From Planctomycetes bacterium syqfu (lineage in GTDB: Bacteria; Planctomycetota; Phycisphaerae; Phycisphaerales; Phycisphaeraceae): a DNA stretch of 64,000 nt. Shown here piece after piece: positions 1 through 64,000 of this stretch. Where the stretch lies: contig CP087563.1 of the NCBI GenBank assembly GCA_020974905.1, positions 5,890,001 to 5,954,000 on the forward strand, written 5' to 3'. Below the pieces are notes generated by a model. That model was not told the DNA's origin. It ran no database searches and saw nothing but the letters and a program-made list of their open reading frames with translations. The translations under genes were made by a program, and so were the position numbers. The number at the start of each line of letters is the position of its first letter. Positions within the stretch are counted from its first letter, which is position 1.

Positions 1-272
1 CCGACGCAATCGCCATGCTGCGTCAAAACGCCGTTCAGATCATCACCACGTCCGACCGTGCCCAAACTGCATGGGATAAGGTGGATTACACGAAACAAAC
101 CGCCATCGTCATCGGCCCGGAGGACACCGGCTTGTCGGAAATATGGTTGCAAGCCGGAGACGGGATTTTGCCGGTGAGTATCCCAATGCGTGGGGAGAAT
201 TGCGATTCGCTCAACGCGTCGGTTGCAGCAGGGATTCTGCTTTACGAAGCCGTGCGTCAACGATTGGGGTAA
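1..272 (+). CDS. SpoU/TrmH-family RNA 2'-O-methyltransferase, C-terminal part
   Basis: The reading frame is open from the left edge (codons start at base 3) to TAA at 270-272, so only about 90 C-terminal residues are visible. They contain the two late SpoU signatures: AIVIGPEDTGLS, a knotted SAM-binding loop, and IPMRGENCDSLNASVAAGIL, the second conserved loop with the N-S-L-N core. Family members transfer a methyl group from SAM to a ribose 2'-OH in rRNA or tRNA using a trefoil-knot fold. The N-terminal substrate-recognition part lies outside the window, so the exact RNA target (TrmH, RlmB or another) cannot be decided. Confidence 0.9.
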   Translation, partial: DAIAMLRQNAVQIITTSDRAQTAWDKVDYTKQTAIVIGPEDTGLSEIWLQAGDGILPVSIPMRGENCDSLNASVAAGILLYEAVRQRLG

Positions 273-506
273 TCTCCATTCAGGCGAGCCACGGTGTGTC
301 ACCGCGGGATTGAGCATCGCTCAAAGACGTTGCTGTGAGATATATCGTTCGACTTCGTCGAATCCACGTCGACACGACGCGGCTCGCCTGAGATTGTTTT
401 TTACTGTTTTTCACGATTCTCATATTCGGTTGCCTTGTTCTTATGTTCATCGGTGTTATCTTGGAGAGGTTCAAACGGATTGCATTTGAGACTGGAGTTT
501 TGCCCG

Positions 507-977
507 ATGTCGATAGAGTCTTTGTTCAAGCAGGTCTACGAACAGGTTCAAGAAGCCGATGCCTTTGCATCTGTGAAACTGGAAGGTCAGACCATCATCT
601 GTCAGGCCAAGGCCGCTGACCCTGAAACGCAGGCGTTTTACAAGCTCAACGTGGGCGATGCGGATGATCTTCATGTTGGGATTTACACGCTCGACCGCTG
701 GTTGTCCGAGTCCATCGAGGCGGACCTGGTCGAACACAAGGACGACATCGAGGAACTGCTTGCTGACGAGATGTATGAGCTTGGGATTGACGAGGGGTTA
801 GGCGTTTTCCACTTCCGTGATGAAGACCTGCAGTACGTTTTCCGCAGCAAGATTCCGCTGGTCAAGGGCGAGCCGATTGATGATCCTGCATTCGTGGACT
901 ACATCGCCAAGGTGCTTTTGTCGTATGAAGCGACATTTAGTCAGCTTGGTGATCTGGTTTACGAAGATGCAATCTAG
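507..977 (+). CDS. Conserved hypothetical protein, 156 aa
   Basis: I do not recognise the family with confidence. The ATG at 507 is preceded by GGAG at 494-497 and is preferred to the upstream in-frame start at 435. The protein is acidic and soluble, with no signal peptide or membrane segment. It begins MSIESLFKQVYEQVQEADAF and has a mixed alpha/beta pattern with a cluster of acidic residues around residues 75-105. The overall size and pattern are reminiscent of the YbjN / type III chaperone-like fold, but that is only an impression. It stands alone between the RNA methyltransferase and a glycosyltransferase. Confidence 0.8.
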   Translation: MSIESLFKQVYEQVQEADAFASVKLEGQTIICQAKAADPETQAFYKLNVGDADDLHVGIYTLDRWLSESIEADLVEHKDDIEELLADEMYELGIDEGLGVFHFRDEDLQYVFRSKIPLVKGEPIDDPAFVDYIAKVLLSYEATFSQLGDLVYEDAI

Positions 978-1152
978 TAAACTATTTACAACAGCGGATA
1001 TTTATGGATGAATATCGACTGAGATTTTGGTTTGTTTGAACGCGGGGATCCGGGGGAATTCGGGGGATCGGGTTCAACGGGGTCTCAGGGGGCTGGTAGC
1101 AAGTTGTTTGGATTCCTGCCGACACATTGATGCGTCGGGGGCGAGGTGACAC

Positions 1153-2673
1153 ATGCGAGTGTTGATGCTGGGTTGGGAATTTCCGCCGCACATCAGCGGG
1201 GGTCTGGGGACGGCCTGTCTTGGCCTGACGAGAGCCTTGGATCGACTTGATACCGCCGTGACATTTATCCTGCCGACCGGTGTGAGTCAGATCACCGAAC
1301 CGCACGTCAAACTCATTGCCGCCGATGGCATGTCGATTCCGACTGAAGATGAAAAAGACGAATCAGCTGTCAGCAAGTCCGCCGCCAAACTCACCGCTGA
1401 AACCATTCCCGTTGATGATCCGAATCAATCACCGGTGCGCAACAAGGTCACGCAATGGACGATGACCGAGTCGTCTGCGATGCGTCACATCAGTGTTCGT
1501 CCGATTGAGTCACCGATGATCTCACCATATCAGTCGGTGGGAGGACGGTTATACGATGTCCCACCGCACGTGCAGGAGAACATCGAACGCGCCCGTGTCC
1601 ATCTGGAAGAAAAGTCCGCAGCCGAGAAGATTTTTGAAGCTGCCACGCGGCTGGATCCGTCCGAAACATCCAGTGACGGTCAGCCTGCCAAACCCAAGGA
1701 AAAACCCAAGCCGATCAAGCCGGTGTACCAGGGGGACATTGTCGCCCAGGCCAACAACTACGCGCTTCAGTGTCTGAATGTGGCCCGCGAAGAGGACTTT
1801 GACATCATTCATGCCCATGACTGGATGACCTTCCCTGCCGGTTTGGCCATTTCCCGCAAGTTTAAAAAGCCACTCGTCGTCCACGTTCATTCCACGGAGT
1901 TTGACCGCAGTGGCGAGCATGTGAATCAGCCGGTGTATGACATTGAGCGTGAAGGCATGCATGGTGCCGATGCCGTGTTTGTGGTCAGCTATCTGACGCG
2001 GTCGATCATCCAGGAACGCTATGGTGTGGACCCTGACAAAATTCACGTGATCTACAACGGCATTGAGTCGGGCAACAGTGAATACCAGTCACCCATCCCC
2101 TTGATCCGTAAGGGTGAAAAGGTTGTGTTGTTCATGGGACGGATCACCATGCAAAAGGGGCCGGAGTATTTCATCCATGCTGCCAAACGCGTGCTGGAAA
2201 AATTCCGCAACGTCACCTTCGTCATGGCAGGCAGTGGCGATCAAACCGAAGCGATGATGGACCTGGCGCAAAAGGAAGGCATTGCGGACAAGCTGATTTT
2301 TACCGGCTTTTTGCGTGGCAAGGAAGTCGATCGCGTCTTTCGCATGGCTGACGTCTTTGTTATGCCCTCGGTCTCCGAACCGTTTGGTATCGCACCGCTC
2401 GAAGCCATCAGTCATGACGTGCCGGTGATCATCTCCAAGACATCCGGTGTAGCAGAAGTGCTGCATCATGCATTGAAGGTGGACTTCTGGGATGTCGATG
2501 CGATGGCCAACAAGATCATTGCGGTCCTCAAGCATGATGCCCTGTCTCACACGTTGCGCGTTCATGCGGACGTGGAACTGCGTCGTCTGACCTGGGACGA
2601 GTCGGCCCAGAAATGCATGGTGGTCTACGACGAACTGATCGCCAACGCGCGTTTGGCCAAGTATCCCAGGTGA
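1153..2673 (+). CDS. Glycogen-synthase-like glycosyltransferase (GT4/GT5 fold), 506 aa
   Basis: Residues 1-50 carry the starch/glycogen synthase-type N-terminal signature (MLGWEFPPHISGGLGTACLG), where the GG loop binds the nucleotide-sugar phosphates. HAHDWMTFPAG follows near 220-230. A GT-B C-terminal domain starts with FMGRITMQKGPEYF, and the E-x7-E nucleotide-sugar motif sits in SVSEPFGIAPLEA. Residues about 60-195 form a charged, Pro/Lys/Glu-rich insertion between the first strands and the HAHDW block, unusual for plain GT4 enzymes. ATG 1153 has GAGG a few bases upstream. Likely role: transfer of glucose or another hexose to an alpha-glucan or polysaccharide. Donor and acceptor cannot be read from sequence. 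The next gene is 203 bases away and unrelated. Confidence 0.88.
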   Translation: MRVLMLGWEFPPHISGGLGTACLGLTRALDRLDTAVTFILPTGVSQITEPHVKLIAADGMSIPTEDEKDESAVSKSAAKLTAETIPVDDPNQSPVRNKVTQWTMTESSAMRHISVRPIESPMISPYQSVGGRLYDVPPHVQENIERARVHLEEKSAAEKIFEAATRLDPSETSSDGQPAKPKEKPKPIKPVYQGDIVAQANNYALQCLNVAREEDFDIIHAHDWMTFPAGLAISRKFKKPLVVHVHSTEFDRSGEHVNQPVYDIEREGMHGADAVFVVSYLTRSIIQERYGVDPDKIHVIYNGIESGNSEYQSPIPLIRKGEKVVLFMGRITMQKGPEYFIHAAKRVLEKFRNVTFVMAGSGDQTEAMMDLAQKEGIADKLIFTGFLRGKEVDRVFRMADVFVMPSVSEPFGIAPLEAISHDVPVIISKTSGVAEVLHHALKVDFWDVDAMANKIIAVLKHDALSHTLRVHADVELRRLTWDESAQKCMVVYDELIANARLAKYPR

Positions 2674-2692
2674 TCCCGGTTGATGTACCAAC

Positions 2693-2784
2693 GCTAACCG
2701 CTTACGGTTTAGCACTCCATGGATTGTTCGGACACCAATCAATTTTTGAATCTCGCAAAACGCTCTAAACCGCAAGCGGTTTAG
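2693..2784. repeat. Pair of inverted palindromic repeats (REPIN-like)
   Basis: The gap between the glycosyltransferase and bioA holds two copies of an AAACCGCTTGCGGTTTAGC-type palindrome in opposite orientation: an imperfect one at 2693-2713 and a perfect one, CTAAACCGCAAGCGGTTTAG, at 2765-2784. Further single copies occur at 12533-12550 and 54201-54220. Two short palindromes facing each other at about 90 bases is the arrangement of REPIN elements. The downstream stretch 2820-2850 has AATCCGAAATTCGA-like sequence, which also flanks the copy at 12.55 kb. Confidence 0.7.
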
Positions 2785-2876
2785 GATTCGGACGAAATCC
2801 GCCACCGTAGGTACTGCGCAGCACAATCCGAAATCCGAAATTCGATATCTGATACCAACCCCCGTACACTAGCTTC

Positions 2877-4133
2877 ATGAGTCTTTGGTATCCCTACGCA
2901 CAAATGAAAACCATGTCACCGCCGTTGGAAGTCGCTTCGGCGTCCGGCGCGGTCTTGACGTTGGCTGATGGTCGTCAGTTAATTGATGCCATCAGCAGTT
3001 GGTGGTGTGTCATTCATGGCTATAACCACCCGGTGATCAATGCTGCCATCACCGAGCAGATGTCGCAGATGAGTCATGTCATGCTCGGTGGTCTGACGCA
3101 TGAGCCTGCCCGCAAACTCGCGGATAAACTCGTGGCCATTTCACCTGAGGGGCTTAACCATGTTTTTTTTGGTGACAGTGGCAGTGTCGGCGTGGAGATC
3201 GCTTTAAAAATGGCGATCCAGTATCACAAGAATCAAGGCGCCCTCGGCAGTCATGCCAAGACACAGATCATTGCCTTGAAAAAAGCGTATCACGGGGACA
3301 CCATCGGAGCGATGTCCGTCTGTGATCCGGTGGAGGGGATGCATTCGCTGTTCTCCGGCTTACTGCCTCAACAAATTTTCGTACCATCACCGATGGGTGG
3401 ATTTGATTCCACAGCAGAGGACACACAAGATAATCTCATGCTGCTGGCTGACACGTTAAATAAGTGTGCCAGAACCACTGCAGCTTTCATTGTCGAGCCG
3501 TTGATGCAGGCAGCAGGGGGATTCAACTTCTATTCGCCGGACTATCTGCGTGAAGCGCGAAAGCTTTGTGATGCACACAATGTCTTGATGATCTTTGACG
3601 AAGTGGCGACCGGCTTCGGGCGCACCGGCAGTCTCTTTGCAGCAGACCAAACCGGCATCACGCCCGACATCATGGTGCTAGGCAAAGGACTGACCGCCGG
3701 TTACTCGGGGCATTCGGCAACGCTGGCAACGGATCGCGTCTATGGAGCCTTTCTCAGTGATGATCCTGCCAAGAGTTTCATGCACGGGCCGACTTTCATG
3801 GGCAATCCCATGGCATGCAAAATCGCATTGACCAGTATCGAACTTTTCGAAGCTGAGAACCGGTTGGCGCGTATCGGCCAAATCGAATCCATTCTCAAAA
3901 AACGCATTCGTTCCATCACCGGTCAAGCCGTCAAAGACACACGCGTCCTGGGCGCAACCGGCGTGGTCGAAGCCAAAGACAAGGCATCGCTCCAAGGCAT
4001 TCAGGACTTTGCAGCAGATCGTGGCGTCTGGTTGCGTCCATTTGAGACCTATGCCTACACCATGCCCCCATACGTCATCTCCGACGAACAACTGCACAAA
4101 ATCTGTGATGTCCTCGAAGCCTGGTTTGCTTGA
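2877..4133 (+). CDS. bioA: Adenosylmethionine-8-amino-7-oxononanoate aminotransferase
   Basis: BioA is a fold-type I PLP aminotransferase that converts 8-amino-7-oxononanoate to 7,8-diaminononanoate using SAM as amino donor, the penultimate part of biotin synthesis. Family hallmarks are present: LWYPYAQM at the N-terminus, SWWCVIHGYNHP (40-51), YHGDTIGAMSVCDP (138-151), the PLP-binding Asp241 in FDEVATGFGRTG, and the Schiff-base Lys270 in MVLGKGLTAGY. At 418 aa the length is typical. The gene stands alone; no other bio gene is adjacent. The start has no obvious Shine-Dalgarno sequence but matches the family N-terminus exactly. Confidence 0.96.
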   Translation: MSLWYPYAQMKTMSPPLEVASASGAVLTLADGRQLIDAISSWWCVIHGYNHPVINAAITEQMSQMSHVMLGGLTHEPARKLADKLVAISPEGLNHVFFGDSGSVGVEIALKMAIQYHKNQGALGSHAKTQIIALKKAYHGDTIGAMSVCDPVEGMHSLFSGLLPQQIFVPSPMGGFDSTAEDTQDNLMLLADTLNKCARTTAAFIVEPLMQAAGGFNFYSPDYLREARKLCDAHNVLMIFDEVATGFGRTGSLFAADQTGITPDIMVLGKGLTAGYSGHSATLATDRVYGAFLSDDPAKSFMHGPTFMGNPMACKIALTSIELFEAENRLARIGQIESILKKRIRSITGQAVKDTRVLGATGVVEAKDKASLQGIQDFAADRGVWLRPFETYAYTMPPYVISDEQLHKICDVLEAWFA

Positions 4134-4194
4134 GTCATTTCTTGCCACAGATACACACAGATTATGACAATGAATTTGGGATGCATTGAATTAA

Positions 4195-4271
4195 AGCCGT
4201 GGTCCTCCAGGGCCACGGGTTGTCATGATGAATGAGGATAAGGCAACCCGTGCCGCAGGAGCGACACGGCT
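4195..4271. repeat. 77-base imperfect inverted repeat (REP/MITE-like)
   Basis: Arms 4195-4222 and 4244-4271 are 28 bases each and pair at about 22 positions. They begin AGCCGTG and end CACGGGTTG/CAACCCGTG around a 21-base loop. It lies in the 283-base gap between bioA and the VWA gene. There is no T-run, so it is not a simple terminator. GC-rich long hairpins of this shape between genes are typical of REP-like elements. Confidence 0.65.
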
Positions 4272-4416
4272 TTGGTGATGATTTTTTATGTAACAGTGAC
4301 AATATTTTTTTCCAAAACTCGGGAACCTCCTGTCAACTTGTGTGTCTAATCCAATAGTCCCGCTTAGGACATACTGACCCACAAACCATTCGTACTTAAA
4401 AACAAGGAGTTCGGCC

Positions 4417-5604
4417 ATGCGATCCACATTGATCTGCACACTACTGTCTGTTTGTCTGTTCACCGTCCCCAGCTTCGCGGAAGTTGTCGTGGTTGATCCC
4501 GGCGATAAGGTGGTGATCATCAAGCCCAACCCCACGCCGCCGAAGGTGATCGTCCAGAACAGGATTCAAATTGCACTGTTGCTTGATACATCCAACAGTA
4601 TGGACGGGCTGATCAATCAGGCCAAGGCACAACTTTGGAACATCGTCAATGAACTCTCTGCTGCACGTTGTCATGGCGTTCAGCCGCTGCTTCAAGTTGC
4701 GCTTTACGAGTATGGCAACTCCGGACTCTCGCAGGGGGAAGGCTATATCCGACAGGTCCTCCCCTTCACGACCGACCTGGATAAGCTCTCTGAAAAGCTC
4801 TTTGAACTCACCACCAACGGCGGCAGTGAATACTGTGGCATGGTCATCCAGGATGCGCTCAACGGCCTTGAATGGTCCACCAGTGAAGCTGACCTTAAAA
4901 CCATCTACATCGCTGGCAATGAGCCTTTCACCCAAGGCCCCGTCGATTACCGTGAGGTTTCCAAAACTGCGATGGCAAAGAACATTCTCGTGAACCCCAT
5001 CTTCTGTGGCCCGCGTCAAACCGGTGTTGCAACCAATTGGCAAGATGGTGCGACCCTCACCGGCGGTTGTTACCTGAGTATTGATCAGAATCGCCAGATG
5101 GTCTACGTCAAAGCACCACAGGATGACCAGATCGCCAAACTCAATCAGGAACTCAATAACACGTACATCGTCTATGGCGGACGTAAAGCTGTCGCCAGCC
5201 GTGAACGTCAATCTGCACAGGACGCCAATGCCATGGCACTTGCCCCACAGGTTGCCACGCAGCGTGCACTCACCAAGTCTTCGAGCAATTACAACAACTC
5301 CGGATGGGACCTTGTTGATGCTTACAAGCAGAAAGAAGTCGATCTTGATGAGTTGAAAAAGAAGGACCAATTGCCTGCTGGTTTCGCGGATAAGCCCGTG
5401 GAAGAAATCGAAGCTGAAGTCAAAAAGCAGGCTGAAAAACGCACGGAAATTCAAAACCGCATTCAGGAGTTGGGCAAGGAACGTGCCAAGTGGTTAGCCG
5501 ATCAGGCAAGCAAGGGTGAGAAGACCGAAGACACGCTCGAAGCTGCCATCCTCAAGAGCATCCGACAGCAGGCGATGGACAAGAAATACACATTCGCCCA
5601 ATGA
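4417..5604 (+). CDS. Secreted von Willebrand factor type A domain protein, 395 aa
   Basis: A signal peptide (hydrophobic residues 5-20, cleavage probably after Ala21) is followed by a VWA domain. Its metal-ion-dependent adhesion site is DTSNS (57-61) at the end of the strand IQIALLL. A later Thr/Gly block and EPFTQGPVDY follow. Residues from about 290 to the end are charged and helical (EEIEAEVKKQAEKRTEIQ), probably a coiled coil. The ATG at 4417 has AAGGAG at 4404-4409. VWA domains mediate metal-dependent protein contacts; no partner can be named. The gene is monocistronic and ends at a strong terminator. Confidence 0.9.
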   Translation: MRSTLICTLLSVCLFTVPSFAEVVVVDPGDKVVIIKPNPTPPKVIVQNRIQIALLLDTSNSMDGLINQAKAQLWNIVNELSAARCHGVQPLLQVALYEYGNSGLSQGEGYIRQVLPFTTDLDKLSEKLFELTTNGGSEYCGMVIQDALNGLEWSTSEADLKTIYIAGNEPFTQGPVDYREVSKTAMAKNILVNPIFCGPRQTGVATNWQDGATLTGGCYLSIDQNRQMVYVKAPQDDQIAKLNQELNNTYIVYGGRKAVASRERQSAQDANAMALAPQVATQRALTKSSSNYNNSGWDLVDAYKQKEVDLDELKKKDQLPAGFADKPVEEIEAEVKKQAEKRTEIQNRIQELGKERAKWLADQASKGEKTEDTLEAAILKSIRQQAMDKKYTFAQ

Positions 5605-5623
5605 TCCCCTGAAGTAATTTAGC

Positions 5624-5641
5624 CGCATCACTTGTGATGCG
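5624..5641. repeat. Small perfect hairpin
   Basis: CGCATCAC-TT-GTGATGCG is a perfect 8-bp stem just after the VWA gene, about 30 bases before the true terminator. It has no T-run, so it may be an mRNA 3'-end structure. Confidence 0.4.
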
Positions 5642-5671
5642 AGAATTTCACGGACACCCCATTCCATTGAC

Positions 5672-5712
5672 AAACACCGCACGTTCTCGGGGGAGGCGTG
5701 CGGTGTTTTTGT
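5672..5712 (+). terminator. Rho-independent terminator after the VWA gene
   Basis: An 11-bp stem AACACCGCACG / CGTGCGGTGTT (5673-5683 with 5697-5707) with a G-rich loop is followed by a T-run to 5710. The neighbouring minus-strand gene ends at 5713, so the hairpin may serve convergent transcription from both sides. Confidence 0.88.
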
Positions 5713-6102
5713 TTATGCAAAGTTGGCAAAGACGGCGACCTGAATAATGACATAGATGCCGCAAATCAGACTCGTCAGCAAGCCAAGTCCGCTAAGGATC
5801 ATGCCCAGGAGATAGGTCTTTTCGTATCGACAGAGAAAACACTGGCAATGCATCAGTAGAGCGATCCCAAGGATGATTAAGCCGAACATGACAGCAGTCG
5901 CGCCTCTGAGTGTGATACCTTGGTAAAGGGTACGATCAGGTATCCACACCGATTGACTGATGATGTAAACCATCCCCCATATCGCTAATCCAACAGGCGC
6001 AATGAACCCCAGGCAGATCAGATTCCGCATCGCATGGATCGGTTCTTCAAAGACACAATCGCCAGCTTCGTCATTGAAATTTGAGGGTGTGGGGCCAAGC
6101 AT
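5713..6102 (-). CDS. Hypothetical membrane protein, 129 aa
   Basis: The family is not recognised. The protein has three or four hydrophobic stretches (about residues 26-50, 65-88 and 97-127) and a short hydrophilic N-terminus. The start has a good GGAGA upstream (CGGAGAGAAC then ATG on the minus strand). It resembles the adjacent upstream gene at 6186-6593 in segment order, in the central R-G-A/R-A-A-V-x-M-G-L stretch and in hydrophobic C-terminus, so the two are likely tandem duplicates. The 83-base spacing suggests co-transcription. Confidence 0.75.
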   Translation of the reverse strand: MLGPTPSNFNDEAGDCVFEEPIHAMRNLICLGFIAPVGLAIWGMVYIISQSVWIPDRTLYQGITLRGATAVMFGLIILGIALLMHCQCFLCRYEKTYLLGMILSGLGLLTSLICGIYVIIQVAVFANFA

Positions 6103-6185
6103 GTTCTCTCCGATGTGCTGTTTACCTTTGTCATCTGCAGAAATGTTTCAGTGCTGGTACGCCACATTCTTACAGCGAAATTGGA

Positions 6186-6593
6186 TTAGATGAGCATCTC
6201 AAAAATTACGAACACAGCGACACTCACGATACATATCAATCCTACCGCTAGCGTGATAAATGATAGTATTCTGCTTAACAGCCGGGTCAGGTAAAAGTGT
6301 TTGAGTATGAGAAGGCTAAATAGATGCAGGCCAATGCTGATCACCAACAAGCCCATTGCAACGGCTGCGCGACCTTGAAGATGCAGGAATTCATATCGTT
6401 TGAAATAGATACCATCGTCGTATGGAAGTAATGCCGTTTTCGTGTAAATGCAATAGACACCATACATGATTGCTGCAGAAGGTACACAGACACCCAATAG
6501 CCAATGTTGAATCGTGAACTGTTGATGTTCATCAATCGTACTTTGGCTGCTGGCAAATAATTCGTTCTGTTCTTTGGATTGGTTCATATGCAT
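6186..6593 (-). CDS. Hypothetical membrane protein, 135 aa, paralogue of its neighbour
   Basis: This four-helix-like hydrophobic protein of unknown function has a polar N-terminus of about 28 residues and transmembrane stretches near 30-52, 72-98 and 105-133. The motif LQGRAAVAMGLLVISIGLHL corresponds to LRGATAVMFGLIILGIALLM in the downstream gene. Start codon 6593 or 6587 (both ATG); neither has a clear ribosome-binding site. The base composition is more AT-rich than most of the window. It is first in a probable two-gene transcript. Confidence 0.72.
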   Translation of the reverse strand: MHMNQSKEQNELFASSQSTIDEHQQFTIQHWLLGVCVPSAAIMYGVYCIYTKTALLPYDDGIYFKRYEFLHLQGRAAVAMGLLVISIGLHLFSLLILKHFYLTRLLSRILSFITLAVGLICIVSVAVFVIFEMLI

Positions 6594-6893
6594 CTAGCTT
6601 ACTTACTGTCTATTAGCATATAGAACTTCAGATTTCATTGTCGGGAATGAACTCCTGTAACCACCCAACTTTGCGAATTTTACTCACACAACCCAAACCC
6701 TTTGCACACACAAACCACATCACAACCTTATCAACTCCCAATCTGCCGCTAACGATTTGCTGCCACAACACTGTGAAAATGCTCACATTGTTAAGACGCG
6801 TCCGAATAACCGGTGCAATCAGGGACGGCCGGAGACGGGAGGCGTTTGTGAAAAGTTGTGAGCAATCTCCCGTTGCCACGGAGGGCAAACACA

Positions 6894-9401
6894 GTGAATC
6901 AGACCATGAATTCAGACACCTCGGCTGCCGGCATGCCGTTTACATCACGCGTGGATTTACATGTCCATTCCAAGCACTCCGACCGACCCAGCGAATGGTT
7001 GTTGCGCCGCATTGGTTCGCCCGAATGTTTCGTTGAGCCGATGCACGTCTACAATACCGCGGTTGCACGCGGGCTGAGTTTTATCACCATCTCCGATCAC
7101 AACAAGATCGATGGTGCACTGGAAATCGCCCACCTGCCCAACACGTTTATCTCCAACGAAGTGACGACGTACTTTCCCGAAAACGGCGCGAAGATGCACA
7201 TCCTTGTCTGCGGCATCACCGAAGCCCAGTTCCGTGATATCCAACTCAACCGTGAGAACATCTACGAGTTCCGTGACTACTGCATTCAAAATAACATCGT
7301 CTACTCCGTTGCACATCCGCTGTTCCTGGTCAACGAAAAACTCACTACGGATCAATTCGAAAAACTCCTTGTCATGTTCAACCGTTTTGAACTGATCAAC
7401 GGCACCCGTGATCCGCGTGCTTCAAAAATGGTCGAAGCGATCATGTCCTCGCTGACCCCCGAGATGATCGACCGCCTTGCGGATAAACACGGCATCCAGC
7501 CCGTCGGCCCCAACCCGCATCGCAAAATGCTCACCGGTGGCAGTGATGATCACTCCGGACTCTACGTCGGTTCGGGACACACCGTCACTCCGCAGGCAGC
7601 CAGCGTCGATGAGTTCCTTGAATACATGCGTCGCGGTGAACACCAGCCCGGTGGTCGCAGTGGTAACTCCATTCATCTGGCTCACTGTTTCTACAGCATC
7701 GCCTACGACTACTACAAAAACCGCTTGGCAGGTCAAGACGGACAGGGCTCACTACTCGGTGAAATGCTCAAGCGTCTGCTTGAACCGACCCCAAAGATGA
7801 CCAAGACGCAAAAGCTCAAGGGCTATGTCGGGGGTTGGATCTGGCGTAAAAAAATGAAGGAACTCTCATCAACCGAACGCATGCTCGTCTCCGAGTTCAC
7901 GTCGCTGTTTGGTCATGACCGCAATCACCCACAGCAGCACGAAGCAGCCAATGCGTTTGAGACTTCATGCAGAATCGCCCAGCAACTGGGATACACCTTT
8001 ATCAAGCAATTGGTCAAGCGGGTTCAGAAGGGAGACTTCCTTGAATCCTTGCAGACGGTTGCGGCATTGGGTCCGGTGGCTGCAGCGATCAGCCCGTATC
8101 TTGCAGCCTTTAAAACACAGCATAAAGACGAAAAATTCATCAAGGTCATTGCCAATCACTTTGAAGCCACTCGCCCGCTGCTTAAACGGTCGGATCGTAA
8201 GGCATGGGTGACGGATACCTTTGATGATGTCAACGGCGTGACGCGGACGATTCAGACGCTGTGCAAAACCGCAGCGGATCAGGACCGCAGTTTGACCGTG
8301 CTCAGTTGCGTGCCTGAGAAACCGGATGTGGATTTCCCGGTCAAAAATTTCAAACCGGTCGGCCAGTTCAAAGTCCCCGAGTACGATCAGCAGCAGGTCT
8401 CCTTCCCACCGTTCCTGGAGATTATTGAATACATCGAACGCAAGCAGTTTGATGAGTTGATCATCTCCACGCCCGGCCCCATGGGGTTGGTTGCGATGAT
8501 GGCTGCCAAGATGATGCACCTTAAAACCGTTGGCATTTATCACACCGACTTCCCGAATTACGTGAAGTGTCTGACCGATGATGAAGCCCTCGAAGCTGCG
8601 ACATGGAAATACATGAGCTGGTTCTATGAGCAATGCGATGTGATCCTTGCACCCAGTGATTTCTATCGTCGCTATCTCATTGAGCATGGCTTTGACCCGT
8701 ACAAGATTCGCGTGATGCATCGTGGGGTGGAAACGCAGCGATTCAGCCCTGAAAATCGTGAAGAAGATTTCTGGGAGAAATTCGGCGGTCGCCAGGCATT
8801 CACCTTCACCTATGTCGGCCGGGTTTCCAGCGAGAAGAATGTGGACCTGCTTGCTGATGCCTTTATGCATCTGCTTGATCGCGATGAGTCTTTGCAATTG
8901 ACCATCGTCGGTGATGGGCCGCTGTATGCCAAGCTGTCCAAGAAGCTCAAGAAGACCTCGCAAGTCGTCTTTACCGGCTTCATCAAAGGCAAGAAACTCG
9001 CCAAGGCCTATGCCTCCAGCGATGTCTTCGTCTTCCCATCCACCACGGATACCTTTGGCAATGTGGTGCTTGAAGCTCATGCCTCCGGCGTGCCTGCGAT
9101 CGTCTCGGATCGTGGTGGGCCACAGGAAATCGTCAGTCATAACCAATCGGGTTTGATCGTTGATTTGTCGGATCAATCCCGTAATGCCATTGCTTTGGCT
9201 GAAGCGATGTGGGCATTGGCAACCGACAGTCAGAAACGCGAAGACCTTAAAGCCCGTGCACTGAAAACCGCATTGGAAAGCTCATGGGAAAGTGTGCTCG
9301 ACACGTTGTGGGATGCCAATGAACCGACTGCGTCAAACGTTGAACAACCCAAATCTCAAGTTGTCATCCAAAATCAAGATCAACAATCTGTCCCAGCATA
9401 G
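6894..9401 (+). CDS. PHP phosphoesterase - GT4 glycosyltransferase fusion, 835 aa
   Basis: Residues about 18-260 form a PHP metal-dependent phosphoesterase domain: VDLHVHSKHSD, ITISDHNKIDG, VAHPL and GGSDDHSGL supply its His/Asp metal ligands. A helical linker (about 270-430) follows, then a complete GT-B glycosyltransferase family 4 domain with YHTDFPNYV, PSDFYRRYL, YVGRVSSEKN and the E-x7-E-type block PSTTDTFGNVVLEAHASG. I prefer the GTG at 6894 because GGAGGG (6880-6885) lies 8 bases upstream; ATG 6858 and ATG 6906 are in frame alternatives. The linked activities suggest a lipid- or polyol-linked sugar transfer coupled to hydrolysis, but the substrate is unknown. The next gene is another GT4 with the same dialect. 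Confidence 0.88.
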   Translation: MNQTMNSDTSAAGMPFTSRVDLHVHSKHSDRPSEWLLRRIGSPECFVEPMHVYNTAVARGLSFITISDHNKIDGALEIAHLPNTFISNEVTTYFPENGAKMHILVCGITEAQFRDIQLNRENIYEFRDYCIQNNIVYSVAHPLFLVNEKLTTDQFEKLLVMFNRFELINGTRDPRASKMVEAIMSSLTPEMIDRLADKHGIQPVGPNPHRKMLTGGSDDHSGLYVGSGHTVTPQAASVDEFLEYMRRGEHQPGGRSGNSIHLAHCFYSIAYDYYKNRLAGQDGQGSLLGEMLKRLLEPTPKMTKTQKLKGYVGGWIWRKKMKELSSTERMLVSEFTSLFGHDRNHPQQHEAANAFETSCRIAQQLGYTFIKQLVKRVQKGDFLESLQTVAALGPVAAAISPYLAAFKTQHKDEKFIKVIANHFEATRPLLKRSDRKAWVTDTFDDVNGVTRTIQTLCKTAADQDRSLTVLSCVPEKPDVDFPVKNFKPVGQFKVPEYDQQQVSFPPFLEIIEYIERKQFDELIISTPGPMGLVAMMAAKMMHLKTVGIYHTDFPNYVKCLTDDEALEAATWKYMSWFYEQCDVILAPSDFYRRYLIEHGFDPYKIRVMHRGVETQRFSPENREEDFWEKFGGRQAFTFTYVGRVSSEKNVDLLADAFMHLLDRDESLQLTIVGDGPLYAKLSKKLKKTSQVVFTGFIKGKKLAKAYASSDVFVFPSTTDTFGNVVLEAHASGVPAIVSDRGGPQEIVSHNQSGLIVDLSDQSRNAIALAEAMWALATDSQKREDLKARALKTALESSWESVLDTLWDANEPTASNVEQPKSQVVIQNQDQQSVPA

Positions 9402-9408
9402 CGTTTTT

Positions 9409-9495
9409 AACCCCAGAGACGCAGAGTTCGCAGAGATAAAACAGGATGCAATCATTGCCTGTCTCACCTCTGCGAACAATCTGTCTCTGCGGTTT
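9409..9495. repeat. Long imperfect inverted repeat between glycosyltransferase genes
   Basis: The left arm from 9409 (AACCCCAGAGACGCAGAG, then TTCGCAGAG) pairs with the right arm ending at 9495 (CTCTGCGAA, then TCTGTCTCTGCGGTT). An inner ACAGG/CCTGT stem lies between. The element fills most of the 125-base gap and resembles other short hairpin elements in this window in size, though not in sequence. Confidence 0.6.
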
Positions 9496-9526
9496 AATCA
9501 GTAAACTTTGTCACAGGAAAACCCGC

Positions 9527-10549
9527 ATGCGTATTGCTCTCGTGACGGATGCCTGGCATCCACAGGTTAATGGTGTGGTTCGAACATGGGACACGGTGAC
9601 GCGGAAGCTGCGCCAGCTTGGTCATGACGTGCTCGTGATTCATCCCAAGCTTTTTCGCACGGTGCCATGCCCCGGCTACCCGGCCATTCGTCTTGCGATT
9701 CGCCCCCGGAAGTACACCATACAACTGCTGCGCGATTTCGATCCCCAGTGCATTCACATTGCCACCGAAGGTCCGGTCGGACTGGTTGCACGCAAATACT
9801 GTCAGAAGTCGGGGCTGAAATTCACCACCAGTTATCACACGCATTTCCCGCATTATCTGCGTGTGTATTACGGCATTCCCGAGTCAATCACCTTCAAGTT
9901 CATGCGCTGGTTTCACAATGGTTCCCAGGCCACACTCGTGCCAACCGAGTCAGTGAAAAGCGAACTTGAGCAGCGGCGTTTCAAGCATGTGCATGTCTGG
10001 AAACGCGGCGTGGATCGACAGTTGTTTTTCCCGCCGGAGGATGGCAATCGTGATTTGATTGACCTGCCTCGACCGATTTATTTGAACACTGGCCGCGTTT
10101 CGCATGAGAAGAATCTCAAGGAGTTTGCTGCCATGAAAGTTGCGGGAAGCAAGGTCATCGTCGGTGAAGGGCCTGCGTTATCCAAACTCCGAAAGAAGTA
10201 CCCGGATGTGCATTACACCGGTTACCTGGTTGATGAGGACATGCGCCGGTATTTACAGGCAGCGGATGTCTTCGTCTTCCCGTCGTACTCCGACACGTTT
10301 GGCAATGTCATGATGGAAGCGCTGGCATGCGGGACACCTGTTGCTGCACACAAAGTCACCGGCCCGGTCGATGTCATGGACGAGGAATTGCTTGAAGGCA
10401 AAGTCGTCGGAGCCATGGGGCCGGACCTGCATAAAGCAGCTCAAAAGGCGATGGGACTGGATCGTCAGACCTGTCGTGACTACACCGAAAAATGGTGTTG
10501 GAACAATGCCACGCAGGTGTTACTCAGTCACCTGGTCGATGCGAAGTAG
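9527..10549 (+). CDS. GT4 glycosyltransferase, SqdX/PimB-like, 340 aa
   Basis: This is a full-length GT-B family 4 enzyme. MRIALVTDAWHPQVNGVVRT is the N-terminal signature of the diacylglycerol/phosphatidylinositol glycosyltransferase branch (SqdX, MgtA, PimB). TSYHTHFPHYLR, PTESVKSEL, TGRVSHEKN and FPSYSDTFGNVMMEALACG follow in the usual order. ATG 9527 is preceded by AGGAAA. Members act at the inner membrane face, transferring a sugar from a nucleotide donor to a lipid acceptor. Donor and acceptor here are unknown. The last 30 bases overlap the 3' end of the convergent gene 10520-10990. It probably works with the upstream PHP-GT fusion. Confidence 0.92.
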   Translation: MRIALVTDAWHPQVNGVVRTWDTVTRKLRQLGHDVLVIHPKLFRTVPCPGYPAIRLAIRPRKYTIQLLRDFDPQCIHIATEGPVGLVARKYCQKSGLKFTTSYHTHFPHYLRVYYGIPESITFKFMRWFHNGSQATLVPTESVKSELEQRRFKHVHVWKRGVDRQLFFPPEDGNRDLIDLPRPIYLNTGRVSHEKNLKEFAAMKVAGSKVIVGEGPALSKLRKKYPDVHYTGYLVDEDMRRYLQAADVFVFPSYSDTFGNVMMEALACGTPVAAHKVTGPVDVMDEELLEGKVVGAMGPDLHKAAQKAMGLDRQTCRDYTEKWCWNNATQVLLSHLVDAK

Positions 10550-10990
10550 GCTGATGTCTTCGAGCTCGATGACGTTGTCAATCGCGCCAAGGACAAAGTT
10601 GAGTCTTGCCTGATCTTCGTCTTTTTCGACGATCCAGACATGCGTGAAGGTTTCCCAGTCATCGGGCATGGTGGTTTGGCCGTAGTGATTTTCTTCGGTG
10701 ACCAGACTTTGGAAGGGCTCATTTTTCTGCCCCAACCAGACACTGAAATCAAAGGGTGTTTTGGCTTTGGCGGAGAATGAAATTTCGTAGACGTCGCCTT
10801 TTTTCACAGCAAAGGGTTCGTACTTGAACTCCGCGTGCCAATTGGCGCCGGACGTGCCGGTGATGATGAGCGTCAGCGTGTCATCTGCAACCTGCGTTTG
10901 CATGTCGACACCTTCGTGCGTCTGAAGCCCCCAATTGGAATCGGGTTGGCCGAGTGTTTGAAATGTGGGGTCATCAATAATCTGTAACAT
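10520..10990 (-). CDS. CBM-like beta-sandwich protein, 156 aa
   Basis: The whole protein resembles one carbohydrate-binding module of the CBM4/9 type: an N-terminal NWGL segment, ANWHAEFKYEPFAVKKGDVYEISFSAKA in mid-domain, W residues in VWLGQ and DDWETFTHVW, and a final LEDISLLRID strand. There is no signal peptide and no catalytic domain, so it may be cytoplasmic or exported by another route. A GGAG lies before the start. The gene converges on the glycosyltransferase with a 30-base overlap of coding ends. Confidence 0.78.
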   Translation of the reverse strand: MLQIIDDPTFQTLGQPDSNWGLQTHEGVDMQTQVADDTLTLIITGTSGANWHAEFKYEPFAVKKGDVYEISFSAKAKTPFDFSVWLGQKNEPFQSLVTEENHYGQTTMPDDWETFTHVWIVEKDEDQARLNFVLGAIDNVIELEDISLLRIDQVTE

Positions 10991-11075
10991 GCAAAACTCC
11001 GTCGGTGCGGTTGGTAAATGCCTAGCTTACCGTATAGTTCTCAAAAACGATGCAAAAATTTGAGCCAATCTTGGA

Positions 11076-12395
11076 TTAACACTGAATCAGTGCGTAGTAC
11101 CCACCGTCCTGGTAGGTTTGGCCTTCTCCTTTGGGGAGGGTGAGGTGTTCTGCGACGATCTTGCCTTCGGCTTTTTCGCAGATGAGTTGGGTGATCTGTT
11201 GGTTTTCCATTTCGCAGATGCTGCAGGTGCTGTACAGGATGTACCCGCCGAGCACGATGCGGTCGATGGCTTCGAGTGCGATATGTTTCTGGAGGTTCAC
11301 CAGTTCACGGCGGTTGGGTCGGTTAAAGCGGTAGCGTGCTTCAGGACGACGCGCCAGCACGCCGGTGTTGGAGCAGGGCACATCCAGCAGGATCAAGTCC
11401 GCATCACGGGGCAGGACACTTTTCTTTTTGGGGATCAGGTTCTCGTAACCTTCACTGACGGTTTTGAGTGCTGCAAAACGCGGCCCGTCGGGGTCGGTCG
11501 CATAGACTTTGGCATTGGGATGCAGCGTTGCCAGCTGGACACTCTTGGTGCCTTTGCCTGCACAGTAGTCAATGATGGATTGAAGCTTGAGGCCAGCGGT
11601 CGCTGCAATGGGTTTGCTGGCGGTGGGGTCCTGCACGCGTGCGTCGGCATGGCTGTTGAGGAACGCGGTAAGCTCGCCGTAATTGCCTTGCCAGAGATAG
11701 TAGTGACCGTCAGCAGTATGCTTGGTGACCGGGACCGTTGCTTCGTCCAACGCAGTCGTGCTGCTGATGATGGTGGGGGGCACGGTCAGATCATGTAGGG
11801 CAATTTCCACAGCAGCATCTTTGCCAAGCTCGTTGGCCCAGTGTTCAAGCAGTGAAGCCGGATGCGATGTGACAATGCTCCAATACCCCGTCCAATCCCG
11901 ATTGGGGTCAGGCAGCAATGGAATGTTAAACGTCACCGTCCCCTGATCCACTGGCAACTTATCACGACAGACTTGCCACTTCTCGTCCGACGATCGGCCT
12001 GCAATCATTTTGGAGATGTTACGCAAGACCGCGTTGACCATCCCCTTGGCTTCAGGACGAATCATCTCCTCAGCCAGGTTCACCATACTGCTGACGACGG
12101 CAAAGTCGGGCAGGCGTTCGAAAAATAGAAGCTGGGCAGCACCGGTGAGTAAAATGCCCTGCATTCTGGGTTCGAGTTTGATCAACGGTTTTTTCAGATG
12201 ACGATTGAGGATGTACTCCAGCGTCAACCATCGCTGTAAAACTGTCCGCTGAATCGCGGTGGCAAGCTGACGTTCACGTGGATCATCCAACTGTGAAACA
12301 TCGGCAAACTGCGGCAAAAGATTGGGGAAACTCTCGGCGGAGATGGCAATGCTATTGGCAGCCCACTGACGGGCGTCAAGGCGTTGATCGTTCAT
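11076..12395 (-). CDS. rsmB: 16S rRNA cytosine-C5 methyltransferase RsmB-like (NusB + Sun domains)
   Basis: An N-terminal NusB-like helical RNA-binding domain (about residues 5-135) precedes the Rossmann methyltransferase domain. The SAM loop is DYCAGKGTKS (277-286). The motif IV catalytic-release Cys341 lies in LLDVPCSNTGVL, and the motif VI nucleophile Cys391 in YSTCSICEMEN. This two-cysteine mechanism is diagnostic of RsmB/NOL1/Sun m5C methyltransferases. The region between NusB and SAM domains (150-270) is less conserved. The start has a strong GGAGGATCAGAAC leader. The gene is separated from the divergent 3' neighbourhood by short gaps and appears monocistronic. Confidence 0.92.
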   Translation of the reverse strand: MNDQRLDARQWAANSIAISAESFPNLLPQFADVSQLDDPRERQLATAIQRTVLQRWLTLEYILNRHLKKPLIKLEPRMQGILLTGAAQLLFFERLPDFAVVSSMVNLAEEMIRPEAKGMVNAVLRNISKMIAGRSSDEKWQVCRDKLPVDQGTVTFNIPLLPDPNRDWTGYWSIVTSHPASLLEHWANELGKDAAVEIALHDLTVPPTIISSTTALDEATVPVTKHTADGHYYLWQGNYGELTAFLNSHADARVQDPTASKPIAATAGLKLQSIIDYCAGKGTKSVQLATLHPNAKVYATDPDGPRFAALKTVSEGYENLIPKKKSVLPRDADLILLDVPCSNTGVLARRPEARYRFNRPNRRELVNLQKHIALEAIDRIVLGGYILYSTCSICEMENQQITQLICEKAEGKIVAEHLTLPKGEGQTYQDGGYYALIQC

Positions 12396-12532
12396 GTTCT
12401 GATCCTCCGCAACCAGACTCGCGGTAATGTGCTACGTGTAAAAATCCTGACAGACGGGAGATTGTAGCAGAAGATCATCTTTTGCGTGAGAAAATAAGAA
12501 CAGGTGGTCAAAATCGGGAGATGGCAAGCGCG

Positions 12533-12550
12533 CTAAACCGCAAGCGGTTT
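12533..12550. repeat. Copy of the AAACCGC-AAGCGGTTT palindrome
   Basis: CTAAACCGCAAGCGGTTT sits between the RsmB gene and the 3' end of the receiver protein gene. It matches the elements at 2765-2784 and 54201-54220 and is followed by the same TTCGAAATTCAAAATCCGAAA-type stretch seen after the 2.7 kb pair. Confidence 0.7.
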
Positions 12551-12583
12551 GAATCAATTCGAAATTCAAAATCCGAAATGAGT

Positions 12584-14266
12584 TTATCCGTGGCTTGATT
12601 GGTTGGGCGTTGGATGCGATGAAAGTGCTTTACAGACTTCATCGAGCATCTGATCGACTTTGAAGGGTTTGAACAACACCGCGGACAAACCTTCCTGAGA
12701 AGCACGGACGACCGAGTGATGCGGGTCATAGCCAAAGCCTGTCATCAGGATCACCGGCATGTCTTTGTCTTTACGCTGAGCGGAGGCAAAGATTTCGTAG
12801 CCGTTGCGATGGGGCATGCGGATATCCGAGAGAACCAGGTCAAACTTGTTGCGTTCCAGTTCGGTGACGGCTTCAAAACCATCCTTGCAGACCGTGCAGT
12901 GACAGCCTTGCTTGGTGAGGATATCGCCGATGGTGGTGCGGATGTTCACTTCGTCATCTGCGATGAGAATGCGCTTGCCGGTGAGGATCGGATCATGCAC
13001 ATCACTGGAAATGTCACCGGTGCCCAGCACAGTCTTGGTGCCCTGAGCAACATCGCGGACGGCAACGCGGACGAACTCGACATCTTCGATGATCTTTTTG
13101 AGTCGCGTGCGCATGTTGTCATCGCCGATGTATTCGTCGATGAGCAGTTTGGCTTCGGTGACAATGTCGTTCAGTGGCTTGGCCATCTCCTGCACGACGG
13201 AGTCTGCGATTTGACCTGAGGTGTTGCAGCGTTCGACAACCAGCAGGTTGAGCGTGTTCAATGCCATGGCAATGTACTGGCCGAAGATCTCAGCAAACTG
13301 ACGATCGTCTTCCTCAAACGCGCCAACACTGTCGGATTCGACATTGAAGACGCCGATGATCTTGTCATGCAGACGCAGCGGAACCGTCAGTGAACTTTTG
13401 CAGTGCTTGATGCCCAGGATGTATCGCGGGTCTTTTTCGGTGTCATGACAGATGTAGCTGCGACCGGTGGCAGCAACATAGCCGGAGATACCGTTGCCTT
13501 CTGGCTGGGCGTAGAGATCAATCTCCAGTGCTTCGGGGGGAAGACCTTCAGCGATGACGATGTCGAGTTTCTTATCCCGTTCATCGACCACGCGGATGTT
13601 AAAGTGGTCAAAGGTCAGCAATTCCTTGGAGGTCTTGATGATCTTGTCCCGTAGCAGACCCAGACGTTCGGTCGGCGTGAGTTTGGCGATGCGATCGGAC
13701 TCAAGCTTAGCCAACTCGCGACCAGCTTGATCGATGGCATTGATCTTCTGTTCCATACGCTTGGAGCGCGTGGCATCCCAGACGACAGCGACGACCTGCG
13801 TGATCGGCTGATCTTTCTGGATCACCGGCGAGGCGATGAGTTCAAAGAATTGGTCCTGGCCGACGGGGAATGAGAATTTCTTGGAGGGGGCGGTGTGGTG
13901 TTCGTAGTCGTTGTTACCCAGCGTGTTGAAAATCTCAACCGCGCGGGAGCAGATCTGAAGCACCTGTTCCATCGCAGCAGGGGGATAGGCCTGCATGCGC
14001 TTGTTGGACCAGGCACACTGACCGGTCTGGTTGACGACGAGCACGCCTTCACCAATGGTGTTTAAAACCAGGTTGGCCTGATCGGTGACAAGGTTGCGTT
14101 CGATGGCGGTAAAGTCATTGCAGTTGGCAAGGACCATGTCGAACTGACCACTTTGGAGCAAGGCCATGACATCTTCGCCGGACTCGGAGACCTGAAAACA
14201 ATCGCTGTCGAGCGAAGCTGGCAGGGAGTTCAAAGCGAGGATGTGTCGTTTGTTTGTGTTACTCAT
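12584..14266 (-). CDS. PAS-GAF-receiver signalling protein without ATPase domain, 560 aa
   Basis: Domain order: a short, degenerate receiver-like segment (about 5-55), a PAS domain (62-170), a GAF domain (195-340), a helical segment resembling a histidine-kinase dimerisation domain (350-410, EMAKPLNDIVTEAKLL, with no His at the usual site), and a complete receiver domain (432-545). The receiver has acidic pocket Asp437-Asp438, phospho-acceptor Asp481 in LVLSDIRMP, Thr509 and Lys533 in LFKPF. No HATPase domain is present. The protein is therefore probably phosphorylated by a separate kinase and may sense a small molecule through GAF. The start at 14266 (MSNTNK) is chosen over 14332; neither has a strong ribosome-binding site. 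Confidence 0.87.
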   Translation of the reverse strand: MSNTNKRHILALNSLPASLDSDCFQVSESGEDVMALLQSGQFDMVLANCNDFTAIERNLVTDQANLVLNTIGEGVLVVNQTGQCAWSNKRMQAYPPAAMEQVLQICSRAVEIFNTLGNNDYEHHTAPSKKFSFPVGQDQFFELIASPVIQKDQPITQVVAVVWDATRSKRMEQKINAIDQAGRELAKLESDRIAKLTPTERLGLLRDKIIKTSKELLTFDHFNIRVVDERDKKLDIVIAEGLPPEALEIDLYAQPEGNGISGYVAATGRSYICHDTEKDPRYILGIKHCKSSLTVPLRLHDKIIGVFNVESDSVGAFEEDDRQFAEIFGQYIAMALNTLNLLVVERCNTSGQIADSVVQEMAKPLNDIVTEAKLLIDEYIGDDNMRTRLKKIIEDVEFVRVAVRDVAQGTKTVLGTGDISSDVHDPILTGKRILIADDEVNIRTTIGDILTKQGCHCTVCKDGFEAVTELERNKFDLVLSDIRMPHRNGYEIFASAQRKDKDMPVILMTGFGYDPHHSVVRASQEGLSAVLFKPFKVDQMLDEVCKALSSHPTPNQSSHG

Positions 14267-14684
14267 ATTGCTATTTTCGGTCCGACGACGAAATGAACAT
14301 TGTACTTGGGCAGGCAAGATGGGGTCAATCATTTAACCCAGGGTACTTGCCATGCTTTATTACAGTTGTCTCATACGGCCATCTACCTGGGTAAACTTCT
14401 GTGAAGTCCTTCATATTCCATTTTCTATTGCCAATTGTCATGGTCTTGGCATCTGTCCTACCTTTTGCATCGGTCATTGAACAGGTGCAATTCAATCCAA
14501 TTGGCAGCCGATGCATTGAGCATCGACTCATGATTGTTATCGGTCATGATTGGTCGATTGCTCTACCAAATTCCCCGTTAAAAGTCCTGTGGATCATGAC
14601 CCACAAGATTCGGTTCCCCTGGAATGGTGTTTGTTCATCAGACAGATCGAATGTTCTGCTGACAGGATCGCGTTCGATGTCTTG
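14267..14684. other. 418-base gap without a convincing gene
   Basis: Short open frames occur on both strands (for example 14401-14688 on the plus strand, starting MKSFIFHFLLPIVMVLASVL) but none has family features. The plus-strand frame runs into the 3' end of the polyprenyl synthase gene. I see no clear terminator or promoter. Confidence 0.5.
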
Positions 14685-15692
14685 TTAAAACTGCCGAGTG
14701 AGGACGGCCTGAGCCATTTCATGGAGCAGTTTCCGTGCTGGTGAGTCGGGAAGGACTAGCAGGGCTTCCTGTGCCTGTGTGATCAATTCGGCAGCACGTT
14801 CGGAAGCAAATTGGACGGAGCCGAAGTCGGTGACCAGCTTTTGGATCTGGTTGCCGATGGCATCGTCGTTGTCGCTGGCCTGTTGCTTGAGCATCTGAAT
14901 AAAGGCCATGCGTTGGGGGGCAGGGGCATGGGTGCGGTAATGGATCAGTGGCAAGGTCAATTTGCCCTTGGTCAGGTCGCGACCCGTTGATTTGCCGACG
15001 GTGTTTTCATCGCCGGTCAGATCGAGAATGTCATCAATGATCTGGAAGGCAACGCCCAGATTTCGACCGTATTGATCGAGCGCCTGTTGGACGTCGTCGG
15101 GTTGATCGTTGAGTTGGGCAGCAAGTTTGCAGCATGTGCCACAAAGACTGGCGGTCTTACGGTCGATGATCTGGTAGTAGACCTCTTCGTCAAGTTCCCA
15201 GTTTTCACGATTTGCCAGCTGTAGCAACTCACCTTCGCAGACCACGTTGGTTGTGTTGGCGACGGTTCGGGCGATGATCTGATCATCAATGCTCGAACAC
15301 AGGTGATAGGCATGGCTGATCATGTAATCACCGAGCATGACAGCGGTCTCATTGCCACGCAGGGAGTTGACGGTCGCACCACCACGACGGACGTCAGCTT
15401 CATCGAGGATGTCATCGTGGACGAGGGTTGCCATATGCACCATCTCCACGACGGTCGCGAGGACACGGTGAGCCTGGGTGAGTGTGGCACCATCACTGCT
15501 TGAGGCCATGCCAGCCACGAGGACAAGTAGCGGCCTTAAGCGCTTACCCCGGTAACGTTCGACGTGTGCAACGAGCCGGTTGACACACGCCAGGGGGCAT
15601 TGGAGCTCCTGGACGAAGAGTGATTCCACACGGCTAAGTTCGTCAGTTAACTGCTGACGGACGGCCTGGTCGACTGGTGCAACTAACAGCAT
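14685..15692 (-). CDS. All-trans polyprenyl diphosphate synthase
   Basis: A class I trans-prenyltransferase with both aspartate-rich motifs: LVHDDILDEADVRRG (Asp93, 94, 97) and FQIIDDILDLTGDE (Asp220, 221, 224). GKRLRPLLVL (49-58) is the isopentenyl diphosphate binding block, and KGKLTLPLI the later conserved segment. It condenses isopentenyl diphosphate onto an allylic diphosphate to give the C30-C45 chain of a respiratory quinone. Chain length cannot be fixed by eye, so the IspB/HepT symbol is left open. At 335 aa the length is normal. The start is taken as ATG 15692, with a TTG codon just before it. Confidence 0.93.
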   Translation of the reverse strand: MLLVAPVDQAVRQQLTDELSRVESLFVQELQCPLACVNRLVAHVERYRGKRLRPLLVLVAGMASSSDGATLTQAHRVLATVVEMVHMATLVHDDILDEADVRRGGATVNSLRGNETAVMLGDYMISHAYHLCSSIDDQIIARTVANTTNVVCEGELLQLANRENWELDEEVYYQIIDRKTASLCGTCCKLAAQLNDQPDDVQQALDQYGRNLGVAFQIIDDILDLTGDENTVGKSTGRDLTKGKLTLPLIHYRTHAPAPQRMAFIQMLKQQASDNDDAIGNQIQKLVTDFGSVQFASERAAELITQAQEALLVLPDSPARKLLHEMAQAVLTRQF

Positions 15693-16211
15693 CAAAGGCT
15701 TTCCATGTCAGGGTCAAGTTCGACTCCCATGGGCGGGATGGAAGCAGGGCATTGCCAAACAGAACAATATCCAACTCTATTGTAATGGGTTTGACGTGAA
15801 ATTGCTTGTTGGTTGCCACAATGTGTTGCTGTTTTTCTCAGGCAGGCAACGGTCTCAAGTCAGGGGGCTATCTAAAGATATATCGCTCGTTTAATTCAGC
15901 TTGCCTGATTTTGAATGCTGGTTGTACTGACAGATCCATTGTGTTATCAGTCTTTGCTCGTGATCTGATTGCATGGAAATGATAAATCCCGACAGGTCTG
16001 TCCATTGTTGTTAAAGGCTCAAACGATCTTTGCCGAATATCGAAATGATAGTTTGGGCTAGACTTGAAGACGCGCAGCGGTTATAAGATTATCAGTCGTT
16101 ACACTGAACATCGTTTGACTTGAAGCGAAATCTGGCGTAACGTCCTATGGACAAAGCCTCATCAGGAGGGGCTCATGTCACGATCAGGCTTATTCAGAGC
16201 ACGGAATATCG
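15693..16211. promoter_or_regulatory. 519-base divergent intergenic region
   Basis: The region separates the divergently transcribed polyprenyl synthase and Ser/Thr kinase genes, so it should carry both promoters. No frame in it looks coding. I could not identify a convincing -35/-10 pair. The size is large for this window. Confidence 0.4.
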
Positions 16212-17474
16212 ATGTCTGACAGTTCAAAAGCTAATCAGGATTCCATCGTCGGACGTCTGGTGGTTGAGCAGGGATTGTGTGCTCCCGAGGACGTCGACAA
16301 GTGCCTTAAGCTCCGTCGTGAGCAAAGTGCCAAGAGTGATCCGAACCAACGTAGCCTGGCCAGCATGCTGTTGACCAAGGGCTATGTCACCAAGAAACAG
16401 CTCGAACGCCTGCGTCCCAAGATTGAAGAATCCAAGACTTCCCAGCAGATCCCCGGTTACCAGATCATTGAACGTCTCGGTGCCGGTGCGATGGCAACGG
16501 TATACAAAGCCCGTCAGCTGTCACTGGATCGCCTGGTTGCCATCAAGATTCTGCCTCAGAAATTCACCAACAATCCGCAGTTCGTCGAACGCTTCTATCA
16601 GGAAGGTAAAGCAGCTGCCAAGCTCAACCATCCGCACATCGTCCAGGCCATCGACGTCGGTCAGGCCGGCGAGTACCACTACTTCGTCATGGAGTACGTC
16701 AAGGGACACACCGTCTACGACGACATCGTCAAGATGGGCAAGTATCCCGAAGACAAGGCACTGCGGATCATCATCGAAACCTCCAAGGCACTGGAACACG
16801 CTCACCAGGCAGGCTTCATCCACCGTGACGTGAAGCCCAAGAACATCATGATCCACGAGGAAGGCATGACCAAACTCGCGGACATGGGTCTGGCTCGCGC
16901 GGTGTCCGACCGTGAAGCCGCTGAAGCCGAGCAGGGTAAAGCCTTCGGCACGCCGTATTACATCTCACCCGAACAGATTCGTGGCAAAATGGATATCGAC
17001 TTCCGGGCTGACATCTATTCGCTGGGGTGCACCTTCTATCACATGGTCACCGGTCGCGTGCCCTTTGACGGTCCCAACCCCTCAGCCGTGATGCATAAGC
17101 ACCTCAAGGAAGAAGTCATCCCACCGGATCACCTCAATCCTTCGCTGACAGCCGGCATCGGTGAGATTATCGAAGTCTGCATGGCCAAGGATCGCGATCA
17201 CCGTTACAACTCCACCAGTGACCTGCTTCAGGATCTCGAAGCGCTTGCCAAGGGTGATCCACCCTTACAGGCACGACGCAAGTTCGATCTCGCTTCGCTG
17301 GCATCACTCGAAGACGCCAGTGTTGATGAACATGGCACGGCCATCGTCAACACCGTCGAACTCGATGAAGATGCTCCGCCTATGACACAGCAGCCCATGT
17401 TCTGGGCCATGGTCGGCGGCTGGGCGGTTTCCGTCGTCCTGCTGATTCTGCTCATCCTGCTCAAGGGTGGGTAA
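16212..17474 (+). CDS. Membrane-anchored Ser/Thr protein kinase, 420 aa
   Basis: Hanks-type kinase domain at about 83-345: glycine loop GAGAMATVY, catalytic Lys112 in VAIKIL, HRDVKPKN (Asp206), DMG in place of DFG (224-226), GTPYYISPEQ and DIYSLGC. Before it, residues 10-75 hold two helical repeats, each of the form V/L-x-x-L-x-x-x-G-L/Y-x-x-x-x-L/V, like half MshEN/GspE N-terminal modules. A single C-terminal transmembrane helix (about 398-416) would leave the kinase in the cytoplasm with almost nothing outside. The start at 16212 is the first ATG of the conserved frame. The gene ends at a terminator and is monocistronic. Confidence 0.93.
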   Translation: MSDSSKANQDSIVGRLVVEQGLCAPEDVDKCLKLRREQSAKSDPNQRSLASMLLTKGYVTKKQLERLRPKIEESKTSQQIPGYQIIERLGAGAMATVYKARQLSLDRLVAIKILPQKFTNNPQFVERFYQEGKAAAKLNHPHIVQAIDVGQAGEYHYFVMEYVKGHTVYDDIVKMGKYPEDKALRIIIETSKALEHAHQAGFIHRDVKPKNIMIHEEGMTKLADMGLARAVSDREAAEAEQGKAFGTPYYISPEQIRGKMDIDFRADIYSLGCTFYHMVTGRVPFDGPNPSAVMHKHLKEEVIPPDHLNPSLTAGIGEIIEVCMAKDRDHRYNSTSDLLQDLEALAKGDPPLQARRKFDLASLASLEDASVDEHGTAIVNTVELDEDAPPMTQQPMFWAMVGGWAVSVVLLILLILLKGG

Positions 17475-17518
17475 GTTTACAGACTATTGATATGTAAACG
17501 CGCTCACTTGAACAATAG

Positions 17519-17558
17519 CTGCATTGCAACGCAATGCTGAAACTGCAATGCAGTTTTT
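17519..17558 (+). terminator. Rho-independent terminator after the kinase gene
   Basis: A 10-bp perfect stem CTGCATTGCA / TGCAATGCAG (17519-17528 with 17544-17553) is followed by TTTTT. It lies 45 bases after the kinase stop codon. Confidence 0.85.
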
Positions 17559-17668
17559 GCCTTTGTTTTCCCATCTCTGCAACGCCAGTCCCAGACTTGT
17601 TCATCATCGTGAACTCATTTCTGTTACGATTGACTCGACACTTTCAATCCAATCCGGAGAAATGTGAC

Positions 17669-18718
17669 ATGAGCGCATCCATGCAATCCATACTCGATGC
17701 AGGCACCACGCTGTGGCTTGACTCCATCGATCCTGACCTCGTTCAAACCTGTGCCGATCAAGGCATCACCGGCGCAACCAGTAACCCGGTGATCGTTGCT
17801 GACCTCATCAAGTCCGGCCGATTTGATGACCTGCTCAACGCCTTCATGAAACAGGATATGTCCGACGAAGAAGTGGCCTGGGCAACCACCAACCAACTCG
17901 TCAGCGACGCCCAGGAAGTCTTCGAACCGGTCTGGCAAGCTTCCGGGGGTAACGATGGTTACGTGAGTTTTGAACTCGATCCCGTCCTCGAAGATGCCAA
18001 GCTCGGCCCGTCACATGACGAACGAGTTGCAGCCTATCTCAAACTCGGCCAGAGGTGGGGCAAGGACCGCAAAAACCGCATGGTCAAAGTTCCTGCCACC
18101 GCTGCTGGACTTGATGCGCTTGAAGACCTCGCTGCTATGGGGCTCAACCTCAACGTCACCTTGATCTTCACCGAACGTCAATACCTCGCTGCCCGTGATG
18201 CGATTTGGCGTGGGGCTCAGAAACGCGAATCGCTCGATACCTTCAAGAGTGTCTACAGCATTTTCATCTCCCGTGTGGATGTCTACACTGCTGAACATCA
18301 AACCGATCTGAGTGATGCAGCCCAGGGCATGGTCGGACTTGTCAATGCCAAGCGCATCTGGAAAATGAATCAGGCATTTTGGGAATCAAAAAATCTGCCT
18401 TTGAAACAGGAGATGATTTTCGCTTCCACCGCAGTGAAAAAAGACGATCAACCTGCGGACTTTTACATCGGTGCCCTGGTGGGTTCGGACATCCAAACCA
18501 ATCCACCGTCACTGAACAAAGCCATCAACGACATGGGCAAGACCTACACCAAGACCATCGCTGACATGCCCGAAGAAAACGTGTTGGATGAAATCGACCA
18601 ACTCGTCGACATGGAAAAACTCGAAGAAGTCCTGATGCGCGAAGGCTTAGCCAAATTCGCTGATCCGCAGAAGGCACTAATCAAACTCATCGGCCAAAAG
18701 CGTGAACAGTTGCGGTGA
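17669..18718 (+). CDS. tal: Transaldolase, 349 aa
   Basis: A TIM-barrel transaldolase that moves a dihydroxyacetone unit between sugar phosphates in the non-oxidative pentose phosphate pathway. Conserved elements: LWLDSID (Asp18), GATSNP (35-40), the Schiff-base Lys140 in NRMVKVPAT, LNVTLIFTERQY, FISRVDVY, and IFASTAVKK. The ATG at 17669 has GGAG at 17656-17659; the longer in-frame extension to 17534 has no family match. At 349 aa it belongs with the longer bacterial transaldolases rather than the short fructose-6-phosphate aldolase type. No other pentose phosphate gene is adjacent. Confidence 0.95.
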   Translation: MSASMQSILDAGTTLWLDSIDPDLVQTCADQGITGATSNPVIVADLIKSGRFDDLLNAFMKQDMSDEEVAWATTNQLVSDAQEVFEPVWQASGGNDGYVSFELDPVLEDAKLGPSHDERVAAYLKLGQRWGKDRKNRMVKVPATAAGLDALEDLAAMGLNLNVTLIFTERQYLAARDAIWRGAQKRESLDTFKSVYSIFISRVDVYTAEHQTDLSDAAQGMVGLVNAKRIWKMNQAFWESKNLPLKQEMIFASTAVKKDDQPADFYIGALVGSDIQTNPPSLNKAINDMGKTYTKTIADMPEENVLDEIDQLVDMEKLEEVLMREGLAKFADPQKALIKLIGQKREQLR

Positions 18719-18775
18719 GTGCCCTGTATTTTGCTACTTTCCTATGATCAGGTTTTGCAGTCTGAAGGATGCTAA

Positions 18776-19495
18776 ATGCGATTTGAAGACTGGGTCATTA
18801 TTGGTGTGCCGGTCTTTGCATTTGGGCCTTTGATTACTATTTACTTTCTTGCCAAACGAGAAGACCGCCAACGTAGCGTCAGACTTCAGGCCATTTCCGA
18901 TAAGCACCATTTCCGTTATACCGACAAGCTTGATGATGTAGACGCAATGTTTGAGTGCATTGCGATGACGTTGGGTGGTGTGTTTCGCTATTCTAAGCAT
19001 GTTTTGGAAGGTCATGTTGCGGATATACATATCAAGGTGATGGATTGCCATTATTCTGAGAGTGATGCATTCAATGCCCCGCAACATGTGAGAACGCTTT
19101 TTGCTTGCCATGTTCCCCAGGCACATCTGCCGGACTTTGATTTGGATATCAAAGGCGTGTTGTCCAAAGTTCATGGAAAGCATGATGAGTGTGAATTCGA
19201 GTACGATAACGCGACTGGTTTTTCCAGAAAGTACAATCTTCGCGTACGCGATCAATCTGAAGCAAACTTGTATTTCACGTCTGCCAGACTTAAACAAATT
19301 GATGCAGCCTTGACGGAGCGGAATTGGCGTGTTCAGTCGTTTAACAGTTGGGTTGCCATCGTGCAGAATGGCAAACGCGTTTATACCAAGGATTGGGAGA
19401 AGTTCTTCTTTGATAGTCTTGCATTCGTCAACAGCTTGAACAATGAATTGCTTGATGGACGGCTGACGCGCGAGCTGTCAGCTCGCGGCTATTGA
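18776..19495 (+). CDS. Membrane-anchored hypothetical protein, 239 aa
   Basis: The function is unknown. An N-terminal transmembrane helix (about residues 7-26) is followed by a basic stretch (AKREDRQRS) and a soluble domain predicted to be cytoplasmic. It shares its plan with the next gene (19672-20352): YTDKLDD/YTEKLNA, a VADIHIKVMDCHY/IADVEVILTDYQY strand pair, ACHVPQAHLPDFDLD/AYHIPGLALPDFALE, and SRKYNLRVRD/SKTYRLSGKD. The two are therefore paralogues. ATG 18776 has GAAGGA upstream. Confidence 0.82.
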   Translation: MRFEDWVIIGVPVFAFGPLITIYFLAKREDRQRSVRLQAISDKHHFRYTDKLDDVDAMFECIAMTLGGVFRYSKHVLEGHVADIHIKVMDCHYSESDAFNAPQHVRTLFACHVPQAHLPDFDLDIKGVLSKVHGKHDECEFEYDNATGFSRKYNLRVRDQSEANLYFTSARLKQIDAALTERNWRVQSFNSWVAIVQNGKRVYTKDWEKFFFDSLAFVNSLNNELLDGRLTRELSARGY

Positions 19496-19671
19496 ATTGC
19501 TTTTTCATTGAAGACGCACGCAGACATGGGCGAGCGTCAGACGCTACATTTGTGTGAAAAATGCACTGAAGGCTTGGCGTTGTTGATTCGCAGCTATTTT
19601 TTGATGTATCGTTTACACTGGTACGCGTGTTGTGCAGTTGACTGAAACGCCGGTGTTATGAAAGGAAACGT

Positions 19672-20352
19672 ATGGGGCCATTTATTGGTGTTGCGTTTTT
19701 TGCGGTCTTCATAGGTATTTTTGTCGTTGCGATTGTCGTTGGTTTGCGCAATGAGAAAAAACGGCGTGAAGTGCTCCAAGCCTTTGCATCGCAGATGGGA
19801 TTGACCTATACGGAAAAACTCAACGCGATTGGCGAAGTTCCTTGTCATGAAGCGGGCGTGTTTCAGAAGGGGCGATCCAAGAAAGCCAAGAATTTCATGA
19901 CCGGCAAGATCGCGGATGTCGAGGTGATCCTCACCGACTATCAATACACCACCGGCAGTGGCAAGAATTCAACCACGCACAACCTGACATTGGCTGCCTA
20001 TCACATCCCCGGATTGGCATTGCCGGACTTTGCGCTGGAGAGTGAAAATTTCCTGACCCGCTTTGCAGAGAAGTTCGGTATGCAGGATATCGACTTTGAT
20101 TCCCATCCCCAGTTTTCCAAGACCTATCGCCTGTCGGGTAAAGATGAAAATGCGATCCGCCAACTCTTCACGCCAACCTTACTCACCAGCATTGAAAACG
20201 GGCTGATCCCCAAGGACGTGCGTGTTCGAGCCGGGGCCGGTTGGCTGATCATCTACAGCTATCCCAAGCCCATCAAGACCGAAAATATGCAGGACTTTCT
20301 CAATGACACCTTCGAGCTGGCCAACAAGCTGACAGTTGAAGCGATGTCGTGA
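19672..20352 (+). CDS. Membrane-anchored hypothetical protein, 226 aa, paralogue of the preceding gene
   Basis: One N-terminal transmembrane helix (about 3-25) precedes NEKKRREVLQAFASQMGLTY and a soluble domain with HIPGLALPDFALE, FSKTYRLSGKDE and a final conserved stretch. No catalytic motif is evident. AAAGGAAA precedes ATG 19672. It lies 176 bases after its paralogue, probably the product of a tandem duplication. No function is proposed. Confidence 0.84.
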   Translation: MGPFIGVAFFAVFIGIFVVAIVVGLRNEKKRREVLQAFASQMGLTYTEKLNAIGEVPCHEAGVFQKGRSKKAKNFMTGKIADVEVILTDYQYTTGSGKNSTTHNLTLAAYHIPGLALPDFALESENFLTRFAEKFGMQDIDFDSHPQFSKTYRLSGKDENAIRQLFTPTLLTSIENGLIPKDVRVRAGAGWLIIYSYPKPIKTENMQDFLNDTFELANKLTVEAMS

Positions 20353-20436
20353 TCCACATGTCATGGTGCCTTGATTGCGATCTTGGTTTCGTTTTTATAG
20401 CGCTTCAAATCATTCATCTCAAAGCGATCTGTTATT

Positions 20437-20530
20437 TCGTCATTCCCGCGCAGGCGGGAATCCAGTGACATTCAGTGCGCACATGCAAGTTCCACTGGAC
20501 TCCCGCCTTCGGGGGCGCGGTCGTGACGGA
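20437..20530. repeat. REP-type inverted repeat (CGTCATTCCCGCG...GCGGGAATCC)
   Basis: The left arm (20438-20466) reads CGTCATTCCCGCG, CAGGCGGGAATCCAGTG. The right arm (20491-20530) is its imperfect reverse complement, ending GTGACGGA. The same kind of element is widespread in bacterial genomes and is often mis-annotated as a small gene containing RHSRAGGNP, which can be read here in a short spurious frame. It follows the paralogue pair and precedes the regulator promoter. Confidence 0.85.
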
Positions 20531-20663
20531 AGGTGGAGATTAATTGTTTGGCATGATCTAAATTGATTTTTATTAACACTTTGTGACGTGTGTTGTCAGT
20601 TTGTCTCATGTGCCTGTTGTTCCGGAATCTGTCGTGGCGATGAAGTTTTTTCTTGCCGATAGA

Positions 20664-20691
20664 TTGACTTGTATAGCGTATATGCTATAGT
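20664..20691 (+). promoter_or_regulatory. Sigma-70-type promoter overlapping an operator-like palindrome
   Basis: TTGACT (20664-20669) and TATAGT (20686-20691) are separated by 16 bases. Between and over them lies TATAGCGTATATGCTATA (20672-20689), whose ends TATAGC/GCTATA are inverted. A further half-site TTGCTATA occurs at 20703-20710. The arrangement suggests that the downstream GntR/LacI-like regulator represses its own promoter. Confidence 0.65.
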
Positions 20692-20724
20692 CATATACAG
20701 ATTTGCTATAACGTGAGATTTGGC

Positions 20725-21804
20725 ATGAGCAGCACGGTTACACCCAATAAATGTCACTCCATCACCCGACTTCTTGCATCAAGAATCGATCAGGGGATGT
20801 ATCTCAACGGCCCGATTCCCGGCGAGCGCGCTTTGGCGACCGAGTTGGGCGTCAGCTACCTGACTGTTCGTCGGGCGACCAAGCAGCTTGTTGATGATGG
20901 TGTGCTCAGTCGCATGTCCAACGGCCGTCTACAGCCCAGTCACAAGACGCAGGAATCGCGCCAGGGACCTCAGATTGGATTGCTCGTTGATACCTTCCCG
21001 GTCAATGCCATGCGCGAATGGTTTACGGATCTGGATGAACTGGTCAATGCGCATGATGGCACGCTGCATCTGATCAGCTACAACGACAAGGATGACCCGC
21101 GCGTCTTCGAAGCACTGGATCAGGAACTCGATGGTCTGTTCATCATTTACCGCTATGAACTTTCGCCACTTCTCCGCGATCGCCTGGTGCGCAATGCACA
21201 CCGGCTCGTTTCGCTTTGGTTTGACATGACGTCACTGGGCATCCCCAGCATTGAGAATGCGCCAGCACGTAATGTCAGTCGTGCTGTGGAATATCTCAAG
21301 GAGCTTGGCCACAAACGCGTGGACTTTCTCTGCGCTTCGGATCGCGATGCGGTGCTGCGTGACCGGATTCACTATTGGCAGCAGGCGGTCAATCACTACG
21401 GACTTGACGGTGAGATCTTTGAACAGACCCCGCGCAAGCCACAGAGCAGTGCGATGAGTGCACGCGATCTGGCGTTGGAAATGCACCATGACGGGAAGCT
21501 TGATGATGTGACAGCGATGGTCTGTGCGACCACCAACATGGCCATGGGGTTCATGCGTGCGTGTCACGAAGTGGGGCGTGTGGTCGGGAAAGATATTTCC
21601 GTGGTCGGATATGGCGAAGTGGATGCCGCGCAGGTCTGCATACCTTCGATCACATCCATCAAACCCGGCCCAAGACGCCCGTTACTGGAACAGGGACTTG
21701 AGTGGGTCTTAGCCCGAGACAAGGGAGCAGGTCGACCGATGCATATTGACAGCGTGGATGTGGATTTATTCATCGGTGAATCGACCGCACCGCTGTCCAG
21801 TTGA
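20725..21804 (+). CDS. GntR-type HTH / LacI-like sensor transcriptional regulator, 359 aa
   Basis: An N-terminal winged helix-turn-helix of the GntR family (GPIPGERALATELGVSYLTVRRATKQLVDDG, about 30-60) is joined to a periplasmic-binding-protein-like sensor domain (about 80-350) of the LacI/GalR class (IGLLVDTF, DGLFIIYRYE, AVEYLKELGHKRVDFL, ISVVGYGEVDAAQVCIPSITSIKP). This AraR-like architecture usually responds to sugars. ATG 20725 is preferred over GTG 20713. The gene lies upstream of a pseudopilin and two secreted beta-helix enzymes, which it may control. The promoter carries a palindrome suited to autoregulation. Confidence 0.9.
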   Translation: MSSTVTPNKCHSITRLLASRIDQGMYLNGPIPGERALATELGVSYLTVRRATKQLVDDGVLSRMSNGRLQPSHKTQESRQGPQIGLLVDTFPVNAMREWFTDLDELVNAHDGTLHLISYNDKDDPRVFEALDQELDGLFIIYRYELSPLLRDRLVRNAHRLVSLWFDMTSLGIPSIENAPARNVSRAVEYLKELGHKRVDFLCASDRDAVLRDRIHYWQQAVNHYGLDGEIFEQTPRKPQSSAMSARDLALEMHHDGKLDDVTAMVCATTNMAMGFMRACHEVGRVVGKDISVVGYGEVDAAQVCIPSITSIKPGPRRPLLEQGLEWVLARDKGAGRPMHIDSVDVDLFIGESTAPLSS

Positions 21805-21873
21805 AAGAACAATCTCTTCAGACGCGCTTTTTACGCGAATAGATCGTACAAATTTCTTTAAGGAGTCATGGTC

Positions 21874-22527
21874 ATGCGACGACACAATGGCTTTACACTC
21901 ATCGAATTGTTGGTGGTTATCTCAATCGTTTCCCTGCTCATGGCCATTCTCCTGCCTGCTTTAGCCAAGGCCAAGGAAGCGGGGCGGAAAATAAAGTGTG
22001 CAAGTACCATGCGACAGATCGGCGTGGCCGAGCAGGTGTATGCAGCGGATAACGATGGCTACATCATTCCCGGAATCAACCTTTCGGGCAAGCTTTGGAT
22101 CGATCAGGTTGCCAAGGAATTCAGCCAGAAACGCGGGTTCAATGGCGCGCTAATCTGCCCGGGCAATCGCATCGTCCCCACCTTGCCGGATTTTGCCAAT
22201 TACAGCTATCTCTGTGGCGTGTTTGGGACCGGTGATATGAAGGGTGTCAAGCAAACCCAGTTTCATCGTGTGCACAATGCATCGAAAAAAATTCTTGTCG
22301 CTGAGTCAGGTAACGGCTCCACATGGGGCTCGGGCTACGATGGGTCAGGCAGCAAGTACACGTTTAACTGGCATAACAAATCTCAGAATTTCCTGATGAT
22401 TGATTGCAGTGTGCAAAGCTACTCCGACCCGTATTTTGACACCGTCATCGCCACACGCAGTACCGACCAGACCACCGTCACCAAGGATCTGTGGTTCCGC
22501 AACAGCGACTATAACAAAGCCCACTGA
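21874..22527 (+). CDS. Type II secretion pseudopilin-like protein, 217 aa
   Basis: The prepilin leader MRRHNGFTLIELLVVISIVS has the G-F-T-L-I-E cleavage and methylation site, followed by the hydrophobic N-terminal helix. A soluble domain with a Cys pair and the C-terminal signature H-N-K-S-Q-N-F-L-M-I-D-C follows. It corresponds to the H-X9-DG motif common in planctomycete pseudopilins, with Cys in place of Gly. ATG 21874 sits 8 bases after AGGAG; the upstream ATG at 21868 is too close. It presumably assembles into a pseudopilus or stays as a type II secretion-linked surface protein. It is followed by secreted beta-helix proteins. Confidence 0.9.
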   Translation: MRRHNGFTLIELLVVISIVSLLMAILLPALAKAKEAGRKIKCASTMRQIGVAEQVYAADNDGYIIPGINLSGKLWIDQVAKEFSQKRGFNGALICPGNRIVPTLPDFANYSYLCGVFGTGDMKGVKQTQFHRVHNASKKILVAESGNGSTWGSGYDGSGSKYTFNWHNKSQNFLMIDCSVQSYSDPYFDTVIATRSTDQTTVTKDLWFRNSDYNKAH

Positions 22528-22693
22528 TGGGTCCATGTTCCCAACGGTCCTGTCAAGCGATAGGATCGTTTCAAGGGAAATGATCTGATGTCTATGACAA
22601 GATAAAGAAATCCTCGACAGATGGGATAGACAATATCCTTCTGCACATCGATTCAATCACGATATTCAGTACGCAAACAGAAAAGCCAACATA

Positions 22694-25126
22694 ATGATTC
22701 ATTTGTCACACATCGGTATTCGCACCCCATTGTTTCTGTTGTTCTTCGTCATGATCATGCTCGGGTATACCTGCACTTTATCGGCAGCCCAGCGATATGA
22801 ATATGTCTGGTCACCTGAAGGTCTTTATCGTGGGACACATCCTGAGAGTAAAAACCCATGGTCGACGAAATGGGTGAATAATGATGATGGTTCAAAGAGC
22901 ATTGAAGTGACCATCACACGCGGGACGGGTTACTACAACTACATCGTGATCCCACGTCATTACCTCAAAACCGATGCAACCGACTTCACTGTCGAAGTCA
23001 CGTTTCGCGTGACGCAGTCCACGACGCTGCCACGCACGTTTTACATTTTCGCCCGTAACAGCAAGTCGCATGCATATGACATCTGGCAGCGTTGGGTTGG
23101 CGAACCTGATGGCAAGCAACGCACCATTCGCTTCCCCATGCAACTGACACCAGTTGAAGGCGGTAAATGGACAATTTATGCGGGGGCCCAAGGGATGTGC
23201 AGCATTATTTATGATCGGATCGCCATCAAGCAGGGGCGTGACATTGAACATCTCAAACCCCAGGTCGATGCAGATTTCAAAGCCAGTGTCCTGCTCAAGA
23301 CCACAACACTGGCGACGGGTTTTTCACCGATACAAATCATTCGTCCTGATGACAACGGGCAAGGCAAAGTCATCTCTGCAAAAGGACGCATGATTCCCGA
23401 TGGTGACCAACCGGTGAGTGATGATGTGGCTGAGAATAACGGCAAAGAAATTCAGCGCATGATCAACGAAGCCAAACGCATCCCCGGCAATAAAACCATT
23501 CTCATCCCCAAAGGCGTCTACCGCATTGCCAACCATGGGGGCGTTATTGCTGATGGTGTGGATGATCTGACCATTGATGGACAGGATTCGGAATTCATCT
23601 ATCAACGCTTGCATGGCGGTCAACTGTTTATGATCAGTCGCTGTAATCGCATGGTGGTTAAAAATCTGAATATTGACTGGAATTGGGACTATTACCCTAT
23701 TGCCAGTATGTTCAGGGTTAAAGGTGTCAGTGATGATCGAAGGACGCTTGAGCTTGATTTTTACGCTTACAATGACGAACAGGTCAAGCGACTTGAGAAG
23801 CTTGATTGGATGATGTTTTTGCCATTGCAAACAGACACGCTGTATCCCAAACGTGATGGCCAGCCTGAGAAATTCACGCTCAGTCATCAGCGTCCCACAC
23901 TACAAATCAAAGGCAATCAGGTCACCGCACAATATCGTAACCCGGTGGCATTAACCCCAGGCCAGACTTATGCCGTGCGTCATCTGTATTACAATCTCAT
24001 CGCATTTAAATTGGCAAACTGTTCGCACCTGACCTTTGACGGTGTGACCATCTACTCCATGCCGGGAATGGGTTGGCTCAATACGGGCACCACACATCAC
24101 TGGCGGTTTAACAACTGCAAGATTGTACGCCGACCCGGTAGTAAACATCCGCTGACCACCGCAGCGGACGGGATTCATGCAGGTGAATCCAAGGGTGATC
24201 TGATCATTGAAAACTGCGTCTTCACCGGTATGGGCGATGACTGTATCAATCTGCATGACAACACATGGCAGGGCGGATTGGAGTACGGCGATAACGACAG
24301 GCAACTGCGCTTGCTCAATTGCCCCAAGCATCGCCTGCGGATTGAACCTGGTGATGTGCTGCGGTTTTATCAGCCGGACTTCTCGCCTGCAGGTGTGGAA
24401 TTGGAAGTGGCGGACGAACCCGAATATGACGGCAAACCCAATGCGTATGTCAATAGCACCATCACCACGATCAACTTCACCAAGCCGATTCCCAAGGGGC
24501 TGTCGTACCTGTCGATTGTCGCCAACACGCGCTTTGGAACGCACAACGTACTTATCGCCAACAACAAGTTCTATCGCGCCTTTGGTCGTGGGATATTACA
24601 TTCAGGCAACGATGTCACGGTTAAAGGCAATCACTTTGAAGAACTCGGTGGTTCGGCGATTCAGGTTCAGGCTGACATTGTTGATCTACATTGGGCAGAA
24701 GGCACCGGCACGCGGAACATGGTCATTGCCAACAACAAGTTCATAGATGTGAACCGTTCCGGTCGCTGGGAAGGAGCAGTAGTCTATACCGGTGGTCGAT
24801 TACCCTGGGGACCGACCGATTACCCGTTGTTTGATCAGTTTCTCATTGAGAATAATCATTTCATCAACTCGCCCGGTCCTGCAATGACATTGACAACGAC
24901 ACACAACGCGGTGATTCGCAATAACGTCATTGAGATGATCAACCCGATGCCCAATACCACGCCTTATGCCGGGACCGTCTTCAATGTTCATACCTCCAAC
25001 ATCAACGTAATACAGAATCTCTGGCGTTATCATGACAAGCCTGAACACATGAGTGGTGTGATCTACAATCCCACCGAATCACAGCAGGTTCATTCGCTGC
25101 AAAATCAACTTCAGATCAAAAACTAA
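22694..25126 (+). CDS. Secreted right-handed beta-helix protein, putative glycoside hydrolase, 810 aa
   Basis: A signal peptide (hydrophobic residues 12-31, cleavage near Ala32) leads into an N-terminal beta-sandwich-like region (about 35-190, YEYVWSPEGLY onward) and then a right-handed beta-helix (about 230-800). GMGDDCINLHDNTWQGG near residue 513 has a paired Asp that, as in GH28 or GH110 enzymes, could be the catalytic pair. Helix-repeat runs such as IANNKF, IENCVF, IENNHF recur every 20-30 residues. The likely role is cleavage of an algal or plant polysaccharide. The second gene downstream is a close paralogue. No enzyme class can be assigned from sequence alone. Confidence 0.85.
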   Translation: MIHLSHIGIRTPLFLLFFVMIMLGYTCTLSAAQRYEYVWSPEGLYRGTHPESKNPWSTKWVNNDDGSKSIEVTITRGTGYYNYIVIPRHYLKTDATDFTVEVTFRVTQSTTLPRTFYIFARNSKSHAYDIWQRWVGEPDGKQRTIRFPMQLTPVEGGKWTIYAGAQGMCSIIYDRIAIKQGRDIEHLKPQVDADFKASVLLKTTTLATGFSPIQIIRPDDNGQGKVISAKGRMIPDGDQPVSDDVAENNGKEIQRMINEAKRIPGNKTILIPKGVYRIANHGGVIADGVDDLTIDGQDSEFIYQRLHGGQLFMISRCNRMVVKNLNIDWNWDYYPIASMFRVKGVSDDRRTLELDFYAYNDEQVKRLEKLDWMMFLPLQTDTLYPKRDGQPEKFTLSHQRPTLQIKGNQVTAQYRNPVALTPGQTYAVRHLYYNLIAFKLANCSHLTFDGVTIYSMPGMGWLNTGTTHHWRFNNCKIVRRPGSKHPLTTAADGIHAGESKGDLIIENCVFTGMGDDCINLHDNTWQGGLEYGDNDRQLRLLNCPKHRLRIEPGDVLRFYQPDFSPAGVELEVADEPEYDGKPNAYVNSTITTINFTKPIPKGLSYLSIVANTRFGTHNVLIANNKFYRAFGRGILHSGNDVTVKGNHFEELGGSAIQVQADIVDLHWAEGTGTRNMVIANNKFIDVNRSGRWEGAVVYTGGRLPWGPTDYPLFDQFLIENNHFINSPGPAMTLTTTHNAVIRNNVIEMINPMPNTTPYAGTVFNVHTSNINVIQNLWRYHDKPEHMSGVIYNPTESQQVHSLQNQLQIKN

Positions 25127-25136
25127 GTCCCATATC

Positions 25137-25172
25137 GCATCCCGGCAAGCTGTCGTGTCGGGATGCTTTTTT
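25137..25172 (+). terminator. Rho-independent terminator between the beta-helix genes
   Basis: An 8-bp stem GCATCCCG / CGGGATGC (25137-25144 with 25159-25166) is followed by TTTTTT. It lies 11 bases after the first beta-helix gene, so the second copy is probably transcribed from its own promoter or by readthrough. Confidence 0.8.
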
Positions 25173-25252
25173 ACATCCGGGCTATCACGATTGCATTGTC
25201 TCAGACCTGCTTGCAGGTTGTTACCTATCCTTTGTCCCAATCGAGGAACGCC

Positions 25253-27685
25253 ATGAAATCACGTACGCAATCAATGGACTTAGCCAAACAAACGGGGATC
25301 AGAAACCATGTCAGAGACGTTGGCATGTTGGTGTTGCTATTGAGCTTCTTCGTTGCATCAAGCCCTGTTCAAGCTGCAGACTACGTTTGGTCACCGACGA
25401 ATCTCTACAACGCAACGCATCCAACGAGCCCCTTCCCATGGACCACGCAATGGGTGGCCGCGCCCGGTGGTGGGCAGAGTCTTGAAGTGACCGTGCCAAG
25501 TGGTGGGGGATATTACAACTTCATTGCTATCCCTGAAAGTTACCTTGGAGCCGGTACCGATTTTAAAGTGGTGATGAACTTCCGTGTCAGCAGTACGCCG
25601 TTATTGCCACGGTATTTCTACATCTTTGCTCGAAACTCGGTCAGTACGTCCTATGACATCTGGCAGAAGTTCACCGGTGATCCTGGCGAGGAACGTACCA
25701 TTGAATTGCCCTTGGATTTATCACCCATTCCAGGGGGCACGTGGACGATTTATGTTGGCATGCTTGGCATGGGATCGTTGATTATTGACGATCTGGTCGT
25801 TGAGGACGGACGCGGGTTGTCGATGACACCTGCAACGCTCAACGCCACACCTGTCTCGGATTTACCATTGACCATGGGACCGTTGGCAACGGGATATACC
25901 ACCCAGGCAATCGACCAGCCCACGGGCGCTACACATACGGTTCTCTCTGCCAGCGGTTTGATGATTCCTGACGGTGCGACGCCGGTCAGTCAGACGGTTG
26001 CCCAGCAGAATGTGTCAGCCCTGCAAAGTCTGATCAATGATGCCAAGCTCATCCCCGGCAAGAAAACCATCCAAATCCCCACCGGTGTTTATCGCCTTTA
26101 TGCCAGTTCTGCCATTCTCATTCACGATGTCCAGGACCTGATCATCGATGGGCAGGGCTCAGAGTTCATATTCGAACACCTGTTTACCGGCGAATGTTTT
26201 AACATCACCAATGCGTTACGTCTGAAAATCACTGACCTGTATCTGGATTGGAACTGGGACTACAAACCCATCGCCTCATTAGGCAGAGTCGTAAGCATCT
26301 CCGGCGATCAGAAGACCGTTGAGTTTGCCTTCGACGATCTGGACACGGCACAAACCTTGCTTGCATCACAGCAATCATGGATCGGCATTTTTGAAATGGA
26401 CCCGGTGCGCTTGAGTTCAGCTGACGGCAGCAAACTCTCGATGAATGCCACAAGCAAATCCGCTTCGGGTAATCACATTACCGCTACGTTTTCCTCTGCC
26501 ATGAATGTTGCTGTGGGTAAGAGTTATTGTATTCGTCACCTGTACTACCAACTCATCGGCTTTAAGACATACAACTCAGCACATGTGATTTTCAACGGTG
26601 TGACGATTTACTCTCTACCGGGGATGGGTTGGCTGAATACCGGGACGACCAATCACTTCCAGGTGTTTGATTGTCATATCAAACGTCGCAGCGGTTCACG
26701 CAATCCGTTGACCACGGCAGCTGATGGTATCCATTCCAATGAAACCGGCGGGAACATCGTCATCAAACTCTGCACCTTTGAAGGCCTCGGTGATGACTGT
26801 ATCAACCTTCATGACAATACATGGCAAGGCGGGATGATCTACGGCGGGAGTCCGGACAAGTTCCATTTCTTTAACTGCCCCAAACATCGTCTGCGGGTGA
26901 ATGTCGGTGATGTGCTCGAATTTTATAATCCGGACTATTCACCAACCGGGATTCATCTCACCGTCAAGGAAGAACCCGTCTTCAGCGGTACAACCAATCC
27001 CTATGACGCGACTGCGTTGATGTCGGTGAAGTTCGTCGAGCCACGCCCGACCGGCTTGTCCTATCTGACGATTGTTCGCAACACCAGCTATGAAACACGT
27101 AACGTCAATATTTCCGGCTGTCAGTTCAAGTACACCAATGGACGTGCCATTCTGCTAGCGGGTCATGATGCAACGATCAGTGCCTGTTACTTCCGGAATG
27201 TGACCAGCACCAGTATCCAATTGCACACGGAAATCGTGGACAACCTTTGGGGCGAAGGTCAGGGGACAACCAATGTACTCATCAAAGACAACACCTTTGA
27301 AAATGCCAGCATCTCAACGCGGTATGAAGGGGCACTGATCTATGCTGGGGCAACACTGCCCTGGGGGCAGACGGACTACCCACTGTTTCGACAGATACTC
27401 ATTGAGAATAACCGCATCTTCAACGCATCAGGCCCGGTGGTGTCGCTGAAGTTTTCGCAGGATGTGGTCGTTCGTAACAATATCATGGACCTGACCCAGA
27501 CCATGCCGTTGATCAAGAGCTTCTCCGGCCTGATCTATGGCGTGTTCTCAGACAACATGGCGTTGGGTGGAAATACATGGCGGGACTGGATTACTCCGCA
27601 AGCACAGTACAACACCGGCATCGCAATCGACCCGGAGACGACCAGCGATGTGCAACCCGGCACCAACAGTATTGCGAATGATTGA
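25253..27685 (+). CDS. Secreted right-handed beta-helix protein, paralogue of upstream gene, 810 aa
   Basis: The arrangement is the same as in the upstream gene: a long polar N-region, hydrophobic signal (about 25-40) ending SSPVQAADYVW, an N-terminal sandwich region and a beta-helix. The region LGDDCINLHDNTWQGGM near residue 512 matches GMGDDCINLHDNTWQGGL in the neighbour. Other shared blocks are GMGWLNTGTTNH, FNCPKHRLR and LPWGQTDYPLF. ATG 25253 with GAGGAA at 25243-25248 is preferred over the 30-residue extension to 25163. The two are about equally long and colinear, so tandem duplication is likely. The target polysaccharide is not known. Confidence 0.85.
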   Translation: MKSRTQSMDLAKQTGIRNHVRDVGMLVLLLSFFVASSPVQAADYVWSPTNLYNATHPTSPFPWTTQWVAAPGGGQSLEVTVPSGGGYYNFIAIPESYLGAGTDFKVVMNFRVSSTPLLPRYFYIFARNSVSTSYDIWQKFTGDPGEERTIELPLDLSPIPGGTWTIYVGMLGMGSLIIDDLVVEDGRGLSMTPATLNATPVSDLPLTMGPLATGYTTQAIDQPTGATHTVLSASGLMIPDGATPVSQTVAQQNVSALQSLINDAKLIPGKKTIQIPTGVYRLYASSAILIHDVQDLIIDGQGSEFIFEHLFTGECFNITNALRLKITDLYLDWNWDYKPIASLGRVVSISGDQKTVEFAFDDLDTAQTLLASQQSWIGIFEMDPVRLSSADGSKLSMNATSKSASGNHITATFSSAMNVAVGKSYCIRHLYYQLIGFKTYNSAHVIFNGVTIYSLPGMGWLNTGTTNHFQVFDCHIKRRSGSRNPLTTAADGIHSNETGGNIVIKLCTFEGLGDDCINLHDNTWQGGMIYGGSPDKFHFFNCPKHRLRVNVGDVLEFYNPDYSPTGIHLTVKEEPVFSGTTNPYDATALMSVKFVEPRPTGLSYLTIVRNTSYETRNVNISGCQFKYTNGRAILLAGHDATISACYFRNVTSTSIQLHTEIVDNLWGEGQGTTNVLIKDNTFENASISTRYEGALIYAGATLPWGQTDYPLFRQILIENNRIFNASGPVVSLKFSQDVVVRNNIMDLTQTMPLIKSFSGLIYGVFSDNMALGGNTWRDWITPQAQYNTGIAIDPETTSDVQPGTNSIAND

Positions 27686-27757
27686 GTTTCCATCACTTGA
27701 GTTCGTCAGTGTGTGACGGATCAAACCTTGTTCTCAAATCTCACTGGAAGGTGAGTC

Positions 27758-27795
27758 CTCTCATGACCGTTGGTGTTGGTCATGAGAGATTTTTT
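27758..27795 (+). terminator. Rho-independent terminator after the second beta-helix gene
   Basis: An 11-bp stem CTCTCATGACC / GGTCATGAGAG (27758-27768 with 27778-27788) is followed by a T-run. It ends the regulator/pseudopilin/beta-helix region. Confidence 0.9.
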
Positions 27796-28081
27796 ATGCG
27801 CCTGACAGGCTACAGATGTTCTGTGTGTTCAGATCGATGGTTGACAAAAGAACCGTTCGTGTCGTTACCTTCCGTCACAAGCCAATGTCCAAACCCTATC
27901 AACGCGTCGCAGCTGCGCCCAATACATTGCCAATCGAGCCAGGAACATTTGTTGCGGTAGTCAACGAACTGTCAGATCAACAGCGAATCCATCACGTGAT
28001 GCTGGTGATGAAGTTTGAGATATCAAAGCGAATAGATCATGCCCCAAGAGTCAGGGGCGCTCAAAGATTTTAGAATCCGGA
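27796..28081. other. Gap with no convincing gene
   Basis: With the terminator before it, the 396-base space 27686-28081 contains only short frames (for example 27816-28073, plus strand) lacking recognisable features or a good ribosome-binding site. I see no repeat or RNA gene. Confidence 0.5.
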
Positions 28082-28375
28082 TTAGCCAACGGCTTGCGAG
28101 ATCGGCATACATTCATGCGTCAATTGAACCAGCGGCTCTTCATCCCATCGGCGAAAGCCATTCATCTGCTTGTCGGAATAGCTGAGAATTTCACCGTCGG
28201 GCGTTTGCACTTTCACCACGCGATTGAATTTGCATGCACTCAGGCAGATCGAGTGAAAAACCTCAATCTGAACGCCATCTTCGGCGAGCTTCTGTTTCAT
28301 CGCGGTAAGCTGGTTGTACAACCCTTTGGGGCCGCATTCGCGGCAGACGTAAAACCGGAATTTTGAAGTGGACAT
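28082..28375 (-). CDS. Thioredoxin-fold [2Fe-2S] ferredoxin-like / DUF1636-type protein, 97 aa
   Basis: Four cysteines, Cys11 and Cys14 (YVCRECG) with Cys44 and Cys48 (ICLSACK), have the spacing expected for an iron-sulfur or metal site on a thioredoxin-like fold. The remainder, VVKVQTPDGEILSYSDK, fits the later strands. No signal peptide is present. GGAAGGAG precedes the start. It is divergent from the bifunctional-nuclease gene and may join the redox/sulfur theme of the tusA cluster that follows, but this is only proximity. DUF1636 and shethna-type alternatives remain open. Confidence 0.72.
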   Translation of the reverse strand: MSTSKFRFYVCRECGPKGLYNQLTAMKQKLAEDGVQIEVFHSICLSACKFNRVVKVQTPDGEILSYSDKQMNGFRRWDEEPLVQLTHECMPISQAVG

Positions 28376-28697
28376 TCAGCGGGCTCCTTCCACGTGCAAA
28401 CCAATTGTACAAGCCTCGACGTCCGGGTTAAGTCTTTTTATCATGAAACAAGTTAAAAGACATTAAACCCCGGATATTTTATGTAACACTGATTTTAATA
28501 GAGGTTTACGAAAACACTAGCTATTGCATGGTTTAGCGTTGAAGGGTAGCCTTCTGGTGTTTTTACCATGCTTGAAAAATTTTTTCCATATTCGGACCCA
28601 GCCCGGCCTCATCGCGTGTGCAAAGCAATTACAAACGGTTGGATCTCGCCTTCCTTGACGGATTCGGGTAGGATGCTCTTCACCGAAAGGATCAAGC
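28376..28697. promoter_or_regulatory. 322-base divergent spacer with an inverted repeat
   Basis: An imperfect inverted repeat lies at 28423-28473: CCGGGTTAAGTCTTTTTA on the left and its near complement TAAAAGACATTAAACCCCGG on the right. It separates divergent genes and could be a hairpin or a pair of regulator half-sites. The rest shows no coding frame. Confidence 0.4.
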
Positions 28698-29156
28698 ATG
28701 GCAGTGCAGATGGAGTTGGCTCGGATACTCATTCGCGAGGAGTATGAATCGCATATTCTGGAGCTACGCGAGGTGGAGGGGGACCGTGTTTTCCCCATCG
28801 TCATCGGCCCCAATGAAGCGATGGCCATCGAGCGTCGTTTGATGGGCAAAACACCGCCGCGCCCGCAGACGCACGAGTTGCTTGCTTCGGTCATTGAGCA
28901 TCTGGATGCCAAAATTCAGTCCATTCTCATTCGTGATTTGCAGGATCACACCTTCTACGCCTCATTGGTTCTTGAACGTGATGGCAAGACGATCGAAGTG
29001 GACTCACGTCCCAGTGATGCCATTGCATTGGGTGCGGCCGTTGAGGTGCCGATATACGTCTCAGAATTGGTTCTCGAGGAAGTCTGCCCGCCCCCCGGAT
29101 CAGATTCGGATCAGCCGCCGATGGATATGGATGATTCGGATAACCCACCGCAGTGA
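28698..29156 (+). CDS. Bifunctional nuclease family protein (DUF151/BFN), 152 aa
   Basis: The fold is recognisable by VFPIVIGPNEAMAIERRLMG (32-51), PQTHELLASVIEHLDAKI and the IEVDSRPSDAIALGAAVEVPIYV block (about 97-121), the core of the BFN/DUF151 family. Plant and bacterial members are reported to have RNase/DNase activity. The C-terminal 30 residues are a Pro/Asp/Ser-rich tail. AAAGGA precedes ATG 28698. It stands 178 bases before the tusA cluster. Confidence 0.9.
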   Translation: MAVQMELARILIREEYESHILELREVEGDRVFPIVIGPNEAMAIERRLMGKTPPRPQTHELLASVIEHLDAKIQSILIRDLQDHTFYASLVLERDGKTIEVDSRPSDAIALGAAVEVPIYVSELVLEEVCPPPGSDSDQPPMDMDDSDNPPQ

Positions 29157-29334
29157 GGCTAAGTGCTGCGAAAGCGTTGGAATCAACGTCTGATAACAGG
29201 CTCATGATGGTCTCCTGATGTCATTCTTGTCTGCGAATCTGCAGACTCTGACCAAACCCGTATTTTGATTGATCCGATGAATACAGCAGTGTGCGATCAT
29301 ATTGCGCGCCTGTAAATCGTTCATGGAGACAGAT

Positions 29335-29559
29335 ATGAACACGATTGAATTGGATTGCGTGGGGCTTTGTTGTCCGATGCCGTTGGTTCGCATCAAGCGT
29401 GCCATGGACGAGATGAATCCCGGTGATTGCCTGAAGGTCACCGCAACAGATCCTGCATTTGAAGCAGACATCAAGGCATGGTCAGAAAAGTTCGGTCATG
29501 TGATTTTGTCCATAACGGTTCAAGAGAACATTAAAGCGGTTCTCCAAAAAGCAGCTTGA
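29335..29559 (+). CDS. tusA: TusA-family sulfurtransferase
   Basis: The 74-aa protein has the family signature LDCVGLCCPMPLVRIK: the catalytic Cys13 precedes Pro14 in the C-P-x-P loop, with an extra Cys12 beside it. TusA proteins carry persulfide sulfur to tRNA thiolation, molybdopterin synthesis or sulfur oxidation pathways. GGAGA lies before ATG 29335. The stop codon is 10 bases before the DsrE-like gene, so both are co-transcribed. A soluble histidine kinase follows. The neighbour pairing with DsrE-like protein is common in sulfur relay loci. Confidence 0.95.
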   Translation: MNTIELDCVGLCCPMPLVRIKRAMDEMNPGDCLKVTATDPAFEADIKAWSEKFGHVILSITVQENIKAVLQKAA

Positions 29560-29568
29560 GTGAGATCA

Positions 29569-30174
29569 ATGATGGATGGCACCCAACAACCCAGTGCAAT
29601 GGATTTTGCCAAGGCAGCAACAAACTCCTCTACAGATTTTCAGGCCATGCTTGAGCGTCTGCATAAGTGTCAGCAGTCTGTTGACGACCTGCAGAAGATG
29701 ATTCCCGAAGACAACATGACTATCGTTGTCTTCAGCGGTGATATGGACAAGCTCATCGCAGCTTTGTTCCTGGCTACGGGCGCTGCGTCTATGGGGTGCC
29801 AGGTCTCAATGTACTACACATTCTGGGGACTCTCTGCGTTGCGCAAGAAAACGGTGTATCGTCATAAGACTCTCTTGCATCGTATGCTTGCCTGGATGCT
29901 GCCTGCCGGTGTTACCAGGCTCAAGACCTCCAAGATGAACTTTGCGGGAATCGGCCCCAGGCTCTTTAATCATCTGATGAAAAAGCAGCAGGTGCCTGAT
30001 CTCAAACAGATGCTCGAACTGGCAGGTGAACTGGGGATCGAAATGACCGCCTGTACCACGGCGATGCAGATCATGGGCTTTGAACAGGACGAGTTGATTG
30101 ACGGGCTGGCTGTTGGCGGTGTTGCAACGTATCTGCAAAACGCATCAAAGGCACGCGTGAATCTGTTTATTTAA
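29569..30174 (+). CDS. DsrE/DsrF-like sulfur carrier family protein, 201 aa
   Basis: A DsrE/F/H-like peroxiredoxin-type protein. MTIVVFSGDMDKLIAALFLATGAASMGCQVSMYYTF is split across its N-terminal Rossmann-like core, and MTACTTAMQIMGFEQDELIDG carries the conserved active-site Cys used for persulfide transfer in this family. The N-terminal 45 residues are helical and unassigned. ATG 29569 is chosen over GTG 29560, with weak ribosome binding. It shares a transcript with tusA (10-base gap) and probably with the histidine kinase (14-base gap). Confidence 0.88.
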   Translation: MMDGTQQPSAMDFAKAATNSSTDFQAMLERLHKCQQSVDDLQKMIPEDNMTIVVFSGDMDKLIAALFLATGAASMGCQVSMYYTFWGLSALRKKTVYRHKTLLHRMLAWMLPAGVTRLKTSKMNFAGIGPRLFNHLMKKQQVPDLKQMLELAGELGIEMTACTTAMQIMGFEQDELIDGLAVGGVATYLQNASKARVNLFI

Positions 30175-30187
30175 CAGGAGTCGATTG

Positions 30188-31534
30188 TTGACCCAGCACG
30201 CTAAACCATCTGAGTTATCTCGACAGGTCGAAATGATCGTCCTGTCTGATGATACTGCAGGTCTCAAGCAGCAGCTTGCTGATGTCATGAATGCCAATGA
30301 CATTTCCTTGACATCCTGGGTGGGGCAACTGCACGTCACGGGAGAATTGGATGATTGCTGTTACTTGGTCCAGAAGTATCAGACAACGTATTACATGCCT
30401 ATGGTATTTGTTTCGTTGAATCACACATCCCTGGAACAGGTTCATTCGGTTGTGCGTAAGCTTTCTGTGATTCAAGAGCATGGTTTGGTAATCTGGCTAA
30501 ACGATCAACCGGACACGGCACAGGCCTTCGCATTTGCTGACCAACTGGACAATGCACAGCATGTGATGCTCATGTCAACGCCAGCGACTGCCTTGCAGTG
30601 GCGTCAGTTGATGATTGCCATGGCCAAGATGCAGCGGTCGATCAATCAGCAGCAATGGACGACGCGCCTGTTGGCAGACGAGGATCACGACCAGAAACTC
30701 ATCAAGCAGTTGGCCCAGGCCAATGTCAATGCCGCGTGCATCATGGCTGAACTCGAGGAAGCTCGGGACCTGGCAATGGCGGCCGATCAGGCCAAGGGTA
30801 ATTTCCTGGCCAATATCACGCATGAATTACGCACACCGCTCTCGGCCATCATGGGCTTTGCTGAGATACTACGCGAAGATCTGACCCATCATCCCGAGCA
30901 CGTGCAATTCTTGCAATGTATTTATGACAATGGGCAAAATCTTCTGGAGATTCTGGATAGTATTCTTTTACTGACCTTGCTGGATTCGGATGAACTGGTG
31001 GTGGAAACCCAAATTGCCAATCCCGCTGCGATTTTACAGAAGGTTTATCTTCAGCATAAGCAAGAAGCGCAGCAGCAGGGATTGGCGTTTAACCTGCATG
31101 ACACACCCCGGGATATCCCAACGGACATGGTGCTGGATGTGAAATGGGTCGAACAGATTCTCAATCGATTGGTTCATAATGCCATCAAGTTCACGCCCAA
31201 AGGTCAGATTGATATGTCAATGAACTGGCATCAATCCCAGGCTGGCTACCAGTTGCATTTTGTGATTCGCGATACCGGAATCGGTATCAAACCTCAGATC
31301 ATGCAGAGCATCTTCGAACCCTTTCACCAAGCGGACAACTCGGCCTCGCGTCGATATGGTGGTATAGGATTGGGTTTGGCCATCTCGCGCAAACTTGCGC
31401 ATTGTCTGGGCGGTGATATTCACGTTAGCAGTGTTCCGGATCAAGGCAGTTTCTTTGAGTTGATTCTCAATGTGGCAGATCCCCGGGATACCAAGACGAC
31501 AGCATGCATTCATGACGATGTACTTCGCCCATAG
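30188..31534 (+). CDS. Soluble sensor histidine kinase, 448 aa
   Basis: Residues 1-150 look like a receiver-like alpha/beta domain without a clear phospho-acceptor. HisKA (about 205-270) has the H-box NITHELRTPLSAIMGF (His near 212) and the HATPase domain (about 315-430) has LNRLVHNAIKF, DTGIGI, FEPFHQADNS and GGIGLGLAISRKL. No transmembrane segment is present, so it is cytoplasmic. The likely start is TTG 30188, 7 bases after AGGAG (30176-30180); TTG 30185 is adjacent. It is the third gene of the tusA/DsrE-like operon, suggesting that it reads a sulfur- or redox-related signal. This is an inference from context only. No response regulator follows it. Confidence 0.9.
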   Translation: MTQHAKPSELSRQVEMIVLSDDTAGLKQQLADVMNANDISLTSWVGQLHVTGELDDCCYLVQKYQTTYYMPMVFVSLNHTSLEQVHSVVRKLSVIQEHGLVIWLNDQPDTAQAFAFADQLDNAQHVMLMSTPATALQWRQLMIAMAKMQRSINQQQWTTRLLADEDHDQKLIKQLAQANVNAACIMAELEEARDLAMAADQAKGNFLANITHELRTPLSAIMGFAEILREDLTHHPEHVQFLQCIYDNGQNLLEILDSILLLTLLDSDELVVETQIANPAAILQKVYLQHKQEAQQQGLAFNLHDTPRDIPTDMVLDVKWVEQILNRLVHNAIKFTPKGQIDMSMNWHQSQAGYQLHFVIRDTGIGIKPQIMQSIFEPFHQADNSASRRYGGIGLGLAISRKLAHCLGGDIHVSSVPDQGSFFELILNVADPRDTKTTACIHDDVLRP

Positions 31535-31723
31535 CCTTGAAACATCAAACCAACGGAGTTTGAAATTCGCTACCATCCAGTAATACGCGTTTGAAATTGC
31601 ATTTCGTTTTGATACACATCCATCTGAAAATTAAATCATCAATGATTGGCAGCAGGGGTCGAAAATTCTGCTGATCTGACTATGCTCAAGAGTCCGTTGT
31701 CATTGATTTGAAGTGAGACCAGC

Positions 31724-33115
31724 ATGAGTAAACGGCCTAATATTCTGTTTTTAATGAGTGATGAACACCGACCTGATATCGCTGGATACGCAGGCGATCC
31801 CATCGTCCGCACACCGACGCTGGATTGGCTGTCTGAGACGGGCGTAACATTTCGTAACGCTTACACACCCTCACCGATCTGCGTTCCAGCGCGTCAATGC
31901 ATGGCATCGGGCAAGCTGCCCAAGACGTGCAACTGTGAAGGGTGGATTGATCTTGAGCCCGGGAGTATGACCTTTGCCCGTCGCTTCGCCCAGTATGCCT
32001 ATCAAACCGTCTGTTGTGGCAAGCTCCATCACCTGGGGACCGACCAACTCCAGGGCTGGCTCCAGCGTCCTGCAGGCTTGGGTGACATTCAGGTCACACC
32101 CGCACACATCCAGGACAAAGTCGAGTCGGAGTTCGCCAAGTACGAACGGCCACTCTCAGCGGTGAAATGGTCCGATGCCAAGGAAGTGCTTCGCGCAGGT
32201 GTCGGCGAGGATTTTGGTTCGGTCAAGGACGAGCATGCCACCAGAACGGCATGCCAATTCATCGAGCAATATTTCAACTCACCGCAGAATGACCGTGAAC
32301 AATTGCATCAACCGCTGCTACTCAAAGTCAGCCTGATTCAGCCGCATTATCCCTATCAGACCAGTGCAGAAAAGTTCGGCTATTACCTTAACCGCGTTAA
32401 ACCATTCCTCAATCAACAGGTCTTTGATCATCCGTTTTTAAGTCGTCGCCAGGTCCGCGTCGGTGAAGATGTCAATGAACGCGACATGCGCCGTGCCACC
32501 GCAACCTACTACGGCATGATCGAAACCATCGACGAATACTACAAGCAAGTCCTCGATCAACTTCGCTATGTCGGGCAAGACCTGGATGACTGGATCATCG
32601 TCTATGTCTCGGATCACGGTGAAATGCTCGGCGAACATGGCATCTGGGAGAAGCAGAAATTCTTCGAAGCCTCAGCCCGTGTCCCCATGATCATCCGTTG
32701 GCCCAAGGGATTCAGCCCTGAGAGTATGGGCAAGGTAGTGGATCAGAACGTGAATCTCTGTGACCTCTTTGCAACACTTTGCGATCTTGCAGGTCTGGAA
32801 GTTCCCGATGGGTTGGATAGCCGCAGCCTCGTGCCACTGATCAATGGGGATACAAGCAACTGGTCCAATGAAACCATCAGCCAGTTCGGCCCGGAAAACG
32901 TGATGATCAAACAGGATGACTTGAAGTACCAATACTACGGCAACAACGGCCCGGAAGTCCTCTTCGACCTGGCGCGTGATCCGTCGGAGATGCAAAACTT
33001 CATCGATGACCCGCAGTATGTCGACGCACTGGTTAAGTTCCGCAAACGCCTGGCAGCGTTAGGTCACGGCCCTGATGCTGATGCGAATTATGTCAATGCG
33101 GGGTACTGCCAATAA
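31724..33115 (+). CDS. Type I sulfatase, cytoplasmic form, 463 aa
   Basis: This is an alkaline-phosphatase-fold sulfatase. RPNILFLMSDEHRPD holds the metal Asp pair. The formylglycine site is ICVPARQCMASGK, with Cys53 in C-V-P-A-R. YVSDHGEMLGEHGIWEK carries the second metal cluster. The choline-sulfatase branch has similar spacing. There is no signal peptide, unusual for a polysaccharide-specific sulfatase, so the substrate is likely an imported small sulfated compound. Activity would need an FGE-type maturase, not present in the window. The locus is also near a GH5 enzyme. Confidence 0.94.
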   Translation: MSKRPNILFLMSDEHRPDIAGYAGDPIVRTPTLDWLSETGVTFRNAYTPSPICVPARQCMASGKLPKTCNCEGWIDLEPGSMTFARRFAQYAYQTVCCGKLHHLGTDQLQGWLQRPAGLGDIQVTPAHIQDKVESEFAKYERPLSAVKWSDAKEVLRAGVGEDFGSVKDEHATRTACQFIEQYFNSPQNDREQLHQPLLLKVSLIQPHYPYQTSAEKFGYYLNRVKPFLNQQVFDHPFLSRRQVRVGEDVNERDMRRATATYYGMIETIDEYYKQVLDQLRYVGQDLDDWIIVYVSDHGEMLGEHGIWEKQKFFEASARVPMIIRWPKGFSPESMGKVVDQNVNLCDLFATLCDLAGLEVPDGLDSRSLVPLINGDTSNWSNETISQFGPENVMIKQDDLKYQYYGNNGPEVLFDLARDPSEMQNFIDDPQYVDALVKFRKRLAALGHGPDADANYVNAGYCQ

Positions 33116-33245
33116 AGTTCGTCATGCTTGTTTAAGATATGTCATGGTGCTTAGCGGTGTGATGTATCACAGTGTTGTGTGGTGCATGTGATGCCAACTT
33201 TTTGTGATGGGGCCGGTGTTGTCTGGTCCTTTGCGTTTGCTTATG

Positions 33246-33251
33246 TATAAT
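33246..33251 (+). promoter_or_regulatory. -10-like element TATAAT
   Basis: A perfect TATAAT lies about 50 bases upstream of the start of the secreted protein gene at 33300. No good -35 is found at 16-18 bases, so the promoter assignment is tentative. Confidence 0.4.
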
Positions 33252-33299
33252 CTGGCTGTTGCTATCAATAATCATTTCTCTCTCACAAGGAAACCGGGG

Positions 33300-34202
33300 A
33301 TGTTCAAGTTAAAATCGATCGTTTACCTGCTGGTATTGTTTTTGATGTCAGGTGTGCTCCACGCTGTTGATCAACAGGATTTGGTGACAGGTGCATTGAA
33401 ACTGGTTGATCAAGGGCAGCAGCCTAGACACATGGTTCAATACCGCATGGAAAAAGGGCATACTCGGCAGATGGTGATGTGGTTGGATATGGAGATGAAA
33501 AGCAAGGTGGGGGATATGCCTGAAAAGAGCGTTCCCATTCCAACACAGAAAATGATCATGACATTGAAGGTGACCGATACGCATGACAATGGGGCGATGG
33601 ACATCAGCTTCACATTCGACAAAGCCGCGGTTGTGACTGATCAACCTTCTGTCATCAGCCAGCAGATTGAAAAGTCGCTTAAAACCGTTGAAGGTATCAA
33701 TGGCACATATACCATCTCCGCCGATGGCAAGGTCAGTGAGGAAATCACACATGTACCCGATGGTGTCGATCCGCAAATACAGCAAACCATCGAACAGTTC
33801 AACAACGTTTTTTCTCAAGCCAGTTGTCTACTACCCACTGTCCCTGTCGGCAAGGGGGCCAGTTGGCAAGTGGATCAACAGGTACAAACACCCATGTTCC
33901 CCCTGGTCAATCATGCAACCTATACCGTTGAGCAGATCAGCGAAGATCACGTCAAACTTCAAATCAACATCACACAAGATCTGGGTAATCAAGACATCAA
34001 CCAGAATGGGATGAAGATGACAATCAAGGAATTTGAAACGACAGGTTCAGGGACCATGGACTTGAAACTGACCGAACTGGTTCCATATGCGGACATGATT
34101 ACGCGAAACAAGAACAAAATTCATGTCAACAACAACGGTACGCAGATCAACGTGACTTCCGTGGTCACTATGAAAATCAAGATCGAACCGCTGACTGAAT
34201 GA
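33300..34202 (+). CDS. Secreted hypothetical protein, DUF6263-like, 300 aa
   Basis: The signal peptide (residues 3-22, ending SGVLHA) is followed by a soluble beta-rich domain. A conserved-looking block is LLPTVPVGKGASWQVDQQVQ, similar in pattern to LPQEPIGIGAVWSYQLPV in the gene at 57610; both have a preceding helical segment of ISQQIEKSLKTVEG type. Such proteins are often listed as DUF6263 with no known function. AAGGAAA precedes ATG 33300. The convergent GH5 gene lies 62 bases away. Confidence 0.8.
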   Translation: MFKLKSIVYLLVLFLMSGVLHAVDQQDLVTGALKLVDQGQQPRHMVQYRMEKGHTRQMVMWLDMEMKSKVGDMPEKSVPIPTQKMIMTLKVTDTHDNGAMDISFTFDKAAVVTDQPSVISQQIEKSLKTVEGINGTYTISADGKVSEEITHVPDGVDPQIQQTIEQFNNVFSQASCLLPTVPVGKGASWQVDQQVQTPMFPLVNHATYTVEQISEDHVKLQINITQDLGNQDINQNGMKMTIKEFETTGSGTMDLKLTELVPYADMITRNKNKIHVNNNGTQINVTSVVTMKIKIEPLTE

Positions 34203-34264
34203 ATTGATTGTGTTGGTATGCTCAGTACGTAGCATGTAAACCAAAGACGATTGGTCTTATGACA

Positions 34265-35347
34265 TCATCCATCAATCTTCGGCGGGAACCACCCGCGCTC
34301 CACCGCATCGCGGAAACTCCAGTGCGGGCGGTCGATGACTTTGTAGCTCCAGAAATACCAACCGTCGGCTTGCTCGAAGGCAGCAAGCTGTGTGCTGGCG
34401 TAGGCACGCATCATTTGGTCGTACATCGACGTCGGCCAGGTCTCAAGCACATCGTGCAATTCCTTTGGCCATGACAGGGACCATTCACCAATCACAAATG
34501 AACCTTGCTGTGCCCATTTGCCCAGTTGTTCTCCGCGACGCGATGCAGCATAGATGTACGTGAATGGATCGCGATTCTCCCAGCCACAGAAACTCTGATA
34601 CAAATGCACATCGGTCATCACATTTTGGATGTGCGGCACGCAGCCATGATAGGTCGGCATGAGGTTCTCAGGATACGCAGCTATCACCGCTGCCACCTTC
34701 TCCGCGGGCATGTGTTTACGCACACGCTCAATCGACTCCTCGTAAAACTTGATGAGCACCTTGGAGTCGATACTCTCATGTGGTTCATTAACCACAGAGA
34801 AGCCGTTGATGCAGGATTTGTCTTTGTAACGTTGAGCAAACTGTTCGATGAGATCCAACGATCTGGCGTAGCAGTTGGCATCCTTGGGCCACGCAAAGTG
34901 ACCACCGCGACCGGTGTGATGTTCAGGACCTTGGCAGCCGGGCAAGCCGTGCAGGTCAAGCAGGAGTTTCATGCCGTACTGCTCGCACCAATCCACTGCC
35001 TGATCCATGATGTCGATCGACTCGACGTAGGGACCATCAGCATCAAGTATCCAATACCCAAAGGGCAGACGCACCGCATTGATCCCCCAATTCGCTAGCC
35101 ATTTAAAGTCTTCCTCGGTGATCCAGCTTTCCCGATGCGCCCGCATAATGCCTTGCGCCTTATCGCCTAACGCTTCACAGAGCGTGTACTCATCCTTCTG
35201 ATCCGGCGATGAATACAACCCTGGACTCATCCATTTCTCCAGCAACAGCCAGTTCCCCAGGTTCACGCCATGCAGCGTCTGCTCATTGGGATAAATGCCA
35301 GATTCTTCGCTTAATGAAAGCTTTAGTTGTTTTTCGTTATCAGTCAC
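34265..35347 (-). CDS. GH5-family beta-glucanase (exo-beta-1,3-glucosidase-like), 360 aa
   Basis: A single TIM-barrel GH5 domain. HGVNLGNWLLLEKWMSP (26-42) is the first strand, typical of the subfamily that includes yeast exo-beta-1,3-glucanases. The acid/base Glu188 is in VVNEPHE and the nucleophile Glu288 in VIGEWSLS. LLDLHGLPGCQG and DVHLYQSF are also conserved. Start is GTG 35347 with GAGG 8 bases upstream. No signal peptide is present, so it probably acts on an imported oligosaccharide. It is monocistronic, convergent with the secreted gene upstream. Confidence 0.92.
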   Translation of the reverse strand: MTDNEKQLKLSLSEESGIYPNEQTLHGVNLGNWLLLEKWMSPGLYSSPDQKDEYTLCEALGDKAQGIMRAHRESWITEEDFKWLANWGINAVRLPFGYWILDADGPYVESIDIMDQAVDWCEQYGMKLLLDLHGLPGCQGPEHHTGRGGHFAWPKDANCYARSLDLIEQFAQRYKDKSCINGFSVVNEPHESIDSKVLIKFYEESIERVRKHMPAEKVAAVIAAYPENLMPTYHGCVPHIQNVMTDVHLYQSFCGWENRDPFTYIYAASRRGEQLGKWAQQGSFVIGEWSLSWPKELHDVLETWPTSMYDQMMRAYASTQLAAFEQADGWYFWSYKVIDRPHWSFRDAVERGWFPPKIDG

Positions 35348-35531
35348 CGTGCAGCCTCGTTTTCTTCAATCATCTCATGGAAAAAGTTAGGAATGGTTGA
35401 CTAAAGATTGTCCTTGGAGTTGTGAGGCAAGTCAAGCAGAAGTGGGGAGGGGGGGGAGCAGCAAATGGAATCTGTTAGTATGCACGTGGCAAAACATCTA
35501 CCTCACACACAAATTCCGGAGGGTTAATATG

Positions 35532-35574
35532 AAAAAGTAGAATGTCCCTTTTTTTCGTCCTGGGGTCTGACCCC
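35532..35574. repeat. Repeat-associated motifs AAGTAGAATGTCCC and GGGGTCTGACCCC
   Basis: The stretch holds AAAAAGTAGAATGTCCC followed by a T-run, then the perfect palindrome GGGGTCTGACCCC (35562-35574). Similar strings are known to me from bacterial genomes near REP/IS200-like transposase genes. Here they sit immediately before an AT-rich orphan gene. Confidence 0.55.
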
Positions 35575-35617
35575 GTTTGGCTGGCTGGACAATATATTCT
35601 GAAAACAGGTCATCATT

Positions 35618-36028
35618 GTGTTTAAGAAAGGTATGTTTAAAAAGATAGTTTGGGGCTTGTTTTTTACTGCTGCCGTATGTCTGTTTTGTGTTCTATTTTT
35701 ATGTAAATCAAAATCCGACATTGATGTTCATCTGCGTGTAAAAAATCAGTCTGTTGAAAACATTGTGCGTTTGGATATTTCATGCGAAGGGCGTATTTTT
35801 CGAGTTGGTTATTTGATTTCTAAAGGCAGTGCAGAATGTCTCTACTTTTCTGACACCATTCCGATTGAATTAAAGATGGTTGGTAAATACGAGAATGGCT
35901 CAAAGCTTGAATATGCTCTAAAAATACCTCAGCGTGACATGATTGATTGCGAAGAGTGTGTCGTTGTCTTGTCCATAGAAGACATGTCAGTTAATGTGGA
36001 TTGTAAACCTGAAGCGAGGGAGGAATGA
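35618..36028 (+). CDS. AT-rich orphan membrane-anchored protein, 136 aa
   Basis: I do not recognise this gene. It has an N-terminal hydrophobic helix (about residues 10-28) then a soluble, mainly beta part with DCEECVVV near the end. Its composition is clearly more AT-rich than its neighbours, and it is bracketed by the GGGGTCTGACCCC motif upstream and GGTGTCAGGAACC repeats downstream. The start may be GTG 35618 or ATG 35633; the ribosome-binding site is weak for both. It could be a recently acquired gene or a degraded one. Confidence 0.6.
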   Translation: MFKKGMFKKIVWGLFFTAAVCLFCVLFLCKSKSDIDVHLRVKNQSVENIVRLDISCEGRIFRVGYLISKGSAECLYFSDTIPIELKMVGKYENGSKLEYALKIPQRDMIDCEECVVVLSIEDMSVNVDCKPEAREE

Positions 36029-36090
36029 CACCTTCTGGATACGGGAAGGGTTTCAAAATGATCGCTTGCTTAGATGTTAAATACCACGGG

Positions 36091-36477
36091 GGCGAATATG
36101 GTGGGGCGAATATGGTGTCAGGAACCTTTTTTTACTCCCGGGGCGAATATGGGGGCGAATATGGTGTCAGGAACCTTTTTTTACTCCCACTCAATACCCC
36201 GGCGCATCAGTTCGGTGGACATTGACTTGCATGCTGTTGAGGGTGACGGGAGTGAATAAGGTGTCAGGAACCATTTTTTTGCTTCCACTCAATACCCCGG
36301 CGCATCCGTTCGGTGAACATTGACCTGCATGCTGTTGAGGGTGACAGGGGAGCCGAACTGGGTGTAGATGGGGGCGAATATGGTGTCAGGAACCATTTTT
36401 TTCAGTTCATTACTAGGATATTTTCAAGAATCGAATTGGACTGTTGAGTGATGTGAGCGATAAATGGTCGACATGCG
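36091..36477. repeat. Repeat array: GGTGTCAGGAACC junctions plus short copies of a gene 3' end
   Basis: The motif GGTGTCAGGAACC followed by a T-run occurs at 36114, 36163, 36260 and 36382, with a fifth at 36824. GGGCGAATATGG is repeated before several of them. Two truncated copies of the transglutaminase 3' end lie between: about 36191-36250 (about 58 bases identical) and 36288-36372 (about 80 bases with a few differences). No coding role is likely for this part. Confidence 0.8.
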
Positions 36478-36815
36478 TTAATACCCCGGCGCATCAGTTC
36501 GGTGGACATTGACCTGCATGCTGTTGAGGGTGACGGGGGAGCCGAACTGGGTGTAGATGGCAACGTCGGCAGCATCACGACCGTAGGCAATGGCAACGCG
36601 ACCACCGTCGAGATTGTTCTGGGTTGGGTCAAACGTGTACCACCGGTTGCCGACATACGCTTCAAACCACGCGTGCATGTCCATGGGCGTTAATGTTTCC
36701 AGATAACCGACTACAAAGCGAGCAGGGATCGACAACGCGCGACAACAGGCGATCCCCAGGTGTGCCATATCGCGACAGACCGCTTGAGACTGCTGATTGA
36801 CTTCGCTGGCAGAGA
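36478..36815 (-). pseudogene. Duplicated 3' half of the transglutaminase gene
   Basis: This segment repeats the last 110 or so codons of the gene at 36919-37716, including the catalytic Cys, His and Asp region, in the same orientation and almost identical. It lacks the 5' half and a credible start. Differences include GTGATG/GTGGTG in the flank and a few silent-type changes around ACGTCGGCAGC/ACGTCGGCTGC. It joins GCGAATATGGTGTCAGG at 36816, exactly where the next copy's flank begins, consistent with a tandem duplication of about 441 bases. Confidence 0.85.
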
Positions 36816-36918
36816 GCGAATATGGTGTCAGGAACCATTTTTTCAGTTCATTACTAGGATATTTTCAAGAATCGAATTGGACTGTTGAGTGGTGTGAGCG
36901 ATAAATGGTCGACATGCG

Positions 36919-37716
36919 TTAATACCCCGGCGCATCAGTTCGGTGGACATTGACTTGCATGCTGTTGAGGGTGACGGGGGAGCCGAACTGGGTGTAGATG
37001 GCAACGTCGGCTGCATCTCGGCCATAGGCAATGGCAACGCGACCACCGTCGAGATTGTTCTGGGTTGGGTCAAACGTGTACCACCGGTTGCCGACATACG
37101 CTTCAAACCACGCGTGCATGTCCATGGGCGTTAATGTTTCCAGATAACCGACTACAAAGCGAGCAGGGATCGACAACGCGCGACAACAGGCGATCCCCAG
37201 GTGTGCCATATCGCGACAGACCGCTTGAGACTGCTGATTGACTTCGCTGGCAGAGATGATGTCCCCGCCGGTGCCCGGTGCGTATTGAATGTTCTGACGG
37301 ATGTAATTGACGATGACCTGACATTGATCATAACCGGCATAGCAGCCCGAAGTGATCTCCGGTGCCATCTGCGCAAAGCGATCCGATTCGCAATACCGGC
37401 TGGGTAGCAAAAAGGGGAGCGTGCCATCGGGCAGTTGCTGGACTTCGACAAACGGAGCGCCTGGTGCGGTGTCCGCTGCGTCGGCTGCCTGGACATCCAC
37501 AGCGGTGTTGATGTTGAAGGGGCCTGCGGGGGCAACAAGACGTTGGCAGAGATTGCCGAACGGGTCAGTGTATTCGACTGCCTGGATGTTGGGCTTAAAG
37601 ACGTATTGTTCCCTGCCAACCCATTGCTGATGACCACTTCGCGGTCGGAGCATCAGGGTAAAGGGGGTGTCCACGGGAATCTGAAATGAGAGATCACAAG
37701 TGCAATGCAGCCACAT
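36919..37716 (-). CDS. Transglutaminase-like cysteine protease family protein, 265 aa
   Basis: The C-terminal half is a transglutaminase core: catalytic Cys167 in [13 protein letters not shown], His201 in [11 protein letters not shown], Asp216 in TFDPTQNN. The N-terminal half (1-110) is a beta-sandwich-like segment, the usual partner in bacterial transglutaminase-like proteins. AGGAGCC precedes the ATG. No signal peptide is present. The catalytic triad is complete, so the gene is probably functional. Family members act as proteases or cross-linkers; the substrate is unknown. Its 3' end has been copied repeatedly downstream. Confidence 0.9.
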
Positions 37717-37890
37717 ATCGGCTCCTGGTCAGGGTTCATGAGGTTACCTCGATTATCAGGCAGCGATGTGACGATGCAAGTCAGGAGGGGGTTAGGATGT
37801 CAAAGCACACGGATTAATCAGGGATCTTTATGAGATATGATAGTATTGTGTCATGTCGTGTTTGTCCGTTGACTTTGGGGGGGCTGGTAA

Positions 37891-38523
37891 ATGTTTCAAG
37901 TTTCATGGTTGAGTCGATTGAAGTTGCTAGTTTTGGTGTTGCTGCTCTGTTCGTTGATGTCCTGTGAAAAACAGGACAAACCACGGGCAATTGGATATGC
38001 ACCGGCGCAAGGTTACCTCGAAAAACAGATCGCGTTTGAAGGCAAGCAGCATCTCATCCAATATCGCAGGATTGAATTTGAAACGATCAAACCCGATTTC
38101 TCATGGCAACCGACCGCACATGCGTCTGCCGCGTCTGCCTGTTTGCAATTCATTGCCATGGTGATGCAGCATCCCAATCCTGCGATCGAGCAATACCTGG
38201 CATCTTTTCATCCGGACTATCTCGACGAGGAAAAGCTTAAGGCCAATCTCAAAGAGTGGGAGATGGCGAGTTTTGATCAATATATAGACTATCTCAAGTC
38301 ATTTCATGAGGGGACAAAATTACTTGGCGAGATGGTCCACGAGGAGGTTCATGTTGTAGTCATGTCGGTTCCCTCCGGTGAAGAAGGGCGAGAGCCAATC
38401 GTATTCGGTATGCCGGTTATCAAATTGGAGCAGGACTACCTGCTGGCTCCCGGCGCGAAGGTAAGCCGTCCATTTCTTCAGCATTGCTCAAGAAAGAAAT
38501 ACGCTTTCATGTTTGAGGATTGA
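37891..38523 (+). CDS. Lipoprotein, 210 aa
   Basis: A type II signal peptide with lipobox LMSC (Cys near residue 25) is followed by a soluble domain of unknown function. The segment from 60 to 130 contains ASACLQFIAMVMQHPNPAIEQYLASFHPDYLDEE, a helical pattern. ATG 37891 lies after a G-rich run that could serve as ribosome-binding site. Divergently placed from the transglutaminase gene, with a 174-base spacer. No homologue is recognised. Confidence 0.75.
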   Translation: MFQVSWLSRLKLLVLVLLLCSLMSCEKQDKPRAIGYAPAQGYLEKQIAFEGKQHLIQYRRIEFETIKPDFSWQPTAHASAASACLQFIAMVMQHPNPAIEQYLASFHPDYLDEEKLKANLKEWEMASFDQYIDYLKSFHEGTKLLGEMVHEEVHVVVMSVPSGEEGREPIVFGMPVIKLEQDYLLAPGAKVSRPFLQHCSRKKYAFMFED

Positions 38524-38812
38524 AAAGCTCTGTTGTCTGGTGATGCGAGTTGTTTTGGGACGAAGAAACGGAATTTGCTTTCGTTTTCTGCGATGTCTTT
38601 TCCTGGATGGGCCTTGATTGCGGTCGTTTATTGGGGTGGTCTTTGAGGTTGGACAACGCATATTTCCCAGTCTCCGCAATGAATATTCATTTTCACAAGC
38701 AAAACCTTATTGCTGTTCATCACTGTGCTCGTTAGCTTTCTGAGTATGGTGAGTTGGTATGACTTGATGGTTGGAGATTCACGAGACAATACCGCCAAGA
38801 TGAAAGCGATGC
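38524..38812. other. Gap without recognised features
   Basis: The 289 bases between the lipoprotein and the frameshifted serine hydrolase contain no credible frame, terminator or repeat that I can see. Confidence 0.4.
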
Positions 38813-39894
38813 ATGATGATGAGCACGACACAAAGGTCGATGGTTTGTGATGCAATTGATCTGGCAATGAACTGTGGGTATTGGACTGTCACTGTGGTGG
38901 CGTGGGGTAACAGTGACGGGGTAATTGACGCAATCTGCAGAGACCAACTGGGTGACGTTCAAAGGCAACCGCTAACGACTGCCAGTTTGTTTGATATCGC
39001 CAGCATCACCAAGGTGCTCTCCGTTGGGATCGGCATGACCGGTGTTATCAGGATCACAACCTATCGCTGGATACACCGGTTAGTGACTGGCCGGAAATTT
39101 ACAATTCCAAATGGCCTTCTGATTTGACCCTCAGACATCTGGCAACGCACACATCTGGGTTTAGCAATCGCAAACCTGCGTCTGATCTGACGGGGCAACA
39201 GGCTTTGGATGCCTGGTTGGATCAGTCGGTGATACATCCGCCTGGAACACATTTTAAATATGCTTGTATCAATCTGGTGATATTAGGCCTGATTCTCGAG
39301 CAGATCACCGGCAAGACGTTGGATGTCCAATTGGAGGAAAACCTTACGCGACCGTTGGGCTTGGAGCGGTTTGGTTATGGTCCGATTGCTGATACGACCG
39401 ATGTTGTTGCTACCCGACCGGAATTATGCGGTGCGATTGCTGATCCGCCAGCACGGCAAATCGGTTTCCCGGTAGGTAACGCTGGCATCTTTGCATCTGC
39501 GGATCATCTCGGCCGAATTGCGACCCATTTGTTGGCTAGATGGCATGGAAAACCATCCCTTTTGCAATTGTCCCAAGAAGCGATTCAATGGATGATTCAG
39601 CCTATTGTGATGGAGAATGTGGTGGATCGAGCGGTTTGCTGGGATCGGCACTCAATATCCAGCGTGAATGATCGACCGTTATGGATGTCGGATCAGGCAG
39701 TGGGGCATGGCGGCTGGACAGGACATTCTTTGTGGATTGATCCGTTGCTGGATCGCTGGGTTGTCATGATGACCAATCGGACGCTGGTGCAACGGTTTTA
39801 TGAGGAATTGGACTTTCTGAATCAGGCAACACGCCGTGCCCGTGGGGTGATCATGGACTTGCTGGCACCATCAATGGCTCAAGGTGAGAGATGA
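38813..39894 (+). pseudogene. Beta-lactamase-family serine hydrolase broken by a frameshift
   Basis: Two overlapping frames encode one class C beta-lactamase-like (PF00144) protein. The first (38813-39127) has the nucleophile motif in SLFDIASITKVLS. The second continues from about 39061 with LSLDTPVSDWPEIYN and LRHLATHTSGFSNRK through to GGWTGHSLWIDPLLDRW at 39894. The phase changes between about 39037 and 39060, consistent with one missing base. YACIN stands where a YxN motif is usual, so the second catalytic Tyr remains but the Asn is replaced. The remaining protein would be about 360 aa. A sequencing error is also possible. Confidence 0.8.
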
Positions 39895-39995
39895 AAAACT
39901 TTGTCATGCGTGACAAATTGTCTGCATTGCTGTGTATGAATTGGGGAAAACTTTGTGAGAACGTGACTTTCCCGGTGAAATTGGCTCATTTGCTG

Positions 39996-40023
39996 TTGAC
40001 AGGGATTTTAGATTCGTTAAGAT
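39996..40023 (+). promoter_or_regulatory. Promoter of the ribosomal protein super-operon
   Basis: TTGACA (39996-40001) and TAAGAT (40018-40023) with 16-base spacing match the sigma-70 consensus closely. They lie about 70 bases upstream of rpsJ. Confidence 0.75.
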
Positions 40024-40032
40024 TTCCCTCCT

Positions 40033-40052
40033 GCCCAGATTTTGGTCTGGGC
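40033..40052 (+). promoter_or_regulatory. Hairpin in the rpsJ leader
   Basis: A perfect stem GCCCAGA / TCTGGGC with a 6-base loop in the leader of rpsJ, just after the promoter. It may fold in the 5' UTR and take part in regulation. Confidence 0.5.
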
Positions 40053-40095
40053 TGCTGTAGTCATGAACAGAGAATTGAGCAATTAGGAAGCATCA

Positions 40096-40404
40096 ATGTC
40101 CGCAGGCAGAATCAGAATTCGTATGGAAGCCTATGATCACCAGGCTTTGGACGCATCGGCGAAGGAAATCGTCGATCACGCAAAACGCACCAACGCCCGT
40201 GTTTCAGGCCCCGTTCCGCTGCCGACGCGCATCGAACGCTACACTGTGCTTCGTGGCCCGCACGTGGACAAAAAGTCCCGTGAACAGTTCGAAATCCGTA
40301 CCCATAAACGGATTATCGATATCAAAGATCCCACCGCCCGTACGGTTGAGGCGCTTAACCGCCTGGTCGTCCCCGCTGGTGTCTTTGTGAAAATCAAGGC
40401 CTGA
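40096..40404 (+). CDS. rpsJ: 30S ribosomal protein S10
   Basis: S10 binds 16S rRNA in the head of the small subunit and, in many bacteria, forms the NusB partner in antitermination. The 102-aa protein is full length with the conserved [13 protein letters not shown] start and RTHKRIIDI block. It opens the S10 operon here. A terminator-like hairpin with a T-run directly follows its stop codon. Confidence 0.98.
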
Positions 40405-40414
40405 TATTGTTATG

Positions 40415-40445
40415 AAAATCGCGACCGAGTTGGCCGCGATTTTTT
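40415..40445 (+). terminator. Terminator-like hairpin between rpsJ and rplC
   Basis: AAAATCGCG / CGCGATTTT (40415-40423 with 40435-40443) followed by TT gives a classic intrinsic terminator 11 bases after the rpsJ stop. The downstream genes form the same cluster, so readthrough or a second promoter is needed. Confidence 0.75.
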
Positions 40446-40447
40446 AT

Positions 40448-40492
40448 CGGAGACTTTTTAAGGCTCCGGTGTGAGATAGAAAACTTTTTCTC
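40448..40492 (+). promoter_or_regulatory. Structured leader before rplC
   Basis: Small hairpins CGGAG/CTCCG (40448-40468) and GAGA/TCTC with A- and T-runs (40473-40492) follow the rpsJ terminator. The leader up to 40569 may regulate the operon from rplC on. Confidence 0.4.
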
Positions 40493-40569
40493 AAGCAGAG
40501 CAGCGACCCGCCCAAGTGAATCTTGGTGGTCCGGACCGCGAAAAACGGCAGCTCTGGGAGGTTTGAAAA

Positions 40570-41274
40570 ATGCCCAAGGCATTAATTGGTAAGAAGATCG
40601 GCATGACGCGTCTCTTCGCTGAGAAGGATCGTCACGTAGGTGCTGGCGACAAAGTCAACATGCTTGTCAACGAGCCGGTGACGGTTCTGGAAGTCGGACC
40701 CTGTTTTGTCAGCCAGATCAAGACCGAAGACAAAGACGGCTACAACGCACTTCAGCTTGCTTTTGGTGACATTAAAGGTCGCAACTCGACCATGCAGGTC
40801 ATCGGTCACGACGGTAAAGCAGGCATCACTCCCAAGCGTATTCACCGCGAAGTTCGCGTCGATGAATCTGAGTTGGGTGAAGCAGAGTTGGGTCAGGAAA
40901 TCAAAGTCGACGTTTTTGAAGAAATTCCTTACGTTGACGTGATCGCAACCTCAAAGGGTAAAGGTATGGCCGGCCCGATGAAGCGTTGGGGTTTCAAAGG
41001 TCAGTTGGCAACGCACGGTGTTGAACGCAAGCACCGCTCCCCCGGTTCAGTCGGTGGTCGTTCCAGCAACCTGGGTACCGGTAAGCCCAAGAAGGGCGGC
41101 AAGAAGGCCGGTCAGATGGGTAACAAGCAGGTCACGGTCCGAAGCATGGAAGTGATCGCAGTTGATAAAGAAAAGAACCTTTTGTTGGTCAAGGGGTCGG
41201 TCCCCGGGGCGAATCAAGGGGTTGTTTATGTACGGGAAGCAATTCGCTTGTTCAAGCGTAAGGTGGCCAAGTAA
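40570..41274 (+). CDS. rplC: 50S ribosomal protein L3
   Basis: L3 helps build the peptidyl transferase region. The 234-aa sequence is complete with the conserved N-terminal KALIGKKIGMTRLF block and the GFKGQLATHGVERKHRSPGS loop. AGGAG-like GGGAGG precedes the start. The 177-base gap to rplD is long. Confidence 0.97.
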   Translation: MPKALIGKKIGMTRLFAEKDRHVGAGDKVNMLVNEPVTVLEVGPCFVSQIKTEDKDGYNALQLAFGDIKGRNSTMQVIGHDGKAGITPKRIHREVRVDESELGEAELGQEIKVDVFEEIPYVDVIATSKGKGMAGPMKRWGFKGQLATHGVERKHRSPGSVGGRSSNLGTGKPKKGGKKAGQMGNKQVTVRSMEVIAVDKEKNLLLVKGSVPGANQGVVYVREAIRLFKRKVAK

Positions 41275-41451
41275 GGCCCACTGAACCTCGTAAGTCCGGC
41301 ACTGTGCTTTAACGGTGTCAGAGGAAACTGCGGGGTCGCAACAGTATGGCGAACGACCGAGTCGTGTGTCATCGTCGGCGACAGAGAATATCCGCCGGCA
41401 TTGTGCGACGAACAAACACGTATCCCCAAGATGGGGCCGTAGGTGAATAAA
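41275..41451 (+). promoter_or_regulatory. 177-base spacer between rplC and rplD
   Basis: No coding frame. It is longer than any normal intra-operon gap and contains short complementary stretches (for example CGTCGGCGACAG and surrounding GC-rich segments). I see no clear promoter; a structured leader is possible. Confidence 0.35.
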
Positions 41452-42114
41452 ATGATTGAAATTCCAGTCCACGACATTCAAGGCAAGCAGATTGATACGC
41501 TGCAAGTTGATGAAGCCCTGCTCGGCGGTGAAGTTCGCCATGCTCTTCTCAAACAGGCATACGTCCGCTTTCACGCCAACCGCCGCCAAGGCACCGCAGC
41601 CACTCGCGGTCGCAGCGGCACCTCCTATTCCACCCGCAAGCTTTACCGCCAGAAGGGCACAGGTTCTGCCCGTCGCGGTTCAGCCGGTACCAACATCATG
41701 TACCACGGTGGTCACGCCTTTGCCAAATCAGCCCGCGATTTCCGCCAGGACATGCCCAAGAAGATGCGTCGTCTGGCCAATCGCAACGCCTTGCTCGCCA
41801 AGGCCGTCGACGGCGAAATCAAAGTCGTCGACTCACTGAGCTTTGAAAAGCCCAGCACCAAGCAGTTCTCACAACTGCTCAAGTCTCTTGAAATCAATCG
41901 TACCTGTCTTGTCGCTCTTCCGAGCACCACCAGCAACGAAGCTAAATCAGCACGCAACGTGGAATACGTCTCCGTGGCTAACGTCGAACAGCTCAACGCG
42001 TTCGATGTGCTTAACCACCGTTTCCTGTTGATCGACAAGGCTGGCATGCAGGCTGTCATCGACAAGGCACAAGGCAAGATCAATACCGTCACCACCAACG
42101 TGGAGGGTGAATAA
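41452..42114 (+). CDS. rplD: 50S ribosomal protein L4
   Basis: L4 has the conserved extended loop (RGRSGTSYSTRKLYRQKGTGSARRGS) that lines the exit tunnel, and the C-terminal domain continues to VTTNVEGE. ATG 41452 with AGGTGA is preferred over GTG 41443. At 220 aa the size is normal. In E. coli L4 regulates the operon; here the leader differs. Confidence 0.97.
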   Translation: MIEIPVHDIQGKQIDTLQVDEALLGGEVRHALLKQAYVRFHANRRQGTAATRGRSGTSYSTRKLYRQKGTGSARRGSAGTNIMYHGGHAFAKSARDFRQDMPKKMRRLANRNALLAKAVDGEIKVVDSLSFEKPSTKQFSQLLKSLEINRTCLVALPSTTSNEAKSARNVEYVSVANVEQLNAFDVLNHRFLLIDKAGMQAVIDKAQGKINTVTTNVEGE

Positions 42115-42116
42115 AC

Positions 42117-42395
42117 ATGGATGCGACTTATGTGATCAAGCGTCCCCTGGTGACTGAAAAGTCCACTTGGGAATCCGAATCCCGCAACCGTTACAGCTTT
42201 ATTGTCGACATGAAGGCCACCAAGCCTCAGATCGCCAAGGCCATTAACGAGCTTTACGGCGTCCGCGTTGACTCCGTGGCGACACAGGTCCGCAAGGGCG
42301 AAGCTTTCCGAACACGTTTCGGTGCTTCCAAGAAGCGTGACTGGAAAAAAGCCACCGTTCAATTGCACCAGGATGACAAGATTGAACTGTTCTGA
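42117..42395 (+). CDS. rplW: 50S ribosomal protein L23
   Basis: The 92-aa L23 binds domain III of 23S rRNA at the tunnel exit, where SRP and trigger factor dock. The start is 2 bases after the rplD stop. Conserved: VIKRPLVTEKSTW and FIVDMKATKPQIAKAINELYGV. Confidence 0.97.
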   Translation: MDATYVIKRPLVTEKSTWESESRNRYSFIVDMKATKPQIAKAINELYGVRVDSVATQVRKGEAFRTRFGASKKRDWKKATVQLHQDDKIELF

Positions 42396-42428
42396 GCAAA
42401 ACTGACTCAGTAAGTAAGGAGAGGCCCC

Positions 42429-43286
42429 ATGGCCGTTCGCGTATACAACAGAACCAGTGCAGGTCGCCGCAACTCGTCGGTCAACCTTTACTCCGAGGTG
42501 ACCAAGAGCAAGCCGGAAAAAAGCCTGCTGAAGACCAAGAAGAAAAACGGCGGTCGTAACCATCATGGTAAGATCACCGTCCAGAGCCGTGGTGGTGGTC
42601 ACAAACAGCGTTACCGCGTTGTTGACTTCCGTCGCAACACCAAGCTCGACATGGCTGGCAAAGTCATCGGCATCGAATACGATCCCAACCGCACCTGCAA
42701 CATTGCATTGGTTGAGTTCGAAGACGGCGAAAAGCGTTACATCGTTGCTCCCATCGGTCTGACCGACGGTGATGTGATTGTCAACGCTTCGGAACGTGCT
42801 GAACCCAAGACTGGCAACTCGATGCTCGCCAAGTATGTTCCCACCGGTCTGAGCATTCATAACATCGAACTGACCCCCGGTAAGGGTGGGGCGATCTGCC
42901 GCTCAGCTGGCAGCTATGCACGCCTGACCAACCGTGAAGGTGAATGGGCAACCATCGTGCTGCCCAGCGGTGAAATTCGTCAGATCTCGGTGAACTGCCG
43001 CGTGACCATCGGTCAGATCGGTAACACCGACCACATGAATGTCCGCATCGGTAAAGCCGGTCGCAACCGCCACAAAGGCAAGCGTCCGCATACCCGTGGT
43101 GTGGCCAAGAACCACTGCGATCACCCCCTGGGTGGTGGTGATGGTAAGAGTAAGGGTGGTCGTGCCCCGGCATCCAAGACCGGTGTGTTGGCCAAGGGTG
43201 GCAAGACGCGTAAGAAGGTGAAACCCTCCAACAAGCGTATCCTGCGTCGTCGTGTGAGTAAGCGTTACGGACAGTTAACCCTGTAA
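42429..43286 (+). CDS. rplB: 50S ribosomal protein L2
   Basis: The 285-aa L2 contains the conserved GRNHHGKITVQSRGGGHKQR and NHCDHPLGGGDGK blocks near the peptidyl transferase centre. AGGAGAGG precedes the start. Length is typical (about 275). Confidence 0.98.
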   Translation: MAVRVYNRTSAGRRNSSVNLYSEVTKSKPEKSLLKTKKKNGGRNHHGKITVQSRGGGHKQRYRVVDFRRNTKLDMAGKVIGIEYDPNRTCNIALVEFEDGEKRYIVAPIGLTDGDVIVNASERAEPKTGNSMLAKYVPTGLSIHNIELTPGKGGAICRSAGSYARLTNREGEWATIVLPSGEIRQISVNCRVTIGQIGNTDHMNVRIGKAGRNRHKGKRPHTRGVAKNHCDHPLGGGDGKSKGGRAPASKTGVLAKGGKTRKKVKPSNKRILRRRVSKRYGQLTL

Positions 43287-43313
43287 CTGAATTGATAGAT
43301 TGAAGGAGGGCAT

Positions 43314-43604
43314 ATGCCCCGTTCACTTAAAAAAGGTCCGTTTGTGGATTTTAAGCTCTACCGAAAGGTGGAGAAGCTCGCCCAGCAGAACAAGCGTGAG
43401 CCGATCAAGACCTGGGCCCGTAGCTGCACCATCGTGCCCGAATTTGTCGGTCACACGTTCCTGGTGCACAACGGCAAAGTGTTTAACCAGGTGTTCGTCA
43501 CCGAAGACATGGTTGGTCACAAGCTTGGTGAATTTTCACTGACACGCCTGTTCCGTTCGCACACCACCGGTTCCAAGGCCATGCGTGCCACGGGTCGTGC
43601 ATAA
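43314..43604 (+). CDS. rpsS: 30S ribosomal protein S19
   Basis: 96 aa with the conserved [12 protein letters not shown] start and the [12 protein letters not shown] block. It contacts the A-site finger at the head of the small subunit. AAGGAGGG is upstream. Confidence 0.98.
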
Positions 43605-43635
43605 ACCAACGTAACTTCGCATTGGAGTTGATCAA

Positions 43636-43977
43636 ATGCCTTATACCAATGTTCATCGCGGAGCACGCATCAGCCCGACCAAGGTTCGTCCTGTCGTCGA
43701 CCTGATTCGCTCAAAGCCCATCGCCGAAGCAGACTCGATTCTGCGGATGTGCAAGCGTCGTGCTGCCGTTTACATTCTGCGTGCCCTGGAAGCGGCCCGT
43801 GAAAACGCCCGCTCTGCCGGTGACCTTTCAAGTGACCAGATGCGTCGCCTGATCGTCACCGACGCCCGTGTGGATTCCGGTCCGACCATGAAGCGTTTTC
43901 AGCCCAAAGACCGTGGCCGTGCCCACGCGATCAAGAAGCGAACCAGTCACATCACCATTGCGGTTGATGTGAAGTAA
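43636..43977 (+). CDS. rplV: 50S ribosomal protein L22
   Basis: 113 aa, including ISPTKVRPVVDLIR, AVYILRALEAARENA and a beta-hairpin extension that reaches the exit tunnel (FQPKDRGRAHAIKKRTSHI). TTGGAG precedes the start. Confidence 0.97.
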   Translation: MPYTNVHRGARISPTKVRPVVDLIRSKPIAEADSILRMCKRRAAVYILRALEAARENARSAGDLSSDQMRRLIVTDARVDSGPTMKRFQPKDRGRAHAIKKRTSHITIAVDVK

Positions 43978-44011
43978 GCAAGAGAGCTAACCCCAACCAT
44001 AGAGATTAATC

Positions 44012-44716
44012 ATGGGACAAAAGGTTCATCCATTTGGATTTCGAGTTGGCATTACCGAAGCTCACCGCAGCCGCTGGTATGCCCCCAAGGCCCTTTACGG
44101 CGAACTGCTCGTTGAAGACGAGAAGATCCGTCAGTACATCGATAAGAAGCTCAACCGCAAACCTCCGTTTGCTGCCGTGAGCGACATTCACATCGAGCGT
44201 ACACGTGAAGAGCTTAAAGTCATCATCCGTACCGCACGTCCCGGTCTGGTCATCGGCCCCAAGGGGCAGAACATTGAAGACCTCACCGTGGAACTGCAAC
44301 GCCTGACCGGTCGTAACGTCTCGGTCTCCTGCATCGAAATCGGCAACCCCGACGTTGATGCCCAGCTCATCGGTGAAAGCATCGCCGAACAGCTGGCCAA
44401 GCGTGCAAGCTTCCGTCGTGTTGTGAAGATGAAGGCTGACGCCGCCATCGCCGCCGGTGCCAAGGGTATCAAGATTCAGCTCTCCGGCCGCCTGGGTGGT
44501 CATGAAATGAGCCGTAAGGAAGACATTCGTCTGGGCGCTATTCCGCTTCAGACGATCCAGGCCAACGTGGATTACGGCCTGGCCCTGAGCCGCACAACCT
44601 ATGGCATCATCGGTGTCAAGGTTTGGGTCTTCAAGGGGATGTACACCGAACTGGCTGAAGGTGAAATCGAATCCCGTGCCGCCGGTGCCCGCCCGCGTGC
44701 CCGTGGCCGTCGCTAA
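44012..44716 (+). CDS. rpsC: 30S ribosomal protein S3
   Basis: 234 aa. The N-terminal MGQKVHPFGFRVG and KH-type RNA-binding loop VIGPKGQNIEDL, then the GRLGGHEMSRKEDI block, lead into an Arg-rich tail of GARPRARGRR. It binds mRNA at the entry side of the small subunit. Confidence 0.98.
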   Translation: MGQKVHPFGFRVGITEAHRSRWYAPKALYGELLVEDEKIRQYIDKKLNRKPPFAAVSDIHIERTREELKVIIRTARPGLVIGPKGQNIEDLTVELQRLTGRNVSVSCIEIGNPDVDAQLIGESIAEQLAKRASFRRVVKMKADAAIAAGAKGIKIQLSGRLGGHEMSRKEDIRLGAIPLQTIQANVDYGLALSRTTYGIIGVKVWVFKGMYTELAEGEIESRAAGARPRARGRR

Positions 44717-44756
44717 GACGAGATAGATAGTTACTTAAGTGTAAAGGAAGTCAACG

Positions 44757-45182
<426 letters not shown>

Positions 45183-45183
45183 T

Positions 45184-45208
45184 CCCCCCGGACCCCCGGA
45201 AGTGTTTC
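45184..45208 (+). repeat. Intercistronic GGAA/TTCC motif, copy 1
   Basis: Two CCCCCGGA blocks and CCCCCGGAAG with TGTTTCTC immediately follow the rplP stop codon. The same kind of motif follows rpsN, rplR and rpmJ. Confidence 0.55.
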
Positions 45209-45276
45209 TCAGGTAAGGGAAGCAACAAGGTGGGGCGGAGGTCAAGATGTGCAACTGATTGAGAAGGATCAGAACG

Positions 45277-45480
45277 ATGAAGGCAAGTGAAATCAAAAAG
45301 CTCAGCGACGATCAGATCGAAGCGGAAATCAAACAGACCCGCCGCCAGATCTACGACCTGCGTAGCCAGGCTGTCACTGAACAGTTGGAAAACCCCGGTC
45401 AGAAAAGTGTGCTGCGTCGTGACGTGGCCCGTCTGCTTACTGAAAAACGTCAGCGTGAATTAGCTGCGAAAGGTGCATAA
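45277..45480 (+). CDS. rpmC: 50S ribosomal protein L29
   Basis: 67 aa, MKASEIKKLSDDQIEAE to AAKGA, a two-helix protein at the tunnel exit. AAGGA precedes ATG 45277; the in-frame upstream extension to 45259 is not conserved. Confidence 0.96.
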   Translation: MKASEIKKLSDDQIEAEIKQTRRQIYDLRSQAVTEQLENPGQKSVLRRDVARLLTEKRQRELAAKGA

Positions 45481-45482
45481 CA

Positions 45483-45767
45483 ATGGCACAAGCTACTGAA
45501 ACAACAACTGGACGCGGCCCACTGGTCGGAACCATGGTCGGTGTGGTGACCTCCGATAAGCGGGACAAGACCCGTACCGTCGAAGTCAACTACTCCGTCA
45601 AACATGAGAAGTACGGCAAGTATCTTCGTCGCAGTACCCGTTACCAGGTCCATGACGAAAAGAACGAAGCCAAGCTTGGTGATACCGTCCAGATCGCACG
45701 TTGTCGCCCCTTGAGCAAGACCAAGACCTTCCGTCTGGTCAAGGTCGTCGAAACCAAGACCCTGTAA
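45483..45767 (+). CDS. rpsQ: 30S ribosomal protein S17
   Basis: 94 aa, OB-fold 16S rRNA binding protein. The start is 2 bases after rpmC. The conserved GVVTSDKRDKTRTVEVNYSV and HDEKNEAKLGDTVQIARCRPLSKTK blocks are present. Confidence 0.97.
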   Translation: MAQATETTTGRGPLVGTMVGVVTSDKRDKTRTVEVNYSVKHEKYGKYLRRSTRYQVHDEKNEAKLGDTVQIARCRPLSKTKTFRLVKVVETKTL

Positions 45768-45809
45768 TCAATCAACAGCACATCCGTGCGTTGTATGAGG
45801 ATTTGAACC

Positions 45810-46196
45810 ATGATTCAGCAGGAATCAAGAATTGATGTTGCGGATAACACCGGCGCCAAAATCGCCTATGTGATCCGTGTGCTTGGTCGCTCGACCGGCC
45901 ACATGCGTCACTCGCGTCCCACCGCCACCATCGGTGACAAGGTCGTGTGCTCGATCAAGAAGTCGCTGCCCGGCAGTGACATGAAGACCGGCACCATTGT
46001 CAAGGGTGTGGTCGTCCGCTCCAAGTATCCCGTGCGTCGTGTCGATGGCAGCTATGTCCGCTTCGATCGCAACGCCATCGTCATCATCGACGACAACGGC
46101 AATCCCCGTGGGACCCGTATCTTCGGTGCCGTGGCTCGTGAGCTGCGTGAAAAGAACTACATGAAAATCGTATCCCTCGCTTCAGAGGTTGTCTAA
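45810..46196 (+). CDS. rplN: 50S ribosomal protein L14
   Basis: 128 aa, slightly longer than the usual 122. It has the conserved [17 protein letters not shown] start and [25 protein letters not shown] block and the C-terminal helix. It borders the tRNA binding interface. Confidence 0.98.
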
Positions 46197-46212
46197 GGAA
46201 TCGGAGTTAACA

Positions 46213-46551
46213 ATGCCACGACACATTCGCAAAGGTGACACGGTGTATGTCCGCTCCGGCTCGGACAAAGGTGCGACCGGCAAGGTGACCAAGGTGCTCG
46301 TCGATGACAATCGCGTCGTCGTCGAAGGCGTCAATGTTCGCAAGAAGCATATGAAGCCCACCCAGGCCAACCCCCAGGGCGGTATCGTCGAAAAGGAAAT
46401 GCCCATTCACATTTCCAACGTCAGCCCGCTGGCGAACGACGGCAAGCCCACCCGTGTGAAGTTTGAAACCCGTGCTGATGGTTCCAAGGTCCGTCTGGCG
46501 GTTCGCACTGGCGAACAGCTCGGCCCGGAACTCAAAAAGGCCAAGAAATAA
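46213..46551 (+). CDS. rplX: 50S ribosomal protein L24
   Basis: 112 aa, KOW-motif protein (KGDTVYVRSGSDKGATGKV). ATG 46213 with CGGAG is preferred over the 8-residue extension to 46189. It begins early 50S assembly. Confidence 0.97.
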   Translation: MPRHIRKGDTVYVRSGSDKGATGKVTKVLVDDNRVVVEGVNVRKKHMKPTQANPQGGIVEKEMPIHISNVSPLANDGKPTRVKFETRADGSKVRLAVRTGEQLGPELKKAKK

Positions 46552-46602
46552 GTCATTAACAGCGTGTACCTGTATACAAGCAGGTCATAAGGAAGTCTTG
46601 AA

Positions 46603-47172
46603 ATGACAACTCCGCGTCTCAAAGAAAAATTTAAAAACGAGGTCTGCCCCAAGCTTAAAGAGCAGTTCAACATCGAAAATCCGATGGCACTGCCCAAGCT
46701 TGAAAAGATCGTCCTCAACGTCGGTCTGGGTAAGCAACTCGAAGGCACCAAGGTCAATGCGACCGCCAAAGAGCAGGTCCTCGCTGACCTGGCAACGATC
46801 ACCGGCCAAAAGGCTGTGATGGTCAAGGCCAAGAAGTCGGTGTCGAACTTCAAAGTTCGTGCCGGCTACGAAACCGGTGCGATGGTGACCCTCCGCGGCA
46901 GCCGCATGTGGACGTTCTTTGATCGTCTGATCGCCGTGGCCATCCCGCGTATCAAGGACTTTCGTGGTCTGAAGGACAACAGCTTCGACGGTCGAGGCAA
47001 CTACTCCTTCGGCATCACCGAACAAGGTATCTTCCCGGAAATCGACATGGCCAACGCCAAGTTCCTTCACGGGATGAACATCACCTTCGTTTTCAAGAAC
47101 TCGACGAACGAAATCACCAAGGAAGCGCTTAAGACAATCGGCATGCCGTTTGTGAAGCGCGACGAGGCATAA
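46603..47172 (+). CDS. rplE: 50S ribosomal protein L5
   Basis: 189 aa. Conserved ENPMALPKLEKIVLNVGLG and ITGQKAVMVKAKKSVSNFKVR and FGITEQGIFPEID blocks. It holds 5S rRNA at the central protuberance. Confidence 0.98.
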   Translation: MTTPRLKEKFKNEVCPKLKEQFNIENPMALPKLEKIVLNVGLGKQLEGTKVNATAKEQVLADLATITGQKAVMVKAKKSVSNFKVRAGYETGAMVTLRGSRMWTFFDRLIAVAIPRIKDFRGLKDNSFDGRGNYSFGITEQGIFPEIDMANAKFLHGMNITFVFKNSTNEITKEALKTIGMPFVKRDEA

Positions 47173-47190
47173 CGGATAGGAACGACAGAT

Positions 47191-47460
47191 ATGGCGTCCA
47201 AATCAACTATTACCCGTAACGATAGAGTCAAAGCCTGTGTGGACAAGTACGCTGCCAAGCGTAAAGCCCTCAAGGATGCCGGCAACTACCTGGAACTCCA
47301 GAAGCTGCCGCGTGACTCCTCACCGACCCGCGTGCGTAACCTTTGTGCCCTGACCGGCCGCTCACGCAGTGTTTACCGCAAGTTCAAGATTTCCCGTCTC
47401 ATGCTCCGCGAGTTGGCCTTGCAGGGCAAGATCCCCGGGATGCGTAAAGCCTCGTGGTAA
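47191..47460 (+). CDS. rpsN: 30S ribosomal protein S14, zinc-independent form
   Basis: 89 aa, long form without the CxxC zinc motif, ending with [22 protein letters not shown]. The conserved [15 protein letters not shown]-like block is present (here [15 protein letters not shown]). 18 bases after rplE. A hairpin-rich spacer follows. Confidence 0.97.
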
Positions 47461-47461
47461 G

Positions 47462-47504
47462 CCCCAGGAAATTTTCCCGTCCGCTGATGGCTTGGGAAAA
47501 TTTC
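47462..47504 (+). repeat. Hairpin with GGAA/TTTCC motif after rpsN (copy 2)
   Basis: CCCCAGGAA followed by ATTTTCCC stands right after the rpsN stop. GAAATTTTCCC (47468-47478) pairs perfectly with GGGAAAATTTC (47494-47504). It resembles the motif after rplP, rplR and rpmJ. Confidence 0.6.
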
Positions 47505-47576
47505 GGACCTTTGGACGTAAACAAGATTAATCATTGCACCACTCACGTTGAGTGACTAGCTGACTGGAGAAGCCAA

Positions 47577-47975
47577 ATGGCATTGAGCGACCCGATCGCC
47601 GACATGCTGACCCGAATCCGCAACGCGGTACGCAACCGCTCAGAGCGCGTCGACTGCTTGAACAGCAAAGTCTGTTCCGGCATCGCCAACGTGCTTAAGC
47701 AGGAGGGTTACATCAACGACTACGCCGTCATCGAAGATGGACGTCAAGGTATCCTTCGCATTGAGCTCAAGTACGGCCCCCATGGTGAACAGGTGATCAA
47801 CGCCATTCACCGTGAGTCCAAGCCCGGCTGCCGCGTGTACAAGAAGGTCAAAGAACTGCCCCGTCCCCTCGGTGGCCTTGGTATCGCGATTGTGAGTACC
47901 CCCGCAGGTGTGCTTTCCGATCGTCTTGCCCGGGACCAGAAGGTCGGCGGCGAGCTTCTGTGCACTGTCGAGTAA
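47577..47975 (+). CDS. rpsH: 30S ribosomal protein S8
   Basis: 132 aa, SDPIADMLTRIRNA start and GGLGIAIVSTPAGVLSDRLARDQKVGGELLC end. It is a primary 16S binder and in E. coli the spc operon repressor. 116 bases separate it from rpsN. Confidence 0.98.
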   Translation: MALSDPIADMLTRIRNAVRNRSERVDCLNSKVCSGIANVLKQEGYINDYAVIEDGRQGILRIELKYGPHGEQVINAIHRESKPGCRVYKKVKELPRPLGGLGIAIVSTPAGVLSDRLARDQKVGGELLCTVE

Positions 47976-48090
47976 AAAACGTATTCCCCGTCCCTGTCAG
48001 TCCGACGCCGGTGATGTGAACCGGGTCAGCAGGGCAACGGCTAACAACCGAGGGCTGCTTGAAATAAGCCTGTTCGGAAGGAAATAACAA

Positions 48091-48627
48091 ATGTCACGTA
48101 TCGGTAAACAACCCATCACCATCCCCAGCGGTGTCAAAGTCACGACCAACGGTTGTGAAGTCTCCGTTCAGGGTAAAGGTGGCACACTCTCCTTCACCCA
48201 CAAGCCGCAGATCACGGTCGCGGTCGAAGGCGACACCATCACCGTCACCCGCGATAACGACTCCCGCGAATCCAAGGCCCTTCACGGTCTGACCCGTTCG
48301 CTGGTCTTCAACATGATCGTCGGCGTCACCGATGGCTATGAAAAGAACCTCGAAATCAACGGTGTGGGTTGGACCGCTCAGGTCAAGGGTCGCGAAGTGC
48401 ACCTGAACGTCGGCTTTGCGGACACCCGTATCGTCGGTATCCCCGAAGGCGTCACCGTCACCGTCGAAGGCAACAAGATCAAGGTCGTCGGCCCCAACAA
48501 GCAGTTGGTCGGTCAGTGTGCTGCCCAGATCCGTTCGCACAAGAAACCCGAACCCTACAACGGCAAGGGCATCAAGTACTCCGACGAAGTCATCCTCCGT
48601 AAGGAAGGTAAGGCTCTGGCAGGCTAA
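48091..48627 (+). CDS. rplF: 50S ribosomal protein L6
   Basis: 178 aa, MSRIGKQPITIPSGVKV start and the RSHKKPEPYNGKGIKYSDEV C-terminal block. It sits at the factor-binding site. A 115-base spacer precedes it. Confidence 0.98.
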   Translation: MSRIGKQPITIPSGVKVTTNGCEVSVQGKGGTLSFTHKPQITVAVEGDTITVTRDNDSRESKALHGLTRSLVFNMIVGVTDGYEKNLEINGVGWTAQVKGREVHLNVGFADTRIVGIPEGVTVTVEGNKIKVVGPNKQLVGQCAAQIRSHKKPEPYNGKGIKYSDEVILRKEGKALAG

Positions 48628-48700
48628 GGCCGCTAGCTAAAGCCGCATAAAACAACCTGGTCCTGCTTTACATTGCGAGCAGGTAAGGAAGGTTAAAACG

Positions 48701-49057
48701 ATGAAACAACACAAGATCAAAACACTCCGTCGCGCTCGTCGCAAAACCGGTACCCGTAAGAAAGTCTTCGGCGATACCCAGCGTCCGCGTCTGACCGTTT
48801 ACCGCAGCCTCAAGGAAATCTACGCTCAGATCATCGACGACATGGACGGCAAGACCCTGGTGGCTTGGTCCTCCAAGCAGGCCAAGCTCGGTAACGGTGG
48901 CAACATTGCTGCTGCAACCGAAATCGGCAAGCAGTTGGCTGAGAAGGCCGTTGCCGCGGGTATCACCCAGGTCCAGTTCGACCGTAACGGCTTTAAGTAT
49001 CACGGTCGTGTCAAGGCTCTGGCCGACGGTGCCCGCGAAGGCGGACTGAAGTTCTAA
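48701..49057 (+). CDS. rplR: 50S ribosomal protein L18
   Basis: 118 aa with [22 protein letters not shown]-type core (split in sequence) and the C-terminal [24 protein letters not shown]. It binds 5S rRNA. A CCCCCGGAA motif follows the stop. Confidence 0.97.
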
Positions 49058-49099
49058 CCCCCGGAACCCCGGAATACTCCCGGAAGTTTCCCCAGTGAA
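49058..49099 (+). repeat. Intercistronic GGAA/TTCC motif, copy 3
   Basis: CCCCCGGAA directly follows the rplR stop, and CCCGGAAGTTTCCCCAG comes about 20 bases later. The 21 bases starting at 49079 are identical to 53251-53271 after rpmJ. Confidence 0.7.
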
Positions 49100-49174
49100 T
49101 TTGGTCACTGATGGAGACTCCGACAGACTAAAAGACCTGGACTTGAGATGCCCAGGCAATAGAAAGTAATTCAA

Positions 49175-49954
49175 ATGGCTGAATTTCTCGAAGACTCTTC
49201 AAAGACGCTTGAATCCACCACTGTGTACCTGTGGCGTAACGCCAAGGTCGTCAAGGGTGGTCGTCGCTTCTCCCTGAGTGCTCTCGTTGTTGTCGGTGAC
49301 CGCAACGGTAGTGTTGGGATTGGTTACGGCAAGGCTGCTGGTGCTCCTGCTGCCATCGAAAAGGCACAGAAGAATGCCCGCAAGTCTCTGACCAAGGTCG
49401 TCCTCAAGGACGGCACCATCCCCCACGAAGTGACCGGCAAGTTCTGTGCTTCCAAGATCAAGCTGATTCCCGCTGCCCCGGGTACTGGTGTCAAAGCCGG
49501 TGCTTCCGTGCGTGCCGTGTTGGAAATGGCCGGCGTCAAGGACTGCATGACCAAGAGTCTGGGGTCGGCCAACCAGAAGAACCTGGTCAAGGCCACCATG
49601 CTCAGCCTGCTTCAACTTCAGTCCAAGGACACCATCGCCAAGCTGCGTGGTGTGGATCTTGGCATCACTGAAGTGGAAGAAAAGATCGAAGCTGGTATGC
49701 GTTACCTGCCCCAGACCTCCAGCACCGAAAAGGCCAAGGCCCCGGTGAACAAGGTCGGACAGAAGAATGCCAAGGGTGGCGGCGGTCGTGGTCGCGGCGG
49801 ACGTGGCCGTGGTCGCGGTGGTGATGAAGCACAAGCAGCAGATCAACAGCAGCAGGGCGGTGGTGAAGAAGCACCCAAAACCGAAGCACCGGCAACGGAC
49901 GCTCCGGCAGCCCAAGCCAAGCCTGCAGAAGGCGAAACCAAGTCCGCTGAATAA
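49175..49954 (+). CDS. rpsE: 30S ribosomal protein S5 with RG-rich C-terminal extension, 259 aa
   Basis: Residues 1-180 form a normal S5 (LWRNAKVVKGGRRFSLSALVVVGD, GIGYGKAAGAPAAIEKA). Residues 183-259 are an extra tail: GGGGRGRGGRGRGRGG (201-216) followed by a Gln/Glu/Pro/Ala-rich stretch ending AEGETKSAE. Typical S5 is about 165-200 aa. S5 contacts mRNA at the entry channel and affects fidelity, so the tail could extend to mRNA or rRNA. The gene is in phase with its neighbours and no frameshift is needed. Confidence 0.97.
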   Translation: MAEFLEDSSKTLESTTVYLWRNAKVVKGGRRFSLSALVVVGDRNGSVGIGYGKAAGAPAAIEKAQKNARKSLTKVVLKDGTIPHEVTGKFCASKIKLIPAAPGTGVKAGASVRAVLEMAGVKDCMTKSLGSANQKNLVKATMLSLLQLQSKDTIAKLRGVDLGITEVEEKIEAGMRYLPQTSSTEKAKAPVNKVGQKNAKGGGGRGRGGRGRGRGGDEAQAADQQQQGGGEEAPKTEAPATDAPAAQAKPAEGETKSAE

Positions 49955-50064
49955 GACTTAGACTATTGTTTTTGGATAAGATTGCCCTTGGTTAAGGCCA
50001 TGGGATTTGAAAAGATACATCATTCCGGATAGTTTTACTGATCCGGTCAGGAGCTTAACCAGCC

Positions 50065-50511
50065 ATGATGATTCACGAAATTACTGAAAAAGTCGGCCGT
50101 CACAAAAAGCGTAAGCGCGTGGGCCGTGGTCCGGGCTCTGGCCTGGGCAAGACCTGTGGCCGTGGTCACAAGGGTGCCGGCAGCCGTGCAGGCTACTCCA
50201 AGAAGGCGGCTCACGAAGGTGGCCAGATGGCTTTCTTCCGTCGCATTCCCAAGCGTGGCTTCACCAATGCGATGTTCCGCACCGACTATGCCATCGTCAA
50301 CATTCAGGACCTTGCCAAGCGTTTTGAAGACGGTGCCGAAGTCAACCCGGACATGCTCGTCAAGGCCGGTTTGATCCGCAACACCAAGGATCCTGTCAAG
50401 GTTCTGGGACAGGGCGAACTGTCCAAGAAGCTGACCGTGACGGCTGCCAAGTTCAGCGAATCGGCCAAGGCCAAGATCACCGCTGCCGGTGGTACCGCCA
50501 CCGAAGCCTGA
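50065..50511 (+). CDS. rplO: 50S ribosomal protein L15
   Basis: 148 aa. KKRKRVGRGPGSGLGKTCGRGHKGAGSR, FFRRIPKRGFTN and the C-terminal globular part are present. The 110-base gap before it lacks rpmD (L30), which often lies between rpsE and rplO. Start 50065 or 50068. Confidence 0.97.
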   Translation: MMIHEITEKVGRHKKRKRVGRGPGSGLGKTCGRGHKGAGSRAGYSKKAAHEGGQMAFFRRIPKRGFTNAMFRTDYAIVNIQDLAKRFEDGAEVNPDMLVKAGLIRNTKDPVKVLGQGELSKKLTVTAAKFSESAKAKITAAGGTATEA

Positions 50512-50573
50512 AATGACTAGTTTGAATTGACCTTTAGGGGTCCGATGATCCCGGTAAGATCCGGGGGATAACG

Positions 50574-51947
50574 ATGCTTCAAGCCTTCCTGAATATCTGG
50601 CGAATCAACGAGCTGCGTAACAAACTTTTGTTCACGTTGGGGATGCTCGCCATCTACCGCATTGGTTTTTTCATTCCATTGCTCGGTGTGGACCAGAGTT
50701 CGTTGTCGGCTTTTGCTGAAAAGTCCCAGGACACCGCGATGGGCAATCTGATCAGTTTCGTCGGTATTTTCACCGGCGGTAACTTCAGCCAATCGACCAT
50801 CTTTGGTCTTGGTATCATGCCCTATATCTCGTCATCCATTATCTTCCAGTTGCTAGGCACGGTGGTCCCGAGCTTCCAGCAACTCCAGAAGGAAGGACCG
50901 GCGGGGCGGCAGAAGATCGTCGAATACACCCGCTATGGCACGGTGGCCTTGGCTGTTGTCCAGGGCTGGTTCTGGTTGAGCTTCATCCAGTCCAACCAAC
51001 TGGTTTATCCCGAGTACTCAGGCACGTTCATGTTCGTGCTCTCCGGCTTACTGGCCCTCACCGCCGGTGCCGTGTTCCTGATGTGGCTCGGTGAACAGAT
51101 TGACAAGTACGGCATCGGTAACGGTGCTTCGCTGATCATCACCGCAGGAATCATCGCCGGGATGCCCGGTGCCATCGGCATCATTGCTGAAGGCTTCTCG
51201 ATGACCGGGGATGAAGGCTCTTACACCCCCTGGACCGTGATTCTCCTGTTTGCTGCTTTCATCACTGTGGTGGCAGGCTCGATTCTCATCACACAGGGCC
51301 AGCGTCGCATCCCGATCCAGCAGGCCAAGCATACCCGCGGTCGTCGCGTTTATGGTGGTCAGAAAAGCTATCTGCCGTTGCGTGTGAATCACGGCGGTGT
51401 CATGCCCATCATCTTTGCTTCGTCATTGATGATGTTTCCAAGCCTGCTCTTTGGCTGGCTTGTCGGTGTCTTTGAAGGTAACAGCTTTTTTGACTTCCTC
51501 GACCGGAACTTCCGTGACCCCTTGAGCTTCCCATACCTGGCGTCTTACGTCGGCATGATCTTCTTCTTCGCTTACTTCTGGACCACCGTCCAGTTCCAGC
51601 CCAAGGAGATGGCCACCCAGCTTCGTGACCACGGGAGTTTCATTCCTGGTCTGCGTCCGGGTCCGCGTACCGCCGAGTACCTTGAAACCGTCATGGAACG
51701 CATCACCTATGTCGGTGCAGGTTTCCTGGCAGTCATCGCTGTCATCCCCAGTGTGGTGGCAGGTTACTTTGAAATTCCCTTTGCCGTCACCAGTTTCCTC
51801 GGTGGCACGGGTTTGCTGATCGTCGTCAGCGTCATGCTCGATTTCGTCCAACGAATCGAAGCTGGCTTGATGATGCGTAACTACCCGGGCTTCCTGGCAG
51901 GAGCAGGGGGCAAGGGGCCCAAGATTCGAGGCAGCCGTCCATCCTGA
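50574..51947 (+). CDS. secY: Preprotein translocase subunit SecY
   Basis: 457 aa with ten transmembrane helices. Conserved TRIGFFIPLLG-like N-terminus (IGFFIPLLGVD), STIFGLGIMPYISSSII, the central GNGASLIITAGI and LPLRVNHGGVMPIIFASS blocks. SecY forms the membrane channel for secreted and inserted proteins. A GGGGGA sequence precedes the start. adk does not follow. Confidence 0.98.
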   Translation: MLQAFLNIWRINELRNKLLFTLGMLAIYRIGFFIPLLGVDQSSLSAFAEKSQDTAMGNLISFVGIFTGGNFSQSTIFGLGIMPYISSSIIFQLLGTVVPSFQQLQKEGPAGRQKIVEYTRYGTVALAVVQGWFWLSFIQSNQLVYPEYSGTFMFVLSGLLALTAGAVFLMWLGEQIDKYGIGNGASLIITAGIIAGMPGAIGIIAEGFSMTGDEGSYTPWTVILLFAAFITVVAGSILITQGQRRIPIQQAKHTRGRRVYGGQKSYLPLRVNHGGVMPIIFASSLMMFPSLLFGWLVGVFEGNSFFDFLDRNFRDPLSFPYLASYVGMIFFFAYFWTTVQFQPKEMATQLRDHGSFIPGLRPGPRTAEYLETVMERITYVGAGFLAVIAVIPSVVAGYFEIPFAVTSFLGGTGLLIVVSVMLDFVQRIEAGLMMRNYPGFLAGAGGKGPKIRGSRPS

Positions 51948-51977
51948 TTTTCTTCAGGGATTCGGCTCAATTGAGAC

Positions 51978-52006
51978 TTGGCATGGACAGGCTTTTTTGA
52001 TATGAT
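51978..52006 (+). promoter_or_regulatory. Internal promoter before map
   Basis: TTGGCA (51978-51983) and TATGAT (52001-52006) with 17-base spacing, located between secY and map. A perfect palindrome CTGCAAAATTTGCAG (52015-52029) follows. Confidence 0.65.
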
Positions 52007-52059
52007 TCTGGGCTCTGCAAAATTTGCAGGCTTAGTGAAGCAAAGTCAGGCCCGGAAAC

Positions 52060-52839
52060 ATGGCAATTAAACGCAAGACGCGAGAAGAAATCGGCAAAAT
52101 GCGTGCGGCGGGGCGGATCGTCCATAAAGTGCTGCAACACTGTCGGGAAAACTGCAAGCCCGGTGTTACCACCAAGGAGCTTGACGACTCAGCGTATGAA
52201 GTGTTCACAGCCGCCGGTGCTCGTGGGTTGTTCAAGAACTATCCCACCTACCGCGAAGGTGAAGGCTTCCCGGCAAATCTGTGCATCTCGGTTAACGAGG
52301 TGGTTGTTCACGGGATTGCTGATGATTACAAAATCAAGGACGGCGACATTGTCGGTTTCGACTGTGGCGTCCAGCTTGATGGTTGGTGCGGCGATTCGGC
52401 GACCACGGTGATGGTTGGCAACGTTGCCCCGGAAGTTCGCAAACTCTGCGAAACCACCGAAGCCATTCTCATGGCTGCCATCGAAAATATCCGTCCCGGC
52501 CGCAAGTGGAGCCAGGTCGCACGGATCATGCAGAACATCGCCGAGCGTGAAGGCTACGGCGTGGTGCGGGACTTCGTCGGTCACGGCATCGGTCAAACGA
52601 TGCACGAAGACCCGAAAGTCCCCAACTTCGTTAGCAGGGATCTGCTGATGAATGACATTGAACTCCGCGAAGGGATCGTGCTGGCCGTTGAGCCGATGTG
52701 CAATCTCGGGACGGATAAAGTCAGAACACTGGCTGACGGTTGGACTGTGGTAACGGTCGACAAAAAGCCCGCTGCTCACTACGAGCACACCATTGCTGTG
52801 ACCGCCGATGGCTGTGAAGTTCTGACTGACGGCAATTGA
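52060..52839 (+). CDS. map: Methionine aminopeptidase, type I
   Basis: Removes the initiator Met from nascent proteins. The 259-aa protein has all metal ligands: Asp101, Asp112, His175, Glu211, Glu242, plus His84. CISVNEVVVHGI and FVGHGIGQTMHEDP blocks are conserved. It is in the usual position before infA. The preceding spacer carries a promoter. Confidence 0.97.
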   Translation: MAIKRKTREEIGKMRAAGRIVHKVLQHCRENCKPGVTTKELDDSAYEVFTAAGARGLFKNYPTYREGEGFPANLCISVNEVVVHGIADDYKIKDGDIVGFDCGVQLDGWCGDSATTVMVGNVAPEVRKLCETTEAILMAAIENIRPGRKWSQVARIMQNIAEREGYGVVRDFVGHGIGQTMHEDPKVPNFVSRDLLMNDIELREGIVLAVEPMCNLGTDKVRTLADGWTVVTVDKKPAAHYEHTIAVTADGCEVLTDGN

Positions 52840-52880
52840 ATAACAGGCCTTGAGACAGGCGGAAAGAGAGTAGCCAGACA

Positions 52881-53096
52881 ATGGCGAAAGAAGACAAAAT
52901 TCAGGTAGACGGCGAAGTGCTCGATGCATTGCCCAACGCAATGTTCAAAGTCAAGCTGGACAACGGCCACGAAATTCTGGCCCAGATCTCCGGCAAGATG
53001 CGTATGCACTACATCCGAATTCTCCCTGGTGACAAGGTGACCGTGGACATCAGTCCTTACGACCTGACCCGTGGTCGGATTATTTATCGTCAGTAA
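52881..53096 (+). CDS. infA: Translation initiation factor IF-1
   Basis: 71 aa, S1/OB-fold: [20 protein letters not shown] to [10 protein letters not shown]-1 occupies the A site during initiation. 41 bases after map. Confidence 0.97.
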
Positions 53097-53134
53097 TGCC
53101 CCTGTAGGGATACTGACCTAAGCGAGGTAGAACC

Positions 53135-53248
53135 ATGAAAGTTCGCTCCAGCGTGAAACGAATCTGTGAAAACTGCAAGATCATCCGTCGTAAAGGCGTG
53201 ATCCGCGTGATCTGCACCAACCCCAAGCACAAACAGCGTCAAGGCTGA
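53135..53248 (+). CDS. rpmJ: 50S ribosomal protein L36
   Basis: 37 aa, [20 protein letters not shown] followed by [17 protein letters not shown], a small gene often missed. Zinc ligands Cys11, Cys14, Cys27, His32 are all present. It lies between infA and rpsM, the normal place. A CCCCCGGAA motif follows its stop. Confidence 0.97.
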
Positions 53249-53271
53249 CCCCCGGAAGTTTCCCCAGTGAA
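53249..53271 (+). repeat. Intercistronic GGAA/TTCC motif, copy 4
   Basis: CCCCCGGAAGTTTCCCC directly follows the rpmJ stop and continues for 21 bases identical to 49079-49099. Confidence 0.7.
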
Positions 53272-53325
53272 ACTTATGCCGGTTGGTTAATAAGCCAGCG
53301 TCTATGAGAATAGAAGGAAAGCAAC

Positions 53326-53709
53326 ATGCCCCGTATTGCAGGCACAGACATCCCGGATAACAAGCCCATCCGTATCGCACTCCGCTACGTCTTTGGTGTC
53401 GGTCCCAAGATCGCCGAAGACCTGCTTACCGAAGTCGGTATCGAAGGCCACGTCCGCGCCAACACCCTCACCGAAGAACAGTGTGCTCAGATCTCCAACG
53501 TGATCGAAGCCAAGTTCCTCGTCGAAGGTGCACTCCGTCGCCAGATCTCGCAGAACATCGGCCGTTTGCGTGACATTCGCTGCTACCGTGGTGATCGTCA
53601 TCGTCGTGGCCTGCCCGTTCGCGGTCAGCGTACACAAACCAATGCCCGTACACGCAAGGGTCGTAAGAAGACCGTTGCAGGTAAGAAGGGCGTCAAGGGT
53701 CAGAAGTAA
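53326..53709 (+). CDS. rpsM: 30S ribosomal protein S13
   Basis: 127 aa. PRIAGTDIPDNKPIRIALRY, the helix-two-turns-helix domain and the basic tail NARTRKGRKKTVAGKKGVKG are present. It bridges the subunit heads (B1). Confidence 0.98.
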   Translation: MPRIAGTDIPDNKPIRIALRYVFGVGPKIAEDLLTEVGIEGHVRANTLTEEQCAQISNVIEAKFLVEGALRRQISQNIGRLRDIRCYRGDRHRRGLPVRGQRTQTNARTRKGRKKTVAGKKGVKGQK

Positions 53710-53816
53710 TCTGACACTTGCAGGTTGGACTGGGTTGCTGTAAACACCCAGTTCAAGCACCGATCTGGTTCGCCGACTCTCCGACGGACCAGGGAGCAAG
53801 AAAGAAGAAGGAACAC

Positions 53817-54194
53817 ATGGCAAAGAAGACCAAAAAAGTTCGCAAGAATGTCTCGCGTGGCATCGCCCACATCAAGGCGACATTCAACAACACCATCGTC
53901 ACCATCACCGACATGAACGGCGAAACGCTCTGTCAGGACTCCGCCGGTTCCACCGGTCAGAAGGGTTCACGTAAGAGCACCCCGTTTGCCGCGACACGTG
54001 CTGCCGAATCCTGCGCCACCAAGGCCAAGAAGTTCGGCATGCAAACCGTTGAAGTCCGCGTCAAGGGCGCCGGTGCCGGTCGTGAATCTGCTGTGACCGC
54101 TCTGCAGGCTGCCGGCCTCAAGATCACCGCTGTCGAAGATCACACACCGATCCCGCACAACGGTTGCCGCCCCCGCAAGCGTCGCCGCGTCTAA
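53817..54194 (+). CDS. rpsK: 30S ribosomal protein S11
   Basis: 125 aa from ATG 53817: [20 protein letters not shown] start, then [17 protein letters not shown] end. The 33-residue upstream extension is not conserved. It sits on the platform near the E site. rpsD is missing after it; an inverted palindrome follows. Confidence 0.97.
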
Positions 54195-54200
54195 TCCCAT

Positions 54201-54220
54201 TAAACCGCTTGCGGTTTAGC
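54201..54220. repeat. AAACCGCTTGCGGTTT palindrome between rpsK and rpoA
   Basis: TAAACCGCTTGCGGTTTAGC is a perfect palindrome core in the 200-base rpsK-rpoA spacer and matches the copies at 2765 and 12533. The flanking GCTCCCATG also resembles the 2.7 kb copy. Confidence 0.75.
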
Positions 54221-54281
54221 GCTCCCATGATGATCGTCTTCAACGAATCATTGAGCGCAACAGACGAACGACTTAAAGTTA

Positions 54282-54287
54282 TATACT
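54282..54287 (+). promoter_or_regulatory. Possible -10 element before rpoA
   Basis: TATACT about 110 bases upstream of the rpoA ATG, without a good -35 at the expected distance. It may serve rpoA-rplQ. Confidence 0.3.
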
Positions 54288-54394
54288 CACCCCGCTGACA
54301 CAGAAGCTCGATTGAGGATTGCCAACAACCTCAACTCCAGGCGTGAAGTCGGCGGATATCCTTCAAAGGATTGTTGGCAAACGGAGACCGTTTT

Positions 54395-55414
54395 ATGCGT
54401 ATCAGATGGCGCAATCTCGAACTGCCCAGCCGCGTTGTGGCAGATGAAAAGTTCACCTCGGAAACCTACGGCAAATTCACCGTGGAGCCCTTCGAGCGTG
54501 GTATGGGTACGACCATTGGTAACTCCCTGCGTCGTATTCTCCTCTCAAGCCTGGAAGGTGCTGCCTGCACAAGCGTCAAAATCGCCGGTGCCAGCCACGA
54601 ATTCTCCAGCCTTGAAGGTGTGACCGAAGATGTCACCGACATCATCCTCAACATCAAGAACCTGATTGTCTCCAGCGAATCTGATGAACCCAAGACTCTG
54701 CGTTTGTCCGCTGAAGGTCCTGGAGAAGTCACCGCTGAACTCATCGAAGCTGACACCTCCGTCACCATCGTCAACAAAGATCTGATCCTGTGTACCCTCA
54801 CTAAGCAGATCGACTTTGACATGGAACTGAAAGTTGAAAAGGGTCGTGGTTACGTCCCGGCATCTGAACAGTACCAGTCCGGCGAAGACCAGGAAGTCGG
54901 TGTCATCCCCGTCGATGCCATCTACAGCCCCGTCGTCCGTGTCCGCTACAAGGTTGAAGACACCCGCGTGGGTCAGAAGACCAACTACGACAAGCTGACG
55001 CTGGAAATCTGGACCAACGGCACGATCAGCCCCGAAATGGCTTTGGTCGAAGCTGGCAAGATTCTGCGTAAGCACCTTAACCCGTTCGTCCAATACTTCG
55101 AAATCGGCAAGGAAACCGCCAGCGAAGCCGCTGCCGCCGCTGCCCGCGTCGATGAAGACCTGATCCGTAAACTGCAGATGCCCATCAGCGAACTGGAAAT
55201 GTCCGTCCGTGCAAGCAACTGTCTCGAATCAGCCAAGATGAATACTGTTGCTGACCTGGTTCAGCAGACTGAAAGTGATTTGTTGAAGGTTCGCTCCTTC
55301 GGCAAGACCTCGCTCCGCGAAGTCCGCCGTAAGCTGACCGAACTGGATTTACACCTGGGCATGGAGTTGCCCGAAGAACTGCGTCAGCGCATTAAAGCTG
55401 ATTCAGTGATCTGA
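54395..55414 (+). CDS. rpoA: DNA-directed RNA polymerase subunit alpha
   Basis: 339 aa. The N-terminal assembly domain has FTVEPFERGMGTTIGNSLRRILLSS, and the C-terminal DNA/activator domain (about 260-330) has SVRASNCLESAKMNTVADLV and GKTSLREVRRKL. ATG 54395 with GGAGA is preferred over the 8-residue upstream extension. Between the domains is an Ala/Glu linker. It is co-located with rplQ as usual. Confidence 0.98.
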   Translation: MRIRWRNLELPSRVVADEKFTSETYGKFTVEPFERGMGTTIGNSLRRILLSSLEGAACTSVKIAGASHEFSSLEGVTEDVTDIILNIKNLIVSSESDEPKTLRLSAEGPGEVTAELIEADTSVTIVNKDLILCTLTKQIDFDMELKVEKGRGYVPASEQYQSGEDQEVGVIPVDAIYSPVVRVRYKVEDTRVGQKTNYDKLTLEIWTNGTISPEMALVEAGKILRKHLNPFVQYFEIGKETASEAAAAAARVDEDLIRKLQMPISELEMSVRASNCLESAKMNTVADLVQQTESDLLKVRSFGKTSLREVRRKLTELDLHLGMELPEELRQRIKADSVI

Positions 55415-55473
55415 TATTTTTGAGTTAACGAAAGCACCGACAGGCTTGATGCCTGACGGGGAGGTTAAATACC

Positions 55474-56073
55474 ATGCGACACAGAGTAGGTGGATTCAAA
55501 CTCGGACGTGACACGGAACATCGTAAAGCGATGTGGCGTAACATGGCCATTTCCCTGCTGACCCACGGCCAGATCACGACAACGGTTCCCAAGGCCAAGA
55601 GCCTCAAGCCCTTCGTCGAAAAGCTCATCACCCTCGCCAAAAAGGGTGACCTGGCTTCCCGCCGTCGCGTCATCCAGCAGATCGGCAACCCCATCATGGT
55701 CAAGTTTGACGAAGACCCCGATGTCAGCCGCAACAAGTACGGCGAACTCGTCGACGGTCCCAAGCTCGTCAAGCGTCTGTTTGACGTGATCGGCCCGCAG
55801 TTCGCTGACCGCGACGGTGGTTACACCCGAATCGTTCGTCTGGGCAAGCACCGCATCGGCGATGCCGGTGATCTCTGTGTGATCCAGCTCGTCGGCGATG
55901 AGTCCGGCCCGCAGGTGTCCGGCCAATACAGCCGTCGCCGCGACAAAGCCAACAAGCGCATGGAATTCGCCGCCAAGATCCGCAAGGGTACCAAAGCCCC
56001 GGAAGCCGCGACGGCAGTCACCGAAGCCCCGGAAGCTCCTGCCCAAGAAGCTCCCGAAAAGACCGAAGAATAA
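55474..56073 (+). CDS. rplQ: 50S ribosomal protein L17 with acidic C-terminal tail, 199 aa
   Basis: The L17 core occupies residues 1-142 (MRHRVGGFKLGRDTEHRKAM). Residues 143-199 are an extra segment, first basic (YSRRRDKANKRMEF), then acidic and rich in Ala/Glu/Pro (EAPEAPAQEAPEKTEE). Most bacterial L17 are about 120-130 aa. It is the last gene of the ribosomal cluster and is followed by a terminator. Confidence 0.97.
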   Translation: MRHRVGGFKLGRDTEHRKAMWRNMAISLLTHGQITTTVPKAKSLKPFVEKLITLAKKGDLASRRRVIQQIGNPIMVKFDEDPDVSRNKYGELVDGPKLVKRLFDVIGPQFADRDGGYTRIVRLGKHRIGDAGDLCVIQLVGDESGPQVSGQYSRRRDKANKRMEFAAKIRKGTKAPEAATAVTEAPEAPAQEAPEKTEE

Positions 56074-56102
56074 ACCCGAGCCCTAAGGCACGGCACGAAA
56101 AC

Positions 56103-56142
56103 AAAACCCTCATCATGTGGCAAACATGGTGAGGGTTTTTTA
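56103..56142 (+). terminator. Terminator of the ribosomal super-operon
   Basis: AAAACCCTCA / TGAGGGTTTT with an inner CATG/CATG pair is followed by a T-run. It lies 30 bases after rplQ and 2 bases before the convergent gene's end. Confidence 0.9.
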
Positions 56143-56143
56143 T

Positions 56144-56632
56144 TTAAGAATCAATCGTCACTGAAAGTGAGGATTGACATAGCTTCGGGAATTTGCGTTC
56201 TATCCAGGGATGTACGTAGAGTTCAAAGATTCGCGTACACAGTGCAAGTGAACTCATCTGATATATCCCGGAAAATACAAACGGATTCAACTTAACGATT
56301 CCCATAATCAGAGATGTACATGAGAGGATCATTGGGCCCCAATAGAAAAAAGCCAAACCGAATCTCCTGAATTTGTCTTTGATCTCTTTGTTCTTTTTCT
56401 TACCGAAACCATATGCATAGACAGAAAACTGAAATTGAAACCAAAGAAACAGAATACCGATACCAAATTTTAGATGCTGCCAGAAAAATGAATCTAAGGT
56501 CAGATCAGAATTGGGATCAAACAATACCGGCCAAATAAAGACATTTGGAATGCTGGCCAAGACTAAGGCCATACTATAAACGAGCTTTCGATCCAAAGCT
56601 TCAATGGTTTGCTCGAACTGATGGGTGATCAA
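56144..56632 (-). CDS. Hypothetical membrane protein, 162 aa
   Basis: No family recognised. It has three or four hydrophobic helices, a Lys-rich loop (FGKKKNKEIKDKFRR), and an AT-rich composition. The start is probably TTG 56632, after GAGGGAAAAC; a longer form from TTG 56692 lacks a ribosome-binding site. Its end meets the rplQ terminator convergently. Confidence 0.65.
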   Translation of the reverse strand: MITHQFEQTIEALDRKLVYSMALVLASIPNVFIWPVLFDPNSDLTLDSFFWQHLKFGIGILFLWFQFQFSVYAYGFGKKKNKEIKDKFRRFGLAFFYWGPMILSCTSLIMGIVKLNPFVFSGIYQMSSLALCTRIFELYVHPWIERKFPKLCQSSLSVTIDS

Positions 56633-56769
56633 TGTTTTCCCTCGGAATTCAATTTTGGCTTGCAGTATAGTCCTAGAGAAATCCCTGAGCAAGAATCATT
56701 ACTCACTTGGCATCACATCTCTTAACGACTATATTCCACGTTCTACTTTTCTTTTCTTGGGGATTTCCA

Positions 56770-57498
56770 TTGAAACGTACATGTCAGGGATGTGGTGCTG
56801 GGGTCCGTGATTCTTCGTTAGTGACCTGCCCGCAATGTGGCGAGTTTTTCCCGGAGCGCAAACGTGGTCGATTCTTTGTGGTCGCCATGCTTGGTGTGAT
56901 TGGGCTGACGTACCTGTTGCCGTATCCCAATGACACCGAGTTTGCGCGGATGTATGGATTTGTCTACATGCTCGTTCGTCTGGTCTGTGCTGTGCTGCTG
57001 TTGCGGCATAGCTGGTCAGATTTGTATGACGACTTCCCAGTGCAAACGTCCAAAGCGCAAGGCGAGAAGCCGACCTATCGTTTGTATTCCGTGGGCCAGA
57101 TCGCATGGGCGACATTCTGGGGGACGCCGCTGGCTGGCTTTGTTGTGTTAGCGATTAACTTTTCGCGTCTTGGTCATCTTACTCAACGCAATAAGATGTT
57201 CCTGACAGGTTGGATCGTGTTCGTTTTGTTGATGCTTTTTGCCGGGCTCTTGCCGGATCGATTCGGGTCGGATGCATCGATTGCGATTTTGATGTTGATA
57301 GCGATGTCGTTCTATGCAAGAGCCCAGATCGGTGAGCAATATGCCAGGCATATCCAAAATGGTGGTGAGCGTGCATCGTCATGGGCAGCAGCTGGGATTG
57401 GCATCTTAAGCGTCATCTCTGCCATGATTCTCTTTATAGGATTGGCTGTGTTACTCTCATTGATCGACTGGAGCACAACGCTGGGTGGCATGTCGTGA
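56770..57498 (+). CDS. Zinc-ribbon membrane protein, 242 aa
   Basis: The N-terminus has a zinc ribbon with two CxxC pairs (CQGCGAGVRDSSLVTCPQCG), followed by six or so hydrophobic helices. The start is uncertain: TTG 56770 follows a GGGGA sequence, while TTG 56707 would add a hydrophobic stretch. Such a zinc-ribbon plus multi-helix layout is common in planctomycetes but has no known function. It is divergent from the preceding membrane protein. Confidence 0.75.
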   Translation: MKRTCQGCGAGVRDSSLVTCPQCGEFFPERKRGRFFVVAMLGVIGLTYLLPYPNDTEFARMYGFVYMLVRLVCAVLLLRHSWSDLYDDFPVQTSKAQGEKPTYRLYSVGQIAWATFWGTPLAGFVVLAINFSRLGHLTQRNKMFLTGWIVFVLLMLFAGLLPDRFGSDASIAILMLIAMSFYARAQIGEQYARHIQNGGERASSWAAAGIGILSVISAMILFIGLAVLLSLIDWSTTLGGMS

Positions 57499-57519
57499 TC
57501 ATCAAAGTCACTTTTGATT

Positions 57520-57525
57520 TATAAT
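57520..57525 (+). promoter_or_regulatory. -10-like TATAAT upstream of the 304-aa lipoprotein
   Basis: TATAAT with no convincing -35 lies 85 bases before ATG 57610. Tentative. Confidence 0.3.
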
Positions 57526-57609
57526 AACCTTGTGCTGTCCGGAAAGAGCTGTGACTACTGGGTGATATGCCTGTTATTTCGTTATCTGTTTAATGTTGTC
57601 GGGGGAATC

Positions 57610-58524
57610 ATGAAATTTGTTTGTTATGTTCTGGTCGCTTTGGGGTTGTCTTTTCTACTTGTGGGGTGCGAGACTTCGCAGGTGGTCCGGACGCCACCCT
57701 CCAGTGTCTGTGTGTTGAAAAAAGCGGGTGAACTGCCGCGTCAGAAACTTCGATATCAAATCCCACAAGGGCAGATGGAAAAGCTTGAATGCACCAACAA
57801 ATTTCTTCTCGATCAGCACATTGGTGGCTATGCTCGCATTTTCTGGTATCCGTCGTTACGTCACGTGCTCATGGTTAAAGCGATTGAGACCTTGCCTGAT
57901 GGCACTGTAAAGATTGGCTTCACCATCGACTTTGTTCAGGCACTTGATCAGGACAACAACCCCATTACGAAAAAAATCAAACCCTTGTTGACAGAGTTGC
58001 CCCCAATTACCGGATCGTATCTGTTAACACCTACGGGCAAGGTTAAAGATATCATCTTTGCAGTCAAACCGGACCCGGATGATGAAAATGATGTCGTTGG
58101 TGATGTTCAGTACATGCTCAAGCACATCCTCAATAACATGACTTACCAATTACCTCAGGAACCGATTGGAATCGGTGCCGTGTGGTCGTATCAATTGCCT
58201 GTGCGTAGTCAGACTTTTTCAGCAACGATCCACATGCAAGTTACATTGGTTGGCTATAAGGCAGACAATGCTCAGTTGAAGTTTTCATTCTATCAGTCGG
58301 TTCAAAATCGCCACTTCCGTAAGGGAACTATGCACTTTAAACTCAAACGTCATATTGTCCATGGACAAGGTGAAAGTCAGATGAGTCCGAGCAGCGTGGT
58401 GCCAACCTTGTATTTGAAACGACGCATCATGCAGCGAATCGGTGTTGAGGAACATGGCATGGAACTTAATGTGATTAATGAAGGTCAAGAAGAAATGAAA
58501 GTGACGCCTTTTGCTGATCTCTGA
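57610..58524 (+). CDS. Lipoprotein, DUF6263-like, 304 aa
   Basis: Type II signal peptide with lipobox LVGC (Cys near 19). The central part has LPQEPIGIGAVWSYQLPV, similar in pattern to the secreted protein at 33300-34202. GGGGGAA precedes ATG 57610, and the upstream in-frame extension is ignored. It is probably anchored to a periplasmic membrane face. No enzyme motif is seen. Confidence 0.8.
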   Translation: MKFVCYVLVALGLSFLLVGCETSQVVRTPPSSVCVLKKAGELPRQKLRYQIPQGQMEKLECTNKFLLDQHIGGYARIFWYPSLRHVLMVKAIETLPDGTVKIGFTIDFVQALDQDNNPITKKIKPLLTELPPITGSYLLTPTGKVKDIIFAVKPDPDDENDVVGDVQYMLKHILNNMTYQLPQEPIGIGAVWSYQLPVRSQTFSATIHMQVTLVGYKADNAQLKFSFYQSVQNRHFRKGTMHFKLKRHIVHGQGESQMSPSSVVPTLYLKRRIMQRIGVEEHGMELNVINEGQEEMKVTPFADL

Positions 58525-58666
58525 TTTTCAGACAGGCGAAACATATCGATCCTGGCTGTTCTATGGCATAAGCGAACACGCCAATGTCTGTCAGTCTTTT
58601 TTCCATGATTCGTTCGATTATCGCAACAGTCTCATCGAATAGGGATTGATCCCTTCAGGAGGTTTC

Positions 58667-59308
58667 ATGCCACAACTGAGCACTGAGCCAACGAATACCA
58701 ATGATCCGTTGTTGGATGTGGCCGAGTCTGTATCGGAGTTGGATGAAAAACAACTGCATGTGTTGAAGCAGAAGGTATTGGCTTTCACCAGTCAATGTGT
58801 CAACTCTGCCCGTTCGAGTATCCGACTGGTTTACTACAGTCTTGCCTTGATACTCAGTGTCGCAGCATTGGCAACGGTATATTTTAATTTCCAGGGCCAT
58901 CATTACCGTACGACATTGATCCTGCTGATACTTGGGCCAGCCATGTTGCTGTTGCTTGGGTATTGGAAGCTGCTGAAGGTGCTCACGTCTCTACCGGATC
59001 AGGTTAATGATGTGGTGACACGCGTGCTTGAGATGAAGTCGGTTTACCGTGAGAAATTGCCCAAGGTTTATGAACTTCGCAAAGGTGTGATCGGCCGCGC
59101 CAAGTTGTACTGGTTTTTGGGGCGCGTCTTGCGTGATGGGATTAAACTTCTCAAAGATGGCAGAGATTTACCCCGCAGCTTTTTCATGCTCGCCATTCTT
59201 GGCAATCCGATTTTCTGGGTTTCATTGACCGTCTGTCTGTTGGCATCCTATGCTTTTTCAGCAATGACGCTCATGGTCATTGTGCTGCATGTTGTGACGG
59301 GAATATAG
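58667..59308 (+). CDS. Hypothetical membrane protein, 213 aa
   Basis: A polar N-terminus (1-45) with a helical stretch precedes two transmembrane helices (about 55-75 and 80-102), a basic amphipathic loop (about 105-160) and C-terminal hydrophobic helices. ATG 58667 is 6 bases after GGAGG. It lies between the lipoprotein and the CsgG operon, both of which are envelope related. No homologue recognised. Confidence 0.75.
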   Translation: MPQLSTEPTNTNDPLLDVAESVSELDEKQLHVLKQKVLAFTSQCVNSARSSIRLVYYSLALILSVAALATVYFNFQGHHYRTTLILLILGPAMLLLLGYWKLLKVLTSLPDQVNDVVTRVLEMKSVYREKLPKVYELRKGVIGRAKLYWFLGRVLRDGIKLLKDGRDLPRSFFMLAILGNPIFWVSLTVCLLASYAFSAMTLMVIVLHVVTGI

Positions 59309-59316
59309 TGCCGCTC

Positions 59317-59344
59317 TTGACAGGTCGCATAAATCGCGAATAAT
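59317..59344 (+). promoter_or_regulatory. Promoter of the CsgG-DUF4810-DUF799 operon
   Basis: TTGACA (59317-59322) and AATAAT (59339-59344) with a 16-base spacer, upstream of the TTG start at 59382. The -35 is perfect. Confidence 0.65.
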
Positions 59345-59381
59345 GATCTATCATTTAGAAGTCAGACTTCCGGAGGATCAA

Positions 59382-60056
59382 TTGAAAAAATTACTTTTCC
59401 TGGTCACGTTATCCCTGTTTGCGTATGCTTGTTCTGCGCCTGTCGAAACACAACAGGCAATCGCGGTCAATCAAGTTGCATCGATCAACACCACCTACAA
59501 CGGCCCGCGTTATCCAATTGTCGTGGGACAGTTTGAAAACAAAACGCAATATCACAAAGGCATCTTTTACGATGGTAAGGATGACCAGATCGGTCACCAA
59601 GCCAAGCAGATTCTCAAGACACACCTGGTTTCAACCAACCGTTTCACAGTGATGGATCGTTGGAATCTTGAGCAGATCAAGCAGGAAGCCGCGTATGCAG
59701 GCCAAACTTTAAATATCACCGCAGGCAAGCTGGTGATCTCAGGAGCGGTGACTGAGTTCGGACGTCGGGAGACAGGTGGTGAAGCTTTGGGGGGCGTGCT
59801 TGGTGGATCTCGTACGCAATCAGCTTATGCCAAAATTTCCGTTTCCATTATTGATGTGAATACTTCACAGATCGTCTTTTCAGCACAAGGTGCCGGCCAG
59901 ACCAATCTGACAAATGAGCAGGTACTCGGTTTCGGATCAAAGGCTGGTTATGACGCGACGTTGACAGATAAGGTGTTGAATCTGGCGATGATTGAAGTTG
60001 TCAATCGCCTTGTCGAAGGTTTGGAATCGGGGAAAATCGTACTTCCGGGACAATAA
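59382..60056 (+). CDS. CsgG-family outer-membrane-type lipoprotein, 224 aa
   Basis: The N-terminal signal LLFLVTLSLFAYACSA leads to a probable lipobox Cys. The domain core, NTTYNGPRYPIVVGQFENKTQYHKG, then VSTNRFTVMDRWNLEQIKQEA and GGVLGGSRTQSAYAKISVSIID, is that of CsgG/LpoB-like proteins. The start is TTG 59382 with GGAGG (59372-59376) 5 bases upstream. Curli CsgG forms an export channel; the present type, next to DUF4810 and DUF799, has no settled function. The three genes overlap or nearly touch, so they form an operon. Confidence 0.88.
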   Translation: MKKLLFLVTLSLFAYACSAPVETQQAIAVNQVASINTTYNGPRYPIVVGQFENKTQYHKGIFYDGKDDQIGHQAKQILKTHLVSTNRFTVMDRWNLEQIKQEAAYAGQTLNITAGKLVISGAVTEFGRRETGGEALGGVLGGSRTQSAYAKISVSIIDVNTSQIVFSAQGAGQTNLTNEQVLGFGSKAGYDATLTDKVLNLAMIEVVNRLVEGLESGKIVLPGQ

Positions 60057-60060
60057 AACA

Positions 60061-60405
60061 ATGAAAAATATCAGTGGATTTGTACTTCTTGCAGGCTGTT
60101 CAATCATGCTTCTGGGATGCGTTGAGCAGCAAATGTATCAATGGGGACACTACGAGCAATCCGTCTATCGGATGTATCACAGCAAAGAGTTCAGTCCTTC
60201 CAATGAAATCGTGATTCTTCAAAAAGACATTGAAAAAGCAAAAGAGAATAACAAGCAGATTGGGCCAGGGGTTCAAGCGCATTTAGGTTATCTGTATACG
60301 CTTGAAGGCGACACGGTTGCTGCGACTCAGATGTTTGAATCTGAAATGGCATCTTTCCCGGAAAGCAAAGTCATGATTGAACGTCTATTGAGGAAGATGC
60401 CATGA
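60061..60405 (+). CDS. DUF4810 lipoprotein, 114 aa
   Basis: The signal peptide ends LLGC (lipobox). MYQWGHYEQSVYRMYHSKE and GVQAHLGYLYTLEGD, in a TPR-like helix pair, are typical of DUF4810. It starts 4 bases after the CsgG gene and its last four bases overlap the next start codon (ATGA at 60402-60405). Proteins of this family usually occur with CsgG and DUF799 lipoproteins. Confidence 0.88.
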   Translation: MKNISGFVLLAGCSIMLLGCVEQQMYQWGHYEQSVYRMYHSKEFSPSNEIVILQKDIEKAKENNKQIGPGVQAHLGYLYTLEGDTVAATQMFESEMASFPESKVMIERLLRKMP

Positions 60406-61148
60406 ACAGAATTATTTTTGCCTTATTGCTTGGGGTGGCCATTGTCCTGACAGGTTGTGCCAGCCAGAAGCCTACGGACTATCGTCAATACGTCAATCAC
60501 ATGCCACGGTCGATTGTGGTCTTACCGCCGATCAATGAGTCCGCTGAAGTTGCTGCATCCGACGCTTTTCTGTCAACGGTAACACGACTGCTGGCCGAGA
60601 AGGGGTATTACGTTTACCCGGTTGCGCTGGTTGATCAGCATATGAAAGAAAACGGCGTGACGATTCCGGGGGAGATGCACCAGGTTAATCCTGCCAAGTT
60701 TAAAGAGGTGTATGGTGCCGATGCCGTCATGCTCATTCATATCAAGGAATGGACGACAACTTATATTGTTCTGGATTCGACGACCAAAGTGACGTTGGCT
60801 TTTAATCTGGTTGACACGCAAACCGGGCAGACCCTCTGGCAGCAGGCATCAACCTACGCATACAGTTCAAGCCAGGGCCAGAGTAATTTGGCAGCCATGG
60901 TTGTGGCTGCAACCATCCGTGCGATAGCCAGTGCCGCGGTGGATTTTGAAACCAACGTCGCCAGGTATGCAAACCAAGTTGCATTTTACGATGCGCAATC
61001 CGGCTTGCTGATCGGTCCCATGCACCCCAAATATCAGGAATCGCAAGTGAATGTTCAGGCCAAGCTTCAAGCGATTGAGAAGTGGGAAGCTGAACATGCC
61101 AATCTGCCATCTGAATCGCAAACTCTTGCGACAGATCCTGCCCAATAA
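60402..61148 (+). CDS. DUF799 / GNA1162-family lipoprotein, 248 aa
   Basis: Lipobox LTGC near residue 19 precedes the DUF799 core (RSIVVLPPINESAEVAASDAFLSTVTRLLAEKGYYVYPV, split by variable parts) and MLIHIKEWTTTYIVLDSTTKVTLAF. GNA1162 of Neisseria is the reference of this family. It is translationally coupled to DUF4810 by the ATGA overlap. The last 30 residues are polar and unassigned. It completes the tri-lipoprotein operon. Confidence 0.9.
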   Translation: MNRIIFALLLGVAIVLTGCASQKPTDYRQYVNHMPRSIVVLPPINESAEVAASDAFLSTVTRLLAEKGYYVYPVALVDQHMKENGVTIPGEMHQVNPAKFKEVYGADAVMLIHIKEWTTTYIVLDSTTKVTLAFNLVDTQTGQTLWQQASTYAYSSSQGQSNLAAMVVAATIRAIASAAVDFETNVARYANQVAFYDAQSGLLIGPMHPKYQESQVNVQAKLQAIEKWEAEHANLPSESQTLATDPAQ

Positions 61149-61170
61149 GTCAACAAAGGTTTGTTTGTTC

Positions 61171-62934
61171 TCACCCCAGTACCGAAAAGTCTGCAAATAA
61201 AGCATAAATCGTTGCGACCGCGATGAGCAGGGCAATACCGCCGGGGACTGCAAAACGCCAGGGGGTGATGTCGACTTCACCGGTGTGTTGATGCTCCCAG
61301 GCTTGGGCAGTGGGTGCGAGTTTGCCGATGATGAGCATGATCAAGATTAAGCCGACGAAGACCAGTCCCAGGAAGTGATAGTCATTGATCAGATCACCTG
61401 CGATGGTCTTGGCTGCATCTTGGGTGTGACTGAGCGTGACGTAGGCTACGCCATTCTTATCGGTCTGTGTGACACCTTCTGCATTTACCAACGCATAACC
61501 GGGTTGCTGAAGCAACTGCTCGACCTGTGCCAATGGCTTATCGATCTGCGACGTTACCTGTTTGGTTCCGATGGGAACGAAGTAGCCGGTGGCAATGATC
61601 AACAACCCTGCAATCAATCCGACTTTGGCAGCAATCGGAGGCACACGTTTGGTGAGCAATCCCATGATCACCACTGCAAAAATCGGGATGAAATACAGGC
61701 CGTTCATTTTCTGGAGATAGGCATAGATGCTCGATTGGCCGATGAGCATCGGCGCGACCGCGACCGCTACGATTGCAATGATAATGCCGAACACACGCCC
61801 GGAGCGTACCACCTGCTGTTCAGTCGCATCGCGCTTAAAGACGTTCTGATACAAGCCGATGGAAAAGAGCGTGCAGGCGCTGTTGAGCGCGGAGTTAAAC
61901 GAACTGAGAATCGCACCGACCATCACAGCAATGAAAAAACCGGTCAGAGGGGCAGGCAATACATCACGCACAAGTCGACCATATGCCATGTCATTTCGCA
62001 TGCCTGCATCACCCGCATACAGGTGATAAGCAATGATACCCGGGAGAACAAGATACAGCGGTCCAAGTAATTTCAAAGCGCCGCAAAGGATCACGCCTTT
62101 CTGGCCTTCACGCAGATTACTCGCGCCGAATGTCCGTTGGATGATCTGCTGGTTGGTGGTCCAGTAGAACATGTTCAGCAGGAAAACACCAGTGAAAACC
62201 GTGCTAAACGGCACTTCCTGTGTCGGGCCACCGATGGAGTTGAACCGATCAGGATTGGTTTTGATCACCGTTTGCAGACCATCAAGCATGCCGCCGGTGT
62301 CGCTGACTTTGGTTAAGCCGAAGTAGACAATCAGCATGCCACCAGTGAGTAGCCCCACGCCGTTAAGTGTGTCGGAGACGGCAACGGATCGCAGGCCGCC
62401 CCAGAGTGCATAAACCGATCCGACGATGCCAACGAATGCTGCCGTCAACGCGATGAGTACAAAGTCGTTGTTAATGCCGGTGAGTTTTTGCAGGTCAACC
62501 ATCTCGCTAAGCCCACGTGCACCGGTGTACAAAATGATGGGCAGGAGAATCCCGGCATAGGCAAAGAGGAAGATGACCGTGGTGATGGTCTGTGTGCCAT
62601 GGTCAAAGCGTTCTTCCAGGAGTTGCGGGACCGTGGTGATCCCACTCTTGAGATATCGTGGCAGGAAGAACAAAGCCATGAACACCAGCGCGACAACCGC
62701 GACGACTTCCCATGCCATGACACTCAAGCCGTCTTTGTATGCGGAGCCGTTAAGTCCGACCATCTGTTCGGTGGAGAGATTGGTCAATAGCAATGAGCCG
62801 GCAATGACGATGCCGCCCAGCGAGCGTCCGCCCAGGAAGTATCCGGCGGATGTTGCGTGATCATCTTTATGTGTGATCAGCCATGTGAGTATGCCAACAA
62901 GCGCGGTGAAAAAGACAAATGAGATAATGACCAT
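61171..62934 (-). CDS. Sodium:solute symporter (SSS/SLC5 family), 587 aa
   Basis: The LeuT-fold sodium symporter has about 14 transmembrane helices. Typical blocks are YFLGGRSLGGIVIAGSLLLTNLS (first helix with sodium-site residues, near 30-55), GGLRSVAVSDTLNG, TNQQIIQRTFGASN and ILSSFNSALNSACTLFS. An extra soluble stretch (about 465-535) sits before the last helices. The start ATG 62934 is preferred over TTG 62955. It likely imports a sugar, amino acid or related solute with sodium. It is convergent with DUF799 and in tandem with the alkaline phosphatase. Confidence 0.94.
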   Translation of the reverse strand: MVIISFVFFTALVGILTWLITHKDDHATSAGYFLGGRSLGGIVIAGSLLLTNLSTEQMVGLNGSAYKDGLSVMAWEVVAVVALVFMALFFLPRYLKSGITTVPQLLEERFDHGTQTITTVIFLFAYAGILLPIILYTGARGLSEMVDLQKLTGINNDFVLIALTAAFVGIVGSVYALWGGLRSVAVSDTLNGVGLLTGGMLIVYFGLTKVSDTGGMLDGLQTVIKTNPDRFNSIGGPTQEVPFSTVFTGVFLLNMFYWTTNQQIIQRTFGASNLREGQKGVILCGALKLLGPLYLVLPGIIAYHLYAGDAGMRNDMAYGRLVRDVLPAPLTGFFIAVMVGAILSSFNSALNSACTLFSIGLYQNVFKRDATEQQVVRSGRVFGIIIAIVAVAVAPMLIGQSSIYAYLQKMNGLYFIPIFAVVIMGLLTKRVPPIAAKVGLIAGLLIIATGYFVPIGTKQVTSQIDKPLAQVEQLLQQPGYALVNAEGVTQTDKNGVAYVTLSHTQDAAKTIAGDLINDYHFLGLVFVGLILIMLIIGKLAPTAQAWEHQHTGEVDITPWRFAVPGGIALLIAVATIYALFADFSVLG

Positions 62935-63037
62935 GAGGTGTTCCCGTGCGAGCAATAGAAAGGGTGTGGACGTGCTCTTTGATTCTAACGCGCCGCATGG
63001 ATGGGATGAAGTTGTTTTTATTTTTCAGTGCGTTGTA

Positions 63038-64000
63038 TCACGGCATTTCTTTGCCGGTCATGATTTGATAAATCTTGCGGGGAACCTCGGTGTTATCGAA
63101 GTTGCCTTCGAAGTGTTGGGCACCGACACCGATGGCGGAGATCGGCACGTCGGCTGCGCTGTGACCATGCGTGGTGAATTGATAGCCGGCAGCATTGGCT
63201 GAGAGCTTGAGGAAGGCTTCGGTGAAATCGTTGTTCTTGCCGTGATTGTAGACGATAGGCTGACCGTCAAGCAGCGCCTGCCAGGCTTTTTGCAGGAATG
63301 TGACGTTTTTTTCCGGTTGCTCGCGGATACCAAAATGGATCTGCGCCATCTGGTATGCGGTATTGAAATCCGCCTTCATGGCAACGAGTTGTTTGAGTTT
63401 GGTTTTGAAATGATCGTAGCTGGTGGTTTGCGCTGCAAGGTAGGCGGGATTGGGTTGACCGTCATGCTGCATGCCACCGGTTTCGTGGTCAGCGGTGATG
63501 ACGATGAGCGTGTCATTGGGATGCTTGTTGTAAAAGTCCAATGCAGCGGAGATGGCATGGTCCAACGCGATGACTTCGTGCGCCATGGTGCGGACTGCAT
63601 TGCCATGACCTGCCCAGTCGATCTTGCCACTTTCGACCATCATGAAAAAGCCCTTGTCATTTTCAAGCAGTCGGATGGCATGTTCGGTGAATGTAGCCAG
63701 TGAGATGTCATTGCTCGCGCGATCCGCTTCCCAGGGAAGAGGACGTCTGTCACTGTCCATTCGTTCGTTAAATCCGATGACACGTTGACCGGGTTTGGCG
63801 TTGATGAGTGCCTCAAGCGAATGGGTGATGAGAAAACCGTTTTGTGATGCGACTTGGAGATTATCAATGCCGTTGGCGGACTTGCCGGACAAGCCACCAC
63901 CTGCAAAATATTCAAACGGACTTGCTGCCAATTCCTGTGAGATTTGGAAGACCATTTTGCGTGACGGTTGATGAGCGTAGAAGCAGGCAGGTGTCGCGTG
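63038..64000 (-). CDS. Alkaline phosphatase, C-terminal part (runs off the right edge)
   Basis: 320 residues are visible without a start; the frame is open to the window edge. HATPACFYAHQPSRKM is close to the conserved block after the phosphoserine in PhoA-type enzymes. Metal-site motifs VESGKIDWAGHGNAV and ITADHETGG, and the C-terminal THGHSAADVPISAIG, are intact. Such enzymes cleave phosphomonoesters in the periplasm. The N-terminal signal and catalytic Ser lie outside the window. It is next to a sodium symporter. Confidence 0.93.
   Translation of the reverse strand, partial: HATPACFYAHQPSRKMVFQISQELAASPFEYFAGGGLSGKSANGIDNLQVASQNGFLITHSLEALINAKPGQRVIGFNERMDSDRRPLPWEADRASNDISLATFTEHAIRLLENDKGFFMMVESGKIDWAGHGNAVRTMAHEVIALDHAISAALDFYNKHPNDTLIVITADHETGGMQHDGQPNPAYLAAQTTSYDHFKTKLKQLVAMKADFNTAYQMAQIHFGIREQPEKNVTFLQKAWQALLDGQPIVYNHGKNNDFTEAFLKLSANAAGYQFTTHGHSAADVPISAIGVGAQHFEGNFDNTEVPRKIYQIMTGKEMP

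Follow-up and report, generated by a model that had tools for sequence, protein, structure and literature searches.

One-sided serial duplications at the terminal inverted repeats of RAYT transposases and their possible origin by nicking, extension and rejoining

The motif GGTGTCAGGAACC, repeated beside a transglutaminase-like gene, is identified by its sequence context as the terminal inverted repeat (TIR) of a RAYT (TIRYT-like) HUH tyrosine transposase, and the array in which it recurs is, with little doubt, a RAYT-TIR array with one-sided serial duplication. For the statement as a whole, in which serial duplication anchored on the RAYT TIR would be made by a nick-extend-rejoin reaction, we regard the case as evenly poised.

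The array beside the transglutaminase gene

The window, that is, the whole stretch of 64,000 nucleotides that was analysed (C1:5890001-5954000), belongs to a genome of 7.38 Mb in a single contig. All five copies of GGTGTCAGGAACC that the earlier note had listed are present as exact matches on the + strand, against 0.09 expected from shuffles (≤1 mismatch). Self-repeats in this region comprise one whose two copies lie 441 nt apart (98% identity across 300 nt) and one of 81 nt with four members. The 3' end of the transglutaminase gene is present in three partial copies of one orientation (Table 1), as in that note's reading of serial gene-end copies, which had missed two short truncated units (units 1 and 3). 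The units are headed by GGGCGAATAT, in places diverged, and begin ~8–11 nt 5' of the motif and not precisely at it, as had been supposed for the longest copy. Their ends vary; three of the units end inside transglutaminase sequence, each at a different depth, and the intact gene stands last in the series.

Table 1. Units of the array and the adjoining gene, in window positions
Feature	Position	Strand	Remarks
Unit 1	36088..36103	+	cut off after GGTG
Unit 2	36104..36140	+	full motif 36114-36126; stops in ACTCCCG (~36140), end ambiguous by G run
Unit 3	36141..36152	+	cut off after GG
Unit 4	36153..36250	+	motif 36163-36175; gene-end copy 36193-36244 (52/52 bases matching the gene); end ~36250
Unit 5	36251..36371	+	motif 36260-36272; gene-end copy 36291-36371 (77/81)
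Unit 6	36372..36815	+	motif 36382-36394; leader; gene-end copy 36481-36815 (330/335)
Unit 7, head	36816..36918	+	motif 36824-36836 and leader; adjoins intact gene
Transglutaminase-like gene	36919..37716	-	intact, 265 aa, open; PF01841 and PF08379 profile matches

The transglutaminase gene, which scores 78.8 bits with PF01841 (Transglut_core; cut-off 23) and 29.3 bits with PF08379 (cut-off 27), is a bystander of the duplication, and its reading frame stays open. A relative, G049, encodes a transglutaminase protein that is 95% identical and has one gene end, with the motif absent at the matching place. Units 4 and 5 keep a ACTCAATACC junction that is also present in G049; unit 6 and the gene carry another leader. 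The junction being common to both units and to G049, units 4 and 5 appear to be older. The latest unit is likely to be the longest one, adjoining the gene. Divergence from the gene does not follow a simple age order: unit 4 has no differences in 52 bases, whereas unit 5 has 4 in 81. A search of four genus genomes yielded no source outside the array for the non-coding leader beside the gene. The reading of G049 as a clean empty site for the window was rejected, as the neighbouring intergenic DNA differs there.

The same intergenic region holds two other RAYT-type repeats, GAAAAAGTAGAATGTCCC and GGGGTCTGACCCC (35530-35575). The former is the reverse complement of the TIR of another RAYT locus (L219), and in G049 it is followed by a CCTTTTCTTTTT array (L189, ~3030-3110). 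A neighbouring gene (34265-35347) encodes a glycosyl hydrolase of family 5 (PF00150); for the 136-aa open reading frame at 35618-36028, Pfam yielded no match at E 0.001, and Rfam returned nothing at gathering scores for 34500-38500.

The motif as a RAYT terminal inverted repeat

The genome contains nine exact copies of GGTGTCAGGAACC, four of them outside the window, and the best of six PF01797 matches in the genome coincides with three of these four. It corresponds to a RAYT gene of 234 aa, 2.1 Mb from the window, which lies between two inward-pointing inverted copies of the motif. The protein scores 51.5 bits with PF01797 (cut-off 23) and carries the HUH motif NHWH and the catalytic-tyrosine motif YVERNP; NCBIfam REP_Tyr_transpos is matched over the whole profile at 59 bits, below the cut-off of 80. 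Among 116 loci fetched by the motif plus TTTT alone, 15 have a strong RAYT match, and in 14 of these the motif lies beside it; by their names, the records of such loci come from Planctomycetota groups, NC10, Nitrospirae, Deltaproteobacteria, Thiotrichales, NPL-UPA2 and Doudnabacteria. The 33 motif sites that lie no farther than 150 nt from a RAYT match are all oriented towards it. Since RAYT genes sit between inward-pointing copies, this group of RAYT-type HUH transposases has the motif as its TIR. The unrecognised mobile module that the earlier note had envisaged behind the array is thus indeed a mobile module, albeit of a kind already published (RAYT/REP/TIRYT).

Of the 51 family genomes, 14 contain the motif, this one included (0–9 copies per genome), and 37 have some RAYT match at E 0.001. 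A longer form, AAAGGTGTCAGGAACCTT, is found in 9 of 392 phylum-wide genomes; when two mismatches are allowed, the motif does not outnumber its reversed control in the genome. The TIR consensus folds as a hairpin with the loop GTCAGGA (-6.2 kcal/mol, z -2.8), and the copies in the window fold weakly (-2.3 kcal/mol); covariation in the stem is weak, and was rejected as proof of a hairpin. Inverted motif pairs tens of bases apart, resembling REPIN doublets, occur at seven loci (L044, L072, L103, L108, L148, L162 and L176). In one case a single motif lies within coding sequence and reads in frame (KKVSGTF; L016 1556-1590, C1:3898068); its interpretation as a simple insertion was rejected, the homologue in sister genome G048 (L239) being equally long, with bases replaced rather than added.

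Duplication at motif sites across genomes

Each distinct motif site was scanned for an exact tandem duplication of period 7–60 running into the motif from 5', with a mirror scan on the 3' side. Truncated tandem copies were found at 27 of 205 sites on the 5' (outer) side and at 2 on the 3' (inner) side, one whole-motif duplication (L186) being counted in both lists; a partly different set of sites gave identical totals of 27 outer and 2 inner. Random positions away from motifs scored 72 and 86 of 31439 (0.2–0.3%), and AAAGG positions 1 and 2 of 900. The nominal p-values (1e-36 against the control, 1.6e-6 for outer against inner) are optimistic, because sites from the same genome are non-independent. 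The bias is seen both in the family subset, fetched without a flank constraint (10 outer and 0 inner, n=46), and in the subset from genome contigs (17 and 2, n=164). A replicate on phylum-wide genomes and three viral contigs, with the direction fixed beforehand, gave 3 outer and 0 inner (n=27), or 2 and 0 after removal of two re-sampled sites, a small sample (n=25). The same pattern recurs in other assemblies, including one complete genome (CP050848.1, L140).

The arrays are associated with the transposase: they occur at 10 of 33 RAYT-adjacent sites and at 17 of 172 elsewhere (p=0.004). The asymmetry also extends beyond GGTGTCAGGAACC. Motif-independent TIR detection at 57 loci with RAYT homologues returned a TIR in 42 and none in 9, with 6 dropped; of the 84 TIR ends, 19 have a truncated duplication on the outer side and 1 on the inner. 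In the 27 loci where the TIR was called as something other than GGTGTCAGGAACC, 11 of 54 ends are duplicated on the outer side against 1 on the inner (p=0.006), on automatic calls that are partly wrong (for example at L213, where the motif is nearby and another TIR was called). Several TIRs with outer arrays, such as GGGGACATTCTAC, GGGGACGCAGC and GGGACAGGTC, are not clear palindromes, which argues against pure hairpin slippage and favours the transposase or its TIR as cause. In the fetched loci, GGGGTCAGACCCC and ten further palindromic patterns have 0–9 sites each and no arrays, in samples that are small. At L129 and L286, eight units of 16 bp (GTCAAAAAAGGTGTCA) form a regular array that runs into the TIR of a RAYT.

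The joints between units were examined at base level, 35 of 40 exact joints being kept and long periodic runs left out. The start (P) lies 9–12 nt outside the motif in ~27 of 35, when ambiguous joints are spread evenly, and in 8 of the 13 unambiguous joints, the remainder starting at 6–8 nt. The copying from a fixed junction that the earlier note had surmised is thus borne out, the junction being nearly fixed. The flank at P differs among loci, with weak G enrichment alone and no conserved sequence visible; the start therefore seems to be set by distance rather than by sequence. In the unambiguous joints, the end (E) follows motif base 4 eight times, base 7 three times and base 2 twice, which corresponds to preferred ends at GG, GGTG and GGTGTCA(G), and E occasionally lies far downstream. 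Microhomology at the 35 joints is 0 in 13, 1 in 13, 2 in 6, 3 in 2 and 4 in 1 (mean 1.0), where ~0.7 would be expected by chance under equal base frequencies, a figure from arithmetic and not a null derived from data.

Captured gene pieces next to the motif, whose absence elsewhere would by the earlier note's own terms have refuted its reading, were found at two further places. In G048, the 3' end of priA (PriA_C) is copied twice behind the motif, in a unit of 137 bp that starts 10 nt outside it; identity to the end of the intact gene is 94.6% over 92 bp in one copy and 91.2% over 171 bp in the other, and, used as a query, this stretch matched priA once in each of G000, G049 and G050. At the RAYT locus of the window's own genome, a 259-bp stretch that is 92% identical to the neighbouring RHS-repeat gene lies between two motifs of the same orientation, stopping 11 nt short of the second. 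G048 has arrays at L055, L063, L245 and L248, and no RAYT match was found in it at E 0.001; the arrays therefore either outlast the enzyme or do not need it. L063 was rejected as a simple insertion, as the matching spot holds a one-mismatch motif in G049 and a GGGGTCAGACCCC repeat in G000. An unrelated repeat of ~30–60 bp (query L063:1183-1242) has dozens of copies in G048 and a few in each other genus genome.

Possible mechanisms and known systems

Among the processes suggested in the earlier note, a rolling-circle-like (HUH) reaction is the best candidate, since a transposase of the RAYT/HUH type has the motif as its TIR. None of the observations favours the reverse-transcription-like process also suggested there. 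We propose that the RAYT would nick one strand at P, outside its TIR, that the 3'-OH at the nick would be extended to E by strand displacement, and that the new 3' end would be joined to the 5'-phosphotyrosine at P, giving [P..E][P..]. Repeated rounds would build an array, and with a far E, adjacent gene sequence would be copied. Such a product matches the observed structure and polarity. According to PMC8266576, cleavage by HUH enzymes yields a 3'-OH and a 5'-phosphotyrosine, of which the former can serve as a primer for synthesis or attack the latter; that paper counts either course among the possible routes of REP spread. The anatomy of the arrays (TIR, outer side, near-fixed P and variable E) is shown by the sequences and their joints, whereas the reaction is what we infer from them, and RAYT nicking as the maker of the arrays is put forward tentatively, at slightly less than even confidence. 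The ends inside the TIR are a weak point, for which nick-extend-rejoin offers no ready explanation; the lack of a sequence rule at P and the G048 arrays count against it as well, and the RAYT cut sites given in PMC8266576 (between C and T or between C and A) could not be related to P in our joints.

Replication slippage is a commonplace source of small repeats and would require the transposase merely to have placed the TIR, which, often a hairpin, would stall the polymerase so that the growing strand slips backwards and copying is repeated. The fold of the consensus, the many ends located in the hairpin loop and the G048 arrays without a RAYT match all suit this explanation; we nonetheless consider it unlikely, given the enrichment of arrays beside RAYT genes, their occurrence at TIRs that lack a clear palindrome, the weak folding of the window copies with little covariation in the stem, and the scant microhomology at the joints. 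Still less probable is a route without primed synthesis, in which the RAYT would cut both P and E and strand exchange between sister copies, or recombination of a short circle, would follow. The far-downstream ends, in the window units and at priA in G048, lie at unrelated sequences and are better accommodated by variable extension, even though the recurrent GG, GGTG and GGTGTCA(G) ends could be cut sites, and even though REPs are known to be cut and rejoined by TnpA-REP and Nunvar et al. have proposed rolling-circle formation of BIMEs (PMC6006769, PMC2817692). Unequal crossing-over was rejected, as it alone fails to explain a fixed start with variable ends. An assembly artefact or chance is very improbable: the copies differ by substitutions, they lie in one contig, the pattern recurs in many assemblies, and control rates are far lower.

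If nicking, extension and rejoining did produce the arrays, the joint signature of near-fixed start, preferred ends and one-sidedness would be a sequence record of possible enzyme action, from which specific RAYT cut sites become testable in vitro. More tentatively still, TIRYT-type RAYTs may perform a widespread, undescribed form of DNA copying, in which a nick placed at a constant distance beyond the transposon end is followed by limited strand-displacement synthesis and rejoining. One-sided serial duplications of host DNA would be written in this way, and neighbouring gene ends could be duplicated in many phyla. Some of the small tandem duplications and captured gene fragments that bacterial genomes contain could then stem from it, and the spread of REP and TIR families is described as poorly understood (PMC8266576).

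The kind of element is known, namely a RAYT-associated TIR; searches of open-licence papers gave us no description of its one-sided duplication pattern and no account of one-sided serial truncation. TIRYTs/TIRtrons, as presented by Di Nocera 2013 (PMC3733652), consist of an HUH/Y1 transposase gene between TIRs, some of which recur in the genome as single copies, dimers or groups; they correspond largely to subclass 2.1 of Quentin 2018 (PMC6006769), which is reported there without REPs. The present element shares the transposase gene flanked by TIRs, and its GGTGTCAG agrees with the GGGGWSAS consensus at 7 of 8 positions; among the TIRs of relatives, GGGGTCAG (L310, L316) fits exactly and GGGGACGC does not. 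The YVERNP motif conforms to the class 2 signature Y---NP given in PMC6006769, and the likeness to subclass 2.1 consists in the length of the protein and its Y motif. Outer serial truncated copies and captured host gene ends, which we did not find described in PMC3733652 and PMC6006769, set it apart.

Canonical REPs usually exceed 100 copies per genome, against nine exact copies here, and their conserved tetranucleotide GT[AG]G at the 5' foot of the hairpin does not emerge from base frequencies on the 5' side of the A-run. With the REPIN clusters of Bertels and Rainey 2011 (PMC3116915), the present arrays have in common tandem units in which flanking sequence is included; the units described there are whole REPINs or REPs, whereas those reported here are serially truncated ends. 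BIMEs, as treated in Nunvar 2010 (PMC2817692), likewise have repeated units anchored on RAYT-associated repeats, and in four cases the rayt 3' end has been taken into the repeated segment, for which a rolling-circle model was given. By contrast with their regularly spaced REPs of alternating orientation, the five copies in the window are all on the + strand, the units are direct and variably truncated, and the captured pieces come from other host genes.
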